A stretch of 64,000 nt of DNA. Origin: Agathobaculum sp. Marseille-P7918 (GTDB lineage: Bacteria > Bacillota > Clostridia > Oscillospirales > Butyricicoccaceae). The DNA lies in contig NZ_UYYD01000005.1 of NCBI RefSeq assembly GCF_900625105.1, positions 13,883 to 77,882 of the forward strand. Direction: 5' to 3'. Both the position numbers and the translations under genes were made by a program. Every line of letters starts with the position of its first letter. Within the stretch, counting starts at the first letter, position 1. Shown here one piece after another: positions 1-64,000 of the stretch. A model generated the notes under the pieces. The model had not been told where the DNA came from, did not search any database, and saw only the letters and a program-made list of their open reading frames with translations.

Positions 1-168
1 GTACCGCCCCGCGGGGTCGGCCTCCTCGCCCTCGGCCGCGACCATCTGGCCGTAGAACTCGGTGACGGCGTCGCGCTGCCAGTCCATGAGCCGGAACGGC
101 GCGCCGTTCGAGCAGGTCAGGTATTCGATAAATTCACAGACAAACGACGCCGCCTCGGCGTCAAACAT
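1..168 (-). CDS. terL: Phage terminase large subunit, N-terminal part (continues past window edge)
   Basis: These are the first 56 codons of a terminase large subunit, the ATPase/nuclease that packages phage DNA into proheads. The start ATG is preceded by a GGAGG-type ribosome site. The protein begins MFDAEAASFV and continues open to the window edge. Residues 1-40 are identical or nearly so to a second, truncated copy at 805-1083; that copy also carries the KKNGKS nucleotide-binding motif, which identifies the family. This copy is presumably the working gene because no stop is seen, but the ATPase and nuclease motifs fall outside the window. It is the last gene seen in the leftward phage operon. 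Confidence 0.75.
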   Translation of the reverse strand, partial: MFDAEAASFVCEFIEYLTCSNGAPFRLMDWQRDAVTEFYGQMVAAEGEEADPAGRY

Positions 169-186
169 CGGCGCACCTCCTTCCGC

Positions 187-292
187 TCCGGCGCTCTGAC
201 GGACGGGCGGGGGTTCCGTGCCCCGCCTGCCGCCAAAGGACAAAAACATGAAATCTCGGACGGTGCGCAAAACCGCCCGTCACAGCGCCGGA
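187..292 (-). repeat. Structured inverted-repeat element, copy A
   Basis: An outer imperfect inverted repeat (TCCGGCGCTCTGACGG paired with CCGTCACAGCGCCGGA) encloses an inner hairpin GGCGGGG/CCCCGCC. It lies between the gene ending at 304 and terL. A second copy at 1260-1358 has the same outer arms but a different inner stem sequence that still pairs, so structure rather than sequence seems conserved. It could be an RNA processing or termination element, or a recombination site. Confidence 0.6.
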
Positions 293-303
293 AAGATTAA
301 GAA

Positions 304-654
304 TTACATCTTGGTGTAACGGATTCGATAATCCTCCGGTACACTGGATAGTCGCAACGACCAGACCATCTCGTCCCATATGTGGTACGGCACCGCGCCT
401 GACAGACACTCGCTGTCAACCAGCCACTGGTCAAAAAGCAGACCTTCGGGATAGCAGAACGGTGCACTCCTCGTAAGAAAGATGAAATCCGTCCCATCTC
501 TTAACAGCATCCGATTCGGCGTTTCCATAGCGATCTCCGCACCTGACCGCCAGCACAACTCGTGAAATCTTCTTTTGGTGTCGGGCAAACATTCCGTGTA
601 GACACCAATCCTGAGCGGACGGGTCTTCGGCTCATAATCAATTTCGAGTACCAT
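304..654 (-). CDS. Hypothetical phage protein, 116 aa
   Basis: I do not recognise this protein. It is a soluble-looking, mixed-charge protein with several Trp, Tyr and Cys and no signal peptide or membrane segment. The start ATG follows GGGAGGGG, which directly abuts a copy of the 17-bp palindrome at 669-685. The gene overlaps the 3' end of the small Cys gene at 638-808 and is followed by a structured inverted repeat. The gene at 1368-1604 occupies the same place in the sister cassette but shows no obvious sequence similarity, so this looks like a swappable cargo position. Confidence 0.7.
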   Translation of the reverse strand: MVLEIDYEPKTRPLRIGVYTECLPDTKRRFHELCWRSGAEIAMETPNRMLLRDGTDFIFLTRSAPFCYPEGLLFDQWLVDSECLSGAVPYHIWDEMVWSLRLSSVPEDYRIRYTKM

Positions 655-808
655 GCTTTTCCCCTCCCGTGTTCAATTTGGACACCTCTGCCCGCAGCTT
701 ATCATGCGGGCACTCCTGCACCCGCTCGACGCGCCGCATGGCGCTCTCGCAAAAGCCGTACTTGTTAATCATCGGGCAAAGCAGGCTGCACATGATTTGC
801 TTGCTCAT
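638..808 (-). CDS. Small Cys-containing phage protein, 56 aa (copy 1)
   Basis: The protein starts MSKQIMCSLLCPMINKYGFC and has four Cys (MCxxxCP, GFCES, QECPH), a pattern that could bind a metal, though no named zinc-finger family fits. Its ATG overlaps the TGA stop of the truncated terL copy (ATGA), so translation is probably coupled. A close paralogue lies at 1588-1755, where it overlaps the end of terS in the same way. The codons for VSKLNTGG cover the palindrome at 669-685 and the ribosome site of the next gene. Function unknown; clear family pair within this prophage. Confidence 0.7.
   Translation of the reverse strand: MSKQIMCSLLCPMINKYGFCESAMRRVERVQECPHDKLRAEVSKLNTGGEKHGTRN
669..685. 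promoter_or_regulatory. 17-bp palindrome, site 1 (candidate ParB site/operator)
   Basis: The sequence is GTGTTCAATTTGGACAC on the plus strand, with arms GTGTTC/GGACAC around AATTT. It abuts the ribosome site of the gene at 304-654. It is one of six copies confined to the prophage. Confidence 0.6.
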
Positions 809-1083
809 CTGATTTCGCCATCCGCGAACAAGTGGTACACACCGAGCGCGGCGGCAAGCTCACTCTTGCCGTTTTTCTTCGCGATCTCGAGGTACAGGTA
901 CTGGTAGCGGCGGATATACTGCCCCGTAGGATCGGCCTCGTCGCCCTCAGCCTCGATCATCTGGCCGTAGAACTCGGTGACGGCGTCGCGCTGCCAGTCC
1001 ATGAGCCGGAACGGCGCGCCGTTCGAGCAGGTCAGGTATTCGATAAATTCACAGACAAACGACGCCGCCTCGGCGTCAAACAT
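805..1083 (-). pseudogene. Truncated second copy of terminase large subunit N-terminus
   Basis: The 92-residue frame begins MFDAEAASFV, matches the terL copy at the window edge, continues through the ATPase motif IAKKNGKSELAAALG, and stops at GEIR-TGA. A complete large terminase has roughly 400-600 residues, so this keeps only the front of the ATPase domain. The stop overlaps the ATG of the small Cys gene. It most likely arose when a cassette plus a terL 5' duplication was inserted; whether the short peptide is made is unknown. The start follows GGAGG, as in the other copy. Confidence 0.75.
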
Positions 1084-1115
1084 CGGCGCACCTCCTTCCG
1101 CTCCGGTAAAATGAT

Positions 1116-1252
1116 TGGGCGTGGTGGACGGACTTGAACCGCCGCCTGCACGCGTTTCCCCTTTGATGGCTAATCTCCGGTTCCGCGCACACAGTATCGC
1201 CAATGTGTCACTCCCACATCGGGAGCCGCTCTGCCATCTGAGCTACACCACG
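1116..1252 (-). tRNA. tRNA-like gene with about 66-nt variable-region insertion
   Basis: On the minus strand a 7-bp acceptor stem (CGTGGTG/CACCACG), D stem (GCTC/GAGC), T arm (GGCGG, TTCAAGT, CCGTC), discriminator C and encoded CCA are all present. The anticodon stem GCTCC/GGAGT holds loop CGATGTG, which has G instead of U at position 33 and would place ATG as the anticodon. Between anticodon stem and T stem lie about 66 nt with two hairpins (ACACA/TGTGT and TGCGCG/CGCGTGCA). It may be an odd phage tRNA, a tRNA-like RNA or a decayed gene. It lies between terL sequence and the next cassette. Confidence 0.6.
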
Positions 1253-1259
1253 CATATTG

Positions 1260-1358
1260 TCCGGCGCTCTGACGGACGGGCGAGGTTGCGCACTCGCCGC
1301 CCGCCATGAAAGGAAGAATGCCAGTATGCATCGGGCCTTCGCCCGTCACAGCGCCGGA
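1260..1358 (-). repeat. Structured inverted-repeat element, copy B
   Basis: It has the same outer arms as the element at 187-292 (TCCGGCGCTCTGACGG and CCGTCACAGCGCCGGA). The inner stem here is GGCGAG/CTCGCC instead of GGCGGGG/CCCCGCC. It sits just downstream of the gene ending at 1368 and just upstream of the tRNA-like gene. Confidence 0.6.
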
Positions 1359-1367
1359 TACGCATCT

Positions 1368-1604
1368 TCAGAAAAAGACCTGTTCAAAATCCGGTTCGAT
1401 CACTAACTCATCGCTGGCGTTCAGTTCTGCCACCAAAAAAGAGCGCCCCAGCCCATCTCGCGCAAAATACTCATCGGTTTCTCTGTCGAGCACACCTACG
1501 TACAACATGCCTTCGAGGATTTCGGCTAACTCCTCACCGAACCCATTGCGAATTTTTAATGCCGTCTTTGCTTTTACAAAAATGCACTCATTTATCGTTT
1601 GCAT
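1368..1604 (-). CDS. Hypothetical phage protein, 78 aa, acidic
   Basis: This is a small acidic protein (MQTINECIFVKAKT..., many Glu and Asp, C-terminal FEQVFF) with no recognisable family. Its ATG follows GGGAGGG, directly next to palindrome site 2. It overlaps the preceding small Cys gene and is followed by structured element copy B. It is the positional counterpart of the gene at 304-654 in the repeated cassette. Confidence 0.65.
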   Translation of the reverse strand: MQTINECIFVKAKTALKIRNGFGEELAEILEGMLYVGVLDRETDEYFARDGLGRSFLVAELNASDELVIEPDFEQVFF

Positions 1605-1755
1605 ATGCTTTCCCTCCCGTGTTCAAATTGGACACCGCTTTGCGCATCTTGAGATGCGGGCACTCCTGCACCCGCTCGACTTTGCGCATTGTACTCTCGC
1701 ACACGCCGAACTTGTTGAGCATCGGGCAGAACAGGCTGCACATGATTTTCTTCAT
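1588..1755 (-). CDS. Small Cys-containing phage protein, 55 aa (copy 2)
   Basis: The protein MKKIMCSLFCPMLNKFGVCE is a clear paralogue of the one at 638-808, with all four Cys and the RKVERVQECPH segment kept. Its ATG overlaps the TGA of terS. The end of the gene covers palindrome site 2 and the ribosome site of the gene at 1368-1604. Possible metal binding through CxxxC and later Cys is inference; the role is unknown. Confidence 0.7.
   Translation of the reverse strand: MKKIMCSLFCPMLNKFGVCESTMRKVERVQECPHLKMRKAVSNLNTGGKAYANDK
1619..1635. promoter_or_regulatory. 17-bp palindrome, site 2
   Basis: GTGTTCAAATTGGACAC on the plus strand. It abuts the ribosome site of the gene at 1368-1604, the same geometry as site 1. 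Confidence 0.6.
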
Positions 1756-2243
1756 GCCTTGCGCCGCCTTTCCGCCCGCTCGCGCAGCATCTGCATCATC
1801 GGATCACCCGCCGCCTCGTCCTCGGGCGGTTTAGGTACCACCAGACGACAGCGGCTGGTGATGGTCAGCCCCATGCTGCTGGCACACTGCTGGCACTGGT
1901 CAAAGTAAGTGCGAGCAACACGAGACCAGGTGCCCGCCTCTTTGGCATCGTCCATATCCAGCGCATCGCGCGCCTTGAGGTGCGCCGCGACCCATGCGTC
2001 CCGGCTCATCAGATAGCGCGCCAGGATGTCAAAATCCAGCTTAGACAGCAAGCCGACCTCGTTCAGCTCGCGGCCGAGCTTTGCAAACTCGTCGCGCAAA
2101 TGCTCGGGCAGCCAGACCGGCGCACGCACCTGCTTGACCTTTTCGGTCTGCGGTTCGCTGGCGCGGCGTGCGGCCTTTTCGGCCTTGGTCTGGTGCGACC
2201 GGTCGCGCATTTCGATCACGTTTTGCGGCAGCTTTGCCGGCAT
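1752..2243 (-). CDS. terS: Phage terminase small subunit, P27 family
   Basis: The 163-aa protein begins MPAKLPQNVIEMRDRSHQTK with a basic N-terminus, then carries the PVWLPEHLRDEFAKLGRELNEVGLLSKLDFDILARYL core typical of P27-type small terminases, which recognise phage DNA and recruit the large subunit. The C-terminus is charged (RERAERRRKA). The ATG has a good ribosome site (GGAGGAAAGACG). It lies between the HNH gene and the terL region, the usual HK97-like order HNH-terS-terL, but here a cassette and a tRNA-like gene separate it from terL. Confidence 0.85.
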   Translation of the reverse strand: MPAKLPQNVIEMRDRSHQTKAEKAARRASEPQTEKVKQVRAPVWLPEHLRDEFAKLGRELNEVGLLSKLDFDILARYLMSRDAWVAAHLKARDALDMDDAKEAGTWSRVARTYFDQCQQCASSMGLTITSRCRLVVPKPPEDEAAGDPMMQMLRERAERRRKA

Positions 2244-2428
2244 CGTCTTTCCTCCTCTCCAAAAAATCCCCGCATTCGGAAAAAATCCTGCGCGGAGGGA
2301 GGCCTGCGGTCTTCCGCCCCCTGCCCCGAAACTTTTTCCGGGTGGGGGTGTGCTCGGGAAATCCACGGATTTCCCGCCGAGTCCGCGCGCATCCTGCCCG
2401 CGCCGCGCCCGTCCGAGCGTCCGGCCGG
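2244..2428. other. Noncoding gap between HNH and terS; possible cos region
   Basis: No convincing gene is seen in these 185 bases. They hold a perfect palindrome GGAAATCCACGGATTTCC and other GC-rich inverted repeats. In cos phages that need an HNH partner for terminase cleavage, cos lies near this gene pair, so a cos role is possible, but no cut site can be defined. Confidence 0.35.
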
Positions 2429-2803
2429 TCAACGCTTCCGGCGAGCTGCCTTTGCCCGGCTTTCCGCGATGGTTTTGCGCCCGTGGCAGCTGTGACACAG
2501 GCTTTGCAGATTGTTTGGGTCGATAAACTTCGACCAGTCGCCGTCGTGCGGCTGAACGTGGTCAACGTCGGTGGCGTAGACCCGCAGGCCACGCCGGGCA
2601 CAGTCCCGGCAGAACGGCTCACGCGCCAGCTGCTGCGGCCGCAGCTCGTCCGTCCAGATCTTCAGCCTGTACCAGTGACGGTAGCTTTGGCTTGCTGCGC
2701 TGCGCCGCGCCGTGTCCGGCGGGCGATGCTTGTCGCAGTAGCCGCTGCGCACCAGCGCCGTGCAGCCCGGATGCAGACAAGGCCGCAGGGGTTTGTTAGC
2801 CAC
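2429..2803 (-). CDS. Phage HNH endonuclease
   Basis: The protein has an N-terminal CxxxxC...YCxxH zinc site (PCLHPGC, GYCDKH) followed by the HNH core DVDHVQPHDGD...NNLQSLCHSCHGRKT, in which His-His, Asn and the CHSCH metal site can be seen. HNH proteins next to terminase assist DNA cleavage at packaging. I choose the GTG start at 2803 (VANKPLRPCLHPGC), which overlaps the stop of the upstream small gene; upstream ATGs would lie inside that gene. Length (about 124 aa) fits this phage group. Confidence in family is high, in the start moderate. Confidence 0.9.
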   Translation of the reverse strand: MANKPLRPCLHPGCTALVRSGYCDKHRPPDTARRSAASQSYRHWYRLKIWTDELRPQQLAREPFCRDCARRGLRVYATDVDHVQPHDGDWSKFIDPNNLQSLCHSCHGRKTIAESRAKAARRKR

Positions 2804-3002
2804 GGATATCGCCTCGCATGACCGCGATCGCATACTGGCTGTCGCCGATCGCCTTGCTGATCGAGTTGATCGACCGGTATAGCCGGAAACGCACTTCCGC
2901 CTTCGGCTCGGCCTGCATGCGCTCGTACAGCGCGTCGCGCTGGCGCTTCATGCTCTCGACGTTCGCTGCGTATTCGTCTGCGATCTCAGCAATGGTTTTC
3001 AT
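2796..3002 (-). CDS. Hypothetical phage protein, 68 aa
   Basis: The protein MKTIAEIADEYAANVESMKRQRD... is predicted mostly helical, with Arg/Glu-rich stretches that could form a short coiled coil. The ATG at 3002 follows GAAGGAGGGCACGCC, a strong ribosome site. It overlaps the GTG start of the HNH gene. It is the first gene after the terminator at 3022-3072, so it may depend on readthrough or a local promoter not obvious to me. Confidence 0.7.
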   Translation of the reverse strand: MKTIAEIADEYAANVESMKRQRDALYERMQAEPKAEVRFRLYRSINSISKAIGDSQYAIAVMRGDIRG

Positions 3003-3021
3003 GGCGTGCCCTCCTTCCGGG

Positions 3022-3072
3022 CAAAAGAAAAAGCCGACCGACCGAACCCACTCTTGGGTTTGGTCAATCGGC
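3022..3072 (-). terminator. Rho-independent terminator, leftward
   Basis: On the minus strand a long hairpin (GCCGATTGACCAAACCCA paired with TGGGTTCGGTCGGTCGGC) is followed by TTTTTCTTTT. It overlaps the end of the zinc-finger gene at 3064-3231 and separates the early genes from the HNH-terminase genes, a likely early/late boundary. Confidence 0.8.
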
Positions 3073-3231
3073 TCTTGGCTCAATGGCGCTTGGCTCTGGT
3101 GGAATATTCACTTTCAGCTCGTGCTTGCACGCTCTGCACTTGTGCGGCAAATTGTGCGCCGTGGTGTCCGGTTCAACCGGGAAAAGCTTCTTGCCACAAT
3201 ACGGGCAGCAGTACCAACCGTTTTTAATCAT
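3064..3231 (-). CDS. Small zinc-finger protein (Com-like / Cys-rich), 55 aa
   Basis: The protein MIKNGWYCCPYCGKKLFPVE has CPYC and CRAC pairs separated by 23 residues (one four-Cys zinc site), then a Pro-rich tail. This resembles Com, the Mu-like phage translational regulator, and related Cys-rich small phage proteins. It starts 17 bases after the HUH gene. The stop falls inside the terminator hairpin. The exact role is unknown; nucleic-acid binding is inferred from the fold type. Confidence 0.7.
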   Translation of the reverse strand: MIKNGWYCCPYCGKKLFPVEPDTTAHNLPHKCRACKHELKVNIPPEPSAIEPRAD

Positions 3232-3247
3232 TGGCAGCTCCTTATCT

Positions 3248-4090
3248 TTAAGTATACGCGGTTTTTCGATTTTGTCGAGGTGGTTTTGGTTTTTTCTCCA
3301 TGCCTGTGTGATATGTTACAGACCATTTCGAGTCAGCAACTACGCGCGTGCGTGCGCGTAGCTTTTCATTGTTTTCTCGCCTTGGTTTTCGTTTGGGCAT
3401 CATGTACTTGAGATAGCGGCAGGAAGCAAAATCATTCCGTTTGATACCACTGTCATCTATCACCTGCACGCCGGGCGGCGGATCAATCATCGCCGCATCA
3501 TCTACCCATTGATAGGTAACGGTTGGGCGCTTGAGGTTGCGCGAACCGACAAATTGCTTTTTTCCGTTGAGCGACGCCTCCCGCCGCTCCTTGGTAAAGT
3601 AACCGGCCCAAACATCATACCCGCGATCCTCGATATAATTGAGCTGGATATTATCGCCCCAGACCCACAAGGACTGGATCAACTCGAGGTCTCCGCCGAC
3701 GGCGTTGAGGATCAGATGCACATGCGGTCGGTGGTCACCGTGCCGCCCCTCGAGGACGTAGATGTATTTGAGGTCCGGCAGCCCGCGCGCTTTGCGGTAG
3801 GCGCGGATCTGGGCGAACACCTTGCCGAGCCGCCGCCGGGTTACGTCCGGACTGGCAGGAAGATCTTTGTCTCGGTAGGTTAGCGAGAACACCAAATCGT
3901 CCGGTTCGAAATTCGTAGCAATCAACATCTCCAACTTGCGCTGCGCAGTATTGCAATTGGTCTGCGCGATCTGCTCGGCAGTCACCTCGCGGATACGCTT
4001 TCGCTCTCGCTGCGATGCATTCGGTCGCGGTACAGTGTAGATCACATCCCACACCAAACGCCCCGCACGGATGGTTTTTCGTCGTTTCAT
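3248..4090 (-). CDS. HUH endonuclease, rolling-circle replication-associated protein
   Basis: The 280-aa protein has the three motifs of HUH Rep proteins: LVFSLTYRD near residue 67, the metal-binding RPHVHLIL with His123 and His125, and Tyr-bearing motif GYDVWAGYFTKE with Tyr158 and Tyr164. Such enzymes nick one strand at an origin and stay joined to the 5' end through Tyr. The ATG at 4090 follows GGAGGGACA and palindrome site 3. A Rep of this type in a prophage that also has DnaB and an initiator is unusual. It may act in plasmid-like replication or be acquired from a single-stranded element. Confidence 0.85.
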   Translation of the reverse strand: MKRRKTIRAGRLVWDVIYTVPRPNASQRERKRIREVTAEQIAQTNCNTAQRKLEMLIATNFEPDDLVFSLTYRDKDLPASPDVTRRRLGKVFAQIRAYRKARGLPDLKYIYVLEGRHGDHRPHVHLILNAVGGDLELIQSLWVWGDNIQLNYIEDRGYDVWAGYFTKERREASLNGKKQFVGSRNLKRPTVTYQWVDDAAMIDPPPGVQVIDDSGIKRNDFASCRYLKYMMPKRKPRRENNEKLRARTRVVADSKWSVTYHTGMEKKPKPPRQNRKTAYT

Positions 4091-4099
4091 TGTCCCTCC

Positions 4100-4116
4100 G
4101 TGTTCAAATTGGACAC
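4100..4116. promoter_or_regulatory. 17-bp palindrome, site 3
   Basis: GTGTTCAAATTGGACAC on the plus strand, directly before the ribosome site of the HUH gene. Same orientation and spacing as sites 1 and 2. Confidence 0.6.
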
Positions 4117-4209
4117 AAACGGGTGCAGGGAGGCCGCAGCCTCCCATACCCGTTTTGATGATTTTTCAGAATATCCGGGATTTTTCGATTTGTCAAGAGC
4201 CTATCGCTT

Positions 4210-4596
4210 TTATCTGCTGCTCGTGATCGTGACCGGCTGGATCATCTCCGGCAAGAAATTGATCTCATAGTGATACGGGTCGACGCTTGCGCCGCTCACA
4301 TCCTCGACGACGTACAGCGTCCACTCGTTGAGATACACATAATTGACTTTGAACTCATTTTCCCCGGTCTGGCACGTCACGACAAGCTCGCTGTCCGAAT
4401 TGTTCGAAATCGAAAAGAACCCTGTCAGCTCTAAAAGCGGCTTGTCTGTGCGGGCATTGATGACGGACAACCGCCGCTCGACATTGAAATTATCCGCTTC
4501 CTTGGAGACATTGTATTTCACCCGGCTTGCCTCCCGGCAGCCCGCCAAAGTGAAGATGCTTGCAACAATCAACAACACCGCGATAAACTTTTTCAT
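4210..4596 (-). CDS. Phage beta-sandwich-type lipoprotein, 128 aa
   Basis: A signal peptide MKKFIAVLLIVASIFTLAGC ends in lipobox LAGC (Cys20), so the mature protein is probably lipid-anchored outside the membrane. The mature part (FNVERRLSVINARTDKPLLELTGFFSISNN...) resembles the small beta-sandwich lipoprotein found in many Firmicutes phages. Surface lipoproteins made by prophages often block entry of related phages; that role here is inference. The ATG overlaps the stop of the upstream Cys-rich gene (ATGA). Confidence 0.75.
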   Translation of the reverse strand: MKKFIAVLLIVASIFTLAGCREASRVKYNVSKEADNFNVERRLSVINARTDKPLLELTGFFSISNNSDSELVVTCQTGENEFKVNYVYLNEWTLYVVEDVSGASVDPYHYEINFLPEMIQPVTITSSR

Positions 4597-4826
4597 TTCG
4601 TCTTTTTCCCTTTCGCATTCTTCAAAAGATGTACTTTTCCATTCCAGAACCACTGGAACACCAGCCGGAACAGCACGTCCGCCGCCCGCCCCCATACGGC
4701 CTGACACTCACCGCAGTTGCAGCAGATCCGCACGCAGAAGATGGGCAACAAGATATAACCGTCATCATAGCCTTTTTCGTTATAATGCGTGCAGCAGCGA
4801 TACGGGAATTTATTCGGATTTTGCAT
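4593..4826 (-). CDS. Hypothetical Cys/aromatic-rich phage protein, 77 aa
   Basis: The protein starts MQNPNKFPYRCCTHY and has the cluster CVRICCNCGEC, so it may bind metal or sit at a membrane (several Trp/Phe near LFRLVFQWFW). The ATG at 4826 follows GGAGGGGGT; it overlaps the end of the DUF551 gene and its own stop overlaps the lipoprotein start. No family recognised. Confidence 0.55.
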   Translation of the reverse strand: MQNPNKFPYRCCTHYNEKGYDDGYILLPIFCVRICCNCGECQAVWGRAADVLFRLVFQWFWNGKVHLLKNAKGKKTK

Positions 4827-5235
4827 CAACAACTACCCCCTCCGGCGGCTCCGGCAGCGGCATCCAATGCGTTACCGTCACCTTGTCAAACTCTTCCGAA
4901 CAATCCTCCAAACACCACCCGTCGGTTTGATTGTAAGTTGCAAATTGGTACGCACCGATAAACGTTATGTGCCCATTGCTCGCATAGACAATCGCCATCA
5001 CTGCAGTGAAAGGGTCTCCCGGCAGATCTTCTTCCACGCTGATCCAGCGTGGGATGGCGGCCTGCAGCGGGTCCCGGGTCAGCGGCTCCGAACCTAAAAC
5101 ATCACGATCGGCCTTTTCCGAAACCGCTTCCGCGATAAAATCAATGGTGGCGCGTTCACTGTCGCTCGTTGACTGCTCACGCAGTTTCGCAAGCGATGCA
5201 AGTGCTCCTTCATACACTTTCTGGCTGTATTTCAT
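4810..5235 (-). CDS. DUF551-type phage protein, 141 aa
   Basis: The C-terminal half carries the DUF551 pattern: RWISVEEDLP near residue 63, a middle strand region, and THWMPLPEPPE near residue 130. The N-terminal half (MKYSQKVYEGALASLAKLRE) is helical. DUF551 proteins are common in phage early regions and have no known function. The gene start overlaps the stop of the upstream Cys-rich gene by ATGA. The ParB at 6185-7753 ends in a related segment. Confidence 0.75.
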   Translation of the reverse strand: MKYSQKVYEGALASLAKLREQSTSDSERATIDFIAEAVSEKADRDVLGSEPLTRDPLQAAIPRWISVEEDLPGDPFTAVMAIVYASNGHITFIGAYQFATYNQTDGWCLEDCSEEFDKVTVTHWMPLPEPPEGVVVDAKSE

Positions 5236-5573
5236 TCTATTTCCACTCCCATCAGTTTTCCATACGCCGCGAGTGCCTCGAAGAACTCGTCACTTGCGGC
5301 GTCAGCCTGCGCTTTCACATCTGCCGGAATGTTGCTATAATCCACGATCTCATAGGGGCTTAACAGTTCGACGCAGCGCTTGGTTGCATCGCACATGGTG
5401 CGCAGGAGCGGAAGCTGCTCGGCGCTGTAATGCCGATCACACAACGCGCAAACATCTGGCTCGCCGAAGGAGGCGCAAATATCGCATACACCATTTGACT
5501 CGCAGGCCGAGCAGGCTTCCATGCAAACCGCGTTCTTCCTGCAGAAAAACCGATCTTTCAACTCAAACTTCAT
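5232..5573 (-). CDS. Cys-rich phage protein, 113 aa, paralogous C-terminus
   Basis: The N-terminal 50 residues hold about ten Cys (CRKNAVCMEACSACESNGVCDIC) and could bind two or more metals. The C-terminal half (VELLSPYE...ADVKAQADAA...YGKLMGVEIE) matches the C-terminus of the gene at 5622-5946 (AELLKPYE...LDVLKQADAA...WAKLMGVKMK), so the two arose by duplication with different N-terminal parts. The ribosome site GGAGG is encoded within a short upstream leader frame at 5563-5625. Function unknown. Confidence 0.7.
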   Translation of the reverse strand: MKFELKDRFFCRKNAVCMEACSACESNGVCDICASFGEPDVCALCDRHYSAEQLPLLRTMCDATKRCVELLSPYEIVDYSNIPADVKAQADAASDEFFEALAAYGKLMGVEIE

Positions 5574-5625
5574 TTGATTCCTCCGGCGGCAGCGCGGCGA
5601 TCAAATCTTCGGTTGTAGTGTTCAT
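5563..5625 (-). CDS. Short leader peptide, 20 aa (MNTTTEDLIAALPPEESNEV)
   Basis: This short frame starts by overlapping the previous stop (ATGA) and ends just inside the next gene; its PPEE codons form that gene's GGAGG site. A near copy is at 5943-5999. It probably keeps ribosomes moving between genes; no independent function can be claimed. Confidence 0.45.
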   Translation of the reverse strand: MNTTTEDLIAALPPEESNEV

Positions 5626-5946
5626 TTCATTTTCACTCCCATCAACTTTGCCCACTGCCTATTTGCGGCACGCGACGCGGCAAGTGCAGCATCAGCCTGC
5701 TTCAAAACGTCCAGCGGCACCTCTAAGATCGGCTTACCCTCATACGGTTTGAGCAATTCGGCATACCGCTGAGATGCAGCAAACGCAGATTTTGCCAATC
5801 GTTCTGCACGGTCAAGCCGCTCCTGTTCTTTTGCATATTCCAAATCATTGAGTGCAAGGCGCAGATTGCGGTCAGACAAGTCATACTTGCACATCGTCTT
5901 GATGATCCAGAGCAAGTCGGCCTTTGTGCAGTCGGACAGTTTCATT
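5622..5946 (-). CDS. Hypothetical phage protein, 108 aa, helical
   Basis: The protein MKLSDCTKADLLWIIKTMCKY... is helical and rich in Ala, Arg and Glu. Its C-terminal 45 residues match those of the Cys-rich protein at 5232-5573. The ATG overlaps the stop of a short leader frame whose last codons form the ribosome site. Part of the leftward early operon. No known family recognised. Confidence 0.7.
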
Positions 5947-5999
5947 TGATTCCCTCCGGCGGCAGCTCGGCGATCAAATCTTCGGGTGCAACGTTCATT
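5943..5999 (-). CDS. Short leader peptide, 18 aa (MNVAPEDLIAELPPEGIK)
   Basis: It is nearly identical in its middle to the leader at 5563-5625 and is arranged the same way: ATGA overlap with the upstream stop, and PPEG codons forming the ribosome site of the gene at 5622-5946. The C-terminus of ParB also ends AELPPERR with the same DNA, so this may be a repeated translation-coupling segment. Confidence 0.45.
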
Positions 6000-6180
6000 T
6001 TTCTTTTCTCCTTTCGCGCATCTTCCTTTGGCAATCCGTGCAGATCCAGCCATGTTTGCCGACCTTCCACCCGTTTGCTCTTGCAAGCCTCTCGCAACGG
6101 CTCAACGACACGGTATGTGTTGTCCAGAATAGCCCAACACTGCCGCAATGATCGCAGGAGAAATAAACATTATAGGACAT
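5995..6180 (-). CDS. Small zinc-ribbon phage protein, 61 aa
   Basis: Two Cys pairs (FSCDHCGS and WICTDCQR) about 37 residues apart suggest one zinc ribbon. The C-terminus is strongly basic (RKMRERRKEK), which suits nucleic-acid binding. The ATG follows GGAGAGAAGG, which is inside the end of parB, and lies only a few bases after the parB stop. Confidence 0.65.
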   Translation of the reverse strand: MSYNVYFSCDHCGSVGLFWTTHTVSLSRCERLARANGWKVGKHGWICTDCQRKMRERRKEK

Positions 6181-6184
6181 ACAA

Positions 6185-7753
6185 TCACCTTCTCTCCGGC
6201 GGCAGCTCGGCCGACCACCAACGGACGTCTACTGTCATCAGGCCGTCGTCCGGCATCTCGGGCAGGTACCAGCTGCCCGCGCGATAGATATAGGCGGCGT
6301 AATTATCCCGGTTGTATTTGCTGTGGCACAGCGTCAGCACAGTCTGCCCCTCCTCCGGGCGCTCATCCGGGTACGGGTGCCAGACCGGCGCGGGCTGCAG
6401 GGCTTTCGGTAGGTATCCGCAGCGGATGCTGCACGGCTCTGAACAGGCGATGCAGCACGCATACGGCTGATTGCAGCACTGCGCCGAACCGCACACGCCG
6501 TATGGGTTCAGCCCGGTCACACATACATGGCCGTTACCGTTCACCTGCGGCAGATCTGCGGTCGCCTGCCGCATCTGCTCGTCCAGCTGGCGCAGCGGTG
6601 CGCCCTCCGGATTGCCGAACAGCAGTTCCGACAGGTCGATACCCACTTGCTCTGTGATTTTGAGCAAGTCAGACAAGGAAATGCTATGATACGCGGCTGG
6701 GTTATCTGTCCATATCCAATCGCCATACACAGCATGCGAAAGATCACGATACCCATGTACGCCATACGTTTCCAGCGTCTCCCGCAGGTGGCGGCGCAGC
6801 TTGCCGAGCGGCGATGCCTCAAACTCCTCATTTGCCTGCTTGCGCTTGGCTTCCCGGTCCTCGGCCTCCGCGTGGGCGCGGTTTTCCTTGCTGACGCGCC
6901 CGCACACCCACTCGCAGCCGTCTGCCTTGTCGCAGTCATGGCAGCAGCCGGGACACTCTCCGCGCTTGACCGCCGCGGCGCGCTTGTCCGTGCCGACGCA
7001 CGGCTCGATGCCGGGCTGCTCCGCCGGGCATTGCAGCGGCGCAAAGCCCGCAGCCGCGGCTTTTTTATGAGTTTTCACGTCCTTGGCATCCAGTTGCCAC
7101 ATCTGGCCCTTGTACAAGTCATGCAGCTCGCGCTGCAGGTCGTCGCTGCACTGGCTCAGCTCGTAGGCGACCGAATCATTGATATTGGCTTTTTTGTAGT
7201 CGCCCTTCCACGACTTCGACAGGTGCGCATTGATCGCGTCCGCCCGCGCGATCGCGGCTTCGCTCACCTTGAGCACGTCCGCGACGTAGGCGCGCAGCTT
7301 TCCCGGCAGCTCGATCACGCCGCGCTGCTTGAGATCGAGCAGCGCCTCCTTGATCTCCTTGGCGGCTGCAAAGGTGTTTTCAGCCGTCAGGCCAGCGCCT
7401 CCGCGCGCCATGGTGTTCGTCCAATGCAGGATCAGCACGCGCAGCGACGGGTCGAGGTCAGCATCCAGCACGACGCACGGCGCGGTTTTGTGTTCCAGCT
7501 TTTCCAGCGCGCTGCGCCGCCGGTGACCGGCAAGGATACGGAAGCGGCCGTCCTCCACCGGCACGACCACGAGCGGCTGCTGCAAACCGATCACTGTGAT
7601 CGACTCGGCCAGCTCGTCAATGTCGGTCTGCGCGTAGGAGTTGTCCGGGTTTTCCTCGAGCTGATCCAGTGGGATCTCGCGCACCTGCATGGTGTTCAAT
7701 TTGGACACCGTATCGCCCAGCACCTCGGCCAGATTAAACTTTGACTTCGCCAT
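6185..7753 (-). CDS. parB: ParB-family protein with long Cys-rich tail, 522 aa
   Basis: The N-terminal ParB domain shows VREIPLDQLEENPDN at 24-38 and the conserved GHRRR at 76-80, followed near 140-180 by a helix-turn-helix region (DVLKVSEAAIARADAIN). ParB proteins bind centromere-like sites and work with ParA in DNA segregation; some, like KorB, also repress promoters. Unlike simple ParB proteins, this one continues into two Cys clusters (ECPGCCHDCDKADGCEWVC; CNQPYACCIACSEPC) and a DUF551-like end (WHPYPDERP...RWWSAELPPE). It overlaps parA by 20 bases, and a copy of the 17-bp palindrome lies within codons 16-21. Confidence 0.85.
   Translation of the reverse strand: MAKSKFNLAEVLGDTVSKLNTMQVREIPLDQLEENPDNSYAQTDIDELAESITVIGLQQPLVVVPVEDGRFRILAGHRRRSALEKLEHKTAPCVVLDADLDPSLRVLILHWTNTMARGGAGLTAENTFAAAKEIKEALLDLKQRGVIELPGKLRAYVADVLKVSEAAIARADAINAHLSKSWKGDYKKANINDSVAYELSQCSDDLQRELHDLYKGQMWQLDAKDVKTHKKAAAAGFAPLQCPAEQPGIEPCVGTDKRAAAVKRGECPGCCHDCDKADGCEWVCGRVSKENRAHAEAEDREAKRKQANEEFEASPLGKLRRHLRETLETYGVHGYRDLSHAVYGDWIWTDNPAAYHSISLSDLLKITEQVGIDLSELLFGNPEGAPLRQLDEQMRQATADLPQVNGNGHVCVTGLNPYGVCGSAQCCNQPYACCIACSEPCSIRCGYLPKALQPAPVWHPYPDERPEEGQTVLTLCHSKYNRDNYAAYIYRAGSWYLPEMPDDGLMTVDVRWWSAELPPERR
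7692..7708. promoter_or_regulatory. 17-bp palindrome, site 4 (inside parB)
   Basis: GTGTTCAATTTGGACAC on the plus strand, flanked to a 19-bp near-palindrome, encoding VSKLNT near the ParB N-terminus. Sites next to or inside par genes are typical of partition centromeres. Confidence 0.65.
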
Positions 7754-8513
7754 TTGCTTCGCCTCCGAAATACTCGTCCACGAACTTCCGGTAATCCCGC
7801 GCCGCCGCGCTGGTGGGCGAATAGTCGAGCACGCTCTCGCGGTAGTAGGCGCTCTCGCCGACCTTGTCGGTGCGCCGGATCACGGTGCGGAACACGCGCC
7901 CGGGAAACGCCTCGCGCATGCGTGCCTCGCCTTGCACGACCAGCGGCGCATTGTGCCACATGGTGACCAGCAGGCCGCCGAGGTGCAGCTGCGGGTTGAC
8001 GGATAACATGCCGTCGATCTGTCGGGTCAGGTTTTCCACGCCCCACTCCTCGTACTGACCGATGCTGGTCGGGATAATGACCTCGTCCGCCGCGTACAGC
8101 GTCGCGGCGCAGCTTGCCGAAAACGCAGGCGGGCAATCGACCAGCATGTAATCATACACATCGTCCTCGGCCAGCGCCGCCGCAAAGTCGCGGATCGCAG
8201 CGCGCCGCTGCGGGTTTCCGTTAAGTACGCCCAGATCATAGGCCATCAGGTCGAGCGAGCCGGGCACGATGTCCACGCCGCGCAGATAGGTGTGCTGCAG
8301 CAGGTTCTCGTAGTACGGCTCTTCGCCGTCCAAGATCGTGCAAACGTCCGGGGCATCCATGTCCGCGCGCAGGTGCAACGACAGATTGCACTGATGGTCT
8401 GCGTCCAGCAGCAGCACCCGTTTGCCGCGCTCGGCCAGCGCCGCCGCGACCGAGATCGCTGTCGAGGTCTTTCCTACGCCACCCTTGAGATTCACGATCG
8501 AGATGGTTTTCAT
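7734..8513 (-). CDS. parA: ParA-family partition ATPase
   Basis: The 259-aa protein has the deviant Walker A motif KGGVGKTS (10-17), the DAD motif at 37-39 and Walker B YMLVDCPPA (122-130). It lacks an N-terminal DNA-binding extension, so it resembles short, Soj/type Ib ParA. With ParB it should position or segregate the phage genome in a free, plasmid-like state. The stop overlaps the start of parB, and the ATG overlaps the stop of the upstream gene (ATGA). Confidence 0.95.
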   Translation of the reverse strand: MKTISIVNLKGGVGKTSTAISVAAALAERGKRVLLLDADHQCNLSLHLRADMDAPDVCTILDGEEPYYENLLQHTYLRGVDIVPGSLDLMAYDLGVLNGNPQRRAAIRDFAAALAEDDVYDYMLVDCPPAFSASCAATLYAADEVIIPTSIGQYEEWGVENLTRQIDGMLSVNPQLHLGGLLVTMWHNAPLVVQGEARMREAFPGRVFRTVIRRTDKVGESAYYRESVLDYSPTSAAARDYRKFVDEYFGGEANGEVKV

Positions 8514-8731
8514 TGGGCTTCACCGCCTTCCTGCCGTTTCGCCGTTTCGAGCACCGTGCCGTCGGCACAAACCCGGCCAACCCACGACAGCAGCGCGTCC
8601 CCGTCCCCAATACGCCCATAGGCGTTATAGAGCGCGGCGAGCAGCTCGATCATGTCAGCCTCAAACTCTATTTCCGTTTTGGCGTCCACATGAAGGGACG
8701 CATACGGACCGTTTACTTCTGCTTTCAGCAT
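8510..8731 (-). CDS. Hypothetical phage protein, 73 aa
   Basis: A small acidic protein (MLKAEVNGPYASLHVDAKTEIEFEADMIELLAALYNAYGRIGD...) of unknown function, translationally coupled to parA by an ATGA overlap. It starts within the end of the gene at 8725-8994. Confidence 0.7.
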   Translation of the reverse strand: MLKAEVNGPYASLHVDAKTEIEFEADMIELLAALYNAYGRIGDGDALLSWVGRVCADGTVLETAKRQEGGEAQ

Positions 8732-8994
8732 GGTTCGTCCTCCCCATATTCCCGGTCGTATTCCTCCGGCGTTATCAGACGGCAGTCAGCCGGGGTGTAC
8801 TCTTTATCCAGAATGAGCAGCTGCAGCACATCTTCGATGTTGAGCTTCCGGATAAATTCGTCATACTCTGCGCCGGTCATCTCCTCGGCGTCCTCGTCGC
8901 CCAGTGTCAGGCAGACGCCCGCCGGGCACGGCGAGCCAAGTTCGTCCTCGCCCAAGCCTTGCACCTCAAGGCAGATGCGGATTTTCTTTTTCAT
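8725..8994 (-). CDS. Hypothetical acidic phage protein, 89 aa
   Basis: The protein MKKKIRICLEVQGLGEDELG... is acidic and contains ITPEEYDREYGEDEPC at its end. No family recognised. It overlaps both neighbours in the leftward operon, which supports a real gene. Confidence 0.65.
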   Translation of the reverse strand: MKKKIRICLEVQGLGEDELGSPCPAGVCLTLGDEDAEEMTGAEYDEFIRKLNIEDVLQLLILDKEYTPADCRLITPEEYDREYGEDEPC

Positions 8995-9173
8995 TTGCCC
9001 TTTTCCTTCCTCCTGTGCTTGTCACCCTCCCGCGAGACGATGTCGGCTGCAATGCCGAGCGCGCGGGCGGTATGTTCGTAGTCCTTGGCAAAGGCCGGGT
9101 CGCAGACCCGGCTCATCGCCAGCACACGGCGGCGCTCAAAGCGCAGCGTGCGCACCACTTCACGCAGGTTCAT
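8991..9173 (-). CDS. Hypothetical phage protein, 60 aa, basic
   Basis: A short basic helical protein (MNLREVVRTLRFERRRVLAMSR...HRRKEKGK). The start lies within the end of the zinc-ribbon gene at 9160-9498 and the stop overlaps the next ATG. Function unknown. Confidence 0.6.
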   Translation of the reverse strand: MNLREVVRTLRFERRRVLAMSRVCDPAFAKDYEHTARALGIAADIVSREGDKHRRKEKGK

Positions 9174-9498
9174 CGTCGTCCTCCTCTTCGCCCCAGTCGA
9201 TGTTCATGCCGCAGTACGGGCAGAATGAAAAGCCGTTTTCCTCTGGGCCGTCTGCCTCAAAACGGTGCAGCGCGCCGCAGTGTCCGCATTGCCAGACGTT
9301 GTGCTCCACGTCCTGATACGTCCAGTCGATAAGGCGACAACAGCCCGCCAGTTCTTTCACATGCGCCGGGTTTAGACCGGTCTCCTCGTAATCCTTGAGC
9401 TTGTACAGCGCGCCATACAGGCCGTCCGGGATCTCCGCCCACGACACGCCCTTGACGCCCCAGTTTCCGTTCGGCTCCCGGTAAATCAACTTGCTCAT
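9160..9498 (-). CDS. Phage zinc-ribbon protein, 112 aa
   Basis: The N-terminal part (MSKLIYREPNGNWGVKGVSW..YGALYKLKDYEETGLNP) is typical of small phage early proteins, and the C-terminal half has CGHCG and CPYCG knuckles forming a zinc ribbon, followed by a Glu/Asp tail. Such proteins are widespread in Firmicutes phages without assigned function. It sits just downstream of the helicase gene with a GGAGG-type ribosome site. Confidence 0.7.
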   Translation of the reverse strand: MSKLIYREPNGNWGVKGVSWAEIPDGLYGALYKLKDYEETGLNPAHVKELAGCCRLIDWTYQDVEHNVWQCGHCGALHRFEADGPEENGFSFCPYCGMNIDWGEEEDDDEPA

Positions 9499-9509
9499 GT
9501 ATGTACCTC

Positions 9510-10829
9510 CTATGCGGTTTCGATTTTCGTCTGTTTGTACGGGTCGTCCTCCATCTGGACGACCTGCGCCTCGTCAAAGCCGTCCCACTGCTCGACGAAC
9601 CGCTGATACCGTCCCTCGAACCAGAACGGCAGCGTGCGGCGCGAACCGTCGCGGTTTTTCGCGATCTTGATGACGCGCAGCTGGTCGGCGTCGCACGCCT
9701 TAAACTGTTCCGGCGTTTTGAGTTTCTTCCGATCCGGCGCGCCGATGCGCAGCACCGCGTCCGCGTCCTGCAAAATCTGTCCCGAGCCGCGCAGGTCGCC
9801 CGACCGGTTAAGCTGGCTGAGCGCCAGCACCACCCGCCCCGACCGCGTCAGCTGCTGCAGCGTCTTGGTGCTGTGCGTGATCGTGGTGTACTCGTCCGCC
9901 CGCGGGTCGGACGGCTCGATCAGCTGCAAATAGTCGATGATGGCCACGTCGGTGCGCGTCGCCTTGACGTCGGCCGCGATCTGCTCGGCCGTGCAGCCGC
10001 TCGCATGCACGATGCGAAACGGCAGGTTGAGCAGCTTTGCTTTGGCCCGCGCCTGCATTTCCAGCTCGGGCGCCGTGAACCGGTGCGCCTTGATGTGCCC
10101 CAGATCGACCAGCGCCGTGCGCGCCATGATGCGCTGCATCAGGCGGCGCTTGTCCGTCTCGAGCGTGTAGAACGTCACGCGCGCCTGCCGCGCGAGCGCC
10201 ACCGCGACAGACAGCGCAAACGCGGTCTTGCCGGCCGACGGCTCGGCGGACAGGATGACATACTGGCCGAGGTTCAGCTCGGTTTCGAGCGCCTGCGTCA
10301 CCGACGGGAAGCCCCAATCGAGGAACTTCGGCCGCTCGTCCATTGTGGAAAAGTAGTCCAGCAGCAGCGCGTTCATGTCGCTGCCGCGGTCCTCATTTCC
10401 GGATGCCAGCACGGTCTGCATGCGCTCGACCAGCGCGGCCACCTCGGGCAGCGGCACGGCGTAGGCGATGCTTGACCGCGTCTCGTGCAGCAGCGTGTCC
10501 AGCCGGTAGCGGATCGCGCAGTCCCGCAGCTGGCGGATGTAAGCGGCGCAGTTGCTGGGCGTCATCATCATGTCGGCCAAGTCCTTGACCAGCTGCATGT
10601 ACTCGGTGCCGCACGCGGCGCGCACGGTGTATGGGTCGATCTGGTCATTCCGGGCGAACATCGCCCGGCAGGTGTCGAAGATGTAGCGCCGCTCACCGTT
10701 GAGGAAATCCTCCGAGCGCACCTGCCGGAACACGTCGGCGGCGTTCATCGGCGCGTCTGCGATCAGCGCGCCGAGCACGCTTTGCTCAGCGTCGTTGTAC
10801 AGTTTGAGCGCCTCGTCTGTCAAAGCCAT
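9510..10829 (-). CDS. dnaB: Replicative DNA helicase, DnaB family
   Basis: The 439-aa protein has the DnaB N-terminal helical domain (AEQSVLGALIADAP, 14-27) and the RecA-like domain with Walker A AEPSAGKT (195-202) and Walker B VAIIDYLQLI, plus the arginine-bearing ALSQLNRSGDLRGSGQI segment. It unwinds phage DNA ahead of the fork, probably loaded by the initiator encoded just upstream. I choose the ATG at 10829 because it has an AAGGAGG site and longer starts lack one. It overlaps the initiator gene by 10 bases. Confidence 0.95.
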   Translation of the reverse strand: MALTDEALKLYNDAEQSVLGALIADAPMNAADVFRQVRSEDFLNGERRYIFDTCRAMFARNDQIDPYTVRAACGTEYMQLVKDLADMMMTPSNCAAYIRQLRDCAIRYRLDTLLHETRSSIAYAVPLPEVAALVERMQTVLASGNEDRGSDMNALLLDYFSTMDERPKFLDWGFPSVTQALETELNLGQYVILSAEPSAGKTAFALSVAVALARQARVTFYTLETDKRRLMQRIMARTALVDLGHIKAHRFTAPELEMQARAKAKLLNLPFRIVHASGCTAEQIAADVKATRTDVAIIDYLQLIEPSDPRADEYTTITHSTKTLQQLTRSGRVVLALSQLNRSGDLRGSGQILQDADAVLRIGAPDRKKLKTPEQFKACDADQLRVIKIAKNRDGSRRTLPFWFEGRYQRFVEQWDGFDEAQVVQMEDDPYKQTKIETA

Positions 10830-11542
10830 GTGTACTCGTCCTCCTTGCGCTCGGGCGGCGTCGACGGCGTGGGGATGCCGTCCGGCTCGTCCTCCCAGCG
10901 GCGACCGTTCAGCCATGTCGCCGGGTTGGGCACATAGCGGCCACCGTCCTTGGTCCACTGCTCAGACTGCGACTGCCACTGCAAAGCCGCCAGCATCTTG
11001 TCCAGCAGCGCCCGGTCGACTTTCAGCCGGTCGAACGCCCGGCGCGCCGGTTTTTTGGCGACGTGCTTCGGGTAAGCTGCCCAGAATGCATCAAACAGTC
11101 CGTCGTCCCCATTGGGGACTATAGGGGTATTATTCTTACTTGTATTATTCTTCCTATTATATTGGTAGAAGTTTTCTTCCATAGGGTCAGGAAGTTTTTT
11201 GCTATACCTATGGAAATTTTCTTCTATAGGGGTCTGCACCTTTTCCGCGGCGGCGCGCGCGTTTGCCTGCACCCAGATTTTGCGCGCGGTGACCGCACCC
11301 TTCGCGTCCCGCTCGACCTCGATGCAGATATAACCCGTGTCTGCGAGCACACCCACCGTCGCGCTGATCGTGCGCTTGGACTTGCCAAACTGCGTGGCGA
11401 AATAGTCATTGGTGGCGTCGCAGTAGCCCTTCTTGTTGCACAGCGCCGTGATGTCGCTGTACAGCAGCTTTGCAAAATCGGACAGGCGCTCATCATAGCG
11501 CACGTCCGCGGTCAAGATGGAAAAATAACTCGGACTTGGCAT
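10820..11542 (-). CDS. Phage replication initiator / helix-turn-helix protein
   Basis: The 240-aa protein starts MPSPSYFSILTADVRYDERLSDFAKLLYSD and has a winged-helix DNA-binding region (FGKSKRTISATVGVLADTGYI, about 50-75) like the RepA_N/O-type phage initiators, a linker with a repeated EENF(H/Y)(R/Q)Y peptide, and a C-terminal segment (FDAFWAAYPKHVAKKPARRAF) common in phage replication proteins. The linker DNA is an AT-rich iteron cluster, as in lambda O. It lies directly upstream of the DnaB-type helicase, which it presumably loads. Confidence 0.8.
   Translation of the reverse strand: MPSPSYFSILTADVRYDERLSDFAKLLYSDITALCNKKGYCDATNDYFATQFGKSKRTISATVGVLADTGYICIEVERDAKGAVTARKIWVQANARAAAEKVQTPIEENFHRYSKKLPDPMEENFYQYNRKNNTSKNNTPIVPNGDDGLFDAFWAAYPKHVAKKPARRAFDRLKVDRALLDKMLAALQWQSQSEQWTKDGGRYVPNPATWLNGRRWEDEPDGIPTPSTPPERKEDEYTWL
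11122..11232. repeat. AT-rich iteron cluster, candidate phage replication origin
   Basis: Three repeats start at 11168 (GAAGTTTTCTTCCATAGGG), 11191 (GAAGTTTTTTGCTATACCT) and 11213 (GAAATTTTCTTCTATAGGG), spaced 22-23 bases, with a weaker fourth copy to the left and an adjoining run rich in A and T. They lie inside the initiator gene, in a much more AT-rich stretch than the flanking sequence, as at lambda-type origins. Confidence 0.6.
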
Positions 11543-11573
11543 CAAGCGCCGCCTCCCTTCTTGCCCGGCGTTC

Positions 11574-11684
11574 TCACCTGCGCCACCGCCTTTCCATCGG
11601 CTGCACCAGCAGCCTGTCCACCAGCATGCCGAGGCCGAGGTAGGCGCAGCCTACCCCCAGCAGGGCGATCACAGCGTAGATCAT
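11574..11684 (-). CDS. Small membrane protein, 36 aa
   Basis: The peptide MIYAVIALLGVGCAYLGLGM has one membrane helix followed by a basic end (MERRWRR). The ATG overlaps the stop of the AbrB gene (ATGA) and is preceded by GGAGGTG. Function unknown; single-span phage microproteins like this are often missed. Confidence 0.6.
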   Translation of the reverse strand: MIYAVIALLGVGCAYLGLGMLVDRLLVQPMERRWRR

Positions 11685-11947
11685 GGCTGCACCTCCGGTT
11701 TAAGATATACCGCAATCGCTCGGGCGCATGCCCTGCAGACTGCCCGCCCATTCGGCAGCTCAAGCAGCAAGTCGTCGCTGCCGCACAGCGCGCAGCCGCG
11801 CGCGTACTTGCGCAGTATGATGCCGTCCTCTTCCGTGCATATTTCCATAGCGCAGCCGGTGTCGATGCCCATTGTGCGGCGCAGTTCCTTCGGAATGACA
11901 ATGCGCCCCAACTCATCCACCTTGCGCACAATACCTGTGTATTTCAT
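11681..11947 (-). CDS. AbrB/SpoVT-type transcription regulator with C-terminal zinc knuckle
   Basis: The N-terminal 45 residues (MKYTGIVRKVDELGRIVIPKELRRTMGI) are the classic swapped-hairpin AbrB DNA-binding domain. The C-terminal part has CALCG and CRACA pairs, a likely zinc site, then a short tail. It is 88 aa, with a GGAGAAAAC ribosome site. It probably regulates phage or host genes; the target is unknown. Confidence 0.9.
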   Translation of the reverse strand: MKYTGIVRKVDELGRIVIPKELRRTMGIDTGCAMEICTEEDGIILRKYARGCALCGSDDLLLELPNGRAVCRACARAIAVYLKPEVQP

Positions 11948-12030
11948 GTTTTCTCCTTCCCCCGGCGCGGCCCTCTTGACAGCGCCGGGCTTTTCCGGTA
12001 TCCTTGTAAGTACAGTTATTTGATTTGCGC

Positions 12031-12498
12031 TCAGTCGCGGTTGCCGCCGCACTGGGCGCTTTCCTTTTGCGCGGCGCAGTCCAGTTCGTAATATGTCGTT
12101 GTGAGCTCTTGCAGCTCCGCCATGATTGCGTCGTGGAGCGGACGCTCTTCGGCGGTGATAACGCCGTCCTCATTGATCTCCATCAGCTGATCCAGACGGC
12201 CGCTCTTGGCAAACTCGCCGAACAGCCGCACAAAACGCATCGTTGCTTGCTCAAGCGACTTCTGCCGCACGTCCGGCAGCAGGTCTCCCAGCTCGCCCGT
12301 CGCAAGATGCTGATAGCACAGATATGGATAGTCATACAATCGCGCCATGCGCAAAACGACCTTATCAGGCGGCCGCCGACGGTTCTGCTCATACGCGCCT
12401 AGGGTGTCGACCGATATGTCCAGTCGCTCGGCGGCGGCTTCCTGCGTCAAACCCTTCATTTCACGCGGACTTTGATAAATATTTCCCTGCTTTTGCAC
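12031..12498 (-). CDS. XRE-family helix-turn-helix protein, 155 aa
   Basis: The protein starts with GTG (MQKQGNIYQSPREMKGLTQE) after GGAGGG. Residues 8-65 form an XRE helix-turn-helix (LTQEAAAERLDISVDTLGAYEQNRRRPPDK). The C-terminal half is an acidic helical segment with RFVRLFGEFAKSGRLDQLMEINEDGVIT. It is likely a phage regulator in the early leftward operon. Confidence 0.8.
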   Translation of the reverse strand: MQKQGNIYQSPREMKGLTQEAAAERLDISVDTLGAYEQNRRRPPDKVVLRMARLYDYPYLCYQHLATGELGDLLPDVRQKSLEQATMRFVRLFGEFAKSGRLDQLMEINEDGVITAEERPLHDAIMAELQELTTTYYELDCAAQKESAQCGGNRD

Positions 12499-12531
12499 AC
12501 TGGTTTCCCTCCTTTTTTCATGGTATAATGC

Positions 12532-12750
12532 TCACGCACCGGGGATAAAACCGACACGCTGCTGCCGCAGGCGCTCCATATCGGCTTTCTCTTTGGCTTT
12601 TTCAAAGCGCAGCAGCTCATCCTGCCGCACCTTCCAGCCGCCGAGCTTCGCACCAGACAGCTGGCCGCTGATAATCAACTTGCGGACATAATCCTTGGAG
12701 CAGAGCCAGCGTTCTGCGATCTCGTCGATGGTCATGTACTTTCCGGCCAT
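12532..12750 (-). CDS. Excisionase-like helix-turn-helix protein, 72 aa
   Basis: The segment YMTIDEIAERWLCSKDYVRKLIISGQLSGAKLGGWKVRQDEL matches the MerR/excisionase type winged helix. Such small proteins direct the integrase toward excision or act as regulators. The ATG abuts the stop of the gene upstream (TAATG), and it is in the early operon away from the integrase, so a regulator role is also possible. Confidence 0.75.
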   Translation of the reverse strand: MAGKYMTIDEIAERWLCSKDYVRKLIISGQLSGAKLGGWKVRQDELLRFEKAKEKADMERLRQQRVGFIPGA

Positions 12751-12971
12751 TACGTCACTTCCTTCCCCTTATCGTTTGGTTCAAAACCGCCGAACGACGG
12801 CCCAGACTCCAAAAGACGCCGTATATAGTCCACCAGTGCGATCGTTTGCAGATAGGTAAACCCCGCACGCTTCGCTTGTTCCAGCAAAGACTGCGCAATC
12901 GGCGCGATTCTCTCGCGGCCTGCAGCGTCCAGCAGCGCGTTCCGTTCAGCATGCGACAGCTCGAGCTTCAT
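12750..12971 (-). CDS. Hypothetical phage protein, 73 aa
   Basis: A helical protein (MKLELSHAERNALLDAAGRERIAPIAQSLLEQAKRAGFTY...) that overlaps its upstream gene by 26 bases and ends at the start of the excisionase-like gene. No family recognised. Confidence 0.65.
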   Translation of the reverse strand: MKLELSHAERNALLDAAGRERIAPIAQSLLEQAKRAGFTYLQTIALVDYIRRLLESGPSFGGFEPNDKGKEVT

Positions 12972-13281
12972 GCTGCGCCCACCTTTCTCTCCAGTAAGGC
13001 AGCTCCGCCTCCATAGCAGCGGAATTGTCTGCTATATTGGAAATCATCGTTAACATGATAAGGCTGTCCTCTTGAGGCACGTTTTCGAGAATTTCATCCA
13101 TCTCAAAAATAAGTTCCCACACAGCTCGAGCCGCTGAGACATCCTCACCGTTTCGATCGATCAGCGCGACGGCTACCGCAGTTGCAGCGTCCTCACTGCC
13201 GCACAGCAGATCATACAGGTCATACATTTCCTTCGGGTGCGCATCACAAACACCTATCGCGTAATTCTTCATTGCTCCCAT
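12946..13281 (-). CDS. Hypothetical phage protein, 111 aa
   Basis: The protein MGAMKNYAIGVCDAHPKEMYDLYDLLCG... is acidic and helical, with no membrane segment. A GGAGAG site precedes the ATG at 13281; MKNY at 13272 is an alternative start. Function unknown. Confidence 0.65.
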   Translation of the reverse strand: MGAMKNYAIGVCDAHPKEMYDLYDLLCGSEDAATAVAVALIDRNGEDVSAARAVWELIFEMDEILENVPQEDSLIMLTMISNIADNSAAMEAELPYWRERWAQHEARAVAC

Positions 13282-13320
13282 GATTATTGTTCTCTCCTTT
13301 CAGTTTCTTCACACTGGCGG

Positions 13321-13527
13321 TTACCCCGCCTCCTTTCCCGGATCGTCCGCGTACAGCTCGTCGATGGTGCAGCCAAGGAAGTCTGCGATCTTCGGGAAAA
13401 AGCGCGGGCGCGGATATGTGCCCTCTGCTTCCCATTTGGTGACCGTGCTGCGATCTACACCCAGCGCATCGGCCATAGCCTGCTGGGTCGCGCCAATCGC
13501 TTCGCGTTTGGTCTGGATAGATTTCAT
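13321..13527 (-). CDS. XRE-family regulator, Cro-like, 68 aa
   Basis: Nearly the whole protein is one helix-turn-helix domain (IGATQQAMADALGVDRSTVTKWEAEGTYPRPRFFPKIADFLGCTIDELY). It follows AAAGGGGTG. Its place near the start of the leftward operon, facing the CI-like repressor at 14152-14502, suggests a Cro-type role; this is inference from position. Confidence 0.8.
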   Translation of the reverse strand: MKSIQTKREAIGATQQAMADALGVDRSTVTKWEAEGTYPRPRFFPKIADFLGCTIDELYADDPGKEAG

Positions 13528-13603
13528 CGTTTTCACCCCTTTCTTGTGGTTGCTTGCCCTTTCCCACTCCATGTGTTACCATGAAATGGGAAAGGAGGTG
13601 CCA

Positions 13604-13798
13604 ATGATGGCTGATAACAGCAGTTTTCCGTCTAAGAAGAATGAAGTCCTCGCCATGCTCTATGTTCAATCGCAGGATTTGAGCCAAAAATCCCCCGTTG
13701 AAATTGCTGAAATGTACGAGCAGGCATATCATCAAATTGATCAATATTACGGGGACAAACTCAGTAAAGACGTGCAAAACGGAAAGTGGTCACTCTAA
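13604..13798 (+). CDS. Hypothetical protein on opposite strand, 64 aa
   Basis: The protein MMADNSSFPSKKNEVLAMLYVQSQDLSQK... has the best ribosome site nearby (AAAGGAGGTGCCA). It is the only rightward gene inside the early leftward cluster and is close to convergent with 13795-13986. The inverted repeat CCTTTCCCA...TGGGAAAGG just upstream overlaps its ribosome site, so translation or transcription may be controlled there. Function unknown. Confidence 0.65.
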   Translation: MMADNSSFPSKKNEVLAMLYVQSQDLSQKSPVEIAEMYEQAYHQIDQYYGDKLSKDVQNGKWSL

Positions 13799-13986
13799 TT
13801 GCTCACCTTCATTTGCAGCAATGCCTCTTTAACGTGATCGAGCAGCAACTGGGCTGTCACAATTTTCATGCCGTCCAACGCTTTGAGAATTGCGGCAGCC
13901 CGCTCCACTTCATAATCCTGAAACAGCTTATCGTCAATGCTAACGATCTTCCCGTCCTCGACGATAACTTTTCTAAAAGCTTGCAT
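13795..13986 (-). CDS. Hypothetical phage protein, 63 aa (first gene of leftward operon)
   Basis: The ATG at 13986 follows GGAGGCGAGAGGGG. The protein (MQAFRKVIVEDGKIVSIDDKLFQDYEVERAAAILKALDGM...) looks like a small alpha/beta protein with no named family. It is the first gene after the early promoter at 14048-14076. Confidence 0.65.
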   Translation of the reverse strand: MQAFRKVIVEDGKIVSIDDKLFQDYEVERAAAILKALDGMKIVTAQLLLDHVKEALLQMKVSN

Positions 13987-14022
13987 CCCCTCTCGCCTCC
14001 TTTTCTTTATCTTCATGCGGAT

Positions 14023-14125
14023 GAAGTTTCTTCACCTTTGTGCCTATATTATAGGTGACGCTTCTTCTCTTGTCAAGTGTATTATATGAAATTTCCGCAC
14101 CTTTATTGAAATGTGAAGTTTCTTC
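14023..14125. promoter_or_regulatory. Operator region of the lysogeny switch
   Basis: GAAGTTTCTTC occurs exactly at 14023-14033 and 14115-14125, with a partial copy near 14060. One exact copy lies in the spacer of the rightward promoter, the partial copy in the spacer of the leftward one, and the other exact copy downstream of the leftward one. This fits repressor binding by one of the XRE proteins encoded on each side. Confidence 0.6.
14048..14076 (-). promoter_or_regulatory. Early leftward promoter
   Basis: TTGACA and TATAAT, both perfect, separated by 17 bases on the minus strand. It drives the gene at 13795-13986 and presumably the long early operon. Confidence 0.85.
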
Positions 14126-14134
14126 CCTTAAAAT
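14106..14134 (+). promoter_or_regulatory. Rightward repressor promoter
   Basis: TTGAAA and TAAAAT separated by 17 bases, with the GAAGTTTCTTC repeat in the spacer. The predicted start is just before the GGGGTGAT ribosome site of the repressor gene. Confidence 0.7.
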
Positions 14135-14151
14135 ACAATTGGGGTGATACC

Positions 14152-14502
14152 TTGAACAATCTAAGAACTGTGCGGACTACTGATCCGCGAAAATTGACCC
14201 AAAAAGATGTCGCACTTTTCCTTGGTGTAGATCGCAGCACCTATAACAAATATGAAACTGGCGACAGCGAACCTAATTTTGAAACGATTTGCCGTCTATC
14301 AGACTTTTTTGACGTATCGGTCGAGTATTTAATGGGGCGTCCGGGCGCAAAAAAAGCACCCGCTCATCAAGAAGCAGGTGCCGAAACCGAAACCGCATGG
14401 GACGAAATCAGAAGTCTTTTAGAGAGTGCTCCTCCGGATAAAGCCGAGGACGCTGTTCGAGTTGTTCGGGCTTTATTAAGTCCTCAAGAACACACAAAAT
14501 GA
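14152..14502 (+). CDS. XRE-family phage repressor (CI-like), 116 aa
   Basis: I choose the TTG start at 14152 because it follows GGGGTGAT; the in-frame ATG at 14113 would overlap the promoter. The helix-turn-helix (LTQKDVALFLGVDRSTYNKYETGDSEPNFETICRLSDFF) is followed by DVSVEYLMGRP and an acidic C-terminal helix (DEIRSLLESAPPDKAEDAVRVVRALL). No LexA-like peptidase domain is present, so induction would need another signal. It faces away from the early promoter and probably represses it. Confidence 0.85.
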   Translation: MNNLRTVRTTDPRKLTQKDVALFLGVDRSTYNKYETGDSEPNFETICRLSDFFDVSVEYLMGRPGAKKAPAHQEAGAETETAWDEIRSLLESAPPDKAEDAVRVVRALLSPQEHTK

Positions 14503-14569
14503 ACGCAGCGGCATCAGCTGGCCGCGATGTCTCATTTGCAATTTTTTTTAATTCAGCTAACGCGTTCAT
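14408..14569 (-). CDS. Small antisense-overlapping protein, 53 aa
   Basis: The frame MNALAELKKIANETSRPADAAAFILCVLEDLIKPEQL has a strong ribosome site (GGAGGGGTGCAA). It overlaps the 3' end of the repressor gene on the other strand by 95 bases. It could be a real small gene, and its transcript could also act against the repressor message; neither is shown. Confidence 0.5.
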   Translation of the reverse strand: MNALAELKKIANETSRPADAAAFILCVLEDLIKPEQLEQRPRLYPEEHSLKDF

Positions 14570-14662
14570 TTGCACCCCTCCAAAAAATCGAACAAGTGTT
14601 TGCTTTATTATAATACAGCCGCATGCTCGATTTGTCAAAGGGATTATGTACGGCTGCGGCCG

Positions 14663-14851
14663 TCAAATATAGAACAGATCCTCAACACTTACGCTCATTG
14701 CTTGGGCCAGCATCAGCGCTATGTCCACGCCGGGCGTGCGCTTTCCGCTTTCGATCTCACTGATAGTTGATGCAGGGACACCTGAAGCCTGTGACAGCAT
14801 ATCCTGAGACCATCCGAGAAGTTTTCTCATTTCTTTTACATTGTTTTTCAC
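14663..14851 (-). CDS. XRE-family regulator, 62 aa
   Basis: A compact helix-turn-helix protein (LLGWSQDMLSQASGVPASTISEIESGKRTPGVDIALMLAQAMSVSVEDLFYI) starting with GTG after AAAGGATAGAAT. It lies between the repressor and the lipoprotein gene, transcribed leftward. It may control lysogeny or the cargo genes. Confidence 0.75.
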   Translation of the reverse strand: MKNNVKEMRKLLGWSQDMLSQASGVPASTISEIESGKRTPGVDIALMLAQAMSVSVEDLFYI

Positions 14852-14961
14852 ATTCTATCCTTTTCTACCGATTTTTGTCGATTTTTCTTTCAAAACTTCT
14901 GATATCAGAAGTTTTACGGATAGTATGTGCATTTGATGTAATATTATGCTAAAATTATATG

Positions 14962-14978
14962 GTGTTCAAATTGAACAC
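14962..14978. promoter_or_regulatory. 17-bp palindrome, site 5 (perfect)
   Basis: GTGTTCAAATTGAACAC, a perfect palindrome about its central A, in a perfect 19-bp context (GG...CC). It lies just upstream of the lipoprotein gene, where it could act as an operator. Confidence 0.65.
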
Positions 14979-14997
14979 CTCAAATGGGGGATTACAA

Positions 14998-15543
14998 ATG
15001 AAAAAATCCATCATTTTATCTGTTCTACTTTTCTCGTTAACTCTATGCGCTTGTACCACTTCAAGGACTTCCGATTATCCTACATTTGGAGCAAGCGCCG
15101 AACGTTGTGCAGATGCAATGGGCACTTCACTTGAAGGCGGCGGCACATATAATGCTTTTTCAGAAGAGCCTACAATAACTGAAGAGGAAAACGAAACCTT
15201 CGGAACAATCTTATGCTACAGTTATCCTGTTTGCGACGGTGTTTATGCTCTACTCTATGAAAACAAAAACACTGAGCTATGTTACCAACTTTCACTTTCA
15301 GTTAACTGGAGTGAAGTAAATACATGGAATAACAGCATTGATTTAATCAGCGGATATATGGCAATTCTAATTCTCACAGCGGAGCAAGACAATGCAAAAG
15401 CTGAGGACATTGCTTCTGAACTCGGTCTACTCTCCATGGGTGACGCTTATGCCGATACCAATATGACCGCCGAAAGTGACACTGCTTCCTATTCTTATAC
15501 AACACAAAATAAATTTACGATGTTAAATGTCTTAGCTCAATAA
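14998..15543 (+). CDS. Prophage lipoprotein, 181 aa (moron-like cargo)
   Basis: A signal peptide MKKSIILSVLLFSLTLCAC with a Cys at 17 or 19 suggests lipid anchoring. The mature domain (Asp/Glu and Tyr/Thr rich, ending KFTMLNVLAQ) has no family I recognise. The gene is clearly more AT-rich than its neighbours and is transcribed rightward beside the integrase, a typical place for lysogeny-expressed cargo. Perfect palindromes lie on both sides. A superinfection-exclusion or host-fitness role is possible but unproved. Confidence 0.7.
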   Translation: MKKSIILSVLLFSLTLCACTTSRTSDYPTFGASAERCADAMGTSLEGGGTYNAFSEEPTITEEENETFGTILCYSYPVCDGVYALLYENKNTELCYQLSLSVNWSEVNTWNNSIDLISGYMAILILTAEQDNAKAEDIASELGLLSMGDAYADTNMTAESDTASYSYTTQNKFTMLNVLAQ

Positions 15544-15576
15544 TCGCCCACACGCTGCTTACTGCAATTTAATTCA

Positions 15577-15593
15577 GTGTTCAAATTGAACAC
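15577..15593. promoter_or_regulatory. 17-bp palindrome, site 6 (perfect)
   Basis: GTGTTCAAATTGAACAC, identical to site 5, just after the lipoprotein gene and before a terminator hairpin. Confidence 0.65.
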
Positions 15594-15595
15594 AT

Positions 15596-15636
15596 AAAAA
15601 GCACCCGTCCCGGGGCTCTACTACCGGAACGGGCAA
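15596..15636 (-). terminator. Hairpin, terminator-like on the minus strand
   Basis: Stem CCCGTTCCGG/CCGGGACGGG followed on the minus strand by TGCTTTTTA. Rightward it has no T run, so it would mainly stop leftward transcripts coming from the integrase side. Confidence 0.5.
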
Positions 15637-15791
15637 AGATGGAGTGTTTCACGATTCTCCGAAATTATTATACATGATTGGGTAATTTTGTCAACCGCAG
15701 ACCACAACCGAACACCGTTCTCTTGTGGTCTGCATTTTTACGCCCCTACAAACCGAACAAATGTTCTAATTCTATGCAAGGAGGCCGCTTC

Positions 15792-16916
15792 ATGCCCGAG
15801 CAAACCAAGAAAAAATACACCTACAAATACGTCAAGGCGATCACGGTCGGGCACAAGCCGGACGGCAAGCCGATCCGCAAGTATATCCGCGAGAACAATA
15901 AAGCGATCTTTGAACAAAAGGTGCGCTACTACCAGAATCTCAACTCTCGCGGCGTGCAGATCGTCGGCCGGTCGCTTACAGTCGAACAATGGGCGTGGCA
16001 GTGGTACCACACCTACAAAGAGCCGAAGATCGGCGCGAGCCAGCGCATCAATTACGAAACCAACCTGCGACGCCATATCCTGCCGGTGATCGGGTTCATG
16101 GCTGTCAATGCCGTGCGGCCGTACCACCTGCAGCAGCTCGTCAATGATGCCCGGCGTGAGGACGGCCAGCCGCTGGCGCAAGGCACGGTGCGGCAGATCC
16201 TGTACACACTGCGGCAGATCTTCGAACAGGCCGAGATCAACGGTCTGATCGAGGTCACGCCCTGCCGCCGCATCGAGAACACCGCGACCGGCAAAACCGC
16301 TCGACGTGCATTGACCCGTGAGGAGGAAGCGCTCGTCCGCAAGGTAGCTGCCCGCCACTGGGCAGGTCCGTGGGTGCTTCTCATGCTGGACTGCGGCCTA
16401 CGGCGCGGCGAAACCGTGCCGATCGGCAAGGCCGACCTGTGCAAGGACGGCACGATGCTGCGGATCAGCAGCGCCGTCACCTACGCCGAAGGGAATCAGG
16501 CTAAGCGTAAAAGCACCAAGACTGCCGCCGGGGAGCGGTTTGTCCCTATGCCGCCCGCGCTGCTTGCACAGCTGGACACCTCCGGCCGGTACTTCTTCCA
16601 TGGGCAAAACGGCAGGATGCTCACGCTCACCCACCTGCGCCGCATGTGGGGCAGCTTCCACCGCGCATGCGACCGGGAGGCCGGTGCCAAGCTGTACCGC
16701 AACAAAATCATAGAGCACGCTTTCGACCCGGCAATCACACCCCACTATCTCCGGCACACCTATTGCACCAACTTACGCCGTCAGGGCATTGATCTGAAAA
16801 CCGCGCAATACCTCTTGGGACATGCCAGCATCACCACTACAGCGAACATCTATGACCACGTCGATATGGACGACATCGCCCAGCTCAGCTTGCATGAAGC
16901 ACCAAAAGAGACGTGA
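15792..16916 (+). CDS. int: Tyrosine-family site-specific integrase
   Basis: The 374-aa protein starts at ATG 15792 after AAGGAGG. It has an arm-binding N-terminus (KYTYKYVKAITVGHKPDGKPIRKYI), a SAM-like core-binding domain (SLTVEQWAWQWYHTYK..., from 61), and the catalytic domain with Arg204 (CGLRRGE), His318 and Arg321 (TPHYLRHT), His344 (LLGHAS) and Tyr354 (NIYDHV). It recombines the phage with the tRNA-Val gene 170 bases away. It is Tn916/phi-type in length and layout. Confidence 0.95.
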   Translation: MPEQTKKKYTYKYVKAITVGHKPDGKPIRKYIRENNKAIFEQKVRYYQNLNSRGVQIVGRSLTVEQWAWQWYHTYKEPKIGASQRINYETNLRRHILPVIGFMAVNAVRPYHLQQLVNDARREDGQPLAQGTVRQILYTLRQIFEQAEINGLIEVTPCRRIENTATGKTARRALTREEEALVRKVAARHWAGPWVLLMLDCGLRRGETVPIGKADLCKDGTMLRISSAVTYAEGNQAKRKSTKTAAGERFVPMPPALLAQLDTSGRYFFHGQNGRMLTLTHLRRMWGSFHRACDREAGAKLYRNKIIEHAFDPAITPHYLRHTYCTNLRRQGIDLKTAQYLLGHASITTTANIYDHVDMDDIAQLSLHEAPKET

Positions 16917-16919
16917 TAT

Positions 16920-16938
16920 TTTGCAACACATTTGCAAC
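16920..16938 (+). repeat. Direct repeats TTTGCAAC, possible integrase arm sites
   Basis: TTTGCAAC occurs at 16920 and 16931, one helical turn apart, between the integrase gene and the tRNA. Arm-type integrase sites are expected here; assignment is inference. Confidence 0.35.
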
Positions 16939-17058
16939 GCCTTTTTGCATTTGCCTGCGTTCGCATCCGTTTTATCTGTTTTATCAAAAATTGCGAATAC
17001 CGGAATTTCAAAACATCAAAAGGTGAGCGCCTTGAAAAGTTCCCGAAAACACAAAAAA

Positions 17059-17082
17059 GCCGTCACTTTCGTGACGGCTTTT
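17059..17082. terminator. Terminator between integrase and tRNA-Val
   Basis: Stem GCCGTCAC/GTGACGGC with loop TTTC and T runs on both strands (TTTT rightward, TTTTTT leftward). It can end both the integrase and the tRNA transcripts. Confidence 0.8.
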
Positions 17083-17084
17083 GC

Positions 17085-17161
17085 TGGTGGGGTTGGCGGG
17101 GCTCGAACCCACGACCTCTCGCGTGTGAGGCGAACGCTCTGACCAGCTGAGCTACAACCCC
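17085..17161 (-). tRNA. tRNA-Val (anticodon CAC); prophage attachment gene
   Basis: A full cloverleaf is present: acceptor GGGGTTG/CAACCCC, D stem GCTC/GAGC, anticodon stem TTCGC/GCGAG with loop CTCACAC, T arm GTGGG/CCCGC around TTCGAGC, discriminator A and encoded CCA. The 3' end faces the integrase, so the crossover core probably lies in the T arm/acceptor part. The gene is intact after integration. Confidence 0.95.
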
Positions 17162-17182
17162 GTTTGTTCGGTTTACCTTATT

Positions 17183-17211
17183 ACTATACCAGAAACAAAC
17201 GGGGTTTGCAA
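17183..17211 (-). promoter_or_regulatory. Promoter of tRNA-Val
   Basis: TTGCAA and TATAGT separated by 17 bases on the minus strand, about 22 bases upstream of the tRNA. Confidence 0.7.
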
Positions 17212-17219
17212 GCCTTTTT

Positions 17220-17348
17220 TCACGGCTGGCCGTTTTTATCCAACCGTCCGAGCAGCGCCACGATCAGCGCGATCACGGCCAGCACCGTAAAGATGCCCGC
17301 CATGCCCTGTCCGAGCAGCATAATCGCCATTCGTACCGATTCAGTCAT
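17220..17348 (-). CDS. OadG-family small subunit of a Na+-pumping decarboxylase, 42 aa
   Basis: The peptide MTESVRMAIMLLGQGMAGIF has one membrane helix (about 11-34) then a short polar tail (GRLDKNGQP), the form of gamma/delta subunits that stabilise Na+-transporting decarboxylase complexes. It starts 18 bases after the beta-subunit gene with an AAAGGGG site. It is shorter than typical gamma subunits (about 80 aa). Confidence 0.7.
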   Translation of the reverse strand: MTESVRMAIMLLGQGMAGIFTVLAVIALIVALLGRLDKNGQP

Positions 17349-17366
17349 CTGTCATACGCCCCTTTC

Positions 17367-18494
17367 TCACATAAAGAACCCGAGGATCACGCCGCCTGCC
17401 ACGACTGATGCAATCTGACCGGCAACATTCGCGCCGACCGCGTGCATGAGCAGGTGGTTGGTCTTATCCGCTTCCACACCCAGCTTTTCGATCACGCGCG
17501 CGCTCATCGGGAAGGCCGAGATGCCCGCCGCACCGATCATGGGGTTGACCTTGTTCTTGCAGAACAGGTTGAGGATCTTGGCAAACACCACGCCGCCGAT
17601 CGAGTCCAGCACAAATGCGATCAGGCCAAGGCACAGGATGAGCAGCGTATCCGGAGTGACGAACTGCTCGGCGCGCATGGAGAACGAGATCGTGATGCCG
17701 AGCAGCAGCGTGATCAGGTTGGCCAGTTCATGCTGCGCAGTTTTGGACAGGCTCTCGAGCACGCCGCACTCGCGGATGAGGTTGCCGAACATCAGGAAAC
17801 CGACGAGCGACACCGACGCGGGCGCGACCAGTCCGGCCACGATCGACACGACGATCGGGAACAGGATACGCGTGCGGCGGCTGACCTTGTTCGCGGCATA
17901 CGGCATCTTCATCGCGCGCTCTTTTTTGGTCGTCACCAGTTTGATCGCGAACGGCTGGATGATCGGCACGAGCGCCATATAGCTATACGCCGCGACCGCG
18001 ATCGCGCCAATGTATTTCGAGCCGAGCACCTGCGAGACCAGCAGCGAAGTCGGGCCGTCCGCCGCGCCGATGATGCCGATGGACGCCGCGTCAACGATGT
18101 CGAAGCCGAAGGCCGCCGCCGCGATGATGGTCAGGAAAATGCCGACTTGCGCCGCTGCGCCGAACAGGAACAGCTTGGGATTGGCCAGCAGCGGACCGAA
18201 GTCGATCATCGCGCCGATACCGATGAACAGCAGCAGCGGGAACGCCTCGCTCGCCTCAATGCCGCTTTCAAACAGCCATTGGATGATGCCGTTGGTTTCG
18301 CCCACGCCCTGCGTGATCTGATCGATCACGCCCGACATCGGCAGGTTGACCAGAATCGCGCCGAAGCCCATCGGCAGCAGCAGCGCCGGCTCATACTGCT
18401 TTTGGATCGCCAGCCAGATCAGCAGACCGCCGACACAGTACATCACAACCTGCTGCCACGTCACCGACAGCAGTCCTTCGTATAAAAATTCCAT
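17367..18494 (-). CDS. Na+-translocating decarboxylase beta subunit
   Basis: This 375-aa polytopic membrane protein has the hallmarks of OadB/GcdB/MmdB: PLLLFIGIGAMIDFGPLLANP, the ion-binding helix GIIGAADGPTSLLVSQ with its Asp, and NPMIGAAGISAFPMSARV. In the known complexes the beta subunit couples decarboxylation of oxaloacetate, glutaconyl-CoA or methylmalonyl-CoA to Na+ export. The carboxyltransferase and biotin subunits are not nearby, so the substrate cannot be told. A strong promoter and a yybP-ykoY-like riboswitch precede it. Confidence 0.9.
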   Translation of the reverse strand: MEFLYEGLLSVTWQQVVMYCVGGLLIWLAIQKQYEPALLLPMGFGAILVNLPMSGVIDQITQGVGETNGIIQWLFESGIEASEAFPLLLFIGIGAMIDFGPLLANPKLFLFGAAAQVGIFLTIIAAAAFGFDIVDAASIGIIGAADGPTSLLVSQVLGSKYIGAIAVAAYSYMALVPIIQPFAIKLVTTKKERAMKMPYAANKVSRRTRILFPIVVSIVAGLVAPASVSLVGFLMFGNLIRECGVLESLSKTAQHELANLITLLLGITISFSMRAEQFVTPDTLLILCLGLIAFVLDSIGGVVFAKILNLFCKNKVNPMIGAAGISAFPMSARVIEKLGVEADKTNHLLMHAVGANVAGQIASVVAGGVILGFFM

Positions 18495-18520
18495 TTTACC
18501 GCCCCTTTCGATAAAAAAAT

Positions 18521-18557
18521 GACCTGCGTTTTCCTCAAAAAAAGGAAAACGCAGGTC
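18521..18557 (-). terminator. Expression-platform terminator of the oadB riboswitch
   Basis: Stem GACCTGCGTTTTCC/GGAAAACGCAGGTC followed on the minus strand by ATTTTTTTA. Its 5' arm is shared with the 3' end of the aptamer, so the two structures exclude each other. Confidence 0.85.
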
Positions 18558-18656
18558 TGGTCATTTCAGGCAACAGCCAGAACGGGATCATACGCCCCGT
18601 CATGCTTGTTGGCGATGCCGCGCGGACAAGCCGCGCCGACTACTCCCCTTTGTTTG
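18545..18656 (-). ncRNA. yybP-ykoY-like (Mn2+-type) riboswitch
   Basis: The leader contains AAAGGGGAGTAG, the signature L1 strand of yybP-ykoY RNAs, then a hairpin, GCCAACAAGC resembling the family's GUCAA segment, a second hairpin arm (GACGGGG...CCCGTTC), and the closing AGACC that forms the other metal-site strand. Known members sense Mn2+ and raise expression by preventing terminator formation. Here it controls a Na+-pump subunit, an unexpected target, so a related cation specificity is also possible. Confidence 0.7.
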
Positions 18657-18661
18657 GCATC

Positions 18662-18690
18662 ATCTTATCATGGGAAAGGGGCGGTGTCAA
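18662..18690 (-). promoter_or_regulatory. Promoter of the riboswitch-oadB-oadG operon
   Basis: TTGACA and TAAGAT separated by 17 bases on the minus strand, placing the transcript start at the 5' edge of the aptamer. Confidence 0.85.
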
Positions 18691-18727
18691 GGCTATATTG
18701 CTGTTAAGTTTTCGTCAAATTGTGCAC

Positions 18728-21700
18728 TCAATAACCATATGCGCCGTTCTCAAGCACCCATTTGCCGTCCGCGCCGCGATACAGCGTAAACGACCAGCCT
18801 TCGGCCTGCTCGCGCCACGCGTCCTCGCTGAACTGCGCGTCGCCCATGACGGTAATCACGTTGTCGATTGTCAGGCCGTCATACAGCACGTTGTCCTGCA
18901 AAACGCCGCCTTTCATAATCCCCTGCGAGAAGCTGAAATCGTGACTTGCATCATAGTGCAGGTTTTCGACCGAAAAACCGTGCCATCGCGCATAGCTGCG
19001 CACCGCCGCATAGGCCGCTTCGATCTCCTCATCCGAGAACCGCGCACCAAAGATGTCCGGATTGGCCGTCTTGTGCTGCTGCCACATGGTCTGCACCTCT
19101 GCGCCGAAGCCTGCGACCGCGTCCTCGACCGCGTCCTCGTCCTGCTGCCAGCGTTTGTCCAGCTCGGCAAACACAGCCTCGGCATACGCACCATCGACCC
19201 AGCCCATCTCGAGCGCTTGCAGCAGTTCAACCGTCGTGCGGTAGGGGTAGTACTCCATCATGTTCGCGACTACGCGGAGATACGGCGGATACTGCGGAAT
19301 AGAGCCGTCATAGCCGAACGGCAGCCACAGCACCGGGCTGCTGTCGGTCAGCTGCACGCGCTGCACGCGGATGGTCATCTCGCCGTCGTCCCAGCGGTAG
19401 GTCAGACCCATCTCGGTATCGTCCTCGCTGCCGGTTTTGCCGACCCACTTGCCGCCCACAAAATGCAGCACATATTCCGCGCAGGCTTCGGGACTTGACA
19501 GGTCTGGATTCTCGAGCGAGGCAGGCTTTGCCGCCATCTCGCTTAAGCTTTCCAGCCCGGTCGTATCAAACACCGGGAAGCCCTGCTCGAGCGGAAACGC
19601 ATACCAAAACTCTTCGAGCGAACGCACACCATCCGAGGTGTTGACCAGCGCTTCGGTGCGCGAGGGCGTGGTGGTATCCGTGCGGTCATACCACACGCGC
19701 TCGACCGTGGTGAAGAAATAGTCCCTAGTCGGTACGACGAATCGGATAACGACCAGTGCGGCATTGTCCGCAACCTCCGGCTGGATCGTCACTTCGTCGC
19801 GGATCAATTCAGCGGTGGAGTCGTTCTGCGCCGCGTAAACGCGCGCCAGCGCGCGCAGCAGCAGCGCCTGTTCGTTGGTGCGCTGCTCCGCCGTCTGCCC
19901 GTCAAATGAGAGTGCCTCCGCGCCCAGCGCCTGCGCCGCCTGATACATTTCGGTATAGGCCGCGGTGATCTCCTCGTCCGTCGGGTCATACTGCACATCA
20001 GACGCAAACGCCAGATACCAGGTCAGCCCATCTCGCTCGGCCAGTTCCTTGCATGGTATCACATATTCCGCTTGCCAGTCCTCGCCATAGAGCTCCCGCA
20101 GATAAGCGGTCGCCTCGACCTGCAGCGTCATCACCCCGCCGCCATCTGTCGGGTCGTCCGAATAGCCCGGCAGCGCATTTTGCAGGCCGAACTGCACGAT
20201 GCCGTCGCTCTCGACCGCGTAACCCTGCTCAACAAAGCAGTCGGGCAGCGTCAGGGTGTAGCCGTAGGTGGCATTGTGATATTCGGTCGAATGGATGGTG
20301 TAATCCGTATTTGGCACGCCTTCGTTTGACAGCCGGTAGACGAACGCCGCGGTGTATTCCTGTTCCGTGCCGGTATACGCGCTGGTGCGATAGGTCACCG
20401 TCACGCCGCGATAGACCACCGCGGTAGGCGTCGAGGACAGCGCCTCGGCCGCCAGATGCTCCACCTTGTACAGGTATACCGCGCTGCCGCGGTCATAAAC
20501 ATCGGTAAAGCGAATATTGGTCTGCTGCGTCTCCTTGTCGGTGTATTGCAGCGTGCCGTCCGCGTGGATGACCGCGTCGGTCAGCACGGCATCCGTTGCG
20601 GTCAGCTTGCCGTACAAAGGTTCCAGTTTAATGGTCTGTCCGGCTTCCAGCAGCGGGATTTCGCCGTTTGCGTTCTCGATCGCCTGCTGGATGGTCGCGC
20701 CGACCGGCAGCTGCACATAGCTGACCGGGCTGTCTCCCTCGACCAGATACGCGCCGAATCCTTCGTCAAACTGCGTGACCAGCCCGACCGGCAGCCAGTA
20801 ATCGCCGGTTTTGCGCATCTGCACATCGACCGACGGACTGTTATCGACAAAGTTCAGCCGCACCGTGGCTTCGCTCTCGTCCTCGGAGACCACTTCGCTG
20901 GTGAACCAGCGTTCTGTTGTGATCTGATGCTGGTTGCCCTCGATGTGCTCGACATTCTCGCCAAAATAGCCGAACACGGTTTCCACGGCGTCCTGCACGC
21001 GCGTCAGCGTGTCGAGCGATGCACCGTTAAAGCTCTGCGCGCCCTCCGAGACGGTCGGCCACGGCAGGCCGGAATCGTAATAAAGTTTGAAAAGATCACT
21101 CTTTGTATAATTACTTGCTGCAACCTCGGTCACGCTGTTGATCACCCGACGGCCGTCCGCGCGCGCCGTGGTGACCAGATACGCGCTGCGCGTATCATCC
21201 ACGCCGCCGCCGTACATCTGGAACACGGCAATATACTCACCGCCGCTCGTCGGCACAAGCGTATAATTCCGGTAAGACGGGGACGAACCGCCGTACTTCC
21301 AGCTGAAACCGCCGTCCGGCAGCTGCTGTGCGGTGCGGTAATCCTGCTGCTTCTGCGCGGTCAGAATGGGGTAAATATACTGCCCGCTCTTGTGCGTCAC
21401 GCCGCGCGCGTACTGCCCCGCAAGGTCGGCGGCGGTACGGTTATTCTTGCCGCCGTCATAGGTGAAGTCCTGCGGCAGCCAACCGTCGCCGAATTGGTTT
21501 ACCATGGTGAGAGTCACTTCGCTGCCGTCGGCAAACCCGACCGTCAGATCCATAATATCGTCACCCATCGTGCGGTCGAGGGACGAGCCGCCGCTCGTAC
21601 CGATGGTCTTGAGGTGCAGCAGATACACAGCCGCTTCGGTTGGATCGCCCCACGTATCCGGATCCAGCTGCGTAAACGAGTCCTTGCCGACCTCCAGCGG

Positions 21701-23083
21701 ATCGGGCAGACCGAGGTCGTTTTCATACAGGATGCGGAACTCATCCAGCGAGGTCACGCCATCCGGTGCGACCGGCTCGGCCTTTGCGACCTGCCAGCCG
21801 TCCGCCCCCCGCTCAAAGACCAGCTTTTCGCCCGTGCGATAGGGCACAACCTCGTCCGGCAGGTTGTCGAACTGCACATCGTACAGCACATAGGTATCCT
21901 CGCCGTCTAATTTGACCGCATAGCCGAGGTTTTCCGTCTGCTGCGCCCACTGCTGTGCCAGCGCAACGCGGTCTTCCTCCGTGAGCTTCTTCTTACTCTC
22001 CCCTACCGAAAATGTGCAGCCGAGCGTGCCGACCAGCACCGCCGCCGCAACCACCAATGCGATGCCGCGCTTTTTGGCTTTTTTGTCGAACAGCCCCTCA
22101 AACCGCCGCATCAGCGTCTTTTTGTCGCCCGTGAAGCACGACACCAGCGCGCGGCGCTTGACCTGCGCCTCCACCGAGCGCAGAATGGTTTCGCCGTAAG
22201 CGCGGCGCGCGGCCACGTCCATGCCGCGCACGACTGCGTCGTCGCACGCGAGCTCGATGTCCTCCTGCGCGAACCGTGCCAGCAGATGCACAAGCGGATT
22301 GAACCAGTGCACCGCCCGCGCCGCGACCAGCGCCAGCTTGAGCCACAGGTCGCCCCGCTTGTAGTGCGTCAGCTCATGCCGGAAGATGAACGCCGCGTCC
22401 TCAGCGGACAGCGCTTCATCCGGCAAATACAGCGTAGGGCTGACAAATCCCGCCAGCATCGGGCAGTCCGCCGCCCGCGTCACCCGCAGCGGGATGTCCC
22501 GCCGGATGCCGAGTGCGCGCTTCTGCTCCTCGAACACCGCACGCAGCGTGTCGCGCTGGGCGGATTCGCCGGTCTGCCGCACCAGATAGCAGAAGGATAC
22601 ATAGCCATAGATCTGCCAGATCGCAAACGCCAGCATGCCCGCGCCCCACAACACGAACAGGATTTTTGCCACCGGCACCAAGGTATCGCTTGTCAGCGAA
22701 TCGTCCCAACTTGCGTTCTCGGCATCAGCCGTCACACGCGCAGGCGCATCCTGCGTCTGATCCTGTACGGTGCTGTCCGTTTGCTCGGCCACAGGCGAGA
22801 AATCCGCCTCGTCGGACGCTGCCGGCGCCGCGCCCGTCCGGGCACTCGTCTGCAGCGACACATATTTCACCGGCGTCACCTGCACCGGCGGGTCGGGCAG
22901 CGTCAGCTGCACGGGAATCAGCAGCCGCAGCGCGAGCACCGCCCACACAATGCACATCGCGCGCGCCGGATAGCGTTTTTTGAGCGTCTTGCGCAGCAAA
23001 AACAGCACCAGCGCCGCCGCCGATACGGTCAGTCCGATCTGCAGAAGATTGTTGAGCAGATCCGTCCATTCAAAGCGTAACAT
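18728..23083 (-). CDS. Giant BlaR1/MecR1-like M56 membrane peptidase sensor, 1451 aa
   Basis: The N-terminal 355 residues are a BlaR1-type module: membrane helices near 12-30, 42-62, 138-165 and 340-356, the zinc peptidase motif HELTH (236-240) and a likely Glu ligand in QEDIELACDD (274-282). On signal, such proteins cleave the partner BlaI repressor, encoded just upstream. Instead of the roughly 240-residue penicillin-binding sensor, about 1090 residues follow, rich in Tyr, Thr and Asp, with repeated DUF-like blocks (for example VTSLDEFRILYENDLGLP and GVRSLEEFWYAFPLEQGFP). No SxxK/KTG penicillin-binding set is evident. The ligand is unknown. Confidence 0.85.
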   Translation of the reverse strand: MLRFEWTDLLNNLLQIGLTVSAAALVLFLLRKTLKKRYPARAMCIVWAVLALRLLIPVQLTLPDPPVQVTPVKYVSLQTSARTGAAPAASDEADFSPVAEQTDSTVQDQTQDAPARVTADAENASWDDSLTSDTLVPVAKILFVLWGAGMLAFAIWQIYGYVSFCYLVRQTGESAQRDTLRAVFEEQKRALGIRRDIPLRVTRAADCPMLAGFVSPTLYLPDEALSAEDAAFIFRHELTHYKRGDLWLKLALVAARAVHWFNPLVHLLARFAQEDIELACDDAVVRGMDVAARRAYGETILRSVEAQVKRRALVSCFTGDKKTLMRRFEGLFDKKAKKRGIALVVAAAVLVGTLGCTFSVGESKKKLTEEDRVALAQQWAQQTENLGYAVKLDGEDTYVLYDVQFDNLPDEVVPYRTGEKLVFERGADGWQVAKAEPVAPDGVTSLDEFRILYENDLGLPDPLEVGKDSFTQLDPDTWGDPTEAAVYLLHLKTIGTSGGSSLDRTMGDDIMDLTVGFADGSEVTLTMVNQFGDGWLPQDFTYDGGKNNRTAADLAGQYARGVTHKSGQYIYPILTAQKQQDYRTAQQLPDGGFSWKYGGSSPSYRNYTLVPTSGGEYIAVFQMYGGGVDDTRSAYLVTTARADGRRVINSVTEVAASNYTKSDLFKLYYDSGLPWPTVSEGAQSFNGASLDTLTRVQDAVETVFGYFGENVEHIEGNQHQITTERWFTSEVVSEDESEATVRLNFVDNSPSVDVQMRKTGDYWLPVGLVTQFDEGFGAYLVEGDSPVSYVQLPVGATIQQAIENANGEIPLLEAGQTIKLEPLYGKLTATDAVLTDAVIHADGTLQYTDKETQQTNIRFTDVYDRGSAVYLYKVEHLAAEALSSTPTAVVYRGVTVTYRTSAYTGTEQEYTAAFVYRLSNEGVPNTDYTIHSTEYHNATYGYTLTLPDCFVEQGYAVESDGIVQFGLQNALPGYSDDPTDGGGVMTLQVEATAYLRELYGEDWQAEYVIPCKELAERDGLTWYLAFASDVQYDPTDEEITAAYTEMYQAAQALGAEALSFDGQTAEQRTNEQALLLRALARVYAAQNDSTAELIRDEVTIQPEVADNAALVVIRFVVPTRDYFFTTVERVWYDRTDTTTPSRTEALVNTSDGVRSLEEFWYAFPLEQGFPVFDTTGLESLSEMAAKPASLENPDLSSPEACAEYVLHFVGGKWVGKTGSEDDTEMGLTYRWDDGEMTIRVQRVQLTDSSPVLWLPFGYDGSIPQYPPYLRVVANMMEYYPYRTTVELLQALEMGWVDGAYAEAVFAELDKRWQQDEDAVEDAVAGFGAEVQTMWQQHKTANPDIFGARFSDEEIEAAYAAVRSYARWHGFSVENLHYDASHDFSFSQGIMKGGVLQDNVLYDGLTIDNVITVMGDAQFSEDAWREQAEGWSFTLYRGADGKWVLENGAYGY

Positions 23084-23100
23084 ATCCTACCCCTCCCTTC

Positions 23101-23472
23101 CTACCGTCCCTGCGCGTCGAGGAAAGCGCGCAGTTCGTCGATGTCGTGCGCGGTCAGCGCGCCCGCATCCGACAGGCTTGCCACGAGGTTTTTCACCGAC
23201 CCGCCGCACACGCGTTTGACAAAGCTGCAGCTTTCGCGCTGCAAATATTCCTCACGCGTCACGCACGGCGTGTACTGGTTCTGCCGTCCCTCTTTCTCGC
23301 ACGAAAGGAACCCCTTGTCGCACAGGCGTGACAGGAAGGTCAGCACGCTTGTCGCCTTCCAGTCGCTCGGCACCTTGCGCTGCACTTCCGCAGCGGTCAC
23401 CGGCGCCTCCAGCGCCCAGACCGCCTGCATCACCTCGAGTTCGGCGTCCGGCAGCCGTTTGCTTTTCTCCAT
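23101..23472 (-). CDS. BlaI/MecI-family repressor
   Basis: The 123-aa protein has the BlaI winged helix (LPDAELEVMQAVWALEAPVTAAEVQRKV...ATSVLTFLSRLCDKGFLSCEKEGRQNQYTP) and a C-terminal dimerisation and cleavage region (VKNLVASLSDAG). It should repress itself and the downstream BlaR1-like gene from operators at 23489-23536 until cleaved. Stop and next start are 17 bases apart, a two-gene operon. Confidence 0.95.
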   Translation of the reverse strand: MEKSKRLPDAELEVMQAVWALEAPVTAAEVQRKVPSDWKATSVLTFLSRLCDKGFLSCEKEGRQNQYTPCVTREEYLQRESCSFVKRVCGGSVKNLVASLSDAGALTAHDIDELRAFLDAQGR

Positions 23473-23488
23473 GTTGTTCCCTCCTTTT

Positions 23489-23547
23489 CTACAAATGTAA
23501 AATCCTTTCTGTGCTTACATTCTACAATGGTAGAAATTCATTGTCAA
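23489..23547 (-). promoter_or_regulatory. BlaI-regulated promoter with two dyads
   Basis: TTGACA (23542-23547) and TAGAAT (23519-23524) are separated by 17 bases. The dyad TTCTACAATGGTAGAA overlaps the -10 and spacer, and a second TACAAATGTA dyad lies at about 23490. TACA/TGTA cores are the BlaI recognition pattern. Confidence 0.85.
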
Positions 23548-23573
23548 GTCATACTTTGTTTACACTTTGAAAA

Positions 23574-23603
23574 TTGACAAATGGCACTGTTCTGCGCTAT
23601 GCT
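23574..23603 (+). promoter_or_regulatory. Rightward promoter
   Basis: TTGACA and TATGCT with an 18-base spacer, divergent from the BlaI promoter and upstream of the gene at 23652. Confidence 0.55.
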
Positions 23604-23651
23604 TATAGTGTAAAATCACCGAACCCCCTACCGACAAAGGAGCCGGAACCT

Positions 23652-24089
23652 ATGCGAAAATCCATGGCGCTCGGATTCGCCATTTGCAGCACGCTGCTGC
23701 TCATCCTGCTGTTTATCGCAGGACGTATGCTGTATATCAAACTGTATCATCAGTCCTATGCGGACATCACCGATAAAACCACGCAGACCTCAATCACACT
23801 CACGGAAAACCAGACCGTCGTGCAGACCGTCACCGACCCTGCACAGCTGGAAAGCATTACAAACCTGCTCAAAAGCTACACCTACACCCAATATCCGCAC
23901 TTTTTCAAACCCGGCAAGGAAGAGCTGACCGGCAACCTGCTGACCGTGACCTTTGAAAACGGCAGCTCCATCGGCGTCAACGCGGACGGATATGTCTTTG
24001 TAAACGGCGACCTACGCGATATCGAAGGCAGCCGCGGACAGGAATTTTATCACAAGCTGTATGTTCTGTTCTATCCGAACGCTTCCTGA
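23652..24089 (+). CDS. Hypothetical membrane-anchored protein, 145 aa
   Basis: One N-terminal membrane helix (SMALGFAICSTLLLILLFIAG) is followed by an outside domain (TDPAQLESITNLLKSYTYTQY..., ENGSSIGVNADGYVFVNGDLRD) that looks like a small beta-rich fold, similar in style to segments in the BlaR1-like protein next door. The ATG follows AAAGGAGCCGG. It is divergent from blaI and followed by the barstar gene. No family named with confidence. Confidence 0.7.
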   Translation: MRKSMALGFAICSTLLLILLFIAGRMLYIKLYHQSYADITDKTTQTSITLTENQTVVQTVTDPAQLESITNLLKSYTYTQYPHFFKPGKEELTGNLLTVTFENGSSIGVNADGYVFVNGDLRDIEGSRGQEFYHKLYVLFYPNAS

Positions 24090-24128
24090 CGCGGCCGGAA
24101 GCATATGGTTTTAGGGGGAGAAAACAAC

Positions 24129-24395
24129 ATGCGTCAACTGCTGCTGGATGCAGAATCGTATTACACGCGATCGCAGGTGCACGACGCGCTGGCGCGCGCC
24201 TTCGGCTTTGGAGCGGATTACGGCGGCACGCTGGACGCGCTGTACGACCGGCTTTGCGTCTGTCCGCCCACGCGGCTGACGCTGCGGCATGCGGAAATGC
24301 TGGTGGTCAACCTCGGCAACTACGGCGAGCTGCTGCTGCGCGTGCTGGCCGGTGCGGCAGCGGAAAACCCCTTGTTTGTGCTGAACACCGAATAA
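24129..24395 (+). CDS. Barstar-family ribonuclease inhibitor, 88 aa
   Basis: The protein MRQLLLDAESYYTRSQVHDALARAFGFGADYGGTLDALYDRLC matches the compact barstar fold, with the helix-loop (FGFGADYGGTLDALYD) that plugs the active site of barnase-type RNases in known complexes. No barnase-like gene is nearby. It may protect against RNase toxins from other cells or have a housekeeping role. Confidence 0.8.
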   Translation: MRQLLLDAESYYTRSQVHDALARAFGFGADYGGTLDALYDRLCVCPPTRLTLRHAEMLVVNLGNYGELLLRVLAGAAAENPLFVLNTE

Positions 24396-24400
24396 AAAAA

Positions 24401-24427
24401 GACGTGCAAAGCACGTCTTTTTTTATT
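24401..24427. terminator. Terminator between barstar and pth (convergent)
   Basis: Stem GACGTGC/GCACGTC with loop AAA, and A and T runs on either side so it can work in both directions. Confidence 0.85.
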
Positions 24428-24431
24428 GCCC

Positions 24432-25079
24432 TTACAGGCGTCTGCCGTTGAATTTCTGCGCCGCCGCGGGACAGCCCTCGGCGATGATGCAAGCCGCGGC
24501 GTCCACCGCATCCGCGCAGGCCTTGTCGATGCCCTTTTGCTCGTCGGCGGTGAACTTGCTCAGCACCCACGCCGCAAGGTCGTAATCCGGGTGCGGCTTT
24601 TTGCCCACGCCGATCTTGACCCGCGGAAAGTCCTCGCTGCCGAGGTGATAGATGATGTTTTTCAGGCCGTTCTGCCCGCCCGCCGAGCCTTTCGCGCGCA
24701 CGCGCAGCGTGCCCACGTCGAGCGAAACGTCGTCCGACAGCACGATGATGCGCGCGGGCGGAATCTTGTAAAAGGCCGCCGCGTCGCGCACGGCCTCGCC
24801 CGACAGATTCATAAAGGTCTGCGGCTTCATCAACAGCACGCGCGCACCGCCGAGCGTCGTCTCCCCGACGAGCGCCTTGAACTTCATTTTGTCGATCCGG
24901 CAGCCGCTGCGCGCGCAATAGCTTTCCAGCGCGCGGAAGCCCGCGTTGTGGCGGGTGTTGTCGTATTTGCTGCCCGGATTGCCCAGCCCGACGACCAGCC
25001 ACTCGATCGGCTGCGCCGACTGCGCGGCCGCGGCGGCCTTTTGCTCGTCCAGCTTTTTGAAAATATCGAATACTGACAT
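24432..25079 (-). CDS. pth: Peptidyl-tRNA hydrolase
   Basis: The 215-aa protein contains VVGLGNPGSKYDNTRHNAGF (catalytic His44, Asn36), KPQTFMNLSG, SDDVSLDVG and GSAGGQNGLKNI, the standard Pth motifs. It frees peptides from peptidyl-tRNAs released by stalled ribosomes. About 26 extra residues (MSVFDIFKKLDEQKAAAAAQ...) precede the usual start; they begin at an ATG with GGAGTG, so the extension seems real. Confidence 0.95.
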   Translation of the reverse strand: MSVFDIFKKLDEQKAAAAAQSAQPIEWLVVGLGNPGSKYDNTRHNAGFRALESYCARSGCRIDKMKFKALVGETTLGGARVLLMKPQTFMNLSGEAVRDAAAFYKIPPARIIVLSDDVSLDVGTLRVRAKGSAGGQNGLKNIIYHLGSEDFPRVKIGVGKKPHPDYDLAAWVLSKFTADEQKGIDKACADAVDAAACIIAEGCPAAAQKFNGRRL

Positions 25080-25095
25080 GATTTCACTCCAAAAC

Positions 25096-25129
25096 AAAGC
25101 GCCTCCCCCGCAGGGAGGCGCTTTTTCTC
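25096..25129. terminator. Terminator between fakA and pth
   Basis: Stem AAAGCGCCTCCC/GGGAGGCGCTTT with a T run rightward and an A/T flank leftward. Confidence 0.75.
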
Positions 25130-25134
25130 GTTGT

Positions 25135-26781
25135 TTATTCCACGGAGAGGATATAATAGTAAACCGGCTGTCCGCCGTCGATCACCGAGATCTCCAGCTC
25201 CTTGTTCTCCTTGCGCAGCAGCGCTTCCACCTCGGCCGCCTGCTCCGCGGAGACGCCCTCGCCGTAGATGACGGTGGCAAACGCACTGTCGTCGGTCACC
25301 ATCTCGCGCACGAGCTTTTTGATGACCGAAGTCTCGCGCCCGCTCGCGCACAGCTTGCCTTCGCGCAGCGACAGATACTCGCCCTGCTTGATCTTCTTGC
25401 CGTCAAACTCGCTGTCACGCGCAGCATAGGTCACCTGACCGCTGCGCACATGGGCCGCCGCATCGCGCATCGCTTCGGCGACCAGTTTTTCGTCCTCGCA
25501 GTCCGGATCGACCGCCAGCATCGCGGAAATGCCCTGCGGCAGCGTCTTGGTCGGCACGACCACGATCTTCTTTTCCTCGGACAGGTGCACGGCCTGCTCG
25601 GCCGCCATGATGATGTTCTTGTTGTTGGGCAGCACGAACACGATCTCCGCCGGGACGGCGTCCACCGCGCGCACGATCTCATCGGTCGAGGGGTTCATGG
25701 TCTGGCCGCCCTGCACGACCACGTCCACACCCAGATCGGTGAACACGTTCTTCAGGCCCTCACCCGCGGCGACCGCGACAAAGCCGAACTTCTTTTCCGC
25801 CGGCACGATCACGCGCTCGGCCGGTGCGTCCGCCGTGCCCTCGATCACCTTGGCGGTGTGCTGCTCGCGCATGTTCTCGATCTTGACGGTCAGCAGCGGG
25901 CCGAACTTGAGGCCCTCTTCGAGCGCCTTGTTGGGCTGGTCGGTGTGTACATGCACCTTGACAATATCGTCGTCCTCGACGACGACTAGGCTGTCGCCGA
26001 TCTCGTTCAGAATCGCGCGCAGACGGCCGACATTGCGGGCCTTGTCCTTGCGCTCGGCGATGAACTCGGTGCAGTAGGTGAAGGTGATATCCTCATCCGC
26101 GATCGCGGCGAAATCCGCGGCCGCCTTGGTCGGCTCGGCCGCCTTGCGTTCCTTATGGATGCCGCGCAGCGCGTCCAGCATGCCTTCGAGGATGGTCAGG
26201 TAGCCGAAGCCGCCCGCGTCCACCACGCCCGCCTTTTCCAGCACGGGGTTCTGGTGCACGGTTTCCTCCAGCGCCTTGCGGCCGCATTCCAGCACCGCTT
26301 CCAGCACCTGCTCGGCCGAAAGCTCGGGCTCGGCCTGGCAGGCCTCGACCGCGTGCTGCGCGGATACGCGCGACACGGTCAGGATCGTGCCTTCCGCCGG
26401 CTTCATGACCGCCTTGTACGCGGTCTCCACGCCTTCGCGCAGCGCCAGCGCCAGTTCCCGGCCGCCCGCCTGTTCGGTCTCACGCAGCTTTTTCGCCACG
26501 CCGCGGAACAGCAGCGACAGGATGACGCCCGAGTTGCCGCGCGCACCGCGCAGCAGGGCGGAAGCCGTCGTATCGGCGGCCTTGGCGAGCGTCGGCTCGG
26601 TCAGTTTTTCCATCTCGGTCATGGCCGAGGCCATGGTCATGGACATATTCGTGCCCGTATCGCCGTCCGGCACAGGAAAAACGTTCAGTTCGTTGACCTG
26701 TTCCTTCTTTTCGGCAATGGCGAGCGCGCCCTCGATCACCATGGACTGGAACAGCGCGCCGTCAATTCTCTGATCTGCCAT
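25135..26781 (-). CDS. fakA: Fatty acid kinase, DAK2-domain subunit (FakA/YloV)
   Basis: The 548-aa protein starts MADQRIDGALFQSMVIEGAL and shows the DAK2 nucleotide/metal motif NELNVFPVPDGDTGTNMSMT and the LLRGARGNSGVILSLL segment, then the middle and EDD-like C-terminal domains. With a FakB fatty-acid carrier it phosphorylates exogenous fatty acids. FakB is not in the window. It follows an Asp23 gene, the common Firmicutes pairing. Confidence 0.95.
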   Translation of the reverse strand: MADQRIDGALFQSMVIEGALAIAEKKEQVNELNVFPVPDGDTGTNMSMTMASAMTEMEKLTEPTLAKAADTTASALLRGARGNSGVILSLLFRGVAKKLRETEQAGGRELALALREGVETAYKAVMKPAEGTILTVSRVSAQHAVEACQAEPELSAEQVLEAVLECGRKALEETVHQNPVLEKAGVVDAGGFGYLTILEGMLDALRGIHKERKAAEPTKAAADFAAIADEDITFTYCTEFIAERKDKARNVGRLRAILNEIGDSLVVVEDDDIVKVHVHTDQPNKALEEGLKFGPLLTVKIENMREQHTAKVIEGTADAPAERVIVPAEKKFGFVAVAAGEGLKNVFTDLGVDVVVQGGQTMNPSTDEIVRAVDAVPAEIVFVLPNNKNIIMAAEQAVHLSEEKKIVVVPTKTLPQGISAMLAVDPDCEDEKLVAEAMRDAAAHVRSGQVTYAARDSEFDGKKIKQGEYLSLREGKLCASGRETSVIKKLVREMVTDDSAFATVIYGEGVSAEQAAEVEALLRKENKELEISVIDGGQPVYYYILSVE

Positions 26782-26818
26782 TTATTAACTCTCCCCGAAT
26801 TCTTTTTTGGCCGCGCGT

Positions 26819-27169
26819 TCAGTCCGCACGGATGCTCTCTACATAAATATCCACGTTCTTCACGTCCACGCCGGTCAGGCGCTCAACATGATAGCGCACC
26901 TCGCTGATGATCGAACGGCACACGGTCGCGATATTGACGCCGTGCTCGACCGCGATGTGCAGGTCGATATTGACGCCGCCGTCCGGCGCTTCGGTCACTT
27001 TGACGCCGCGCGACTGGTTTTCGCGTCCGAGCAGATGCGCGAGTCCGTCCGACATGGAGCGGATGGTCATGCCCTTGACGCCGAAGCACGAAGACGCCGC
27101 ATAGCCCGCAATGCCGGCCATCACCTCGTTTGTGATTTCGATATATCCGAGATCGGTCTTGATCGTCAT
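26819..27169 (-). CDS. Asp23/Gls24 family protein
   Basis: The 116-aa protein (MTIKTDLGYIEITNEVMAGIAGYAASSCFGVKGM...) matches the Asp23/YloU type, usually paired with the DAK2 gene as here. These small envelope-associated proteins have uncertain roles in cell-wall or membrane homeostasis. The ATG at 27169 follows GGAGGG. Confidence 0.9.
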   Translation of the reverse strand: MTIKTDLGYIEITNEVMAGIAGYAASSCFGVKGMTIRSMSDGLAHLLGRENQSRGVKVTEAPDGGVNIDLHIAVEHGVNIATVCRSIISEVRYHVERLTGVDVKNVDIYVESIRAD

Positions 27170-27394
27170 AGAAAAACCCTCCCTGCGATCGTTTGATACT
27201 GTTTGGAGGAAAAACGCCGCGAACCCCTCGGTCCGAATCGTTTTTCTTCCTATATGATATAACAAAACCGTCCCAAATACAAGCAAACCGGTAATTTTTT
27301 TGCGAATGGTTCAACAATTCGCCGAAGAATCGACAGGAAAATGTACACCATTTCCGAAATTTCCGTTTTTGCCCGTATTTTCACAAACAAATGT

Positions 27395-27447
27395 TTGCCT
27401 TATTGCCCAATTTAGGGTATAATAAAGAAAAATACGAACGTATGTTC
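27395..27447 (+). promoter_or_regulatory. lexA promoter with SOS box
   Basis: TTGCCT and TATAAT (27418-27423) are 17 bases apart. GAACGTATGTTC at 27436-27447 is the Gram-positive LexA box consensus (GAAC-N4-GTTC), just downstream of the start site, so LexA represses itself. Confidence 0.9.
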
Positions 27448-27476
27448 CAAAAGGCAGCAGCAAGGAGTGCGTCCCT

Positions 27477-28067
27477 ATGAAAAAAATCTCCGCCAAACAG
27501 CAACGGATTTTGGATTATATCAGTGAATTTTCCCTTGAACACGGCTATCCCCCCTCGGTGCGCGAGATCTGCGCCGAGATGAACCTACGCTCGCCCTCGA
27601 CCGTGCACGCGCATCTGAAGAAATTGCAGGAAGCGGGCTACCTTGAGCCGAGCGAGCACAAATCCCGCGCGCTGACGCCGGTTTCCGGCCCGTCCATGGT
27701 CACGCGCGTGCCTATCCTCGGCCGCGTCACCGCCGGTATGCCAATCCTCGCGGTCGAAGAGCACGTCGGCTATGTCCCGTTTGAGCCGGCGGCCAATGGC
27801 GGCGAATACTACGCCCTGCGCATCCGCGGCGACTCGATGGTCGGCGTGGGCATCATGGACGACGACCTGGTCATCGTCCGGCAGGACGTGCAGGCCCGCA
27901 ACGGCGATATCGTCATCGCCCTTTTGGAGGACGAGGCGACCTGCAAAACGCTCAATATCACGCCGGACGGCGTGTGGCTGATGCCGGAAAACTCCGCCTA
28001 CCCGCCCATCGACGGCACGGGCTGCCAGATCCTCGGCGTGGTCAAGGCGGTTTACCGCGAATACTAA
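27477..28067 (+). CDS. lexA: LexA repressor
   Basis: The 196-aa protein has the N-terminal winged helix (AKQQRILDYISEFSLEHGYPPSVREICAEMNLRSPSTVHAHL), the Ala86-Gly87 cleavage site (RVTAGMPI) and the catalytic Ser120 (RGDSM) and Lys157 (ATCKTL). It represses DNA-damage genes until RecA-triggered self-cleavage. All key residues are present. Confidence 0.98.
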   Translation: MKKISAKQQRILDYISEFSLEHGYPPSVREICAEMNLRSPSTVHAHLKKLQEAGYLEPSEHKSRALTPVSGPSMVTRVPILGRVTAGMPILAVEEHVGYVPFEPAANGGEYYALRIRGDSMVGVGIMDDDLVIVRQDVQARNGDIVIALLEDEATCKTLNITPDGVWLMPENSAYPPIDGTGCQILGVVKAVYREY

Positions 28068-28354
28068 AATATCTTCGATGGAAACTACAGTTTCCATCGA
28101 GTTTTGCCGATGGCGGCGCGCGCCCTTCGGGCACACTTGCCATCGGTTTGTATAGCCCGTAGGCCTCTATCCTTTTGCCGCATTTGCGGCTGGTTCAATG
28201 AGAGAAAACCGTGATACACGGCCCAGGCCGCCCTCTCTTGGCCTGCGGCCAATTCACCTTGTGCTCCCGGTTTTTATGAACCTTGCGCTCTGTCGCAAGG
28301 TTCTGTTTTATGTGCGCTGCGGCGCGGAGACCCACCGCGCGGTAAGGAGGAGTT
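28068..28354. other. Noncoding region between lexA and recG
   Basis: No gene is seen. Hairpins include CGATGGAAAC-TACA-GTTTCCATCG (28077-28100, likely lexA terminator), CCGATGGC/GCCATCGG around 28107-28145, and AACCTTGCG/CGCAAGGTT near 28279-28302 followed by CTGTTTT. The first shares a TACA loop with the multi-hairpin elements elsewhere. Confidence 0.6.
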
Positions 28355-30397
<2,043 letters not shown>

Positions 30398-30402
30398 AAA
30401 AA

Positions 30403-30433
30403 GGGAGAAACCGAAATGGTTTCTCCCTTTTTT
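30403..30433. terminator. Bidirectional terminator recG / EamA gene
   Basis: Stem GGGAGAAACC/GGTTTCTCCC with a GAAAT loop and A/T runs on both sides, between convergent genes. Confidence 0.9.
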
Positions 30434-31331
30434 ATTCTTCGGTCTTTTTGCCCGAGCCGTCGCGTTCGGAGAGCACCAGTCCGCCGAGCGCCAACACCGT
30501 GCCCAGCCACATGGACGGAGTCATGGTCTCATGCAGGATGAGCGCTGAGCTGACAATGGTCACGATCGGGGTCGCGTAAATGTACGCGCTCGTGCGCACC
30601 GGCCCGAGCAGGAATACCGCGCGGTTCCACGTCACAAAACAGGTCGCGGACGCCCCCAGCCCGAGGAACAGCAGGTTTGCCAGATGCACCGGCTCGAGCC
30701 ATGCCCCTGGCCCTGCCGGAAAGCCCTCGAGAAACGCGGGGATGAGCAAAAACAGCAGCCCGTAACCGAACACCCGGCAGGTCAGCGGCACGGTGGCGTA
30801 GCCCGCCGAACCGAGATACCGGATGATGACCGAATACACGCCCCACACGAGCGCCGCGCCCACGCCGAGCAGCGCGCCCAGCGGGCTGAAGTGCAGCTCG
30901 CTCACGCCCGCCAGCGACACCAGCGCGATGCCCGCCATCGCGCAGACAAAGCCGCAGAAAAACCAGTGCCCCAGCTTTTCATGCAGCAAAAGCGCGGCAA
31001 ACAGCGCGGTGAACAGCGGTGCCGCCGCCACGATGATGCCGACGAGCGACGCGGATATGTAGGTCAGCGCGATGTTTTCCATCAGGAAATACAGCGTCAC
31101 GCCGGTCAGCCCGGCCAAGGCGAACAGCACCTCATGCTTTCTTTCCTTGGCGCGCATCCAGCCGCGCGAGGCGATCAGCAGTGCCACAAACCCAAGCGCA
31201 AAGCGCGTGACCATGATCTCGACCGGTGAAAAGGTGCGCAGCAGCACCTTGGTGGACACAAAGGTCGTGCCCCAGACCAGCACGGTGAACGCGCCCAGCA
31301 GGTGCCCCTGCAAATGATGATTTTCCCGCAT
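30432..31331 (-). CDS. EamA/DMT-family transporter
   Basis: The 299-aa protein has about ten membrane helices in two EamA repeats (GAFTVLVWGTTFVSTKVLL; ALLGVGAALVWGVYSVIIR), typical of drug/metabolite transporters that export amino acids or metabolites. Substrate cannot be told. Start after GGAGAAAACA. Confidence 0.9.
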   Translation of the reverse strand: MRENHHLQGHLLGAFTVLVWGTTFVSTKVLLRTFSPVEIMVTRFALGFVALLIASRGWMRAKERKHEVLFALAGLTGVTLYFLMENIALTYISASLVGIIVAAAPLFTALFAALLLHEKLGHWFFCGFVCAMAGIALVSLAGVSELHFSPLGALLGVGAALVWGVYSVIIRYLGSAGYATVPLTCRVFGYGLLFLLIPAFLEGFPAGPGAWLEPVHLANLLFLGLGASATCFVTWNRAVFLLGPVRTSAYIYATPIVTIVSSALILHETMTPSMWLGTVLALGGLVLSERDGSGKKTEE

Positions 31332-31370
31332 TGTTTTCTCCTTCCGCGCGCCCCCCGCGCAGCCTCAAAA

Positions 31371-31395
31371 GAAAATGGCGGCAAGCCGCCATTTT
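31371..31395. terminator. Terminator after mnmA
   Basis: Stem AAAATGGCGG/CCGCCATTTT with loop CAAG and T runs on both strands. Confidence 0.85.
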
Positions 31396-32415
31396 TTATT
31401 CGATAAATCCGCCGCCGATGACGATATCGCCGTCGTACAGCACTGCGCTCTGCCCCGCGGCCGGTGCACGCACCGCATCCTCAAACACGATCCGGGCGCC
31501 CGTGCCGTCCGGATAGACGGTCGCGCGGTCGCTGCGGCGCGAAAAGCGCACGCGCACCTCGCAGGCAAACGGCCCGTTTTCCGCGTATTCGGGCGCGATC
31601 AGGTGCATATCGCGCACGGTGATCTCCCGGCGGTACACATCCTCGAGCGACAAAACGACCTCGTTGGTCTCGGGCCGCAGCTCGTGCACGAACAGCCGTC
31701 CCTCCGCCGCGACGCCCAGCCCCTTGCGCTGACCAACCGTATAGCAGTGGATGCCCTTGTGCTGCCCGAGCACCTTGCCGTTCTCGTCCACAAAGTTGCC
31801 CGGCGGGCAGGCCGCGCCGTGGCGCTCCAGCCAGCCCTGCGTGTCGCCGTCCGGGATAAAGCACACATCCATGCTGTCCGGCTTTTCCGATACGGCAAGC
31901 CCGATTTCGCGCGCGTTTTCGCGCACCTCGGCCTTGTTTTCCGCCTCGCCCAGCGGGAACACGCAGCGCGCGACCGTTCCCCGCGGCAGGCGGTACAGCA
32001 TATAGCTCTGATCCTTTTCCGCGCGGGCGCGCCGCAGCAGCGCACGGCCTTCGGCGTCGCGTCCCGTGCGCGCATAGTGCCCGGTCGCGATATAGGGCGC
32101 GCCGATCTCGTCGGCGTAATCGGTCAGGGCGCGGAATTTGATGAGCGGGTTGCACACCACGCACGGGTTGGGCGTGCGCGCATTGCGGAAGGAATCGGCA
32201 AAGTACGCGCAGATCTGCTGCTCGAACGCCTCGCGCCGGTGCGCAATATACAGCGGGATGCCCAGATCGTCCGCCGTGTGCTGCGCGGCTTCCTCGCCGC
32301 CCAGACCGACTTCGAGGAACAGGCCGTGCACGTCATAGCCCATGTCGCGCAGACGCGCCGCCGCCACGGCGGAGTCCACCCCGCCGGAAAGTCCCAATAC
32401 TACCTTTTCTGCCAT
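31396..32415 (-). CDS. mnmA: tRNA-specific 2-thiouridylase MnmA
   Basis: The 339-aa protein starts at MAEKVVLGLSGGVDSAV (PP-loop SGGVDS at 10-15), with catalytic Cys in NPCVVCN near 100 and in MDVCFIPDG near 200, and the C-terminal GGGFIE. It thiolates U34 in Lys, Glu and Gln tRNAs. An ATG 66 bases earlier is in frame but lacks a ribosome site, so the ATG at 32415 after GGAGTT is chosen. Confidence 0.95.
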   Translation of the reverse strand: MAEKVVLGLSGGVDSAVAAARLRDMGYDVHGLFLEVGLGGEEAAQHTADDLGIPLYIAHRREAFEQQICAYFADSFRNARTPNPCVVCNPLIKFRALTDYADEIGAPYIATGHYARTGRDAEGRALLRRARAEKDQSYMLYRLPRGTVARCVFPLGEAENKAEVRENAREIGLAVSEKPDSMDVCFIPDGDTQGWLERHGAACPPGNFVDENGKVLGQHKGIHCYTVGQRKGLGVAAEGRLFVHELRPETNEVVLSLEDVYRREITVRDMHLIAPEYAENGPFACEVRVRFSRRSDRATVYPDGTGARIVFEDAVRAPAAGQSAVLYDGDIVIGGGFIE

Positions 32416-32607
32416 GAAAAACTCCAATCCATGCTTTTCCGCGCATTGCGCGGCATTGATCCGCCGCTCTGTGAGCGGCATCGCAAAGTCGAGCTTTGCC
32501 CGACTTTGCGATCCCCTGACTTAGGCGCATTGTGCGCCGTCATTCGGGTATCGGGCGCTGGTTTCTTTGGGAACCAGCGCCCGTATATAGGGGGCTTTTG
32601 AAGCCCC
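32416..32607 (-). repeat. Multi-hairpin intergenic element (family 2, copy 1)
   Basis: On the minus strand a row of stems follows the binding-protein gene: TAGGGGGCTT/AAGCCCCCTA, GGGCGCTGGTT/AACCAGCGCCC with loop CCCAAAG, GGCGCA/TGCGCC, ATCGCAAAGTCG/CGACTTTGCGAT and GCCGCTC/GAGCGGC. The joins (CTATATACG, CGATACCC, GTTCCCAAAGAAAC) match those at 46185-46434 while stems differ. One or more hairpins may end the upstream transcript. Confidence 0.6.
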
Positions 32608-34284
32608 CTATTCGGTACTCGTCCACGTCTCCAACGCAGCAAACGCGTTATACGGCGAGGGCGCGTAGTTGTCGATCAAGCCCTTGCGGATGATGATCTG
32701 CCCGCGCTCAAACGCGATCGGGATAATCGGCATCTGCTCGAGGAACAGGCTGTAAAAACCGGAAACATCCTCGCCGCTGCGCGCAGCCGCAATCGCAGCC
32801 GTCATCTGTTCGCTCGAATAGCCGCCGTAATTCAGGCTGCCGCCCGAGGAAAGCAGCGGGCGCAGGTCGAAGTCCGCGGTCAGCTGCGTCTCTCCATAGT
32901 ATACGTCAAACGAGCCGGATTGCAGCATGGAAAGAAATGTATCGTACGGCTCTTTGTCCACCGTCACCTTTACGCCTTCTAGCGCATTCCACGACGCGGC
33001 GATCTGCTCGGCCGCCGCCACCTTGAACGCGTTGTCCGAGTTGACCAGCAGCCGGATGGACACGGTCTCGCCGCCGGTGCCGAGCGCCGCCGTGCTCAGA
33101 TCGTCCTCCGCGTCGTCCGACAGGCCGTCCTCTTCCTCCGTCGTGTCGGCGTCCTCACCGTCGGTGTCAACGTTGTCCCCGTTGTCCTCGTCGGAGACCG
33201 TCTCGTCTGTATCCTCGTCCGATACGGCCGTATCGTCAGACGCATCCGTATCCGATCCGCCGGTCAGGCCCTCGCTCAGCAGCTGGGCGGCTCTCGTCGC
33301 ATCCGCCGACATGTTGAGCGACAGATTGCCGTCCGTGGGCTGCGGGTTGACCGGCAGCACCGCCGGGTCGGCAAAGGTTTGCAGCTGGGTATCGCACAGG
33401 CTCTGGCGGCCCAGCGCGGCGGAAAGCGCCTGGCGCACCTTGGCGTTTGCCAGCTGGCTGTTGGCATAGTTGATGCCCAGATAGTGCAGCGACGCGCTGG
33501 ACGTCTGCACGGTGTCCACCGAGCCGCCGACCGACGGCGGGTTGGGCGCGATGCGCGCCGCGCGCATGAGCGACACGTCGCCCGTCTGGAAGCTGGACAT
33601 GGCCGCGTCCGCGCGCGTCATCGCCACGAGCGTGATCTTGCGGATCGAGCCGAGGAAGCCGCCGTGCCAGTTCTCGTTGGCCTCCAGCGTCCACTGGCGT
33701 TCATTCTCGACCGGCTGGAACGGGCCGGTGCCGTCAACAAAGCCGTTGTCGTTCTCCGAACCCTCCCGATAGACCGGGATATCCAGCAGGCGCGGGAAGT
33801 TGATGTTGGGGGACGTGAGCGTGATGCGCACCTCGCGGTCGCTGATCGCCTCGATCGAAGAGACCTCGGTCAGCCGGTTGTGGTAGGGCGAGGTTTCGTT
33901 GTACTGCGCCGCCTGCAGGCTCGCGACCACGTCGCGCGCGGTCAGCTGCTGACCCGACCAGAAGGTCACGTCGTCCCGCAGGGTGAAGGTAAAGGTCGTG
34001 CCGTCGCCCGTATAGGAGTCGCACAGCACGTTTTCCGCCGTGAAATTCGAGGTGACTTCAAACAGGCCCTCGTACAGTGCTTCGCACAGCACGCGATTGA
34101 TGCTGGTGTTGTCCAGCACCGGGTTGAGCGTGCCGTTCTGGTACCAGGCAAGGCCGAAATACGCGTCCGACACCTTGACGTTGTCCACCGGCGCGTCCTC
34201 GCCGTCCCCGCCGAACGGGCCGCAGCCGCCCAGCAGGCACAGCGCCGCGAGCACCCCGGCACACACGCGTTTTTTCCATTTCAT
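32608..34284 (-). CDS. ABC-type peptide-binding lipoprotein (family 5) with acidic insert
   Basis: The 558-aa protein has lipobox LLGGC (Cys21) and the family-5 solute-binding fold (NPVLDNTSINRVLCEALYEGLFEVTSN; TFTLRDDVTFWSGQQLTARDVVASL; C-terminal GSFDVYYGETQLTADFDLRPLL). Such proteins bind peptides or nickel-like ligands outside the membrane. Residues about 344-396 are an insert made almost only of Asp, Glu, Thr, Ser and Val, lying between the two lobes. No permease genes adjoin it, so it is an orphan binding protein. Confidence 0.85.
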   Translation of the reverse strand: MKWKKRVCAGVLAALCLLGGCGPFGGDGEDAPVDNVKVSDAYFGLAWYQNGTLNPVLDNTSINRVLCEALYEGLFEVTSNFTAENVLCDSYTGDGTTFTFTLRDDVTFWSGQQLTARDVVASLQAAQYNETSPYHNRLTEVSSIEAISDREVRITLTSPNINFPRLLDIPVYREGSENDNGFVDGTGPFQPVENERQWTLEANENWHGGFLGSIRKITLVAMTRADAAMSSFQTGDVSLMRAARIAPNPPSVGGSVDTVQTSSASLHYLGINYANSQLANAKVRQALSAALGRQSLCDTQLQTFADPAVLPVNPQPTDGNLSLNMSADATRAAQLLSEGLTGGSDTDASDDTAVSDEDTDETVSDEDNGDNVDTDGEDADTTEEEDGLSDDAEDDLSTAALGTGGETVSIRLLVNSDNAFKVAAAEQIAASWNALEGVKVTVDKEPYDTFLSMLQSGSFDVYYGETQLTADFDLRPLLSSGGSLNYGGYSSEQMTAAIAAARSGEDVSGFYSLFLEQMPIIPIAFERGQIIIRKGLIDNYAPSPYNAFAALETWTSTE

Positions 34285-34303
34285 AAAACCGACTTCCTTT
34301 CGG

Positions 34304-35104
34304 TTACAGGCAAATCACACCGCCCTGCACGCCGCGCAGGCCGTGGGTCGCGCGGTGCGACCAGAATTCGTCGGCGTGGCACATGGTGCAGATGCCGCTG
34401 TCGATCACGTTTTCCGGTGCAAGGCCCGCGTCCTGCAGCAGTTTGACGCCGATGCCCTGCAAGTCCACATGGAACTTGGGGCCTTTCTCCATAATATAAG
34501 GTTGCACCAGCGCGCCGAGCTGCCGCTCCATCGCCTCGGGCACATCCGCGTCGGTCTCAAAGCACTCCTGCCGGATGGACGGCCCGAGCACCGCGATCAG
34601 GCTGTCGCGTTTGGTGCCCAGCTTTTGCTCCATCACCGCCACGGTCTTGGGCAGGATGCCCGCGGCCATGCCGCGCCAGCCCGAATGGCACACGCCCGCA
34701 GTGTGGGTCGCAGGGTCATACAGGAGCGTGACCACGCAGTCCGCGTAAAAGCCGATCAGCGGCGTGTCCGGCAGAGCGGTCACGATCGCGTCCGACTGCC
34801 ACGCCATCGGCTGGTGCAGGCCCATGCCTGCCTGCTCTTCCTCCACCACCGAGACCCCGGTCTCGTGGATCTGCTTTGTCAGCGTCCAGCGCGCGTCGGG
34901 GACGCCCAGCGCCTCGGCCAGGCGACGGTAATTTTCGCGGACGTTCTCCTCGGTATCCCCGCGGTTAAAGCCCAGATTGAGGCTTTCGCAGTGGCCCGTG
35001 CTCACGCCGCCGAATTTGGTGGTGAAAGCATGGCGCACCGGCAGGCGGCGGCAGGTATAATAAACAAACGGGCCGCGCTGGATGCGGCACATGGACTGGT
35101 GCAT
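34304..35104 (-). CDS. YfiH/PgeF-family multicopper-type (polyphenol oxidase/purine phosphorylase) enzyme
   Basis: The 266-aa protein has the family motifs TKFGGVSTG, TLTKQIHETGV, GFYADCVVTLLYDP and HSGWRGMAAG with the metal-binding Cys/His. Members have been shown to act on purine nucleosides and on oxidised peptidoglycan precursors. The ATG at 35104 follows GGAGGAACG; a longer frame exists without support. It lies 20 bases upstream of the binding protein. Confidence 0.9.
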   Translation of the reverse strand: MHQSMCRIQRGPFVYYTCRRLPVRHAFTTKFGGVSTGHCESLNLGFNRGDTEENVRENYRRLAEALGVPDARWTLTKQIHETGVSVVEEEQAGMGLHQPMAWQSDAIVTALPDTPLIGFYADCVVTLLYDPATHTAGVCHSGWRGMAAGILPKTVAVMEQKLGTKRDSLIAVLGPSIRQECFETDADVPEAMERQLGALVQPYIMEKGPKFHVDLQGIGVKLLQDAGLAPENVIDSGICTMCHADEFWSHRATHGLRGVQGGVICL

Positions 35105-35559
35105 AAGCGTTCCTCCCGATATATTCGTTTTATTATAGCAAATGAGCGCCCGTTTCACAAGGGCGCGCCCGGCCTGTTCTCAAAATACGCCAAAATCTGT
35201 ACGGTATGGCATGGGTTTTTCTTGACAGTTTGACCAACAGGCTTTACAATAAATTGTAGTATAATACCTGCTGTAATATAGCCTGCGCGGACCCGCGCAG
35301 GGCTTTTTTCAAAGGCATTATAACCCGGCGTTCCCGCAGAACGCCATTTGCTACGCAGGGCCGCGCCTGTTTGTCCGCGATCACCGGCCTGCTGCGCTGT
35401 TTTTTGTCATTATTTTCCGCATGTTTTGCCAGATAGAACGCCTTTTTGCGTGTTTGCGGCAAATCTGCGTCCCATTTTGCCGAAAGATGCCGCGCAAGCC
35501 GTTTTTTGCCCAAACCGGTGCTGCCTCAAATTCACAAAACAGGAGGACACACCAAAAAC
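35105..35559 (+). promoter_or_regulatory. rny leader: promoter and leader terminator
   Basis: TTGACA (35222-35227) and TACAAT (35245-35250) with a 17-base spacer form a strong promoter. About 30 bases later the hairpin CCTGCGCGG/CCGCGCAGG followed by GCTTTTTT (35282-35309) looks like an intrinsic terminator inside the leader. The remaining 250 bases to rny hold no convincing gene. Readthrough of the hairpin would be needed to express rny. Confidence 0.6.
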
Positions 35560-37104
35560 ATGACCGACATCATCATACCGATCATAGCCGGTATCGTGTG
35601 TCTCGTTGTGGGCGTCGTCATCGGTTTCCTCTACCGCAAAAGCGTTGCGGAAAAGGAGATCGGTTCCGCCGAAACCGAAGCGACACGCATCATCAACGAA
35701 GCCATCAAAGCCGGTGAAACCAAGAAACGCGAATCCATTCTCGAAGCCAAGGACGAAATCCACAAGCAGCGCACCGAAGCCGACCGTGAGCTCAAGGAGC
35801 GCCGCAACGAGACCCAGCAGCTCGAGCGCCGCCTGATCCAACGCGAAGAAGCGCTCGACAAAAAGAGCGACACGCTCGACCGCAAGAACGAAGAGCTGAC
35901 CCGTCAGCTCGAAGCGACCCAGAAGGAAAAGGAAGAGCTGGCCCGCGTCAAGGCCGAGCAGCTCGAGAAGCTCGAGCAGATCGCCAGCATGACCCGCGAC
36001 GAAGCGCGCGAAATGCTGGTCCGCTCGATCGAATCCGAGGCCACGCATGACGCCGCCGTCAAGCTGCGCGAGATCCAGCAGAAGCTCAAGGACGAAAGCG
36101 AGCAGACCGCGCGCGAGATCATCTCGACCGCGATCCAGCGCTGCGCCGCCGACCATGTTTCCGAAGCGACCGTATCGGTCGTGCCGCTGCCCAACGATGA
36201 GATGAAGGGCCGCATCATCGGCCGCGAGGGCCGCAACATCCGCACGCTCGAAACGCTGACCGGCGTCGATCTGATCATCGACGACACGCCTGAAGCGATC
36301 ACGCTTTCCTCGTTCGATCCGGTGCGCCGCGAGATCGCGCGCCTGGCGCTCGAAAAGCTGATCGTGGACGGCCGCATCCATCCCGCCCGCATCGAAGAGA
36401 TGGTCGAAAAGTCCCGCCGCGAGGTCGAGCAGATCATCAAGAGCGAGGGCGAGCGCGCCACCTTCGAGACCGGCATCCACGGCATCCATCCCGAACTGGT
36501 CAAGATCCTCGGCCGTCTGCGTTACCGCACCAGCTACGGCCAGAACGTACTCCAGCACTCGATCGAGGTTGCGCACATCGCCGGCATGATGGCCAGCGAG
36601 CTGGGCCTCGACCCGCTGCCCGCGCGCCGCGCCGGCCTGCTGCATGATATCGGCAAGGCGATCGACCACGAGGTCGAAGGCAGCCATGTCCAGATCGGCG
36701 TAGACCTTGCCAAGAAGTACAAGGAAGCGCAGCCGATCATCCACGCGATCGAAGCCCACCACGGCGACGTGGAAGCCAAGACCACGGTGGCCTGCCTCGT
36801 GCAGGCAGCGGACGCGATCTCGGCCGCACGGCCGGGCGCACGCCGCGAGAATCTGGAAAACTATATCAAGCGTCTGGAAAAGCTCGAGAGTATCGCCAAC
36901 GAGACGCCCGGCGTTGCCAGCTCGTATGCGATCCAGGCCGGCCGCGAGATCCGCATCATCGTAAACCCCGACAAGATCTCGGACGATGCGATGGTCTTGC
37001 TGGCCCGCGATGTGGCCAAGAAGATCGAGGACGAACTCGATTACCCCGGACAGATCAAGGTCAACATGGTTCGCGAGACCCGCGCGATCGACTACGCAAA
37101 ATAA
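35560..37104 (+). CDS. rny: Ribonuclease Y
   Basis: The 514-aa protein has an N-terminal membrane helix ([21 protein letters not shown]), a long charged coiled coil (about 30-200), the KH domain ([15 protein letters not shown]) and the HD domain ([16 protein letters not shown]). It is the membrane-bound endonuclease that starts mRNA decay in many Firmicutes. Length is standard. Start ATG 35560 follows AGGAGG. Confidence 0.97.
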
Positions 37105-37106
37105 AA

Positions 37107-37285
37107 TACTCGACCAAACCGTACAGGTTTGGTCGAAGGGGACGCACCGCGGCAAAGCTGCGGATGCGTCCGAAGCGAGAAAAAGTTCCGACAAGCGAAA
37201 CTTTTTCTCTCCCTTGTATCAAAGCGCCCGGCAAAGCCGGGCGTTTGATGAAAAAAGGCCGCATTTGCGGCCTTTTTTCTGTTTT
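37107..37285 (+). repeat. Multi-hairpin intergenic element (family 1, copy 1)
   Basis: Stems in order: CGACCAAACC-GTACA-GGTTTGGTCG, GGACGCACCGC/GCGGATGCGTCC, GAGAAAAAGTT/AACTTTTTCTC, CCCGGC/GCCGGG and the terminator GGCCGC-ATTT-GCGGCC with T6. The same order, joins and loops recur at 39045-39215 with different stem bases. It follows rny, which the last hairpin can terminate. Confidence 0.65.
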
Positions 37286-37307
37286 ATGGCGTCTTGCGGC
37301 GCGGGTA

Positions 37308-38213
37308 CTATTCGGTTTTGTCCTGCGGCGGGTCGTTTTGGATCTGCTTTTGCGCTTTGGTTTTGCGGTATATACGCACGCGCCAGAACACGACGCCCGC
37401 AATACCCAACAGCACCAGCACCGGCCAGAGCGTGACTACAATCAGGATCAGCCCGCGCACCGCCGTCGTCAGTCCGCCAAGTCCGCTCTGCGCCGCGTGC
37501 GCGACCTGCGCGCCGAAGCCCGATCCTTCGGAAACTGCGGTCAGCGTCTGCACCTCGCTGAGCGTGACGTTGAAGGTCGAGAAGCCGACCAGATCGTCGT
37601 AATGCCGCTTTTCGCCCGTCAGGCTGTCGATCTCGTATTCGCAGTCGGCCAGCGCATTCTCAAGCGAGATAATGTCCTCCATCTTGGCCGCCTGATCAAG
37701 CAGCGCGAGCAGACGCTCGTGCTTGGTCTGCAAGGTGGCAAGCCGCGTCTCGATATCGGTGTACTGCTCGGTCACGTCCTCGCTCCAGCGGTTGGAGGAC
37801 ACCACATGGCAGGTCTCCCCGAGCTGGGTGAAGAAGGTCTCGAATTTCTCCTGCGGCACGCGCAGCGTGTAGTTTGCCGTGCGGCTGCCCTTTTCGCCGT
37901 AGCTGCCGCTCGACTGGATGTACCCGCCCGCCTTGGCGGCCATCTGCTCGATCGCCGCGCAGGACGCCTCATAGTCCTGCGTTTCCAGCGACAGGTCGGC
38001 GGAAAGGATCAGTTTGGCGTTCTGCCGCACCGCGGAAAAGTCCGCCGTGCTTTCCGTGGTCCCGCTGTCCATCGCGACCGCGTCCCCGGTCGATGCGGCA
38101 GCGCCGTTTTCCGCTCCCGCGGCATCGCTCGATGCGCCGCCCGCGCCCCCACACGCGGCAAGGGACAGCAGCAAAAGCAGCGCCAACAGCATACATAAGC
38201 CTCGTCTTTTCAT
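37308..38213 (-). CDS. DUF4349 lipoprotein
   Basis: The 301-aa protein has a lipobox (SLAAC, Cys21), a low-complexity Ala/Ser/Gly linker, the DUF4349 coiled-coil domain (LSLETQDYEASCAAIEQMAAKAGGYIQSSG...TEQYTDIETRLATLQTKHERLLALL) and a C-terminal membrane helix (LILIVVTLWPVLVLLGIAGVVFW). Function of this family is unknown; it is anchored at both ends. Start ATG 38213 follows AAAGGGG. Confidence 0.9.
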   Translation of the reverse strand: MKRRGLCMLLALLLLLSLAACGGAGGASSDAAGAENGAAASTGDAVAMDSGTTESTADFSAVRQNAKLILSADLSLETQDYEASCAAIEQMAAKAGGYIQSSGSYGEKGSRTANYTLRVPQEKFETFFTQLGETCHVVSSNRWSEDVTEQYTDIETRLATLQTKHERLLALLDQAAKMEDIISLENALADCEYEIDSLTGEKRHYDDLVGFSTFNVTLSEVQTLTAVSEGSGFGAQVAHAAQSGLGGLTTAVRGLILIVVTLWPVLVLLGIAGVVFWRVRIYRKTKAQKQIQNDPPQDKTE

Positions 38214-38257
38214 CACAGGACACCCCTTTCCGGTTTTGGTTATCCTGTTAGACGGGT

Positions 38258-38638
38258 TTATTTTCCATCCGTTCCCACTTGTTTCCGCTTTGTAAACAGT
38301 TCTTTTGCGCCGATCACCAACAGAAATACCCCGAACGCGCGCCGCAGCAGACCGGTGTCCAGATGCGCGGCCAGCAGCGAAGCCGCAATCGCGGCCGGCA
38401 CCCCCGCGGCAATGCACCAAAGGGCGGCACGCCGCTCGATCAGGCCGTTTTTGTAATGCGCCCAGAGCGCCGCGGGCGCGCAGGCGAGAAAGTACAGCAG
38501 GTTGATGCCCGCGGCCGTGTACTGCGCCACGCCGGCAAACAGCGTCAGATACAGCATCAGCAGCGAACCGCCGCCAACCCCGCAGCCGGACAGGATGCCG
38601 GTCGCAAGACCGACCGCCGCCGCCCACACCGCGCTCAC
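38258..38638 (-). CDS. TauE/SafE-type permease, C-terminal half
   Basis: The 126-aa protein starts with GTG overlapping the stop of the first half (GTGA). It carries the second TauE repeat (GLATGILSGCGVGGGSLLMLYLTLF) and about four membrane helices. TauE/SafE proteins move sulfite or organosulfur anions. The two halves presumably assemble into one permease. Confidence 0.8.
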   Translation of the reverse strand: MSAVWAAAVGLATGILSGCGVGGGSLLMLYLTLFAGVAQYTAAGINLLYFLACAPAALWAHYKNGLIERRAALWCIAAGVPAAIAASLLAAHLDTGLLRRAFGVFLLVIGAKELFTKRKQVGTDGK

Positions 38639-38994
38639 AGCAGCAGCACGGCGCGCACACCGCCGTACACGAGCAGCAGGCCGAACGCGCGCTGCAGCCA
38701 GGCCATGTCGATCCGGCGGAACACGCGGCCCGCCACCCAGCCGCCCGCCGCGCCGCCCAGCAGATACGGCCACGCCGCGGCAAGGTCCAGCCCGCCCTGC
38801 ATCCAGTAAACCGCAGCGGACAGCGCGCTGAGCGGAAAAATGACCGCGACCGAGGTCGCAAACGCGCGCCGCTCCTCCACGCGGCACCAATACACGAGCA
38901 GCGGCACGAGGAACAGCCCGCCGCCCGCGCCAAAAAAGCCGTTGGCCGCGCCCGCGAGCGCGCCGGTCACGGCGTATTTCCCGTTTTGCTTCAT
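38635..38994 (-). CDS. TauE/SafE-type permease, N-terminal half
   Basis: The 119-aa protein carries the first TauE repeat (GALAGAANGFFGAGGGLFLVPLLVYW) and about four helices, ending LLL-TGA exactly where the second gene begins. A normal TauE is 240-270 residues in one chain, so this is a split pair with translational coupling. Substrate unknown. Confidence 0.8.
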   Translation of the reverse strand: MKQNGKYAVTGALAGAANGFFGAGGGLFLVPLLVYWCRVEERRAFATSVAVIFPLSALSAAVYWMQGGLDLAAAWPYLLGGAAGGWVAGRVFRRIDMAWLQRAFGLLLVYGGVRAVLLL

Positions 38995-39044
38995 AAAAAC
39001 AGCCCTCCGGACGCAGTTTGCGTCGAAGGGCCAAGTTTTATTCG

Positions 39045-39215
39045 ATCAAATCGTACAGATTCGATCGAGCAGGCCGCACCGCGGCAATGCCGCGGATGCG
39101 TCCAAATCTGCGCAAAGTTCCGACACGCGAAACTTTGCTCCGCACTGGTATCAAAAGCCCGGCAAAGCTGGGCTTTGGATGAAAAGAACCGCCTTTTTAG
39201 GCGGCTCTTTTCTGT
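39045..39215 (+). repeat. Multi-hairpin intergenic element (family 1, copy 2)
   Basis: Stems CGATCAAATC-GTACA-GATTCGATCG, CCGCACCGCGG/CCGCGGATGCG, GCAAAGTT/AACTTTGC (loop TCCGACACGCGA), CCCGGCAAAGCTGGG and AACCGCC/GGCGGCT with T run. Loops and joins match copy 1 while paired bases change together, which supports a folded RNA. Confidence 0.65.
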
Positions 39216-39251
39216 TTGATGCGCGCCTCACGGCGCGGTAAATTCACATGT

Positions 39252-40373
39252 TTATTTCTTTAATGTGCCGGTTGCCAGGGCGGACAGGTACGCGTTGATG
39301 AACCCGTCGATGTCGCCGTCCATGACCGCGCCGATGTTGGCGTTTTCAAAGCCGGTGCGCGTGTCCTTGGCCAGCGTATAGGGCATAAAGACGTAGGAGC
39401 GAATCTGGCTGCCCCATTCGATCTTCTTCTGATCGCCCTTGATGTCCGAAATCTTCTCCAGATGCTCGCGCTCCTTGATCTCGACCAGCTTGGAACGCAG
39501 CATGCGCAAGCAGTTGTCCTTGTTCTGGAACTGGCTGCGCTCGGTCTGGCAGGAAACCACGATGCCGGTCGCCTTATGGATCAGTCGCACCGCGGACGAG
39601 GTCTTGTTGATGTGCTGGCCGCCCGCGCCGGAGGAACGGTACACCTGCATTTCGTAATCCTCGGGCTTGATCTCGAAGTCCGCCGAGTCATCCGGGATAT
39701 CCGGGATGACCTCAACCGCGGAGAACGAGGTGTGACGGCGGCCGGAGGCGTCAAACGGGGAAATGCGCACCAGACGGTGCACGCCCGACTCGCCCTTGAG
39801 GAAGCCGTACGCGTTTTCGCCCTCGATGAGGATATCCGCGGATTTCAGGCCCGCTTCTTCGCCGTCCTGATAGTCCATGATCTTGTAGGTGAAGCCATGA
39901 CGCTCGGCCCAGCGGGTGTACATGCGGTACAGCATCTCGCACCAGTCCTGCGCCTCGGTGCCGCCAGCGCCCGCGTGGAAGGACACCAGCGCGTTGTTCT
40001 TGTCATATTCGCCGGTCAGCAGCGTGGACAGCTTCTGCTCGGCAACGCCGTCCTCCAGCTCCTTGTAGCCGTGCTCCAGCTCCTCGAGCATGGACTCGTC
40101 GTTTTCCTCGATCGCCATCTCACAGATGGTCAGCAGATCGTCGCACAGGCCGTGCAGATGGTTATACGCCTCGATCTTTCCCTTGAGCGAACCCATGCGG
40201 GAGACGATCTTCTGGCTTTCCTCCGGGTTGTCCCAGAAGCCGGGCTGGGAGGACTTGATCTCGAGTTCCTCCACCTCGCGCTTTGCCCGCTCGAGTCCGA
40301 GCGACTCGTACAGCGCCTCGAGCTCGGGCTTCAAATTGTTCAGTTTGACCTTGTATTCTTCAAACTCAAGCAT
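39252..40373 (-). CDS. prfB: Peptide chain release factor 2 (no frameshift)
   Basis: The 373-aa protein has the stop-codon motif SPF (RISPFDASGRRHTS) and the peptidyl-hydrolysis motif GGQ (SSGAGGQHINKT). It reads UGA and UAA. Many bacteria need a +1 frameshift at an in-frame UGA near codon 25; here the frame is continuous through LYESLGLERAKREVEELE, so that control is absent. Confidence 0.97.
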   Translation of the reverse strand: MLEFEEYKVKLNNLKPELEALYESLGLERAKREVEELEIKSSQPGFWDNPEESQKIVSRMGSLKGKIEAYNHLHGLCDDLLTICEMAIEENDESMLEELEHGYKELEDGVAEQKLSTLLTGEYDKNNALVSFHAGAGGTEAQDWCEMLYRMYTRWAERHGFTYKIMDYQDGEEAGLKSADILIEGENAYGFLKGESGVHRLVRISPFDASGRRHTSFSAVEVIPDIPDDSADFEIKPEDYEMQVYRSSGAGGQHINKTSSAVRLIHKATGIVVSCQTERSQFQNKDNCLRMLRSKLVEIKEREHLEKISDIKGDQKKIEWGSQIRSYVFMPYTLAKDTRTGFENANIGAVMDGDIDGFINAYLSALATGTLKK

Positions 40374-40455
40374 GAAAATGCTCCTTCACGTATTTTTCAG
40401 TAGTATATAGTATACCGTTTTACGCCGAACTTGTAAAGATTTTTCTAAGTTTGGC

Positions 40456-40484
40456 TTGACTAACCCTTGTCTGTTCGCTATATT
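40456..40484 (+). promoter_or_regulatory. Promoter of the antiporter riboswitch transcript
   Basis: TTGACT and TATATT with a 17-base spacer, placing the start at the 5' edge of the aptamer. Confidence 0.75.
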
Positions 40485-40490
40485 TTTATG

Positions 40491-40592
40491 TACAACGAAA
40501 GGGAGTAGCTCACGCCTGCGGGCGTGGTCGGCATCGTCAATCACGGCCGCTGGGACCTGCGGCCCGTGCCTACCGGAAGCAGCGAGACTTTT
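40491..40592 (+). ncRNA. yybP-ykoY (Mn2+) riboswitch
   Basis: The leader has GAAAGGGAGTAGC, a hairpin (ACGCC/GGCGT), the GTCAATCACGG segment, a GC-rich arm and AGCAGCGAGACTTTT, matching the yybP-ykoY core (GGGAGUAG...GUCAA...GAGACCUUU). The 3' strand is shared with the downstream terminator. Placement before a cation antiporter fits this family. Confidence 0.8.
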
Positions 40593-40625
40593 ATTGCAGA
40601 AAGCGCAATAAAAGTCTCTTTTTTT
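40584..40625 (+). terminator. Expression-platform terminator of the antiporter riboswitch
   Basis: Stem GAGACTTTTATTGC/GCAATAAAAGTCTC followed by TTTTTTTT. Its 5' arm overlaps the aptamer's final strand. Confidence 0.9.
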
Positions 40626-40668
40626 GCGCGCAGATGTGCTATCGTTTACGTTATAGGGGGTTTTCTTC

Positions 40669-41598
40669 ATGCTATCATTCATCATGCTGGTGTTCGGCTT
40701 CGTCCTTCTGGTCTGGGGCGCGGACAAATTTGTCGCGGGTGCGTCCGCGCTGGCGCGGCGGCTGGGCGTATCGCCCCTGCTCGTCGGCCTGACCATCGTC
40801 GCCTTCGGCACCTCGGCGCCCGAGCTGGCCGTCAGCCTGACCGCCGCCTTGCAGGGCGCAAACGAGATCGCGGTCGGCAACGTCCTCGGCTCGAACATCT
40901 TTAATCTGCTGGTCGTCGCGGGCCTGTCCGCGGTGGTCTGCCCGCTCGTGATGGACCGCACGCTGCTGCGGCGCGACTGGCCGCTTTCGGTCGGCGCAGC
41001 CATCCTGCTGCTGATTTTCATCGCGCCCGACCTTACCATTTCGCGCATCGAGGGCATCATCCTGCTGGTAGTGTTCGCGCTGGTGCTCGGCATTCAGATC
41101 CGTGCGGCGCTCAAAAACCGCAGTGCAGCGGATGAGGAAGAGGACGAGGTCAAGATGCCGCCCGTGATGATCGGCGTCAACATCGTGCTCGGCCTCGCGT
41201 GCATCATCATTGGCGGCCAGCTGGCCGTCAACGGCGCGACCGGCATCGCGCGCATGTTCGGCCTGTCCGAAACGCTGATCGGTCTGACCATCGTCGCCAT
41301 CGGCACCAGCCTGCCCGAGCTGGTCACCTCGCTCGTTGCCGCCCGCAAGGGACAGAACGAGATTGCGATGGGCAACGTCATCGGCTCGAACATCTTTAAC
41401 CTGCTGCTCATTCTCGGCGTATCCGCCACCATCACGCCCATCCCGGTGCAGGCCACCTCGATCATCGACGCGCTCGTGCTCATCGGCATCAGCATCGTGT
41501 TCTATCTCCCGGCTCGCCGCGGCAAGCTCGGCCGCGCGCCCGGTGCGATCATGGCGCTGACCTATGTGGTCTATACCGCTTATTTGATTATGAGATAA
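40669..41598 (+). CDS. Ca2+/cation:Na+ antiporter (CaCA family)
   Basis: The 309-aa protein has the two alpha repeats of CaCA exchangers (FGTSAPELAVSLTAALQGANEIAVGNVLGSNIFNLL and IGTSLPELVTSLVAARKGQNEIAMGNVIGSNIFNLL), about ten helices in all. It exchanges Ca2+ or another divalent ion for Na+. The upstream Mn2+-type riboswitch suggests it may export Mn2+ or protect against metal excess. Confidence 0.95.
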   Translation: MLSFIMLVFGFVLLVWGADKFVAGASALARRLGVSPLLVGLTIVAFGTSAPELAVSLTAALQGANEIAVGNVLGSNIFNLLVVAGLSAVVCPLVMDRTLLRRDWPLSVGAAILLLIFIAPDLTISRIEGIILLVVFALVLGIQIRAALKNRSAADEEEDEVKMPPVMIGVNIVLGLACIIIGGQLAVNGATGIARMFGLSETLIGLTIVAIGTSLPELVTSLVAARKGQNEIAMGNVIGSNIFNLLLILGVSATITPIPVQATSIIDALVLIGISIVFYLPARRGKLGRAPGAIMALTYVVYTAYLIMR

Positions 41599-41604
41599 TC
41601 CGAA

Positions 41605-41635
41605 AAAAAGACGCCTGCGGGCGTCTTTTTTGTTT
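41605..41635 (+). terminator. Terminator after antiporter gene
   Basis: Stem AAAGACGCC/GGCGTCTTT with loop TGCG and a T run. Confidence 0.9.
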
Positions 41636-41662
41636 GGTCCGCGTTCGTTTACAAAAAATTTG

Positions 41663-41731
41663 TTTGTTTCCCGTGCATTGTGTGCTATAATAGGTTCTGT
41701 ATGAACGAATGGGGCTTTTTCGCCCCTTTTT
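41663..41731 (+). promoter_or_regulatory. secA promoter and leader hairpin
   Basis: TATAAT at 41686-41691 has a weak -35 (TTTGTT). About 15 bases after the predicted start a GGGGC-TTTTTC-GCCCC hairpin is followed by TTTTT, a terminator-like element ending 17 bases before the secA ATG. Confidence 0.5.
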
Positions 41732-41748
41732 GAAAGGCTGAATCAAGA

Positions 41749-44505
<2,757 letters not shown>

Positions 44506-44511
44506 AAAGCA

Positions 44512-44545
44512 AAGAGGGAAACCCGCGCGGGTTTCCCTCTTTTCC
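44512..44545. terminator. Terminator secA / yqgF (convergent)
   Basis: Stem AGAGGGAAACCCGC/GCGGGTTTCCCTCT with T and A flanks serving both strands. Confidence 0.85.
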
Positions 44546-44554
44546 CCTTGTCTG

Positions 44555-44974
44555 TCATTTTTGCCGGCGTTTGAAATCCAGATAGCCCTGCAAAATCAGG
44601 CTCGCCGCGACCGCGTCCACGGTCTGGCGATGCTTTTTCGCCTTTTTGCCCGTCTGATGCAGGATGTCGTGCGCCGCAACCGTCGTGCGCCGCTCGTCCC
44701 ACAGCGTGACGTTCAGGCCCGTGCGCTCTCTCAGCGTTTCGGCCAGCGCTTCGCACTTGTATGCGCGCTCGCCCGCGGTGCCGTCCATGTTCTTCGGCCA
44801 GCCCAGCACGATCTCCTCGATCTTGTTTTCCGCGATGAAGGCGGTCAGCTTATCGAGCAGCTTGTCGTAATTCCATTCGTGGATGACGCTCGGCGAACCG
44901 GCCAGAAACCCCGACGCATCGGAAATCGACAGCCCCGTGCGCGCATCCCCGTAATCAATACCCAAAATACGCAT
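44555..44974 (-). CDS. yqgF: YqgF/RuvX-family RNase H-like resolvase
   Basis: The 139-aa protein has the acidic motifs of the family: GIDYGDARTG (Asp6), WDERRTT and the C-terminal VDAVAASLIL Asp. It is essential in many bacteria for 16S rRNA 5' processing and was first called a Holliday resolvase. Standard length. Confidence 0.95.
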   Translation of the reverse strand: MRILGIDYGDARTGLSISDASGFLAGSPSVIHEWNYDKLLDKLTAFIAENKIEEIVLGWPKNMDGTAGERAYKCEALAETLRERTGLNVTLWDERRTTVAAHDILHQTGKKAKKHRQTVDAVAASLILQGYLDFKRRQK

Positions 44975-45055
44975 GTGAATACTCCTATATCTTGTGGATT
45001 AAGCTAAGTATATCACAAAAACGCAAAAAAACCAGCACCTTTTTCCGAAAAACCC

Positions 45056-45112
45056 TTGACCGCCGGTTTCCCGCATGCTATACTTTAAGAACCTATGCAG
45101 GTTCTTTTTTTG
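45056..45112 (+). promoter_or_regulatory. rpmG-secE-nusG promoter with adjacent terminator-like hairpin
   Basis: TTGACC and TATACT (45079-45084), 17 bases apart. The hairpin AGAACCT-ATGC-AGGTTCT followed by TTTTTT lies at the predicted start, so early transcripts may stop. The 120 bases to rpmG have no gene but a possible second start region. Confidence 0.6.
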
Positions 45113-45234
45113 CGCCCATTTTTCGCGTGTCTCGGAATTTGGGCCCGGAACACTGGCAAAGGGAGGCAAAAGATCCCGCGCCGTGCCACAGGGGCATGGG
45201 AAGGGACGAATATTAAAAGGAGGTGCCGTTATTT

Positions 45235-45384
45235 ATGCGCGTGAAGATTACGCTGGCCTGCACCGAGTGCAAGCAAAGAAACTATGACACGATGAAGAAC
45301 AAGAAGAACAACCCGGACCGTATGGAAATGAACAAGTACTGCCGTTTCTGCCGGAAGCACACGCTGCACCGCGAAACGAAGTAA
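45235..45384 (+). CDS. rpmG: Ribosomal protein bL33
   Basis: The 49-aa protein [20 protein letters not shown]... has the L33 zinc ribbon with ACTEC and YCRFC pairs, so it is the zinc-binding (C+) form. It begins the rpmG-secE-nusG cluster with ribosome site AAGGAGGTG. Confidence 0.97.
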
Positions 45385-45402
45385 GAGAAAGGAAGTAGCT
45401 TC

Positions 45403-45633
45403 ATGGCTGAAGAAACCAAGGCGAAAAAGCCCGGTCTCTTTGCGCGTATCGGCAAGTGGTTCCGCGAGCTGAAGAGCGAGTGCCGCAAGATTGTGTGGCC
45501 CACCCGCCAGCAGACGGTGAACAACACGCTGGTTGTGATTGCCTGCGTCATCCTGATCGGTATTTTCATCTGGGTCCTCGATATCGTATTCGGTCTCGGC
45601 GTCCAGACGCTGCTCAAAGCTTTCGCCGCCTAA
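45403..45633 (+). CDS. secE: Preprotein translocase subunit SecE
   Basis: The 76-aa protein has the amphipathic segment WFRELKSECRKIVWPTRQQTVNNT and one membrane helix (LVVIACVILIGIFIWVLDIVF). It clamps SecY in the translocon. Standard short Gram-positive SecE. Confidence 0.97.
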   Translation: MAEETKAKKPGLFARIGKWFRELKSECRKIVWPTRQQTVNNTLVVIACVILIGIFIWVLDIVFGLGVQTLLKAFAA

Positions 45634-45645
45634 AAGGAGGCATTT

Positions 45646-46182
45646 ATGTCAGACGCTGCAAAATGGTATGTGGTGCACACATACTCCGGCTACGAAAACA
45701 AAGTGGCCTCTTCGATCGAAAAAGCGGTCGAAAACCGCAAGCTGCATGACCTGATCCAAGCCGTCAACATCCCGACCGAAACGGTCACGGAAGTCAAGGA
45801 CGGCAAAAGCCGCGAGGTCGAGCGCAAGCTCTTCCCCGGCTATGTGCTTGTCAAAATGGTTATGACCGATGAAACCTGGTATCTGGTTCGCAACACCCGC
45901 GGCTGCACCGGTTTTGTTGGACAAGACAAGTCCGGCGGCTCCAAACCCATCCCGCTGACCGATGACGAGATCGCCGCGATGGGCGTGGAGAAGCGCGAGA
46001 TCGAGGTTAATTACGCACCTGGCGACAGCGTGCGCGTCATCGACGGTGCACTGGCCGGCTTTATCGGCGTGGTGTCGTCGGTGGAAGCGGATAAGAACAA
46101 GGTAAACGTCACGGTTTCCATGTTCGGCCGCGAAACCCCCGTTGAGCTGGAACTCGACCAGGTCGAGACGCTCGACGAGTAA
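45646..46182 (+). CDS. nusG: Transcription factor NusG
   Basis: The 178-aa protein has the NGN domain (KWYVVHTYSGYENKVASSIEKAVE; FPGYVLVKMVMTDETWYLVRNTRGCTGFVG) and C-terminal KOW (PGDSVRVIDGALAGFIGVVSSVEADKNKVNVTVSMFGR). It controls RNA polymerase pausing and couples transcription to translation. It normally leads into rplK, which follows here after a 250-base structured gap. Confidence 0.98.
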   Translation: MSDAAKWYVVHTYSGYENKVASSIEKAVENRKLHDLIQAVNIPTETVTEVKDGKSREVERKLFPGYVLVKMVMTDETWYLVRNTRGCTGFVGQDKSGGSKPIPLTDDEIAAMGVEKREIEVNYAPGDSVRVIDGALAGFIGVVSSVEADKNKVNVTVSMFGRETPVELELDQVETLDE

Positions 46183-46184
46183 TT

Positions 46185-46434
46185 TGCAGAAGCCGAGCTT
46201 CTGCATATAGGGGGTATCCGATACCCCCCTATATACGAAAACAAGTTCCGAAGAAACTTGTTTTCGATACCCCCGGTTTCGCCGCACGGGCGGCGGGTCG
46301 GGGTCAAAATCCGAGGCGCGTGTCCCCGGATTTTGGAATAGAACGTCGCTTCGCTCCTGATGGAGCGCGGCAAGTGGGAGGACAGCCATATTGTCCGCCA
46401 GATACCACATTTTTTGAAGGAGGAACCTTTCAAC
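46185..46434 (+). repeat. Multi-hairpin intergenic element between nusG and rplK (family 2, copy 2)
   Basis: Stems: GCAGAAGC/GCTTCTGC, TATAGGGGGTATC/GATACCCCCCTATA, CGAAAACAAGTT/AACTTGTTTTCG (loop CCGAAGA), then CAAAATCC/GGATTTTG. The joins TATATACG, GTTCCGAAGAAAC and CGATACCC match the element at 32416-32607 though the stems differ. No gene is seen before rplK. Confidence 0.6.
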
Positions 46435-46860
46435 ATGGCACAGAAAGTAGTAGGTTATATTAAGCTCCAGATTCCCGCAGGCAAGGCAACCCCGGCTCCC
46501 CCGGTAGGTCCGGCCCTCGGCCAGCACGGCGTCAACATCATGGCGTTCACCAAGGAATTCAACGAGCGCACCAAGAACGAAGCCGGTATGATCATCCCGG
46601 TTGTTATCACGGTCTATGCCGACCGTTCGTTCAGCTTCATCACCAAGACTCCCCCGGCGCCGGTCCTGATCAAGAAGGCTTGCGGCATCGAGTCCGGTTC
46701 GGCCGTTCCGAACAAGACCAAGGTTGCCAAGCTCTCCAAGGCGGACTGCCAGAAGATCGCGGAGACCAAGATGCCCGACCTGAACGCTGCTTCCCTGGAA
46801 GCTGCGATGAGCATGATCGCCGGCACTGCCCGTTCGATGGGTATCACTGTCGAGGAATAA
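46435..46860 (+). CDS. rplK: Ribosomal protein uL11
   Basis: The 141-aa protein has the 23S-binding and factor-facing domains ([38 protein letters not shown]-terminal SMGITVEE). It forms the GTPase-associated center with L10 and L7/L12. ATG follows GAAGGAGGAAC. Confidence 0.98.
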
Positions 46861-46969
46861 GTTTTAAGTTAAGCTGAATGGATTTTGACCGCGCTTTTTG
46901 CAGGCGCCGGTCAAAGTGGGAGGGTTAGGTTTAGCCTATTCCCGCATTACCACTTAAGGAGGATTTATT

Positions 46970-47665
46970 GTGCATAAAGGTAAAAAGTATGTAGACAGCG
47001 CAAAGACCATCGACCGCTCCAAGCTGTACGATCCGGCAGAAGCGCTTTCCACCGTTGTTTCCACCGCGAAGGCCAAGTTTGACGAGACCATCGAGCTGCA
47101 CGTCAAGCTGGGCGTTGACTCCCGTCACGCAGACCAGCAGGTTCGCGGCGCGATCGTTCTGCCCCACGGCACCGGCAAGAATGTCCGTGTTGCTGTTTTC
47201 GCCAAGGGCGCGAAGGCGGACGAGGCGCTGGCTGCCGGCGCTGATATCGTCGGCGCTGAGGACCTGATGGAGCGCATCCAGAAGGAAAACTTCTTTGAGT
47301 TCGACGTTGTTATCGCTACCCCGGACATGATGGGCCTGGTTGGCCGTCTGGGCCGCGTGCTCGGTCCTAAGGGCCTGATGCCGAACCCGAAGGCTGGTAC
47401 GGTTTCCATGGACGTTGCCAAGGCAGTTCAGGAATCCAAGGCTGGTAAGATCGAGTACCGTCTGGACAAGACCAACATCATCCACTGCCCGATCGGCAAG
47501 GCTTCCTTCGGTGCAGAGAAGCTGCAGGACAACTTCGATGCGCTGATGGGCGCGATCGTCAAGGCAAAGCCGGCGGCTGCCAAGGGTCAGTATATCCGCT
47601 CCTGCGTCGTGGCTTCCACCATGGGCCCCGGCGTCAAGGTCAACGCTGCCAAGCTGATGGCGTAA
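46970..47665 (+). CDS. rplA: Ribosomal protein uL1
   Basis: The 231-aa protein starts with GTG ([20 protein letters not shown]) after AAGGAGG and has the L1 core (VPLPHGTGK-like [30 protein letters not shown]). L1 often represses its own operon; the 109-base gap before it has pairing segments that could be an L1 site but I cannot define one. Confidence 0.97.
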
Positions 47666-47718
47666 GTTTCCGCTCTGCGGAAACCCGGTTTTTGACCGGT
47701 ATCAATGAGCAATACAAA

Positions 47719-47749
47719 ACGCCCGAGGATTTTTCTTCGGGCGTTTTTG
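47719..47749 (+). terminator. Terminator after rplA
   Basis: Stem ACGCCCGA/TCGGGCGT followed by TTTTTG. Confidence 0.9.
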
Positions 47750-47787
47750 TTCGGTCAAACTTTTTCTCAAGAATTACAAAAAAGTGC

Positions 47788-47975
47788 TTGACAAAGCAAA
47801 ATAACATCTGTATAATATAAGAGCTTGGTCAAAGACAGCAGGCAGCCGCATGGCTTTAAAGGCGTTTCCGCCGCCCGCCGAGGTCAACACGGAAATGAAA
47901 CACACATCTTTATGAGGTTTTCTGTGTACCCTCCCTGTGTCTTTGCACCGGGAGGGTACTTTTATTTTTTAGGAG
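47788..47975 (+). promoter_or_regulatory. rplJ promoter and L10-leader with attenuator
   Basis: TTGACA and TATAAT are both perfect with a 17-base spacer (47788-47816). The roughly 155-base leader precedes rplJ as in known L10-leader RNAs, and ends in the terminator GTACCCTCCC/GGGAGGGTAC with T-rich tail (47926-47970). L10(L12)4 complex binding is the expected control. Confidence 0.85.
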
Positions 47976-47984
47976 GTGAAAAAG

Positions 47985-48572
47985 ATGCCGAATGCAAAGG
48001 TTCTGGAAGAGAAGAAGGCTCTGGTTGCGTCTCTGGTAGAGAAGATCAAGAATTCTCCGGCCGGCGTGCTGGTCGATTACAAGGGCATCAACGTTGAGGA
48101 TGATACCAAGCTCCGCCGTCAGCTGCGTGAAGCAGGCGTTGAGTATATGGTCATCAAGAACACCCTGATCCGCTTTGCGGCGAAGGAACTGGGCTTTGAC
48201 GCTCTGGAAGAGCACCTGAACGGCACTTCCGCTCTGGCGATTTCGACCACCGACGACGTGATCGCACCCGCTAAGATCCTGGGTGAGTTCGCCAAGACCC
48301 ACGAGAACTTTACGATCAAGGCTGGTTACCTGGAAGGCAAGGTAATCGACGAGGCCGAGGTCAAGAAGCTGGCAAGCATGCCGAGCAAGGAAGTCCTTAT
48401 CGCTCAGGTACTGTACAGCTTCAACTTCCCCATTATGCAGCTTGCTATTGCCTGCGATGCTATCGTTAAGAAGGCTGAGGGCAACGAGGAAATGAAGGTA
48501 GCCGATTTGGTTGCTGCAAAGGTTCCGGCTGCGGAGGAAGCTCCCGCTGAAGAGGCTCCCGCTGCGGAGTAA
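47985..48572 (+). CDS. rplJ: Ribosomal protein uL10
   Basis: The 195-aa protein starts MPNAKVLEEKKALVASLVEK (ATG 47985 after AGGAGGTG). It has the rRNA-binding N-terminal domain and an L7/L12-binding helix, with an unusual Ala/Pro/Glu-rich end (AAEEAPAEEAPAAE). It anchors L7/L12 stalk dimers. Confidence 0.97.
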   Translation: MPNAKVLEEKKALVASLVEKIKNSPAGVLVDYKGINVEDDTKLRRQLREAGVEYMVIKNTLIRFAAKELGFDALEEHLNGTSALAISTTDDVIAPAKILGEFAKTHENFTIKAGYLEGKVIDEAEVKKLASMPSKEVLIAQVLYSFNFPIMQLAIACDAIVKKAEGNEEMKVADLVAAKVPAAEEAPAEEAPAAE

Positions 48573-48615
48573 TCAAACAAATTTTAAAAAATAACTTAAA
48601 CGGAGGTTTAATCCC

Positions 48616-48987
48616 ATGACTGTTGCTGAGATTATGGAAGCTGTAAAAGAGCTCAAGGTTATGGAGCTCTCTGAGCTGGTAAAGGCTCTGGAAGAAGAAT
48701 TTGGCGTATCCGCTACCCCGGTTGCCGTTGCAGGTGCTGCTGCTGGCGCTGGCGAGGCTGCTGCTGCTGACGCGAAGACCGACTTCGACGTTGTTCTGGT
48801 TGAGGCTGGCTCCTCCAAGATCAACGTTATCAAGGTTGTTCGTGAGATCACCGGCCTGGGCCTGAAGGAAGCCAAGGAGAAGGTTGACTCCGCTCCGCAG
48901 ACCATCAAGGAAGCTGCTCCGGAAGCTGAGGCTAACGAGATCAAGGAGAAGCTCGAGGCTGCTGGCGCTAAGGTTGAGCTCAAGTAA
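48616..48987 (+). CDS. rplL: Ribosomal protein bL12
   Basis: The 123-aa protein has the dimerisation domain, Ala-rich hinge ([18 protein letters not shown]) and the factor-binding C-terminal domain ([41 protein letters not shown]). It recruits translation GTPases. rpoB does not follow, unlike in most bacteria. Confidence 0.98.
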
Positions 48988-49038
48988 TTTTCTGATCGCT
49001 CGGCCGGCCCTTTCAGGGCTGCAAGCTGTCTGAAACCC

Positions 49039-49076
49039 GGCAGGTATTGCTTTAGGCAATACCTGCCGTTTCTTTT
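49039..49076 (+). terminator. Terminator after rplL
   Basis: Stem GGCAGGTATTGC/GCAATACCTGCC followed by GTTTCTTTT. Confidence 0.85.
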
Positions 49077-49124
49077 GCCGATTCGTGTATTTGGATACGA
49101 ACGTTTTTGGAAATGAGGCCTGTC

Positions 49125-50255
49125 ATGCATCCCTTTCTGACTAAATTGGGAAACTTTGTCCGGCGTGAGGCCGTTCTGGTCATCTCGTTTGTGTGCGCTT
49201 TGCTGTCCATGCTGGCGGTGCCGCCCGACGCGGCTTACGCCGGCTATATCGACCTGCGCGTGCTGTGCCTGCTGTTCTGCCTGATGGCGGTGGTCGCGGG
49301 GCTGCAGCAGTGCGGTCTGTTCACCGTGCTGGCCCAGCGCCTGCTGACCGGGCGCAAACAGCTGCGCCTGCTGTATCTTGCGCTGGTGCTGCTGCCGTTT
49401 TTCTGCTCCATGCTGATCACCAACGACGTCGCGCTCATCACCTTTGTGCCGTTCACCGTGCTGGTGCTCGGCCATGTCGGCCGGATGGACGCACTCATCC
49501 GCGTGGTGGTGCTGCAAACGCTGGCCGCCAACCTCGGCAGCATGGCCACGCCGGTCGGCAACCCGCAGAACCTGTTTTTGTGCTCGTATTACGGGCTGGA
49601 TATCGGCTCGTTCGTGCGCGTCGTGCTGCCGCTGACGCTGGTCAGCCTGGTCGCGCTGTCGGTCGCTGCGCTGTGGACGCGCGGCGAGACGATCGAGATC
49701 TCCTTCCCCCGGCGCGAGCACATCGCCCAGCCGCGGCTGTTCGCCCTGCTGTGCGTCCTGTTTGTGCTGTGCCTGCTGTCGGTCGTGCATGTGCTGCATT
49801 ACGGCATCCTGACCGCGATCGTCATTGTCTGCCTTGCGCTGTTCGCCCGCGAACTGTTCGCCCGTGTGGATTACATGCTGCTGCTGACCTTTGTCTGCTT
49901 TTTCATCTTTGCGGGCAACATCGGCCGCATCGACGCGGTGCGAAGCGCGCTTGAGATGCTGCTCGAGCGCAGCACCTACTGGACCAGCGTGCTGGCCAGC
50001 CAGGTCATCAGCAATGTGCCGGCGGCGGTGCTGCTCTCCGGCTTTACCGACAACTGGCGCGCGCTGCTGGCCGGCGTAGACGTCGGCGGTCTGGGAACGC
50101 CGATCGCATCGCTGGCGAGCCTGATCTCGCTCAAGCTGTACTTACGCGCGGAAGGCGCCTCGCTGCCGCGCTATCTGCTGGTGTTCACACTGGCCAATAT
50201 CGCGGGGCTGATCCTGCTGTCCGCCGCTGCCTACCTGTTTGGCTGCATCGGCTGA
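49125..50255 (+). CDS. SLC13/ArsB-type ion permease
   Basis: The 376-aa protein has about ten membrane helices and the family's repeat motifs (LLPFFCSMLITNDVALITFVPF; NLGSMATPVGNPQNLFLCSYYG; SQVISNVPAAVLLSGF). Members carry citrate, dicarboxylates, arsenite or Na+/H+. Substrate is not clear. I choose ATG 49125 with GAGG six bases before it. Confidence 0.85.
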   Translation: MHPFLTKLGNFVRREAVLVISFVCALLSMLAVPPDAAYAGYIDLRVLCLLFCLMAVVAGLQQCGLFTVLAQRLLTGRKQLRLLYLALVLLPFFCSMLITNDVALITFVPFTVLVLGHVGRMDALIRVVVLQTLAANLGSMATPVGNPQNLFLCSYYGLDIGSFVRVVLPLTLVSLVALSVAALWTRGETIEISFPRREHIAQPRLFALLCVLFVLCLLSVVHVLHYGILTAIVIVCLALFARELFARVDYMLLLTFVCFFIFAGNIGRIDAVRSALEMLLERSTYWTSVLASQVISNVPAAVLLSGFTDNWRALLAGVDVGGLGTPIASLASLISLKLYLRAEGASLPRYLLVFTLANIAGLILLSAAAYLFGCIG

Positions 50256-50286
50256 CTCAGTGGCGCCGTTCGGCGTAAATCGAATA

Positions 50287-50312
50287 GAAAAAACCGCTTT
50301 TCAGCGGTTTTT
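50287..50312. terminator. Terminator after permease gene
   Basis: Stem AAAACCGCT/AGCGGTTTT with TTTTTT, serving both strands. Confidence 0.9.
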
Positions 50313-50314
50313 TT

Positions 50315-50412
50315 CATTCCCTCTGCCGCTCTGCCGGACTTTTGGACGCATCCGCGCTGATTGCGCGGTGCGCCTTCCTTGATCCGACCTGTACGGCCAT
50401 GTCGAAAGTCTT
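50315..50412 (-). repeat. Multi-hairpin intergenic element (family 1, copy 3, reversed)
   Basis: On the minus strand: a GGCC-GTACA-GGTC hairpin, then GGCGCACCGCGC/GCGCGGATGCGTCC, then CCGGCAGAGCGGCAG. The GTACA loop and CACCGC...GCGGATGCGTCC segment match copies 1 and 2; the third stem is missing or short. Confidence 0.5.
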
Positions 50413-50472
50413 GCGTAGCAAACGAAAAAAGGGTATACTAACCATATCTGAATTATTTGGAGGAACACTGGA

Positions 50473-52395
50473 ATGCAGGATGGATTTGTCAAAATCGCTG
50501 CCGCAACGCCCGATCTGCGCGTGGCGGACTGCGCCTATAACGCTTCCGAAATCATAGAACAGGCCAAGCAGGCCGCCCGCAAGGGCGCAAAGCTGATCAT
50601 ATTCCCCGAGCTTTGCCTGACCGGCTACACCTGCGGGGACCTGTTTTTGCAGGAAACCCTGCTGCACGGCGCGCTGGACGCGCTTGAGACCGTCTGCCGC
50701 GAAACCGCGGGGTTGGAGGCCGTCGTGCTGGTCGGCCTGCCGCTGCGCGTGCGCGGCAAGCTGTACAACTGCGCCGCCGTCCTGTGCGGCGGTGATGTGC
50801 TGGCCTTTGTGCCCAAGCAGCATCTGCCCAACTACTCCGAGTTTTACGAGCAGCGCCACTTCGTTTCGGGCGAGGCGCTGGACGGCTTGGAGGCCGTCAT
50901 CGTCCGGGACGGCCGCGGCGAACCCGTCTGCGTGCCGGTCGTGACGGGTCAGGTGTTCACCTGCGAGGACGCGCCGCTGTTCACCTTTGGCGTGGAGATC
51001 TGCGAAGACCTGTGGGTGCCCAATCCCCCTTCGACCGCGCTGGCCCAGGGCGGCGCGTATATCATCGCCAACCTGTCCGCCTCGGACGAGATCATCGGCA
51101 AGGCCGTCTATCGCCGCGATCTGGTGCGGCAGCAGTCCGGCCGCCTACTGTGCGCTTATGTGTACGCGGACGCGGGCTTCGGCGAGTCCACGCAGGATCT
51201 TGTGTTCGCCGGGCACGACCTGATCGCGGAAAACGGTGCGCTGCTGGCCGAAAGCCGCATGTTCACCCACGGCATCGTCTATGCCGATATTGATTTGCAG
51301 CGTCTGGCGCACGAGCGCCAGCGCATGAACACCTTCCAGAGCGTGCCGGCGGGCGAATTTTCCTTCCGCCTGCCCATGGCGAGCTGCGATCTCACCGACC
51401 GCAGCTTCCCGCGCACCCCGTTCGTGCCCGCAAACAAGGCGCTGCGCGACGAGCGCTGCGAGGAGATCCTCACCCTGCAGGCCACCGGCCTTGCCACCCG
51501 CCTGCGCCACACGCACGCGAAAACCGCGGTCATCGGCCTGTCGGGCGGACTGGACTCGACGCTCGCGCTCATCGTCGCCGTACACGCCTTCGATATGCTG
51601 GGACTCGACCGCAAGGGCATCCTCACGGTGACCATGCCCTGCTTCGGCACGACTGCGCGCACGCGCGGCAACGCGGAAAAGCTGGCGGACGCCTACGGCG
51701 TCACCTTGCAGACCGTGGACATCAAGGCCGCGGTCGATCAGCACTTTGCCGACATCGGCCAGAGCAAGGACGACCTGTCGGTGACCTTTGAAAACGGGCA
51801 GGCGCGCATGCGCACGCTTGTGCTGATGAACCTTGCCAACAAGCATGGCGGCATGGTGGTCGGCACGGGCGACCTGTCCGAACTGGCGCTCGGCTGGGCG
51901 ACCTACAACGGCGACCATATGTCGATGTACGGCGTCAATGCGTCCATCCCCAAGACGCTGGTGCGCTATCTGGTGGCGTACGAGGCCGACCGCACGCTGG
52001 GTGAGCTGTCGGACGTGCTGTGCGACGTGCTGGACACGCCGGTCTCTCCCGAGCTGCTGCCGCCCAAGGACGGCGAAATCAGCCAGAAAACCGAGGATCT
52101 GGTCGGCCCGTACGAGCTGCACGACTTTTTCCTGTATTATATGCTGCGCTTCGGCTACGCGCCGCGCAAGATCTACCGCATCGCGCGCAAGACCTTCGCA
52201 GGCGCCTATGACGACGCGACGATCAAAAAATGGCTCGTGACCTTCCTGCGCCGCTTCTTCTCGCAGCAGTTCAAGCGCTCCTGCCTGCCGGACGGCCCCA
52301 AGGTCGGTACGATCACGCTGTCGCCCCGCGGCGACTGGCGTATGCCGTCGGACGCGTGCGCCGCGCTCTGGCTCCAGCAGGCGGAAGCCCTGTAA
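50473..52395 (+). CDS. nadE: Glutamine-dependent NAD+ synthetase
   Basis: The 640-aa protein joins an N-terminal nitrilase-type glutaminase (LIIFPELCLTGYTCGDLF with Glu46; FGVEICEDLWVPNP with the catalytic Cys) to the synthetase domain (GLSGGLDSTLALIV PP-loop; C-terminal DGPKVGTITLSPRGDWRMPSD). It makes NAD+ from the deamido form with glutamine as nitrogen source. Confidence 0.97.
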   Translation: MQDGFVKIAAATPDLRVADCAYNASEIIEQAKQAARKGAKLIIFPELCLTGYTCGDLFLQETLLHGALDALETVCRETAGLEAVVLVGLPLRVRGKLYNCAAVLCGGDVLAFVPKQHLPNYSEFYEQRHFVSGEALDGLEAVIVRDGRGEPVCVPVVTGQVFTCEDAPLFTFGVEICEDLWVPNPPSTALAQGGAYIIANLSASDEIIGKAVYRRDLVRQQSGRLLCAYVYADAGFGESTQDLVFAGHDLIAENGALLAESRMFTHGIVYADIDLQRLAHERQRMNTFQSVPAGEFSFRLPMASCDLTDRSFPRTPFVPANKALRDERCEEILTLQATGLATRLRHTHAKTAVIGLSGGLDSTLALIVAVHAFDMLGLDRKGILTVTMPCFGTTARTRGNAEKLADAYGVTLQTVDIKAAVDQHFADIGQSKDDLSVTFENGQARMRTLVLMNLANKHGGMVVGTGDLSELALGWATYNGDHMSMYGVNASIPKTLVRYLVAYEADRTLGELSDVLCDVLDTPVSPELLPPKDGEISQKTEDLVGPYELHDFFLYYMLRFGYAPRKIYRIARKTFAGAYDDATIKKWLVTFLRRFFSQQFKRSCLPDGPKVGTITLSPRGDWRMPSDACAALWLQQAEAL

Positions 52396-52425
52396 GCCCA
52401 TCCCTCCACAAAGGAGACCTCGCCT

Positions 52426-53082
52426 TTGAAAACCCTGATCCGCAGGCTGGCGGTCGTTGCGACCGCCGCCCTGCTCTGTTTTAACCTGTATTATGAGCTG
52501 GCACCCGACTATATCGTCGGACCGGAACAGAAATTTGCCTTTGCCGCGGCGTTTGTCGTGCTGCTGGGCATCGCGCTGTTTTACGGCGTGCCGAAAGGCG
52601 CGCGCAGTAAACGGCGGCATGACTATATGCTGCTGCTGTTCTGGTACTATCTTTGGGTGCTGGCAAACGTTTTGTTTTTCGACAACGCCTTCGGCCGCGG
52701 CATCTCGATGCACGCGCAGCTGGACGCGGTCAACCTCGAACCGCTGCGCACGATCAAAAACTACCTGATCGCCTACGGCTACGGCAACATCTCGCTGCGG
52801 CTGGTGATTCTCAACCTGCTGGGCAACCTGATTGCGTTCGCGCCGATGGGCGTGTTCCTGCCCGCCCTGTTCCGCTGGCAGCGCAGCATCTTTTTCTTCG
52901 CGGCAACGCTCACCCTCGGCATCACAACGGTCGAAGTCGCGCAGGTGTACACGGGCGCAGGCTCGTGCGACGTGGATGACCTCATCCTCAACCTCGCCGG
53001 CGCGCTGATCGTGTTCGTTTTCTGCCGCATCACCCCGATCTGGCGGCACATCTGCCGCGTAAACCCCAGGAAAGAAGCGTGA
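52426..53082 (+). CDS. VanZ-family membrane protein
   Basis: The 218-aa protein starts with TTG after AAAGGAG. It has about five helices and the VanZ core (NLEPLRTIKNYL...LRLVILNLLGNLIAFAPMGVFLPALF; VYTGAGSCDVDDLILNLAGALI). VanZ-like proteins are linked to teicoplanin tolerance in one case but are mostly uncharacterised. Confidence 0.9.
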   Translation: MKTLIRRLAVVATAALLCFNLYYELAPDYIVGPEQKFAFAAAFVVLLGIALFYGVPKGARSKRRHDYMLLLFWYYLWVLANVLFFDNAFGRGISMHAQLDAVNLEPLRTIKNYLIAYGYGNISLRLVILNLLGNLIAFAPMGVFLPALFRWQRSIFFFAATLTLGITTVEVAQVYTGAGSCDVDDLILNLAGALIVFVFCRITPIWRHICRVNPRKEA

Positions 53083-53088
53083 AAAACC

Positions 53089-53925
53089 ATGTTTGACACC
53101 GTACTCATTGCCGGCCTCGGCCTGATGGGCGGCTCGATGGGCAAAACCATCAAGGCGCGCACACTCAGCCGCGTGCTCGGCTGGAACCGCACCCGCCGCA
53201 CCGCCGAACAGGCGCTGGCGGACGGCGCGATCGACGCGATCGCCACCGACGCCCTGTTCAAGGAAGCCGATCTCGTCATCATCGGCCTGTATCCGCAGGC
53301 GACCGTGGACTGGCTGCTGGAGAACATGCCCAAGCTCAAAAAGGGCTGCGTTGTGGTGGATATGGTCGGCGTCAAGCAGTTTATGGTCGATCATCTCGAG
53401 CAGGCCGCGCTGGACGCGGGCGTCCACTATGTCGGCGGACACCCGATGGCGGGCCGCGAGTTCTCCGGTCTGGACTACTCGCTGCCGACGCTGTTCGACG
53501 GCGCGAGCATGATCTTCGTGCCCACGAAAAGCAGCACCGAGCGCGTGCTCGAGCAGCTGGAAGCGTACTTTATGTCGCTCGGCTTCGGACAGACCGTGCG
53601 CTGCACGGCCGCGCAGCACGACAAGATGATCGCGTTCACCTCGCAGCTGGCGCACATCGTGTCCTCGTCCTACATCAAAAGCCCGGAGGCCGAGCGCCAC
53701 AACGGCTATTCGGCGGGCAGCTATAAGGATCTGACCCGCGTGGCAAAGCTGAACGAAACCATGTGGAGCGAGCTGTTCCTGTGCAACGCCGAACCGCTCG
53801 CCGAGGAAATCGACGAAATCATCCAGCATCTGGACGAATACCGCCGCGCGATCCGCGCGGGCGACCGCGAGACGCTCACCGCACTGCTGCGCGACGGCCG
53901 CGAGCGCAAGGAAGCGCTGGGATAA
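53089..53925 (+). CDS. tyrA: Prephenate dehydrogenase
   Basis: The 278-aa protein has the NAD-binding GLGLMGGSMGKTIK near the N-terminus and the substrate region GGHPMAGREFSG. It converts prephenate to 4-hydroxyphenylpyruvate in tyrosine synthesis. No ACT domain follows, so feedback by tyrosine may differ. It is seven bases after the vanZ-like gene. Confidence 0.95.
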   Translation: MFDTVLIAGLGLMGGSMGKTIKARTLSRVLGWNRTRRTAEQALADGAIDAIATDALFKEADLVIIGLYPQATVDWLLENMPKLKKGCVVVDMVGVKQFMVDHLEQAALDAGVHYVGGHPMAGREFSGLDYSLPTLFDGASMIFVPTKSSTERVLEQLEAYFMSLGFGQTVRCTAAQHDKMIAFTSQLAHIVSSSYIKSPEAERHNGYSAGSYKDLTRVAKLNETMWSELFLCNAEPLAEEIDEIIQHLDEYRRAIRAGDRETLTALLRDGRERKEALG

Positions 53926-53928
53926 CGC

Positions 53929-53957
53929 AAAAAACCGCCCTTCGGGGCGGTTTTTTT
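53929..53957. terminator. Terminator tyrA / DUF2383 gene
   Basis: Stem AAAACCGCCC-TTCG-GGGCGGTTTT with T runs on both strands. Confidence 0.9.
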
Positions 53958-53972
53958 GGTTCGCTGCGGACT

Positions 53973-54407
53973 TTACAGGAACGCGCGCATTTGGTCGGCC
54001 AGCTGCTCTTCCACATAGATCAGCCGCTTGGTGATGTCCTTGGTTTTCTCGCTCGCGGCCTTGTACTGGTTGAGGTACCGGCTGAGCGACTTGACGCCCA
54101 TGTTGCAGCCGTCGGTCATCAGATCGGCGACGGTATGATCGGATTCGTCCATGCCGAGCTTGACGTTGGTTTTCATCCACGACATGCCCTTGGCGATCGG
54201 GTTGGGTTCCTTGCCGTCGTCGTGATATTCGTCCAGCAGCACCTGGATTTCGTCCTGCAATTTCACATGCTCGTTTCTACACTTTTTCAAATCCTGCCGC
54301 AGCGTGTCGCTTTTGATATACTGCAACACCTCGTCGATCGAGGACACGCCCATTTTGATGCCCGCATCGCACTCGCGCAGCAGTTTGATGGTATCCTGCT
54401 CTACCAT
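53973..54407 (-). CDS. Ferritin-like DUF2383/PA2169-type protein
   Basis: The 144-aa protein is helical and starts MVEQDTIKLLRECDAGIKMGVSSIDEVLQYI, with a second helical pair (MTDGCNMGVKSLSRYLNQYKAASEKTKDITKRLIYVEEQLADQMRAFL). It fits the DUF2383 four-helix bundle, seen in sporulating and stress contexts. Metal ligands are not obvious. It lies divergent to spoVAC. Confidence 0.7.
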   Translation of the reverse strand: MVEQDTIKLLRECDAGIKMGVSSIDEVLQYIKSDTLRQDLKKCRNEHVKLQDEIQVLLDEYHDDGKEPNPIAKGMSWMKTNVKLGMDESDHTVADLMTDGCNMGVKSLSRYLNQYKAASEKTKDITKRLIYVEEQLADQMRAFL

Positions 54408-54497
54408 TGTCCTTCCCTCCTTTGCGTTTGCTGAGATGGTTTCAGTATGCGCAGCTGCGGCGAAATCATGCCCGCGCACAATCTTTTTGCATGCAAT

Positions 54498-54526
54498 GGA
54501 TAGTTTTTCGTCTGCTGCGCAAAATA
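54498..54526 (+). promoter_or_regulatory. Possible forespore sigma-G promoter of spoVA
   Basis: GGATA and CAAAATA separated by 17 bases resemble the sigma-G/F pattern (GHATR, CATNHTA) with one mismatch each. spoVA operons are sigma-G genes in Bacillus; the match is weak. Confidence 0.35.
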
Positions 54527-54553
54527 GCAGAAAAACCCGGAAGGAGCATGCAT

Positions 54554-55006
54554 ATGAAGCTGGATAAGCAGAGCTATCAGCGCCTGCTCGAACAGAAAAG
54601 CCCGCCTTCCCCGCTGCCGCTCGACTGCCTGAAGGCGTTTTTGTTCGGCGGAGCGATCTGCACGGTGGGCGAAGCGGTGAGCAATTTCTGGCAGTGGCGC
54701 GGACTGGACACCTCGGACGCCGCCGCCGCGACCTCGATCACCATGGTATTTCTCGGCGCGCTGCTGACCTGCCTGCACCTGTATGAAAAGCTGGCAAAGC
54801 ACGCGGGCGCGGGCACGATCGTGCCGATCACCGGCTTTGCCAACTCGATCGTCTCGCCCGCGATGGAATTCAAAAGCGAGGGCCTGATCCTCGGCATGGG
54901 CGCCAAGCTGTTCGTCATTGCCGGGCCGGTGCTGACCTACGGCATCGCAGCCAGCGTGGTGTACGGGCTGGTCCTTTTGCTGCTGGGAGGGGGCGGCGGC
55001 GCATGA
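54554..55006 (+). CDS. spoVAC: Stage V sporulation protein AC
   Basis: The 150-aa membrane protein (FLFGGAICTVGEAVSNFWQW; GTIVPITGFANSIVSPAMEFKSEGLILGMGAKLFVIAGPVL) is SpoVAC, part of the channel that loads dipicolinic acid into spores and releases it in germination. ATG 54554 follows AAGGAG. It overlaps spoVAD. Confidence 0.95.
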   Translation: MKLDKQSYQRLLEQKSPPSPLPLDCLKAFLFGGAICTVGEAVSNFWQWRGLDTSDAAAATSITMVFLGALLTCLHLYEKLAKHAGAGTIVPITGFANSIVSPAMEFKSEGLILGMGAKLFVIAGPVLTYGIAASVVYGLVLLLLGGGGGA

Positions 55007-56019
55007 TCGAACGCGTTGGCACCCGCACGCTGCGCCTGACAAACCGCCCCTATCTGATCGCGCACGCATCGGCCGTCGGCAAAAAGGAGGGCGAAGGCCC
55101 GCTCGGCGCGTATTTTGATTTTGTCACCGAGGACGACCGCATGCACCAGAAATCGTGGGAGCTGGCGGAAAGTGCGCTGCAAAAGACCGCGATCCACCTT
55201 GCCCTGCACAAAGCCGGGCTGCAAAAGGGCGATCTGGACGTCATCCTCGCGGGCGACCTGCTCAACCAGTGCACCGGTTCGTTTCTCGCCTCGGTCGATT
55301 CGGACACGCCCTATCTCGGACAGTACGGCGCGTGCTCGACCATGGCGCAGGGACTGGCGCTGGGCGGCTGTCTGGTCGAGGGCGGGGCGGCCCGCCGCCT
55401 GCTCGCGGCGGCCTCCTCGCATTTCTGCTCGGCCGAGCGGCAGTACCGCTTCCCGCTCGCCTACGGCGGCCAGCGCACACCGACCGCCCAGTGGACAGCG
55501 ACGGCCGCGGGCGCGGCCGTGCTGAGCGCCGCGGGGCACAGCCGCCTGCGACTGACCCATGTGCTGTTCGGCAAGATGATCGAGATGGGCGTCAAGGACG
55601 CGAACAACATGGGCGCGGCGATGGCGCCCGCGGCCTACGACACCCTCTCCACCCTGCTGCACGACCTCGGCGCGCAGCCGACCGACTTCGACTGCATCGT
55701 GACCGGCGACCTCGGCCACGTCGGCGCGGATCTGCTGCTGACGCTGCTGCGCACGGACGGCATCGACCTGTCGCCCGTCTATTCGGACTGCGGCAGCCTG
55801 CTGTTCGGCGACGAACAGGACGCACACGCGGGCGGCTCGGGCTGCGGCTGCTCGGCAGCGGTGCTGTGCGGGCCGCTGCTGCGCGATATGCAGGCCGGCA
55901 AGATCCGCCGGCTGGTGTTTGCGGGCACGGGCGCGATGATGAGCCCGACTTCGGTGCAGCAGGGCCAGCCGATCGCGGGCATCTGCCACGCGGCCGTGAT
56001 CGAAAGGAGCGACGCATGA
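55003..56019 (+). CDS. spoVAD: Stage V sporulation protein AD
   Basis: The 338-aa protein has a thiolase-like fold (GDLLNQCTGSFLASVDSDTPYLGQYGACSTMAQGLALGGCLVE; GTGAMMSPTSVQQGQPIAGICHAAVIER). In Bacillus it binds dipicolinic acid. It is coupled to spoVAC and spoVAE by overlaps. Confidence 0.97.
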   Translation: MIERVGTRTLRLTNRPYLIAHASAVGKKEGEGPLGAYFDFVTEDDRMHQKSWELAESALQKTAIHLALHKAGLQKGDLDVILAGDLLNQCTGSFLASVDSDTPYLGQYGACSTMAQGLALGGCLVEGGAARRLLAAASSHFCSAERQYRFPLAYGGQRTPTAQWTATAAGAAVLSAAGHSRLRLTHVLFGKMIEMGVKDANNMGAAMAPAAYDTLSTLLHDLGAQPTDFDCIVTGDLGHVGADLLLTLLRTDGIDLSPVYSDCGSLLFGDEQDAHAGGSGCGCSAAVLCGPLLRDMQAGKIRRLVFAGTGAMMSPTSVQQGQPIAGICHAAVIERSDA

Positions 56020-56381
56020 ACTGGATGGAATATGTGAACGCCTTCTGGGTGGGCGGCGCGATCTGCGCGGTCTGCCAAGTGTTCATCGACAAAACCAAGC
56101 TGACCCCCGCGCGCATTCTGGTCAGTCTGGTGGTGCTGGGCGTGGCGCTGCAAGCCTTCGGGTTGTATCAGCCGGTCGTGGACTATGCGGGCGCGGGCGC
56201 GACCGTGCCGCTCCTCGGCTTCGGCTACTCGCTGGCCAAAGGCGTGGCCAAGGCGGTCGCGGAGGACGGCCTGCTGGGTGCGTTCACCGGCGGCGTGACG
56301 GGCGCTGCGGGCGGCATCGCGGCGGCGATCGTGTTCGGCTGCCTGTTTGCGCTGCTGGCAAAGCCCAAATCGCGCTCCTGA
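56016..56381 (+). CDS. spoVAE: Stage V sporulation protein AE (SpoVAEB type)
   Basis: The 121-aa membrane protein (YVNAFWVGGAICAVCQVFIDKTKLTPARILVSLVVLGVAL; GAGATVPLLGFGYSLAKGVAKAV) completes the core spoVAC-AD-AE set, the minimal group in Clostridia. It overlaps spoVAD by ATGA. Confidence 0.95.
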   Translation: MNWMEYVNAFWVGGAICAVCQVFIDKTKLTPARILVSLVVLGVALQAFGLYQPVVDYAGAGATVPLLGFGYSLAKGVAKAVAEDGLLGAFTGGVTGAAGGIAAAIVFGCLFALLAKPKSRS

Positions 56382-56448
56382 CCCACCCTTGCGAACGCGG
56401 GCAAACCCCGGTATAATAGACAGCAGAACAAAAAAGCGAGGTTTGCCC

Positions 56449-57417
56449 ATGCGCTACTATTTTGCCCCGATGGAGGGCGTGACTGGTGCGGTCTACCGCC
56501 GCACGCACCACGCATTTTTCCCCGGCATCAACAAATATTATATGCCATTCATCACGCCGACGACCACCGAACGCTTCACCCCGCGCCAAAAGCGGGACAT
56601 TGCGCCCGAAGTGAACGCAGGCGTGCCCGCCGTGCCGCAGCTGCTGACCAAATCGGCCGCGGACTGCATCTGGGCGGCGGACGCCTTGGCCGACATGGGC
56701 TACGCGGAGGTCAACCTCAACCTCGGCTGCCCGTCGGGCACGGTGACGGCCAAGGGCAAGGGCGCGGGCTTTCTGGCCGACCCGGACGCGCTCGACCGCT
56801 TTCTGGACGCGGTGTTTTCCGCAACGCACGCGCGCATTTCGATCAAAACGCGACTTGGCATGCATAATCCGGCGGAATTTGACCGCCTGCTCGCGATCTA
56901 CAACCGCTACCCGGTCGCCGAGCTCACCATCCACCCGCGCGTGCGGCAGGATTTCTATAAAGGCAAGGTGCGCGAGGCGGACTTTGCCGCCGCGCTGCCA
57001 AACTGCCGCATGCCGGTGTGCTACAACGGCGACGTCGTCACCGAGGCGGACGCACAGGCGGTCGAGGCGCGTTATCCCGATCTGCCCGCCCTGATGATCG
57101 GCCGCGGGCTGATCGGCGACCCTTCACTCGTCACGCGGTTGCGCGGCGGCCCACGCGCGGACCGCGACACGCTGCGCGCCTTCCACGACGCGCTGTACGC
57201 GGGCTACTGCGAGGCCTTCGGCGACGCGCGCATCGCCATGCTGCGCATGAAGGAGATTTGGTTCTATCACCTGAACCTGTTCCAAAACAGCGAAAAGCAC
57301 GGCAAACAGCTCAAAAAAGCCACCAGTCCGCGCGCCTACGAGGACGCGGCGGCGGCCATTTTCCGCGACCTTGCGGTGCGGGACGACGTCGTTCCCGGCT
57401 GGTTCCGCCCGGCATAA
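56449..57417 (+). CDS. dus: tRNA-dihydrouridine synthase
   Basis: The 322-aa protein has the Dus TIM barrel: FAPMEGVTGAVYR, VNLNLGCPSGTVTAKGKGAGFL with the catalytic Cys, SIKTRLGMHN, TIHPRVRQDFYKG and MIGRGLIGDP. It reduces uridine to dihydrouridine in the D loop. A TATAAT lies about 30 bases upstream. Which uridine it targets is not clear. Confidence 0.93.
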   Translation: MRYYFAPMEGVTGAVYRRTHHAFFPGINKYYMPFITPTTTERFTPRQKRDIAPEVNAGVPAVPQLLTKSAADCIWAADALADMGYAEVNLNLGCPSGTVTAKGKGAGFLADPDALDRFLDAVFSATHARISIKTRLGMHNPAEFDRLLAIYNRYPVAELTIHPRVRQDFYKGKVREADFAAALPNCRMPVCYNGDVVTEADAQAVEARYPDLPALMIGRGLIGDPSLVTRLRGGPRADRDTLRAFHDALYAGYCEAFGDARIAMLRMKEIWFYHLNLFQNSEKHGKQLKKATSPRAYEDAAAAIFRDLAVRDDVVPGWFRPA

Positions 57418-57426
57418 AACGCAAAA

Positions 57427-57466
57427 CGGCTCCCCTCCGGTTGTTCCTGAAGGGAGCCATTTTTTG
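57427..57466 (+). terminator. Terminator after dus
   Basis: Stem GGCTCCC/GGGAGCC followed by ATTTTTT. Confidence 0.8.
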
Positions 57467-57547
57467 CACCCGCGCCGTTCGTCCCGTTTATGGGACACCC
57501 TCTGTTTTACAATGGAACCATCAAACAGGGAAGCGGAGGGATTTTTC

Positions 57548-57805
57548 ATGCAAAAGAAACTGGGACATGCCTTGCAGACCACGGGCGGTCTGCTCACACT
57601 GCTGCTCGCGGGCGCGTCCGACATGGGACACATTTCCGCCGGGGTGCTGGCGCTCGGCCTGCTGGCAGCGGCGCTGCTGGTCTGCGCCGGACAGCGTGTG
57701 CTCCATCGCCGCCGCATGCGGCACCCCATCCGCCTGCCGCTGCGCAGCGCCCTCCCCCGTACCGCGCCGCGCCGGCGCATGGCGGGCGACCCGGGACGGG
57801 TCTGA
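57548..57805 (+). CDS. Small membrane protein, 85 aa
   Basis: The protein MQKKLGHALQTTGGLLTLLL has two hydrophobic segments (8-20 and 30-48) and a strongly basic end (HRRRMRHPIRLPLRSALPRTAPRRRMAGDPGRV). The ribosome site is GGAGGG. Function unknown; the convergent FUSC gene ends eight bases later. Confidence 0.65.
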   Translation: MQKKLGHALQTTGGLLTLLLAGASDMGHISAGVLALGLLAAALLVCAGQRVLHRRRMRHPIRLPLRSALPRTAPRRRMAGDPGRV

Positions 57806-57811
57806 GCGCGC

Positions 57812-59743
57812 TCAGAACGGGATGCAGGCCTTGTATTGCAGCAGCGATTCCGCATGGCGCAGATACTGCGTGACCACATAGTTGACGCCGCTCTCGCGGT
57901 AGTGCAGGCGGCGGCGCAGCGCCGGGAAATTGCGGCCGTCGATGATCGGGTAGAGCTCCTCCTCGATCGCGTCGATCATTTCGAGCAGCGCGTCCGCCTC
58001 CTCCGGCCGCACGCTCTGCGTGCGGATCAGATAGTGCATCTGCTCCAACTCGGAAAACATGTGCCACAGCGTCAGCAGCACGGTCTGCAAGTCCTCCCGA
58101 TGCGGCAGCGCGGGATGCTGGGTCACATACCCCACGCACTCCTCATACAGCATGTGGAAGCAGGTCAGGATCTCGCACGAAACCGAAAGGTCGGTATCCC
58201 CGGCCAGCCCGCGGCGAATGAACTCCCAATAGCTGTTGTGCAGCCGGAACAGCGCCTTGATGTTGTAGCGGAACATGGCTTCCTTGCGGATCGGGAAGAA
58301 AAACCGGTTGACCACAAACACGATCGCGACCGCCGCGCCCAGATAGACCAGCCGCAGTGTGACGGCGGTCGCCTCGTTGAGCGTCATGGTGGCGAGCGTG
58401 AGCGCGTAGCAGGTGGAGAAGATCGGGTGGTACCAAGTGCCGGGCGTTGCGCAGTACATCAGCGAGATCATCACCAGCGCAAACACCAGCTGGCCGCCCA
58501 GTCCGGGCAGCAGCGGATGCAGGATAAACTCGATCACGCAGCCGATCAGCGTGCCGATCGGACGGGTCTTCATGCGGTAGCTGCTGTCCTCGCAGCTGGG
58601 CTGGAGCAGCAGAAACGCGTTGAGCGGAATCCAGTACGAATGCGTGACCGGCAGCACAAAGCTGATGACGTTGCTGACCGTCAGCACGGTGGCCAGGCGC
58701 ATGGCGAACCGCAGCTCGAACGACTCGGTCGTCAGGCGCAGGCGCAGCTGCTGGAGCAGCCCGCCCCAGCTGACCGGATAGACCGCAGCCGTCACCGGCT
58801 GGCCATGTGTGCGCAGCAGGAGCACCAGCATGTGCAGCAGGCTGCGGCTGAAAATGCGCACGCGGCCCTCCGGGATATCCATGCAGTCGAGCATGGTGCG
58901 CGCACGGTCGATCTGCTCGTCTTCCGTCCCGTTTGCCAGCGACGCGGACACATCGCGCAAGAACGCCGCCAGCTGCCGCAGCATGCGGACACGCGCCTCA
59001 TCCAGCTCGGTGCGCCACTCGTGATCGGTGATCAGATAGGAAAACCGCTGCGCCAGCGTGGAAACCATGTCGTACAGCTGATTGTCCGGCGTCTGCCGCG
59101 AGAAAAAGTGCTGGTGATAGGACATCTGGTGCAGCGTATGCAGCAGCGCGCGGAAGCGCTCATTGAGCTCCTTCTGGCGGTCGGGCTCGATCAGAAGCAG
59201 CAGCAGCTCGCTCATTTCGACCAGCGCGCGCTCGAGCGTGAGCGGCACATCGACCGGACGGCGGAACAGGCGGCCATACAGCGCGATCGCGCCCGCGAGA
59301 TAGCATACGCCCAGCCAGAATACGACCAGCTCGATGAACATTTCGGTCGTGTTCGCGGGCGGGATGAGCGACAGAAACACGAACAGCATCGCATAGGTGA
59401 AATACCCCTTGGGCTTGAACTGCGAGCTCTGCGTCAGCACGAGCACAAAGGGCACGCAGAGGTTGAGCACGATGCACGCGGCCAGACTGCCCGCCGCGAT
59501 AAAGCCGAGCACCATCAGCGCGCTGCCGACGAGCAGCAGGCGCAGATACCTGATCGCGGTGTTGTCCTGCCGCTTGTAGCGCGTCTGGAAAAACACCGTG
59601 ACGACCGACACGACGATCACATACTGTAAGCCGGCCAGCGCGCTGACAATGGCAAACGAGCTGAGGAAAAACAAAATGATCGGGAGGGCGCGCCGCAGCG
59701 CGGCCCAAAACGTCCGCCAGCCGCGTGCAATGCCATCGGACAT
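57812..59743 (-). CDS. FUSC-family membrane protein
   Basis: The 643-aa protein has two sets of membrane helices (IILFFLSSFAIVSALAGLQYVIVVSVVTVFF; FRFAMRLATVLTVSNVISFVLPVTHSYWIPLNAFLLLQP) separated by soluble helical domains, the YccS/FUSC layout of aromatic-acid or efflux-type exporters. The SYWIPLNAFLLLQP motif is typical. Substrate unknown. Confidence 0.85.
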   Translation of the reverse strand: MSDGIARGWRTFWAALRRALPIILFFLSSFAIVSALAGLQYVIVVSVVTVFFQTRYKRQDNTAIRYLRLLLVGSALMVLGFIAAGSLAACIVLNLCVPFVLVLTQSSQFKPKGYFTYAMLFVFLSLIPPANTTEMFIELVVFWLGVCYLAGAIALYGRLFRRPVDVPLTLERALVEMSELLLLLIEPDRQKELNERFRALLHTLHQMSYHQHFFSRQTPDNQLYDMVSTLAQRFSYLITDHEWRTELDEARVRMLRQLAAFLRDVSASLANGTEDEQIDRARTMLDCMDIPEGRVRIFSRSLLHMLVLLLRTHGQPVTAAVYPVSWGGLLQQLRLRLTTESFELRFAMRLATVLTVSNVISFVLPVTHSYWIPLNAFLLLQPSCEDSSYRMKTRPIGTLIGCVIEFILHPLLPGLGGQLVFALVMISLMYCATPGTWYHPIFSTCYALTLATMTLNEATAVTLRLVYLGAAVAIVFVVNRFFFPIRKEAMFRYNIKALFRLHNSYWEFIRRGLAGDTDLSVSCEILTCFHMLYEECVGYVTQHPALPHREDLQTVLLTLWHMFSELEQMHYLIRTQSVRPEEADALLEMIDAIEEELYPIIDGRNFPALRRRLHYRESGVNYVVTQYLRHAESLLQYKACIPF

Positions 59744-59865
59744 GGCAAGCCCTCCCCTCTGCCGTAAAGATGTGCAAGGGAACGGTGTGCCGCCGTTCCC
59801 CCTGATACCAATAGTATAAAGAATCCGTTAAGATTTTGCAACCGCCCGTTTGCCGCCGCCGGACG

Positions 59866-59903
59866 CAAAAAAGCGGGACCCGCGCTTTGAGCGCGGGTCC
59901 CGC
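59866..59903 (-). terminator. Terminator of ftsW-pbp operon
   Basis: Stem GCGGGACCCGCGC/GCGCGGGTCCCGC with a TTTTTT tail on the minus strand. Confidence 0.9.
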
Positions 59904-59931
59904 TGTGCCTTGTCCGGTTGTTTCTCGTTTG

Positions 59932-61305
59932 TCAATAGCCCTTTTCGACCGCCGCGGTCAGCACCTTGGACGCTACTGTGCCCGCGACCGACGAGCCGCC
60001 GCCGCCGTTCTCGACCAGCACGATGAAGGCGTAAGGCGTTGCCTCGTCGCGCAAAAAGCCGGTGAACCACGCGTTCGGCGTCTGATCCGCGCCGACCTCG
60101 GCCGTACCCGACTTGGCGCAGATGTCCATGCCCGGAAAACGGTCCTGGCCGTAGGTCTCGATGACGTTGTTGTGCATCATGTCCGCGATCGTCGAGGCCG
60201 TGTCCTCTTCGATCAGCTTGGAGGACTTGTGCGCGAAGTACAGGCCGGTCGGCAGGCCGTAATCCGTGGTGGTCTTCTCAATCAGGCGCGGCATGGCGGC
60301 CTTGCCGCCGTTGGCGATCGCGCCCATATACAGCATCATGTTGATCGGGCACATCGTGTCCTCGCCCTGGCCGACGCCCGCCCATGCGAGCTGGTTGTCG
60401 TTGCCGTCGAAGTTGAAGTGACCCTCCGAGGTGTTGATGCCGTCCACCTTGATCGCCTCGGTCAGGCCGGCGGAATCCGCGTATTTCTGCATGGTGTCGC
60501 CGCCCAGCTCGACCGCGAGCTGGCCGAACACGCCGTTGCAGGAGTTGGCAAGCGCATCCTCGATGTCCTGCTGGCCATGCGCATACGGACAGGTGACCAC
60601 GTCGCCGCCGATCTCGACCGAGCCGGTGCAGTTCCAAGTGCGGGTAAACAGGTCGGGGATGTTTTCGATCGCCGCATTGAGCGTGACGACCTTAAAGATC
60701 GAGCCGGGGATCGAGTTTGCCGACAGCAGGCGGTTGACGTACACGCCTTCCCACGCCGGATCGTCCGGGTCGATGTTCGGCGGGTCGGCGGGGTCAAAGG
60801 TCGGGGTGGAGACCATGCACAGGATCTCGCCCGTCTTGTAGTTGTACACGCCCACCGTGCCGCTCATGCCGCCCAGTGCCTGATAGGCCACATTGTTGAG
60901 ATACGCGTCGATGGTCAGATACAGGTTGTTGCCCGTGCCGAGCGGCGAATACACGCCGGTCAGCAGGTTGTAGCCCGACAGCTTGTCGGCAAAGGCGGTC
61001 AGCGCGCCCGCGCCGATGTTGCCCGCGGGGTCGCCCACCGCGTGCAGCGTCGCGCGGCGGATGTCGCCGTCCGGATAATAGACGCGGTTGCCGTTTTCGT
61101 CCAGCGTGGAGAGCACGTCGCCGTCCCGGTCGAGGATGGTGCCGCCCTTGAGCTGGCCGGAATTGCTGTACAGATGGCGGTTATAGGGATAGGACGCCCA
61201 GTCGCCGCCGTCCACGACGAACTGGAAGCAGAAAAAGGCCAGTCCCAGACCGAGCAGCGCCGCCAGGATCAGGCAGAACACGCCGCGCTTTTCGATTTTC
61301 CGCAT
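59932..61305 (-). CDS. Penicillin-binding protein (class B transpeptidase, PbpA-like)
   Basis: The 457-aa protein has one N-terminal membrane helix, a short pedestal domain and the transpeptidase motifs Ser202-I-F-Lys205 (SxxK), SCN (255-257) and KSGT (398-401). It cross-links cell-wall peptides. It is short for class B, like Mycobacterium PbpA. Its ATG abuts the ftsW stop, the normal SEDS-PBP partner pairing. Confidence 0.95.
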   Translation of the reverse strand: MRKIEKRGVFCLILAALLGLGLAFFCFQFVVDGGDWASYPYNRHLYSNSGQLKGGTILDRDGDVLSTLDENGNRVYYPDGDIRRATLHAVGDPAGNIGAGALTAFADKLSGYNLLTGVYSPLGTGNNLYLTIDAYLNNVAYQALGGMSGTVGVYNYKTGEILCMVSTPTFDPADPPNIDPDDPAWEGVYVNRLLSANSIPGSIFKVVTLNAAIENIPDLFTRTWNCTGSVEIGGDVVTCPYAHGQQDIEDALANSCNGVFGQLAVELGGDTMQKYADSAGLTEAIKVDGINTSEGHFNFDGNDNQLAWAGVGQGEDTMCPINMMLYMGAIANGGKAAMPRLIEKTTTDYGLPTGLYFAHKSSKLIEEDTASTIADMMHNNVIETYGQDRFPGMDICAKSGTAEVGADQTPNAWFTGFLRDEATPYAFIVLVENGGGGSSVAGTVASKVLTAAVEKGY

Positions 61306-63057
61306 TTAGTCCACCTCCCCGCGCAGTTCGCGCCGCGAAGGCAGCTTGACCGCAAAGGACGCGTTCTGCCGCGTGTCGGTCGCCTTGAGGAAGGCCAGCA
61401 TGCCCCATGCCGACAGCATGGAAGAGCCGCCGTTCGAGACAAACGGCAGGGTAACGCCGGTGAACGGCAGGATATCGACCGCGCCGAATACGTTCAGGCA
61501 GGTCTGGAACACCAGCAGGCTGGTGGCGGCGCAGGCCGCGATCGTATAGAAGCTCGACCGGCCCGCGCGGCACGCGCGCACCGCGAACACGGCCAGCGTG
61601 ATGATGCACAGGATGGTCAGCACCGCGATCACCAGACCCCATTCCTCGCACAGCATGCCGAATACGATATCGGTATCCGCCGCGGGCAGGCCGCTCAGCC
61701 AACCCTTGCCCGCGCCCACGCCGATCATGCCGCCGGATGCGGCCGCGGTCAGCGTATGGGTCTGCTGGAAGCCCGCGTCATACACGTCCTCCCAGATGTG
61801 GCCCCACGAGGCAAAGCGCGCCGCAACATGGGGCTTAATGGTCAGCATGACCATGCCGCCGCCGAAGCAGGCCGCGCAGATCAGGCCGAGCACCGCAAAG
61901 TCGCCCGAGCGCAGATATGCGATGACGAGGAAGGTGACAAAGAACACCAGCGCCGTACCGAAGTCGTTTTGCAGCGCAAGGCACGCGCCGCACACGCCGG
62001 TCAGGCCGATGAACATCCACAGGTTGCGCTTGTTGAACAGACGGTCGAGCGTTGCCGCGCCCGCGAAGATGTAACAGATCTTAGCGATCTCCGAGGTTTG
62101 CAGCGACAGCGGGCCGAGGCGCAGCCACGCCTTCGCGCCGCCCTGACTCGAGCCGATCAGCAGCGTGATGACCAGCAAACCGACCGCCGCCGCGCCCATG
62201 AACCAGCGCACCTTTTGCGCGCGCGTCAGGTCGCGCAGGAAAAAGCCGAGGATCAGGAAGATCGCAAGGCCCATCAGGATCGCGATCAGCTGCTTGGGCA
62301 TCTCCTCGGGCACCTTGGAGCCGGTCACGGCCAGCGACAGCGTGCACAGGAAAAACGCGATCGTCTCCATCTCAAAGCCGATGCGCCGGAACGAGCGCAG
62401 GATGATGAAATAGCCCCAGCAAACCAGCGTCAGCACCAAAAAGGTCAGCGGGATGGTGACGGTTGCCTCCTCCCCCGCGGCCACGATCAGCTGCAAGGCG
62501 GTCAGCACCTGAAACAGCGTCAGCAGCACGAGCGAACCCCACATGCCGGCCGGACGGCCTTCGATGCGGCGCTCGGCCATCTGCTCGCGCTTTTCCTCGG
62601 CCGAGATGGGCACCAGCATGGTCGGGATGCCGCCGAAGGACACGGTGTCCCCGTCCTCGACAACGGCGTACTCGTCCACCGGCAGGTCGTTGACCTTGAC
62701 GCCCCCCTTGGAGCCGAGGTCATAGACCGTCCAGGAGCCGTCGTCCTCGCGGATGAGGGCGGCGTGCTGCCGGGAAACCGAGGGATATTCGATCTGCACG
62801 TCGCACGAGGGCGCACGGCCGATGATGTTTTCCCAGTGTGTGATGGGCAGGCGCACCCCGTTTGCCATGCCCAGATAGCCCCAGACCTCGTCCGGGTGTT
62901 TGACCTTCCAGAGCGAGCGGATCGCGCCGACCAGAATCATCAGCGCCAGAATCGGGAACACGAACCGCACCACGGTCGTGTACCATGCGCCGACGAGCGG
63001 ATTTTCCGCCAAAAAGGCGGTCAACGCATCGAGCGGCCCCTGCAAGGCATCGTTCAT
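61306..63057 (-). CDS. FHA domain-FtsW/RodA fusion (SEDS glycosyltransferase)
   Basis: The 583-aa protein starts MNDALQGPLDALTAFLAENP (ATG 63057, AAAGGAGG). A membrane helix near 29-48 is followed by an FHA domain (IIGRAPSCDVQIEYPSVSRQHAA, 78-100, with Ser95 and His98, and Asn123), then about ten SEDS helices (LLIGSSQGGAKAWLRLGPLSLQTSEIAKI; LQNDFGTALVFF; FVSNGGSSML). SEDS proteins polymerise glycan with a class B PBP, here the next gene. FHA reads phospho-Thr, so a Ser/Thr kinase may control it. Confidence 0.93.
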   Translation of the reverse strand: MNDALQGPLDALTAFLAENPLVGAWYTTVVRFVFPILALMILVGAIRSLWKVKHPDEVWGYLGMANGVRLPITHWENIIGRAPSCDVQIEYPSVSRQHAALIREDDGSWTVYDLGSKGGVKVNDLPVDEYAVVEDGDTVSFGGIPTMLVPISAEEKREQMAERRIEGRPAGMWGSLVLLTLFQVLTALQLIVAAGEEATVTIPLTFLVLTLVCWGYFIILRSFRRIGFEMETIAFFLCTLSLAVTGSKVPEEMPKQLIAILMGLAIFLILGFFLRDLTRAQKVRWFMGAAAVGLLVITLLIGSSQGGAKAWLRLGPLSLQTSEIAKICYIFAGAATLDRLFNKRNLWMFIGLTGVCGACLALQNDFGTALVFFVTFLVIAYLRSGDFAVLGLICAACFGGGMVMLTIKPHVAARFASWGHIWEDVYDAGFQQTHTLTAAASGGMIGVGAGKGWLSGLPAADTDIVFGMLCEEWGLVIAVLTILCIITLAVFAVRACRAGRSSFYTIAACAATSLLVFQTCLNVFGAVDILPFTGVTLPFVSNGGSSMLSAWGMLAFLKATDTRQNASFAVKLPSRRELRGEVD

Positions 63058-63162
63058 GTTGATGTTCCTCCTTTCAAAAATCGGATTCTTTAACCTATAT
63101 ATTATAGCACAGCTTGTCAAGGAACAAATGAACGGACAGTAAATGACAAAACCGGATACCAC

Positions 63163-63191
63163 TTGACAGTATTCGCATAGGATGTTACACT
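63163..63191 (+). promoter_or_regulatory. Promoter of glycine riboswitch transcript
   Basis: TTGACA and TACACT with a 17-base spacer, about 30 bases before the first aptamer. Confidence 0.75.
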
Positions 63192-63221
63192 GGTATTCCA
63201 AGACCATACAAGCGACAAACG

Positions 63222-63405
63222 AAGTTTGCAGGAAAAAGCCGCAAGGCTTGCCGAAGGAGCAAAACTCTCAGGCGTCCGGATTGCCGGATGGGGACTGTAA
63301 ATGGATGTGACTCTGGAGAACGCTCCGCAGGGAGCTGCCGAAGGTGCAACGCGTGCGGCGGGGAACCGCATGCCAATCTCTCAGGCAAAAGGACAGAGTG
63401 CGAAC
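63222..63405 (+). ncRNA. Tandem glycine riboswitch
   Basis: Two similar aptamers follow each other: GCCGAAGGAGCAAAACTCTCAGGC...GGACTGTAAATGG and GCCGAAGGTGCAACGC...AATCTCTCAGGCAAAAGGACAGAG, with a short linker (CTCTGGAGAACGC) between. These are hallmark glycine riboswitch cores. It precedes an AGCS symporter, a usual target. Confidence 0.97.
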
Positions 63406-63407
63406 CT

Positions 63408-63502
63408 CAGCGCAGGACAGGCGCTTTTTTTGTGTTTCCTGCCGCGCTGAACGGCCCGTTCTTTCAGAGTCAGGCCCCCAAAGGGGGTGCTGGCTCTTTT
63501 TG
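63408..63502 (+). terminator. Expression-platform hairpins after glycine riboswitch
   Basis: AGCGC/GCGCT followed by TTTTTT (about 63408-63430), then the strong GAGTCAGGCCCCC/GGGGGTGCTGGCTC with TTTTT (63468-63502). The second is a clear terminator before the symporter gene; its use is presumably set by glycine. Confidence 0.8.
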
Positions 63503-63540
63503 TTTGCCGCAAAAAAAGAAAAAGGGGTATGTAGGTAAAA

Positions 63541-64000
63541 TGTCTATGGATCAACTGGCGGCGCTGGTCAAGCAGATCAGCGACATCGTGTGGAACAGCG
63601 TGCTGCTGTATCTGCTAGTGGGCACGGGTATCATCTTCACCATCCGCACGCGCTTTGTGCAGGTGCGCAAGTTCGGCGCGGGCTGGAAGCGGCTGTTCGG
63701 CAACTTCTCGCTGCACGGCGAAAAGGCCGGCAAGGACGGCATGAGCCCGTTCCAGGCGCTGACCACCGCAATCGCGGCGCAGGTCGGCACAGGCAACATC
63801 GCGGGCGCGGCCACCGCACTGTATTCCGGCGGCCCGGGCGCGATCTTCTGGATGTGGCTTTCTGCCTTCTTCGGCATGTCCACCATCTACGGCGAGGCCG
63901 TGCTCGCGCAGAAGTATAAGACGGTCGATCAGAACGGTCACGTCACCGGCGGCCCGATCTACTACATTCGCGCGCGCTTCACCGGCAAGTTCGGCAAGTT
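63541..64000 (+). CDS. Amino acid (alanine/glycine):cation symporter, AGCS family (cut by window end)
   Basis: The open frame starts MSMDQLAALVKQISDIVWNS and continues past the window edge. It shows AGCS features: LLVGTGIIFTIRTRFVQVRKFG, ALTTAIAAQVGTGNIAGAATAL and GGPIYYI. These Na+ or H+ symporters import alanine or glycine, consistent with control by the glycine riboswitch. Confidence 0.93.

Follow-up and report, generated by a model that had tools for sequence, protein, structure and literature searches.

The window, a 64,000-nucleotide stretch of an Agathobaculum sp. Marseille-P7918 contig (NZ_UYYD01000005.1), carries on its minus strand a solitary oadB gene preceded by a structured leader, and on its plus strand a second leader of the same type before a cation exchanger gene (Table 1). 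The order at the first locus is promoter, AAACAAAGGGGAGUAG, a structured region with GACCAGACC at its end, terminator with T run, and the oadB start at 18494. A strong promoter, an aptamer marked by AAAGGGGAGTAG and AGACC, and a terminator sharing the last aptamer strand had been described here in an earlier, sequence-only reading of this DNA, and all three are confirmed; the 5' arm of the terminator contains CCUGCGUUU, which is also the 3' strand of the P1.1 switch helix. Two promoter sites were found against 0.4 expected. The leader fold is better than that of 200 of 200 shuffled sequences (z -4.6), with the terminator as the main contributor. oadB stands alone, with a tRNA gene next downstream.

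Table 1. Features of the two leaders and the genes that follow them, in window coordinates
Feature	Positions	Strand	Details and basis
Sigma-70-type promoter	18662..18690	-	TTGACA-17-TAAGAT, TG before the -10; 10/12; same hexamers in Agathobaculum relatives
yybP-ykoY-type aptamer, three-way junction P1/P2/P3	18546..18655	-	Model R1, 46.1 bits, E=9.5e-11
P1.1 switch helix, 5' strand AAACAAAGG	18647..18655	-	7/9 pairs with CCUGCGUUU; covariation, 39 leaders
AAAGGGGAGUAG, the AAAGGGGAGTAG element, holding the L1 docking/metal loop	18640..18651	-	Direct sequence reading
P2 hairpin GCGCGG/CCGCGC	18620..18636	-	
P3.1/P3.2 arm surrounding L3	18569..18619	-	P3.1 covariation
L3 loop ACAAGCA	18603..18609	-	Third base (18607) corresponds to the adenosine that senses Mn2+; motif alignment
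AGACC	18558-18554	-	
P1.1 3' strand CCUGCGUUU	18547..18555	-	Also within the terminator 5' arm
Intrinsic terminator	18513..18557	-	Perfect 16-bp stem 18557-18521, then ATTTTTTT T run; -28.8 kcal/mol
Orphan oadB	17367..18494	-	OAD_beta PF03977, TIGR01109; 375 aa
Second yybP-ykoY-type aptamer	40493..40597	+	R1, 30.8 bits, E=2.7e-6
Terminator of the second switch	40584..40626	+	Reuses AGACTTTTATTG of its own P1.1; read from sequence
CaCA-family Na+/Ca2+-type exchanger, under the second switch	40669..41598	+	PF01699

Assignment of the leader to the yybP-ykoY class depends on which model is asked. The Rfam model RF00080 gives no match in the window even at E<=10, nor does it match in the genome to which the window belongs, and a poor score with this model had been proposed as grounds for giving up the assignment. 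Taken literally that outcome was obtained, but it does not discriminate, because in all 87 genomes of the Butyricicoccaceae family the membership cut-off of 45 bits is reached by no sequence at all, genuine mntP leaders included. The best sub-threshold matches in these genomes are mntP leaders, at up to 39.4 bits, and oadB leaders of five genomes score 24.9, 21.3, 19.5, 16.6 and 15.4 bits. RF00080 was also not found at the gathering threshold in a Rfam scan of 20 oadB loci, and this silence reflects insensitivity of the model, since mntP leaders fail in the same way. A covariance model, R1, was trained on 20 mntP leaders only (95.8% of cells paired, 13 pairs with two-sided changes), among them mntP leaders of the same genus as the window; it recognizes the window oadB leader at 46.1 bits (E=9.5e-11) and also finds leaders from other families, with E down to 1e-19. 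Thus the class named by the sequence-only reading is supported by the mntP-trained model, although the RF00080 match is lacking, and the window RNA is almost certainly a divergent yybP-ykoY member of a clostridial form that Rfam misses. RF00080 at its cut-off passes over most of the class in Clostridia, so that annotation pipelines overlook it. Other Rfam matches on the region (SSRC10, microRNA) arise from the terminator or lie below threshold, and were rejected. Elsewhere, Rfam RF02617 (Streptococcus sRNA 10, SSRC10; consensus GGGAGuag...GUCaa...AGCgaGaCcu) weakly matches leaders L055-L065 over their full length, and SSRC10, though catalogued as an sRNA, may itself belong to the yybP-ykoY leaders.

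The anatomy of the leader agrees with this assignment in most respects. In common with RF00080 members it has the L1 motif GGGGAGUAG adjoining P1.1, the invariant L3 adenosine after P3.1, the UGGC...AGACC elements, and a P1.1 helix that competes with the terminator for a common strand, the arrangement of an ON switch; the genes behind the class are likewise mostly divalent-cation exporters. GGGAGUAG of the L1 region is near-invariant across all leaders compared. It differs in scoring below or outside the model, in an L3 of ACAAGCA in place of ACAUACU or UCAAUUC, in having orphan oadB as its target, in a P1.1 mismatched at 2 of the 9 positions of AAACAAAGG/CCUGCGUUU, and in a three-way instead of a four-helix junction, no P4 helix having been found in the window leader. 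The mntP leaders of the family also lack P4, and a three-way-junction form has been described for S. pneumoniae mgtA (PMC9495176), so that P4 is not obligatory for the class. The closest comparison is with the mntP leader of the same genome (G000:C17:508159-508265, before MntP, PF02659), which is clearly homologous in sequence and fold and shares the terminator logic; it differs in its L3 (ACAUACU), in a fully paired P1.1 (AAUAAG/CUUAU) and in a target that is a known Mn2+ exporter.

By DNA search the oadB leader turned up in roughly two dozen genomes within the genus and family, many of which, that of the window included, carry elsewhere the second, related leader that precedes mntP. In a wider survey of 80 oadB loci, named relatives of the window OadB from Oscillospiraceae, Lachnospiraceae and others, the leader was recognized by motif at 53 and by R1 directly upstream of oadB at 50 (E<1e-5), and about one third of the 80 relatives are without it. 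The survey of clostridial oadB leaders that the sequence-only reading had proposed therefore finds the same RNA, and that reading's suggestion of a new target is supported, since orphan oadB genes in many Clostridia are preceded by this leader. Of the 55 leaders scanned, two of them mis-anchored, 50 have a terminator that reuses the 3' strand of P1.1. Covariation is seen in P1.1 (270 of 351 cells paired against 236.6+-5.5 after shuffling, with no slid register near, in 39 dereplicated leaders) and in P3.1 (223 of 252 against 190.9+-6.4), the shuffles in both cases keeping shared ancestry. Two leader subtypes stand before oadB, one with (U/C)CAACA in L3 (n=43, including the window) and one mostly with CGUCA, from Lachnospiraceae and Oscillibacter (n=11); on these sequences, leader and oadB were probably brought together on more than one occasion, or else long ago. 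The silence of RF00080, and the fact that the terminator is itself the strongest fold signal, would be expected of a constitutive leader with a plain terminator whose motifs resemble the class by chance, but the independent model match, the covariation and the recurrence before oadB in many families already refute this, and its probability is negligible.

What the yybP-ykoY-type leader controls in general was taken from an even sample of 245 genomes of the class, in which the gene downstream could be read for 72 leaders: P-type cation ATPases (21), MntP (16), CaCA (12), OadB (8) and others (15), the last including TerC, a few ABC transporters and proteins of the GDT1/UPF0016 type. All these target families except the ABC transporters are known or proposed to act in Mn2+ or Ca2+ efflux. 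The case for a role of orphan OadB in Mn2+ homeostasis is built chiefly on this guilt by association with its co-targets. As a separate observation, a mntP-type leader stands before an ABC-transporter ATPase gene at four loci in Clostridia, and such genes are a possible further target class.

The ligand is most directly addressed by the L3 loop. Selectivity for Mn2+ is conferred by the N7 of an adenosine, A41 in L. lactis and A48 in X. oryzae (PMC6754395), whose counterpart in the motif alignment is A18607; all 43 leaders of this subtype, that of the window among them, keep an adenosine here. The rest of L3 varies with the target: ACAUACU is present in 27 of 31 mntP leaders (one set) and in 0 of 43 oadB leaders, which have ACAAGCA, ACAUACA or others, and CaCA leaders have ACAAGCA, ACAGCGU and others. 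Judged by the missing ACAUACU, ligand preference may have shifted in the oadB leaders. A yybP-ykoY variant whose altered L3 prefers another divalent ion such as Ca2+, with oadB, CaCA and P-type ATPase genes forming a Ca2+ or divalent regulon, would account for these differences by target class, and yybP variants of altered specificity have been called likely in review (PMC7266159); but the adenosine that carries Mn2+ selectivity is invariant, phylogeny confounds the link of L3 to target, and L3 varies among proven Mn2+ riboswitches as well (UCAAUUC in L. lactis, ACAUACU in X. oryzae; PMC6754395), so that a difference in L3 does not demonstrate a new ligand. Such a variant is accordingly rather improbable, and by analogy with the characterized members Mn2+ is, with good confidence, the likeliest ligand of the window leader. 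Direct sensing of Na+ would suit a Na+-pump gene, and Na+-I riboswitches (DUF1646 motif) do control some oxaloacetate decarboxylase genes (PMC9337991), a likeness to the window that ends with the target, the Na+-I RNA being unrelated to the leader. The comparison with known Na+ riboswitch models suggested by the sequence-only reading came out negative: none of the Na+ riboswitch families among 4227 Rfam models matched at E<=10 in 18450-18760. Since the RNA is moreover homologous to mntP leaders and its core is a divalent site, Na+ sensing is rejected as very improbable.

The sequence-only reading took the controlled gene for a Na+-pump subunit in an oadB-oadG operon, and both descriptions need correcting: no oadG adjoins oadB and no gamma gene was seen in the window, an oadA or biotin carrier gene is nearby at 0 of 80 orphan oadB loci, unlike most operonic oadB genes, and the gene belongs to a distinct orphan OadB clade instead of being the beta subunit of an oxaloacetate decarboxylase operon. 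The genome encodes two OadB proteins, one in an oadA-biotin carrier-oadB operon on contig 32 and one the window orphan; no leader was found near operonic oadB, the operon start lying outside some of the loci examined. Sequence identity between orphan and operonic proteins is about 47%, and each group has a clade of its own, with support 100. Positions D203, Y229, N373, G377, S382, R389 and N412 (Salmonella/Klebsiella numbering), which we take to be the Na+ and catalytic sites of OadB, are all conserved in 78-79 of 79 orphans. In addition all 79 orphans have Asp297, as do the 7 complete leader-bearing OadB proteins of the class sample, and the residue is Ser in 28 of 30 operonic proteins; Gln360 is present in 78 of 79 orphans and is Val in operonic ones. 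Compared with the beta subunit of the oxaloacetate decarboxylase Na+ pump (PDB 6iva/6iww), the window protein thus shares family, ion-site and catalytic residues and differs as an orphan gene of a separate clade, with the additional Asp297 and Gln360 and without adjacent alpha, biotin carrier or gamma genes.

Two views of what this protein does are offered by its neighbourhood. The presence in one window of an exchanger and a Na+-pump-like protein under like switches would suit an OadB that exports Mn2+ directly, and equally one that cycles Na+ in support of the exchanger. Under the second view, Mn2+ control would be real and orphan OadB would be a normal beta subunit of the Na+ pump that partners OadA in trans, rebuilding the Na+ gradient that Na+/Mn2+ exchange consumes, for instance through the window CaCA exchanger. 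Conservation of the seven sites, the oadA-biotin carrier-oadB operon kept elsewhere in the genome, and the exchanger with its own switch all speak for such a partnership; the divergence and separate clade of the orphans and their own invariant Asp297 and near-invariant Gln360 speak against it, as do two genomes with an orphan OadB and no PYC_OADA domain, the carboxyltransferase domain typical of OadA and pyruvate carboxylase, G019 (97% complete, with a leader-bearing oadB) and G070 (92%), drafts in which absence is uncertain. On balance partnership in trans is unlikely, if by no means far-fetched. Orphan OadB is, by analogy with its co-targets, a candidate new Mn2+-handling transporter. The stronger proposal, that the orphans descend from the Na+-pump beta subunit and make up a hitherto unrecognised exporter family for Mn2+ or divalent cations, with an extra invariant intramembrane Asp and induced by yybP-ykoY RNAs across Clostridia, is tentative, at somewhat under even odds.

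A mechanism for the switch can be proposed from the L. lactis riboswitch, where Mn2+ stabilises P1.1, the 3' strand of which is otherwise drawn into the terminator, with the top two G:C pairs as fulcrum (PMC11087558). The same GG:CC pairs lie atop P1.1 in the window leader. ViennaRNA gives P1.1 about -4 kcal/mol against -28.8 for the terminator hairpin, so that termination is likely the default and a ligand must aid P1.1 during transcription. With no ligand bound, nascent CCUGCGUUUUCC would join the 16-bp terminator and transcription would stop; Mn2+ docking L1 and L3 would stabilise the weak P1.1 (AAACAAAGG/CCUGCGUUU), withhold its strand from the terminator and allow oadB to be transcribed. 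The product would then remove excess Mn2+ or help the cell tolerate it, either by exporting the ion or by handling Na+ from Mn2+/Na+ exchange. We infer the ON direction and the Mn2+ ligand from homology to known yybP-ykoY switches, and infer too the transport role of OadB. The reading preferred here, to which we give a probability of roughly 0.7, is that a transcriptional ON yybP-ykoY (Mn2+) riboswitch controls an orphan OadB acting most likely in Mn2+ removal or tolerance.

In the open-access full text searched, no report pairs oadB with yybP-ykoY, with a manganese riboswitch or with manganese efflux, and as far as that search reaches, recurrent riboswitch control of the orphan OadB clade is unreported. 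The families listed for Mn2+ efflux and detoxification in a 2026 paper are CDF, MntP, UPF0016/MneA, P-type ATPases and TerC (PMC13274385). Should Mn2+ be handled by orphan OadB, proteins that are universally annotated as subunits of a Na+ decarboxylase would gain a second role and join this list. They would also be a concrete example for the view that the variety of genes following yybP RNAs may point to new metal transporters or to changes in ligand specificity (PMC7266159).

Several other features were seen in and around the window. At eight loci from Agathobaculum relatives, terminator and oadB are separated by an additional insert rich in hairpins (GGGGACTT...AAGTCCCC, followed by repeats of the ACCGGTTT type). 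A tyrosine integrase gene adjoins the tRNA gene (17088-17161, minus strand) within 15678-17161, and at one of the related loci the same integrase stands beside oadB; together these suggest an integrated element at the tRNA gene. Upstream of the riboswitch (18728-23472, minus strand) are a gene for a BlaI/CopY-type repressor and then one for a 1451-residue M56 (BlaR1-like) protein whose C-terminal portion is very long. Above the Rfam cut-offs, the window also holds a tandem glycine riboswitch (63219-63406, plus strand) and an L10 ribosomal protein leader (47811-47974, plus strand).
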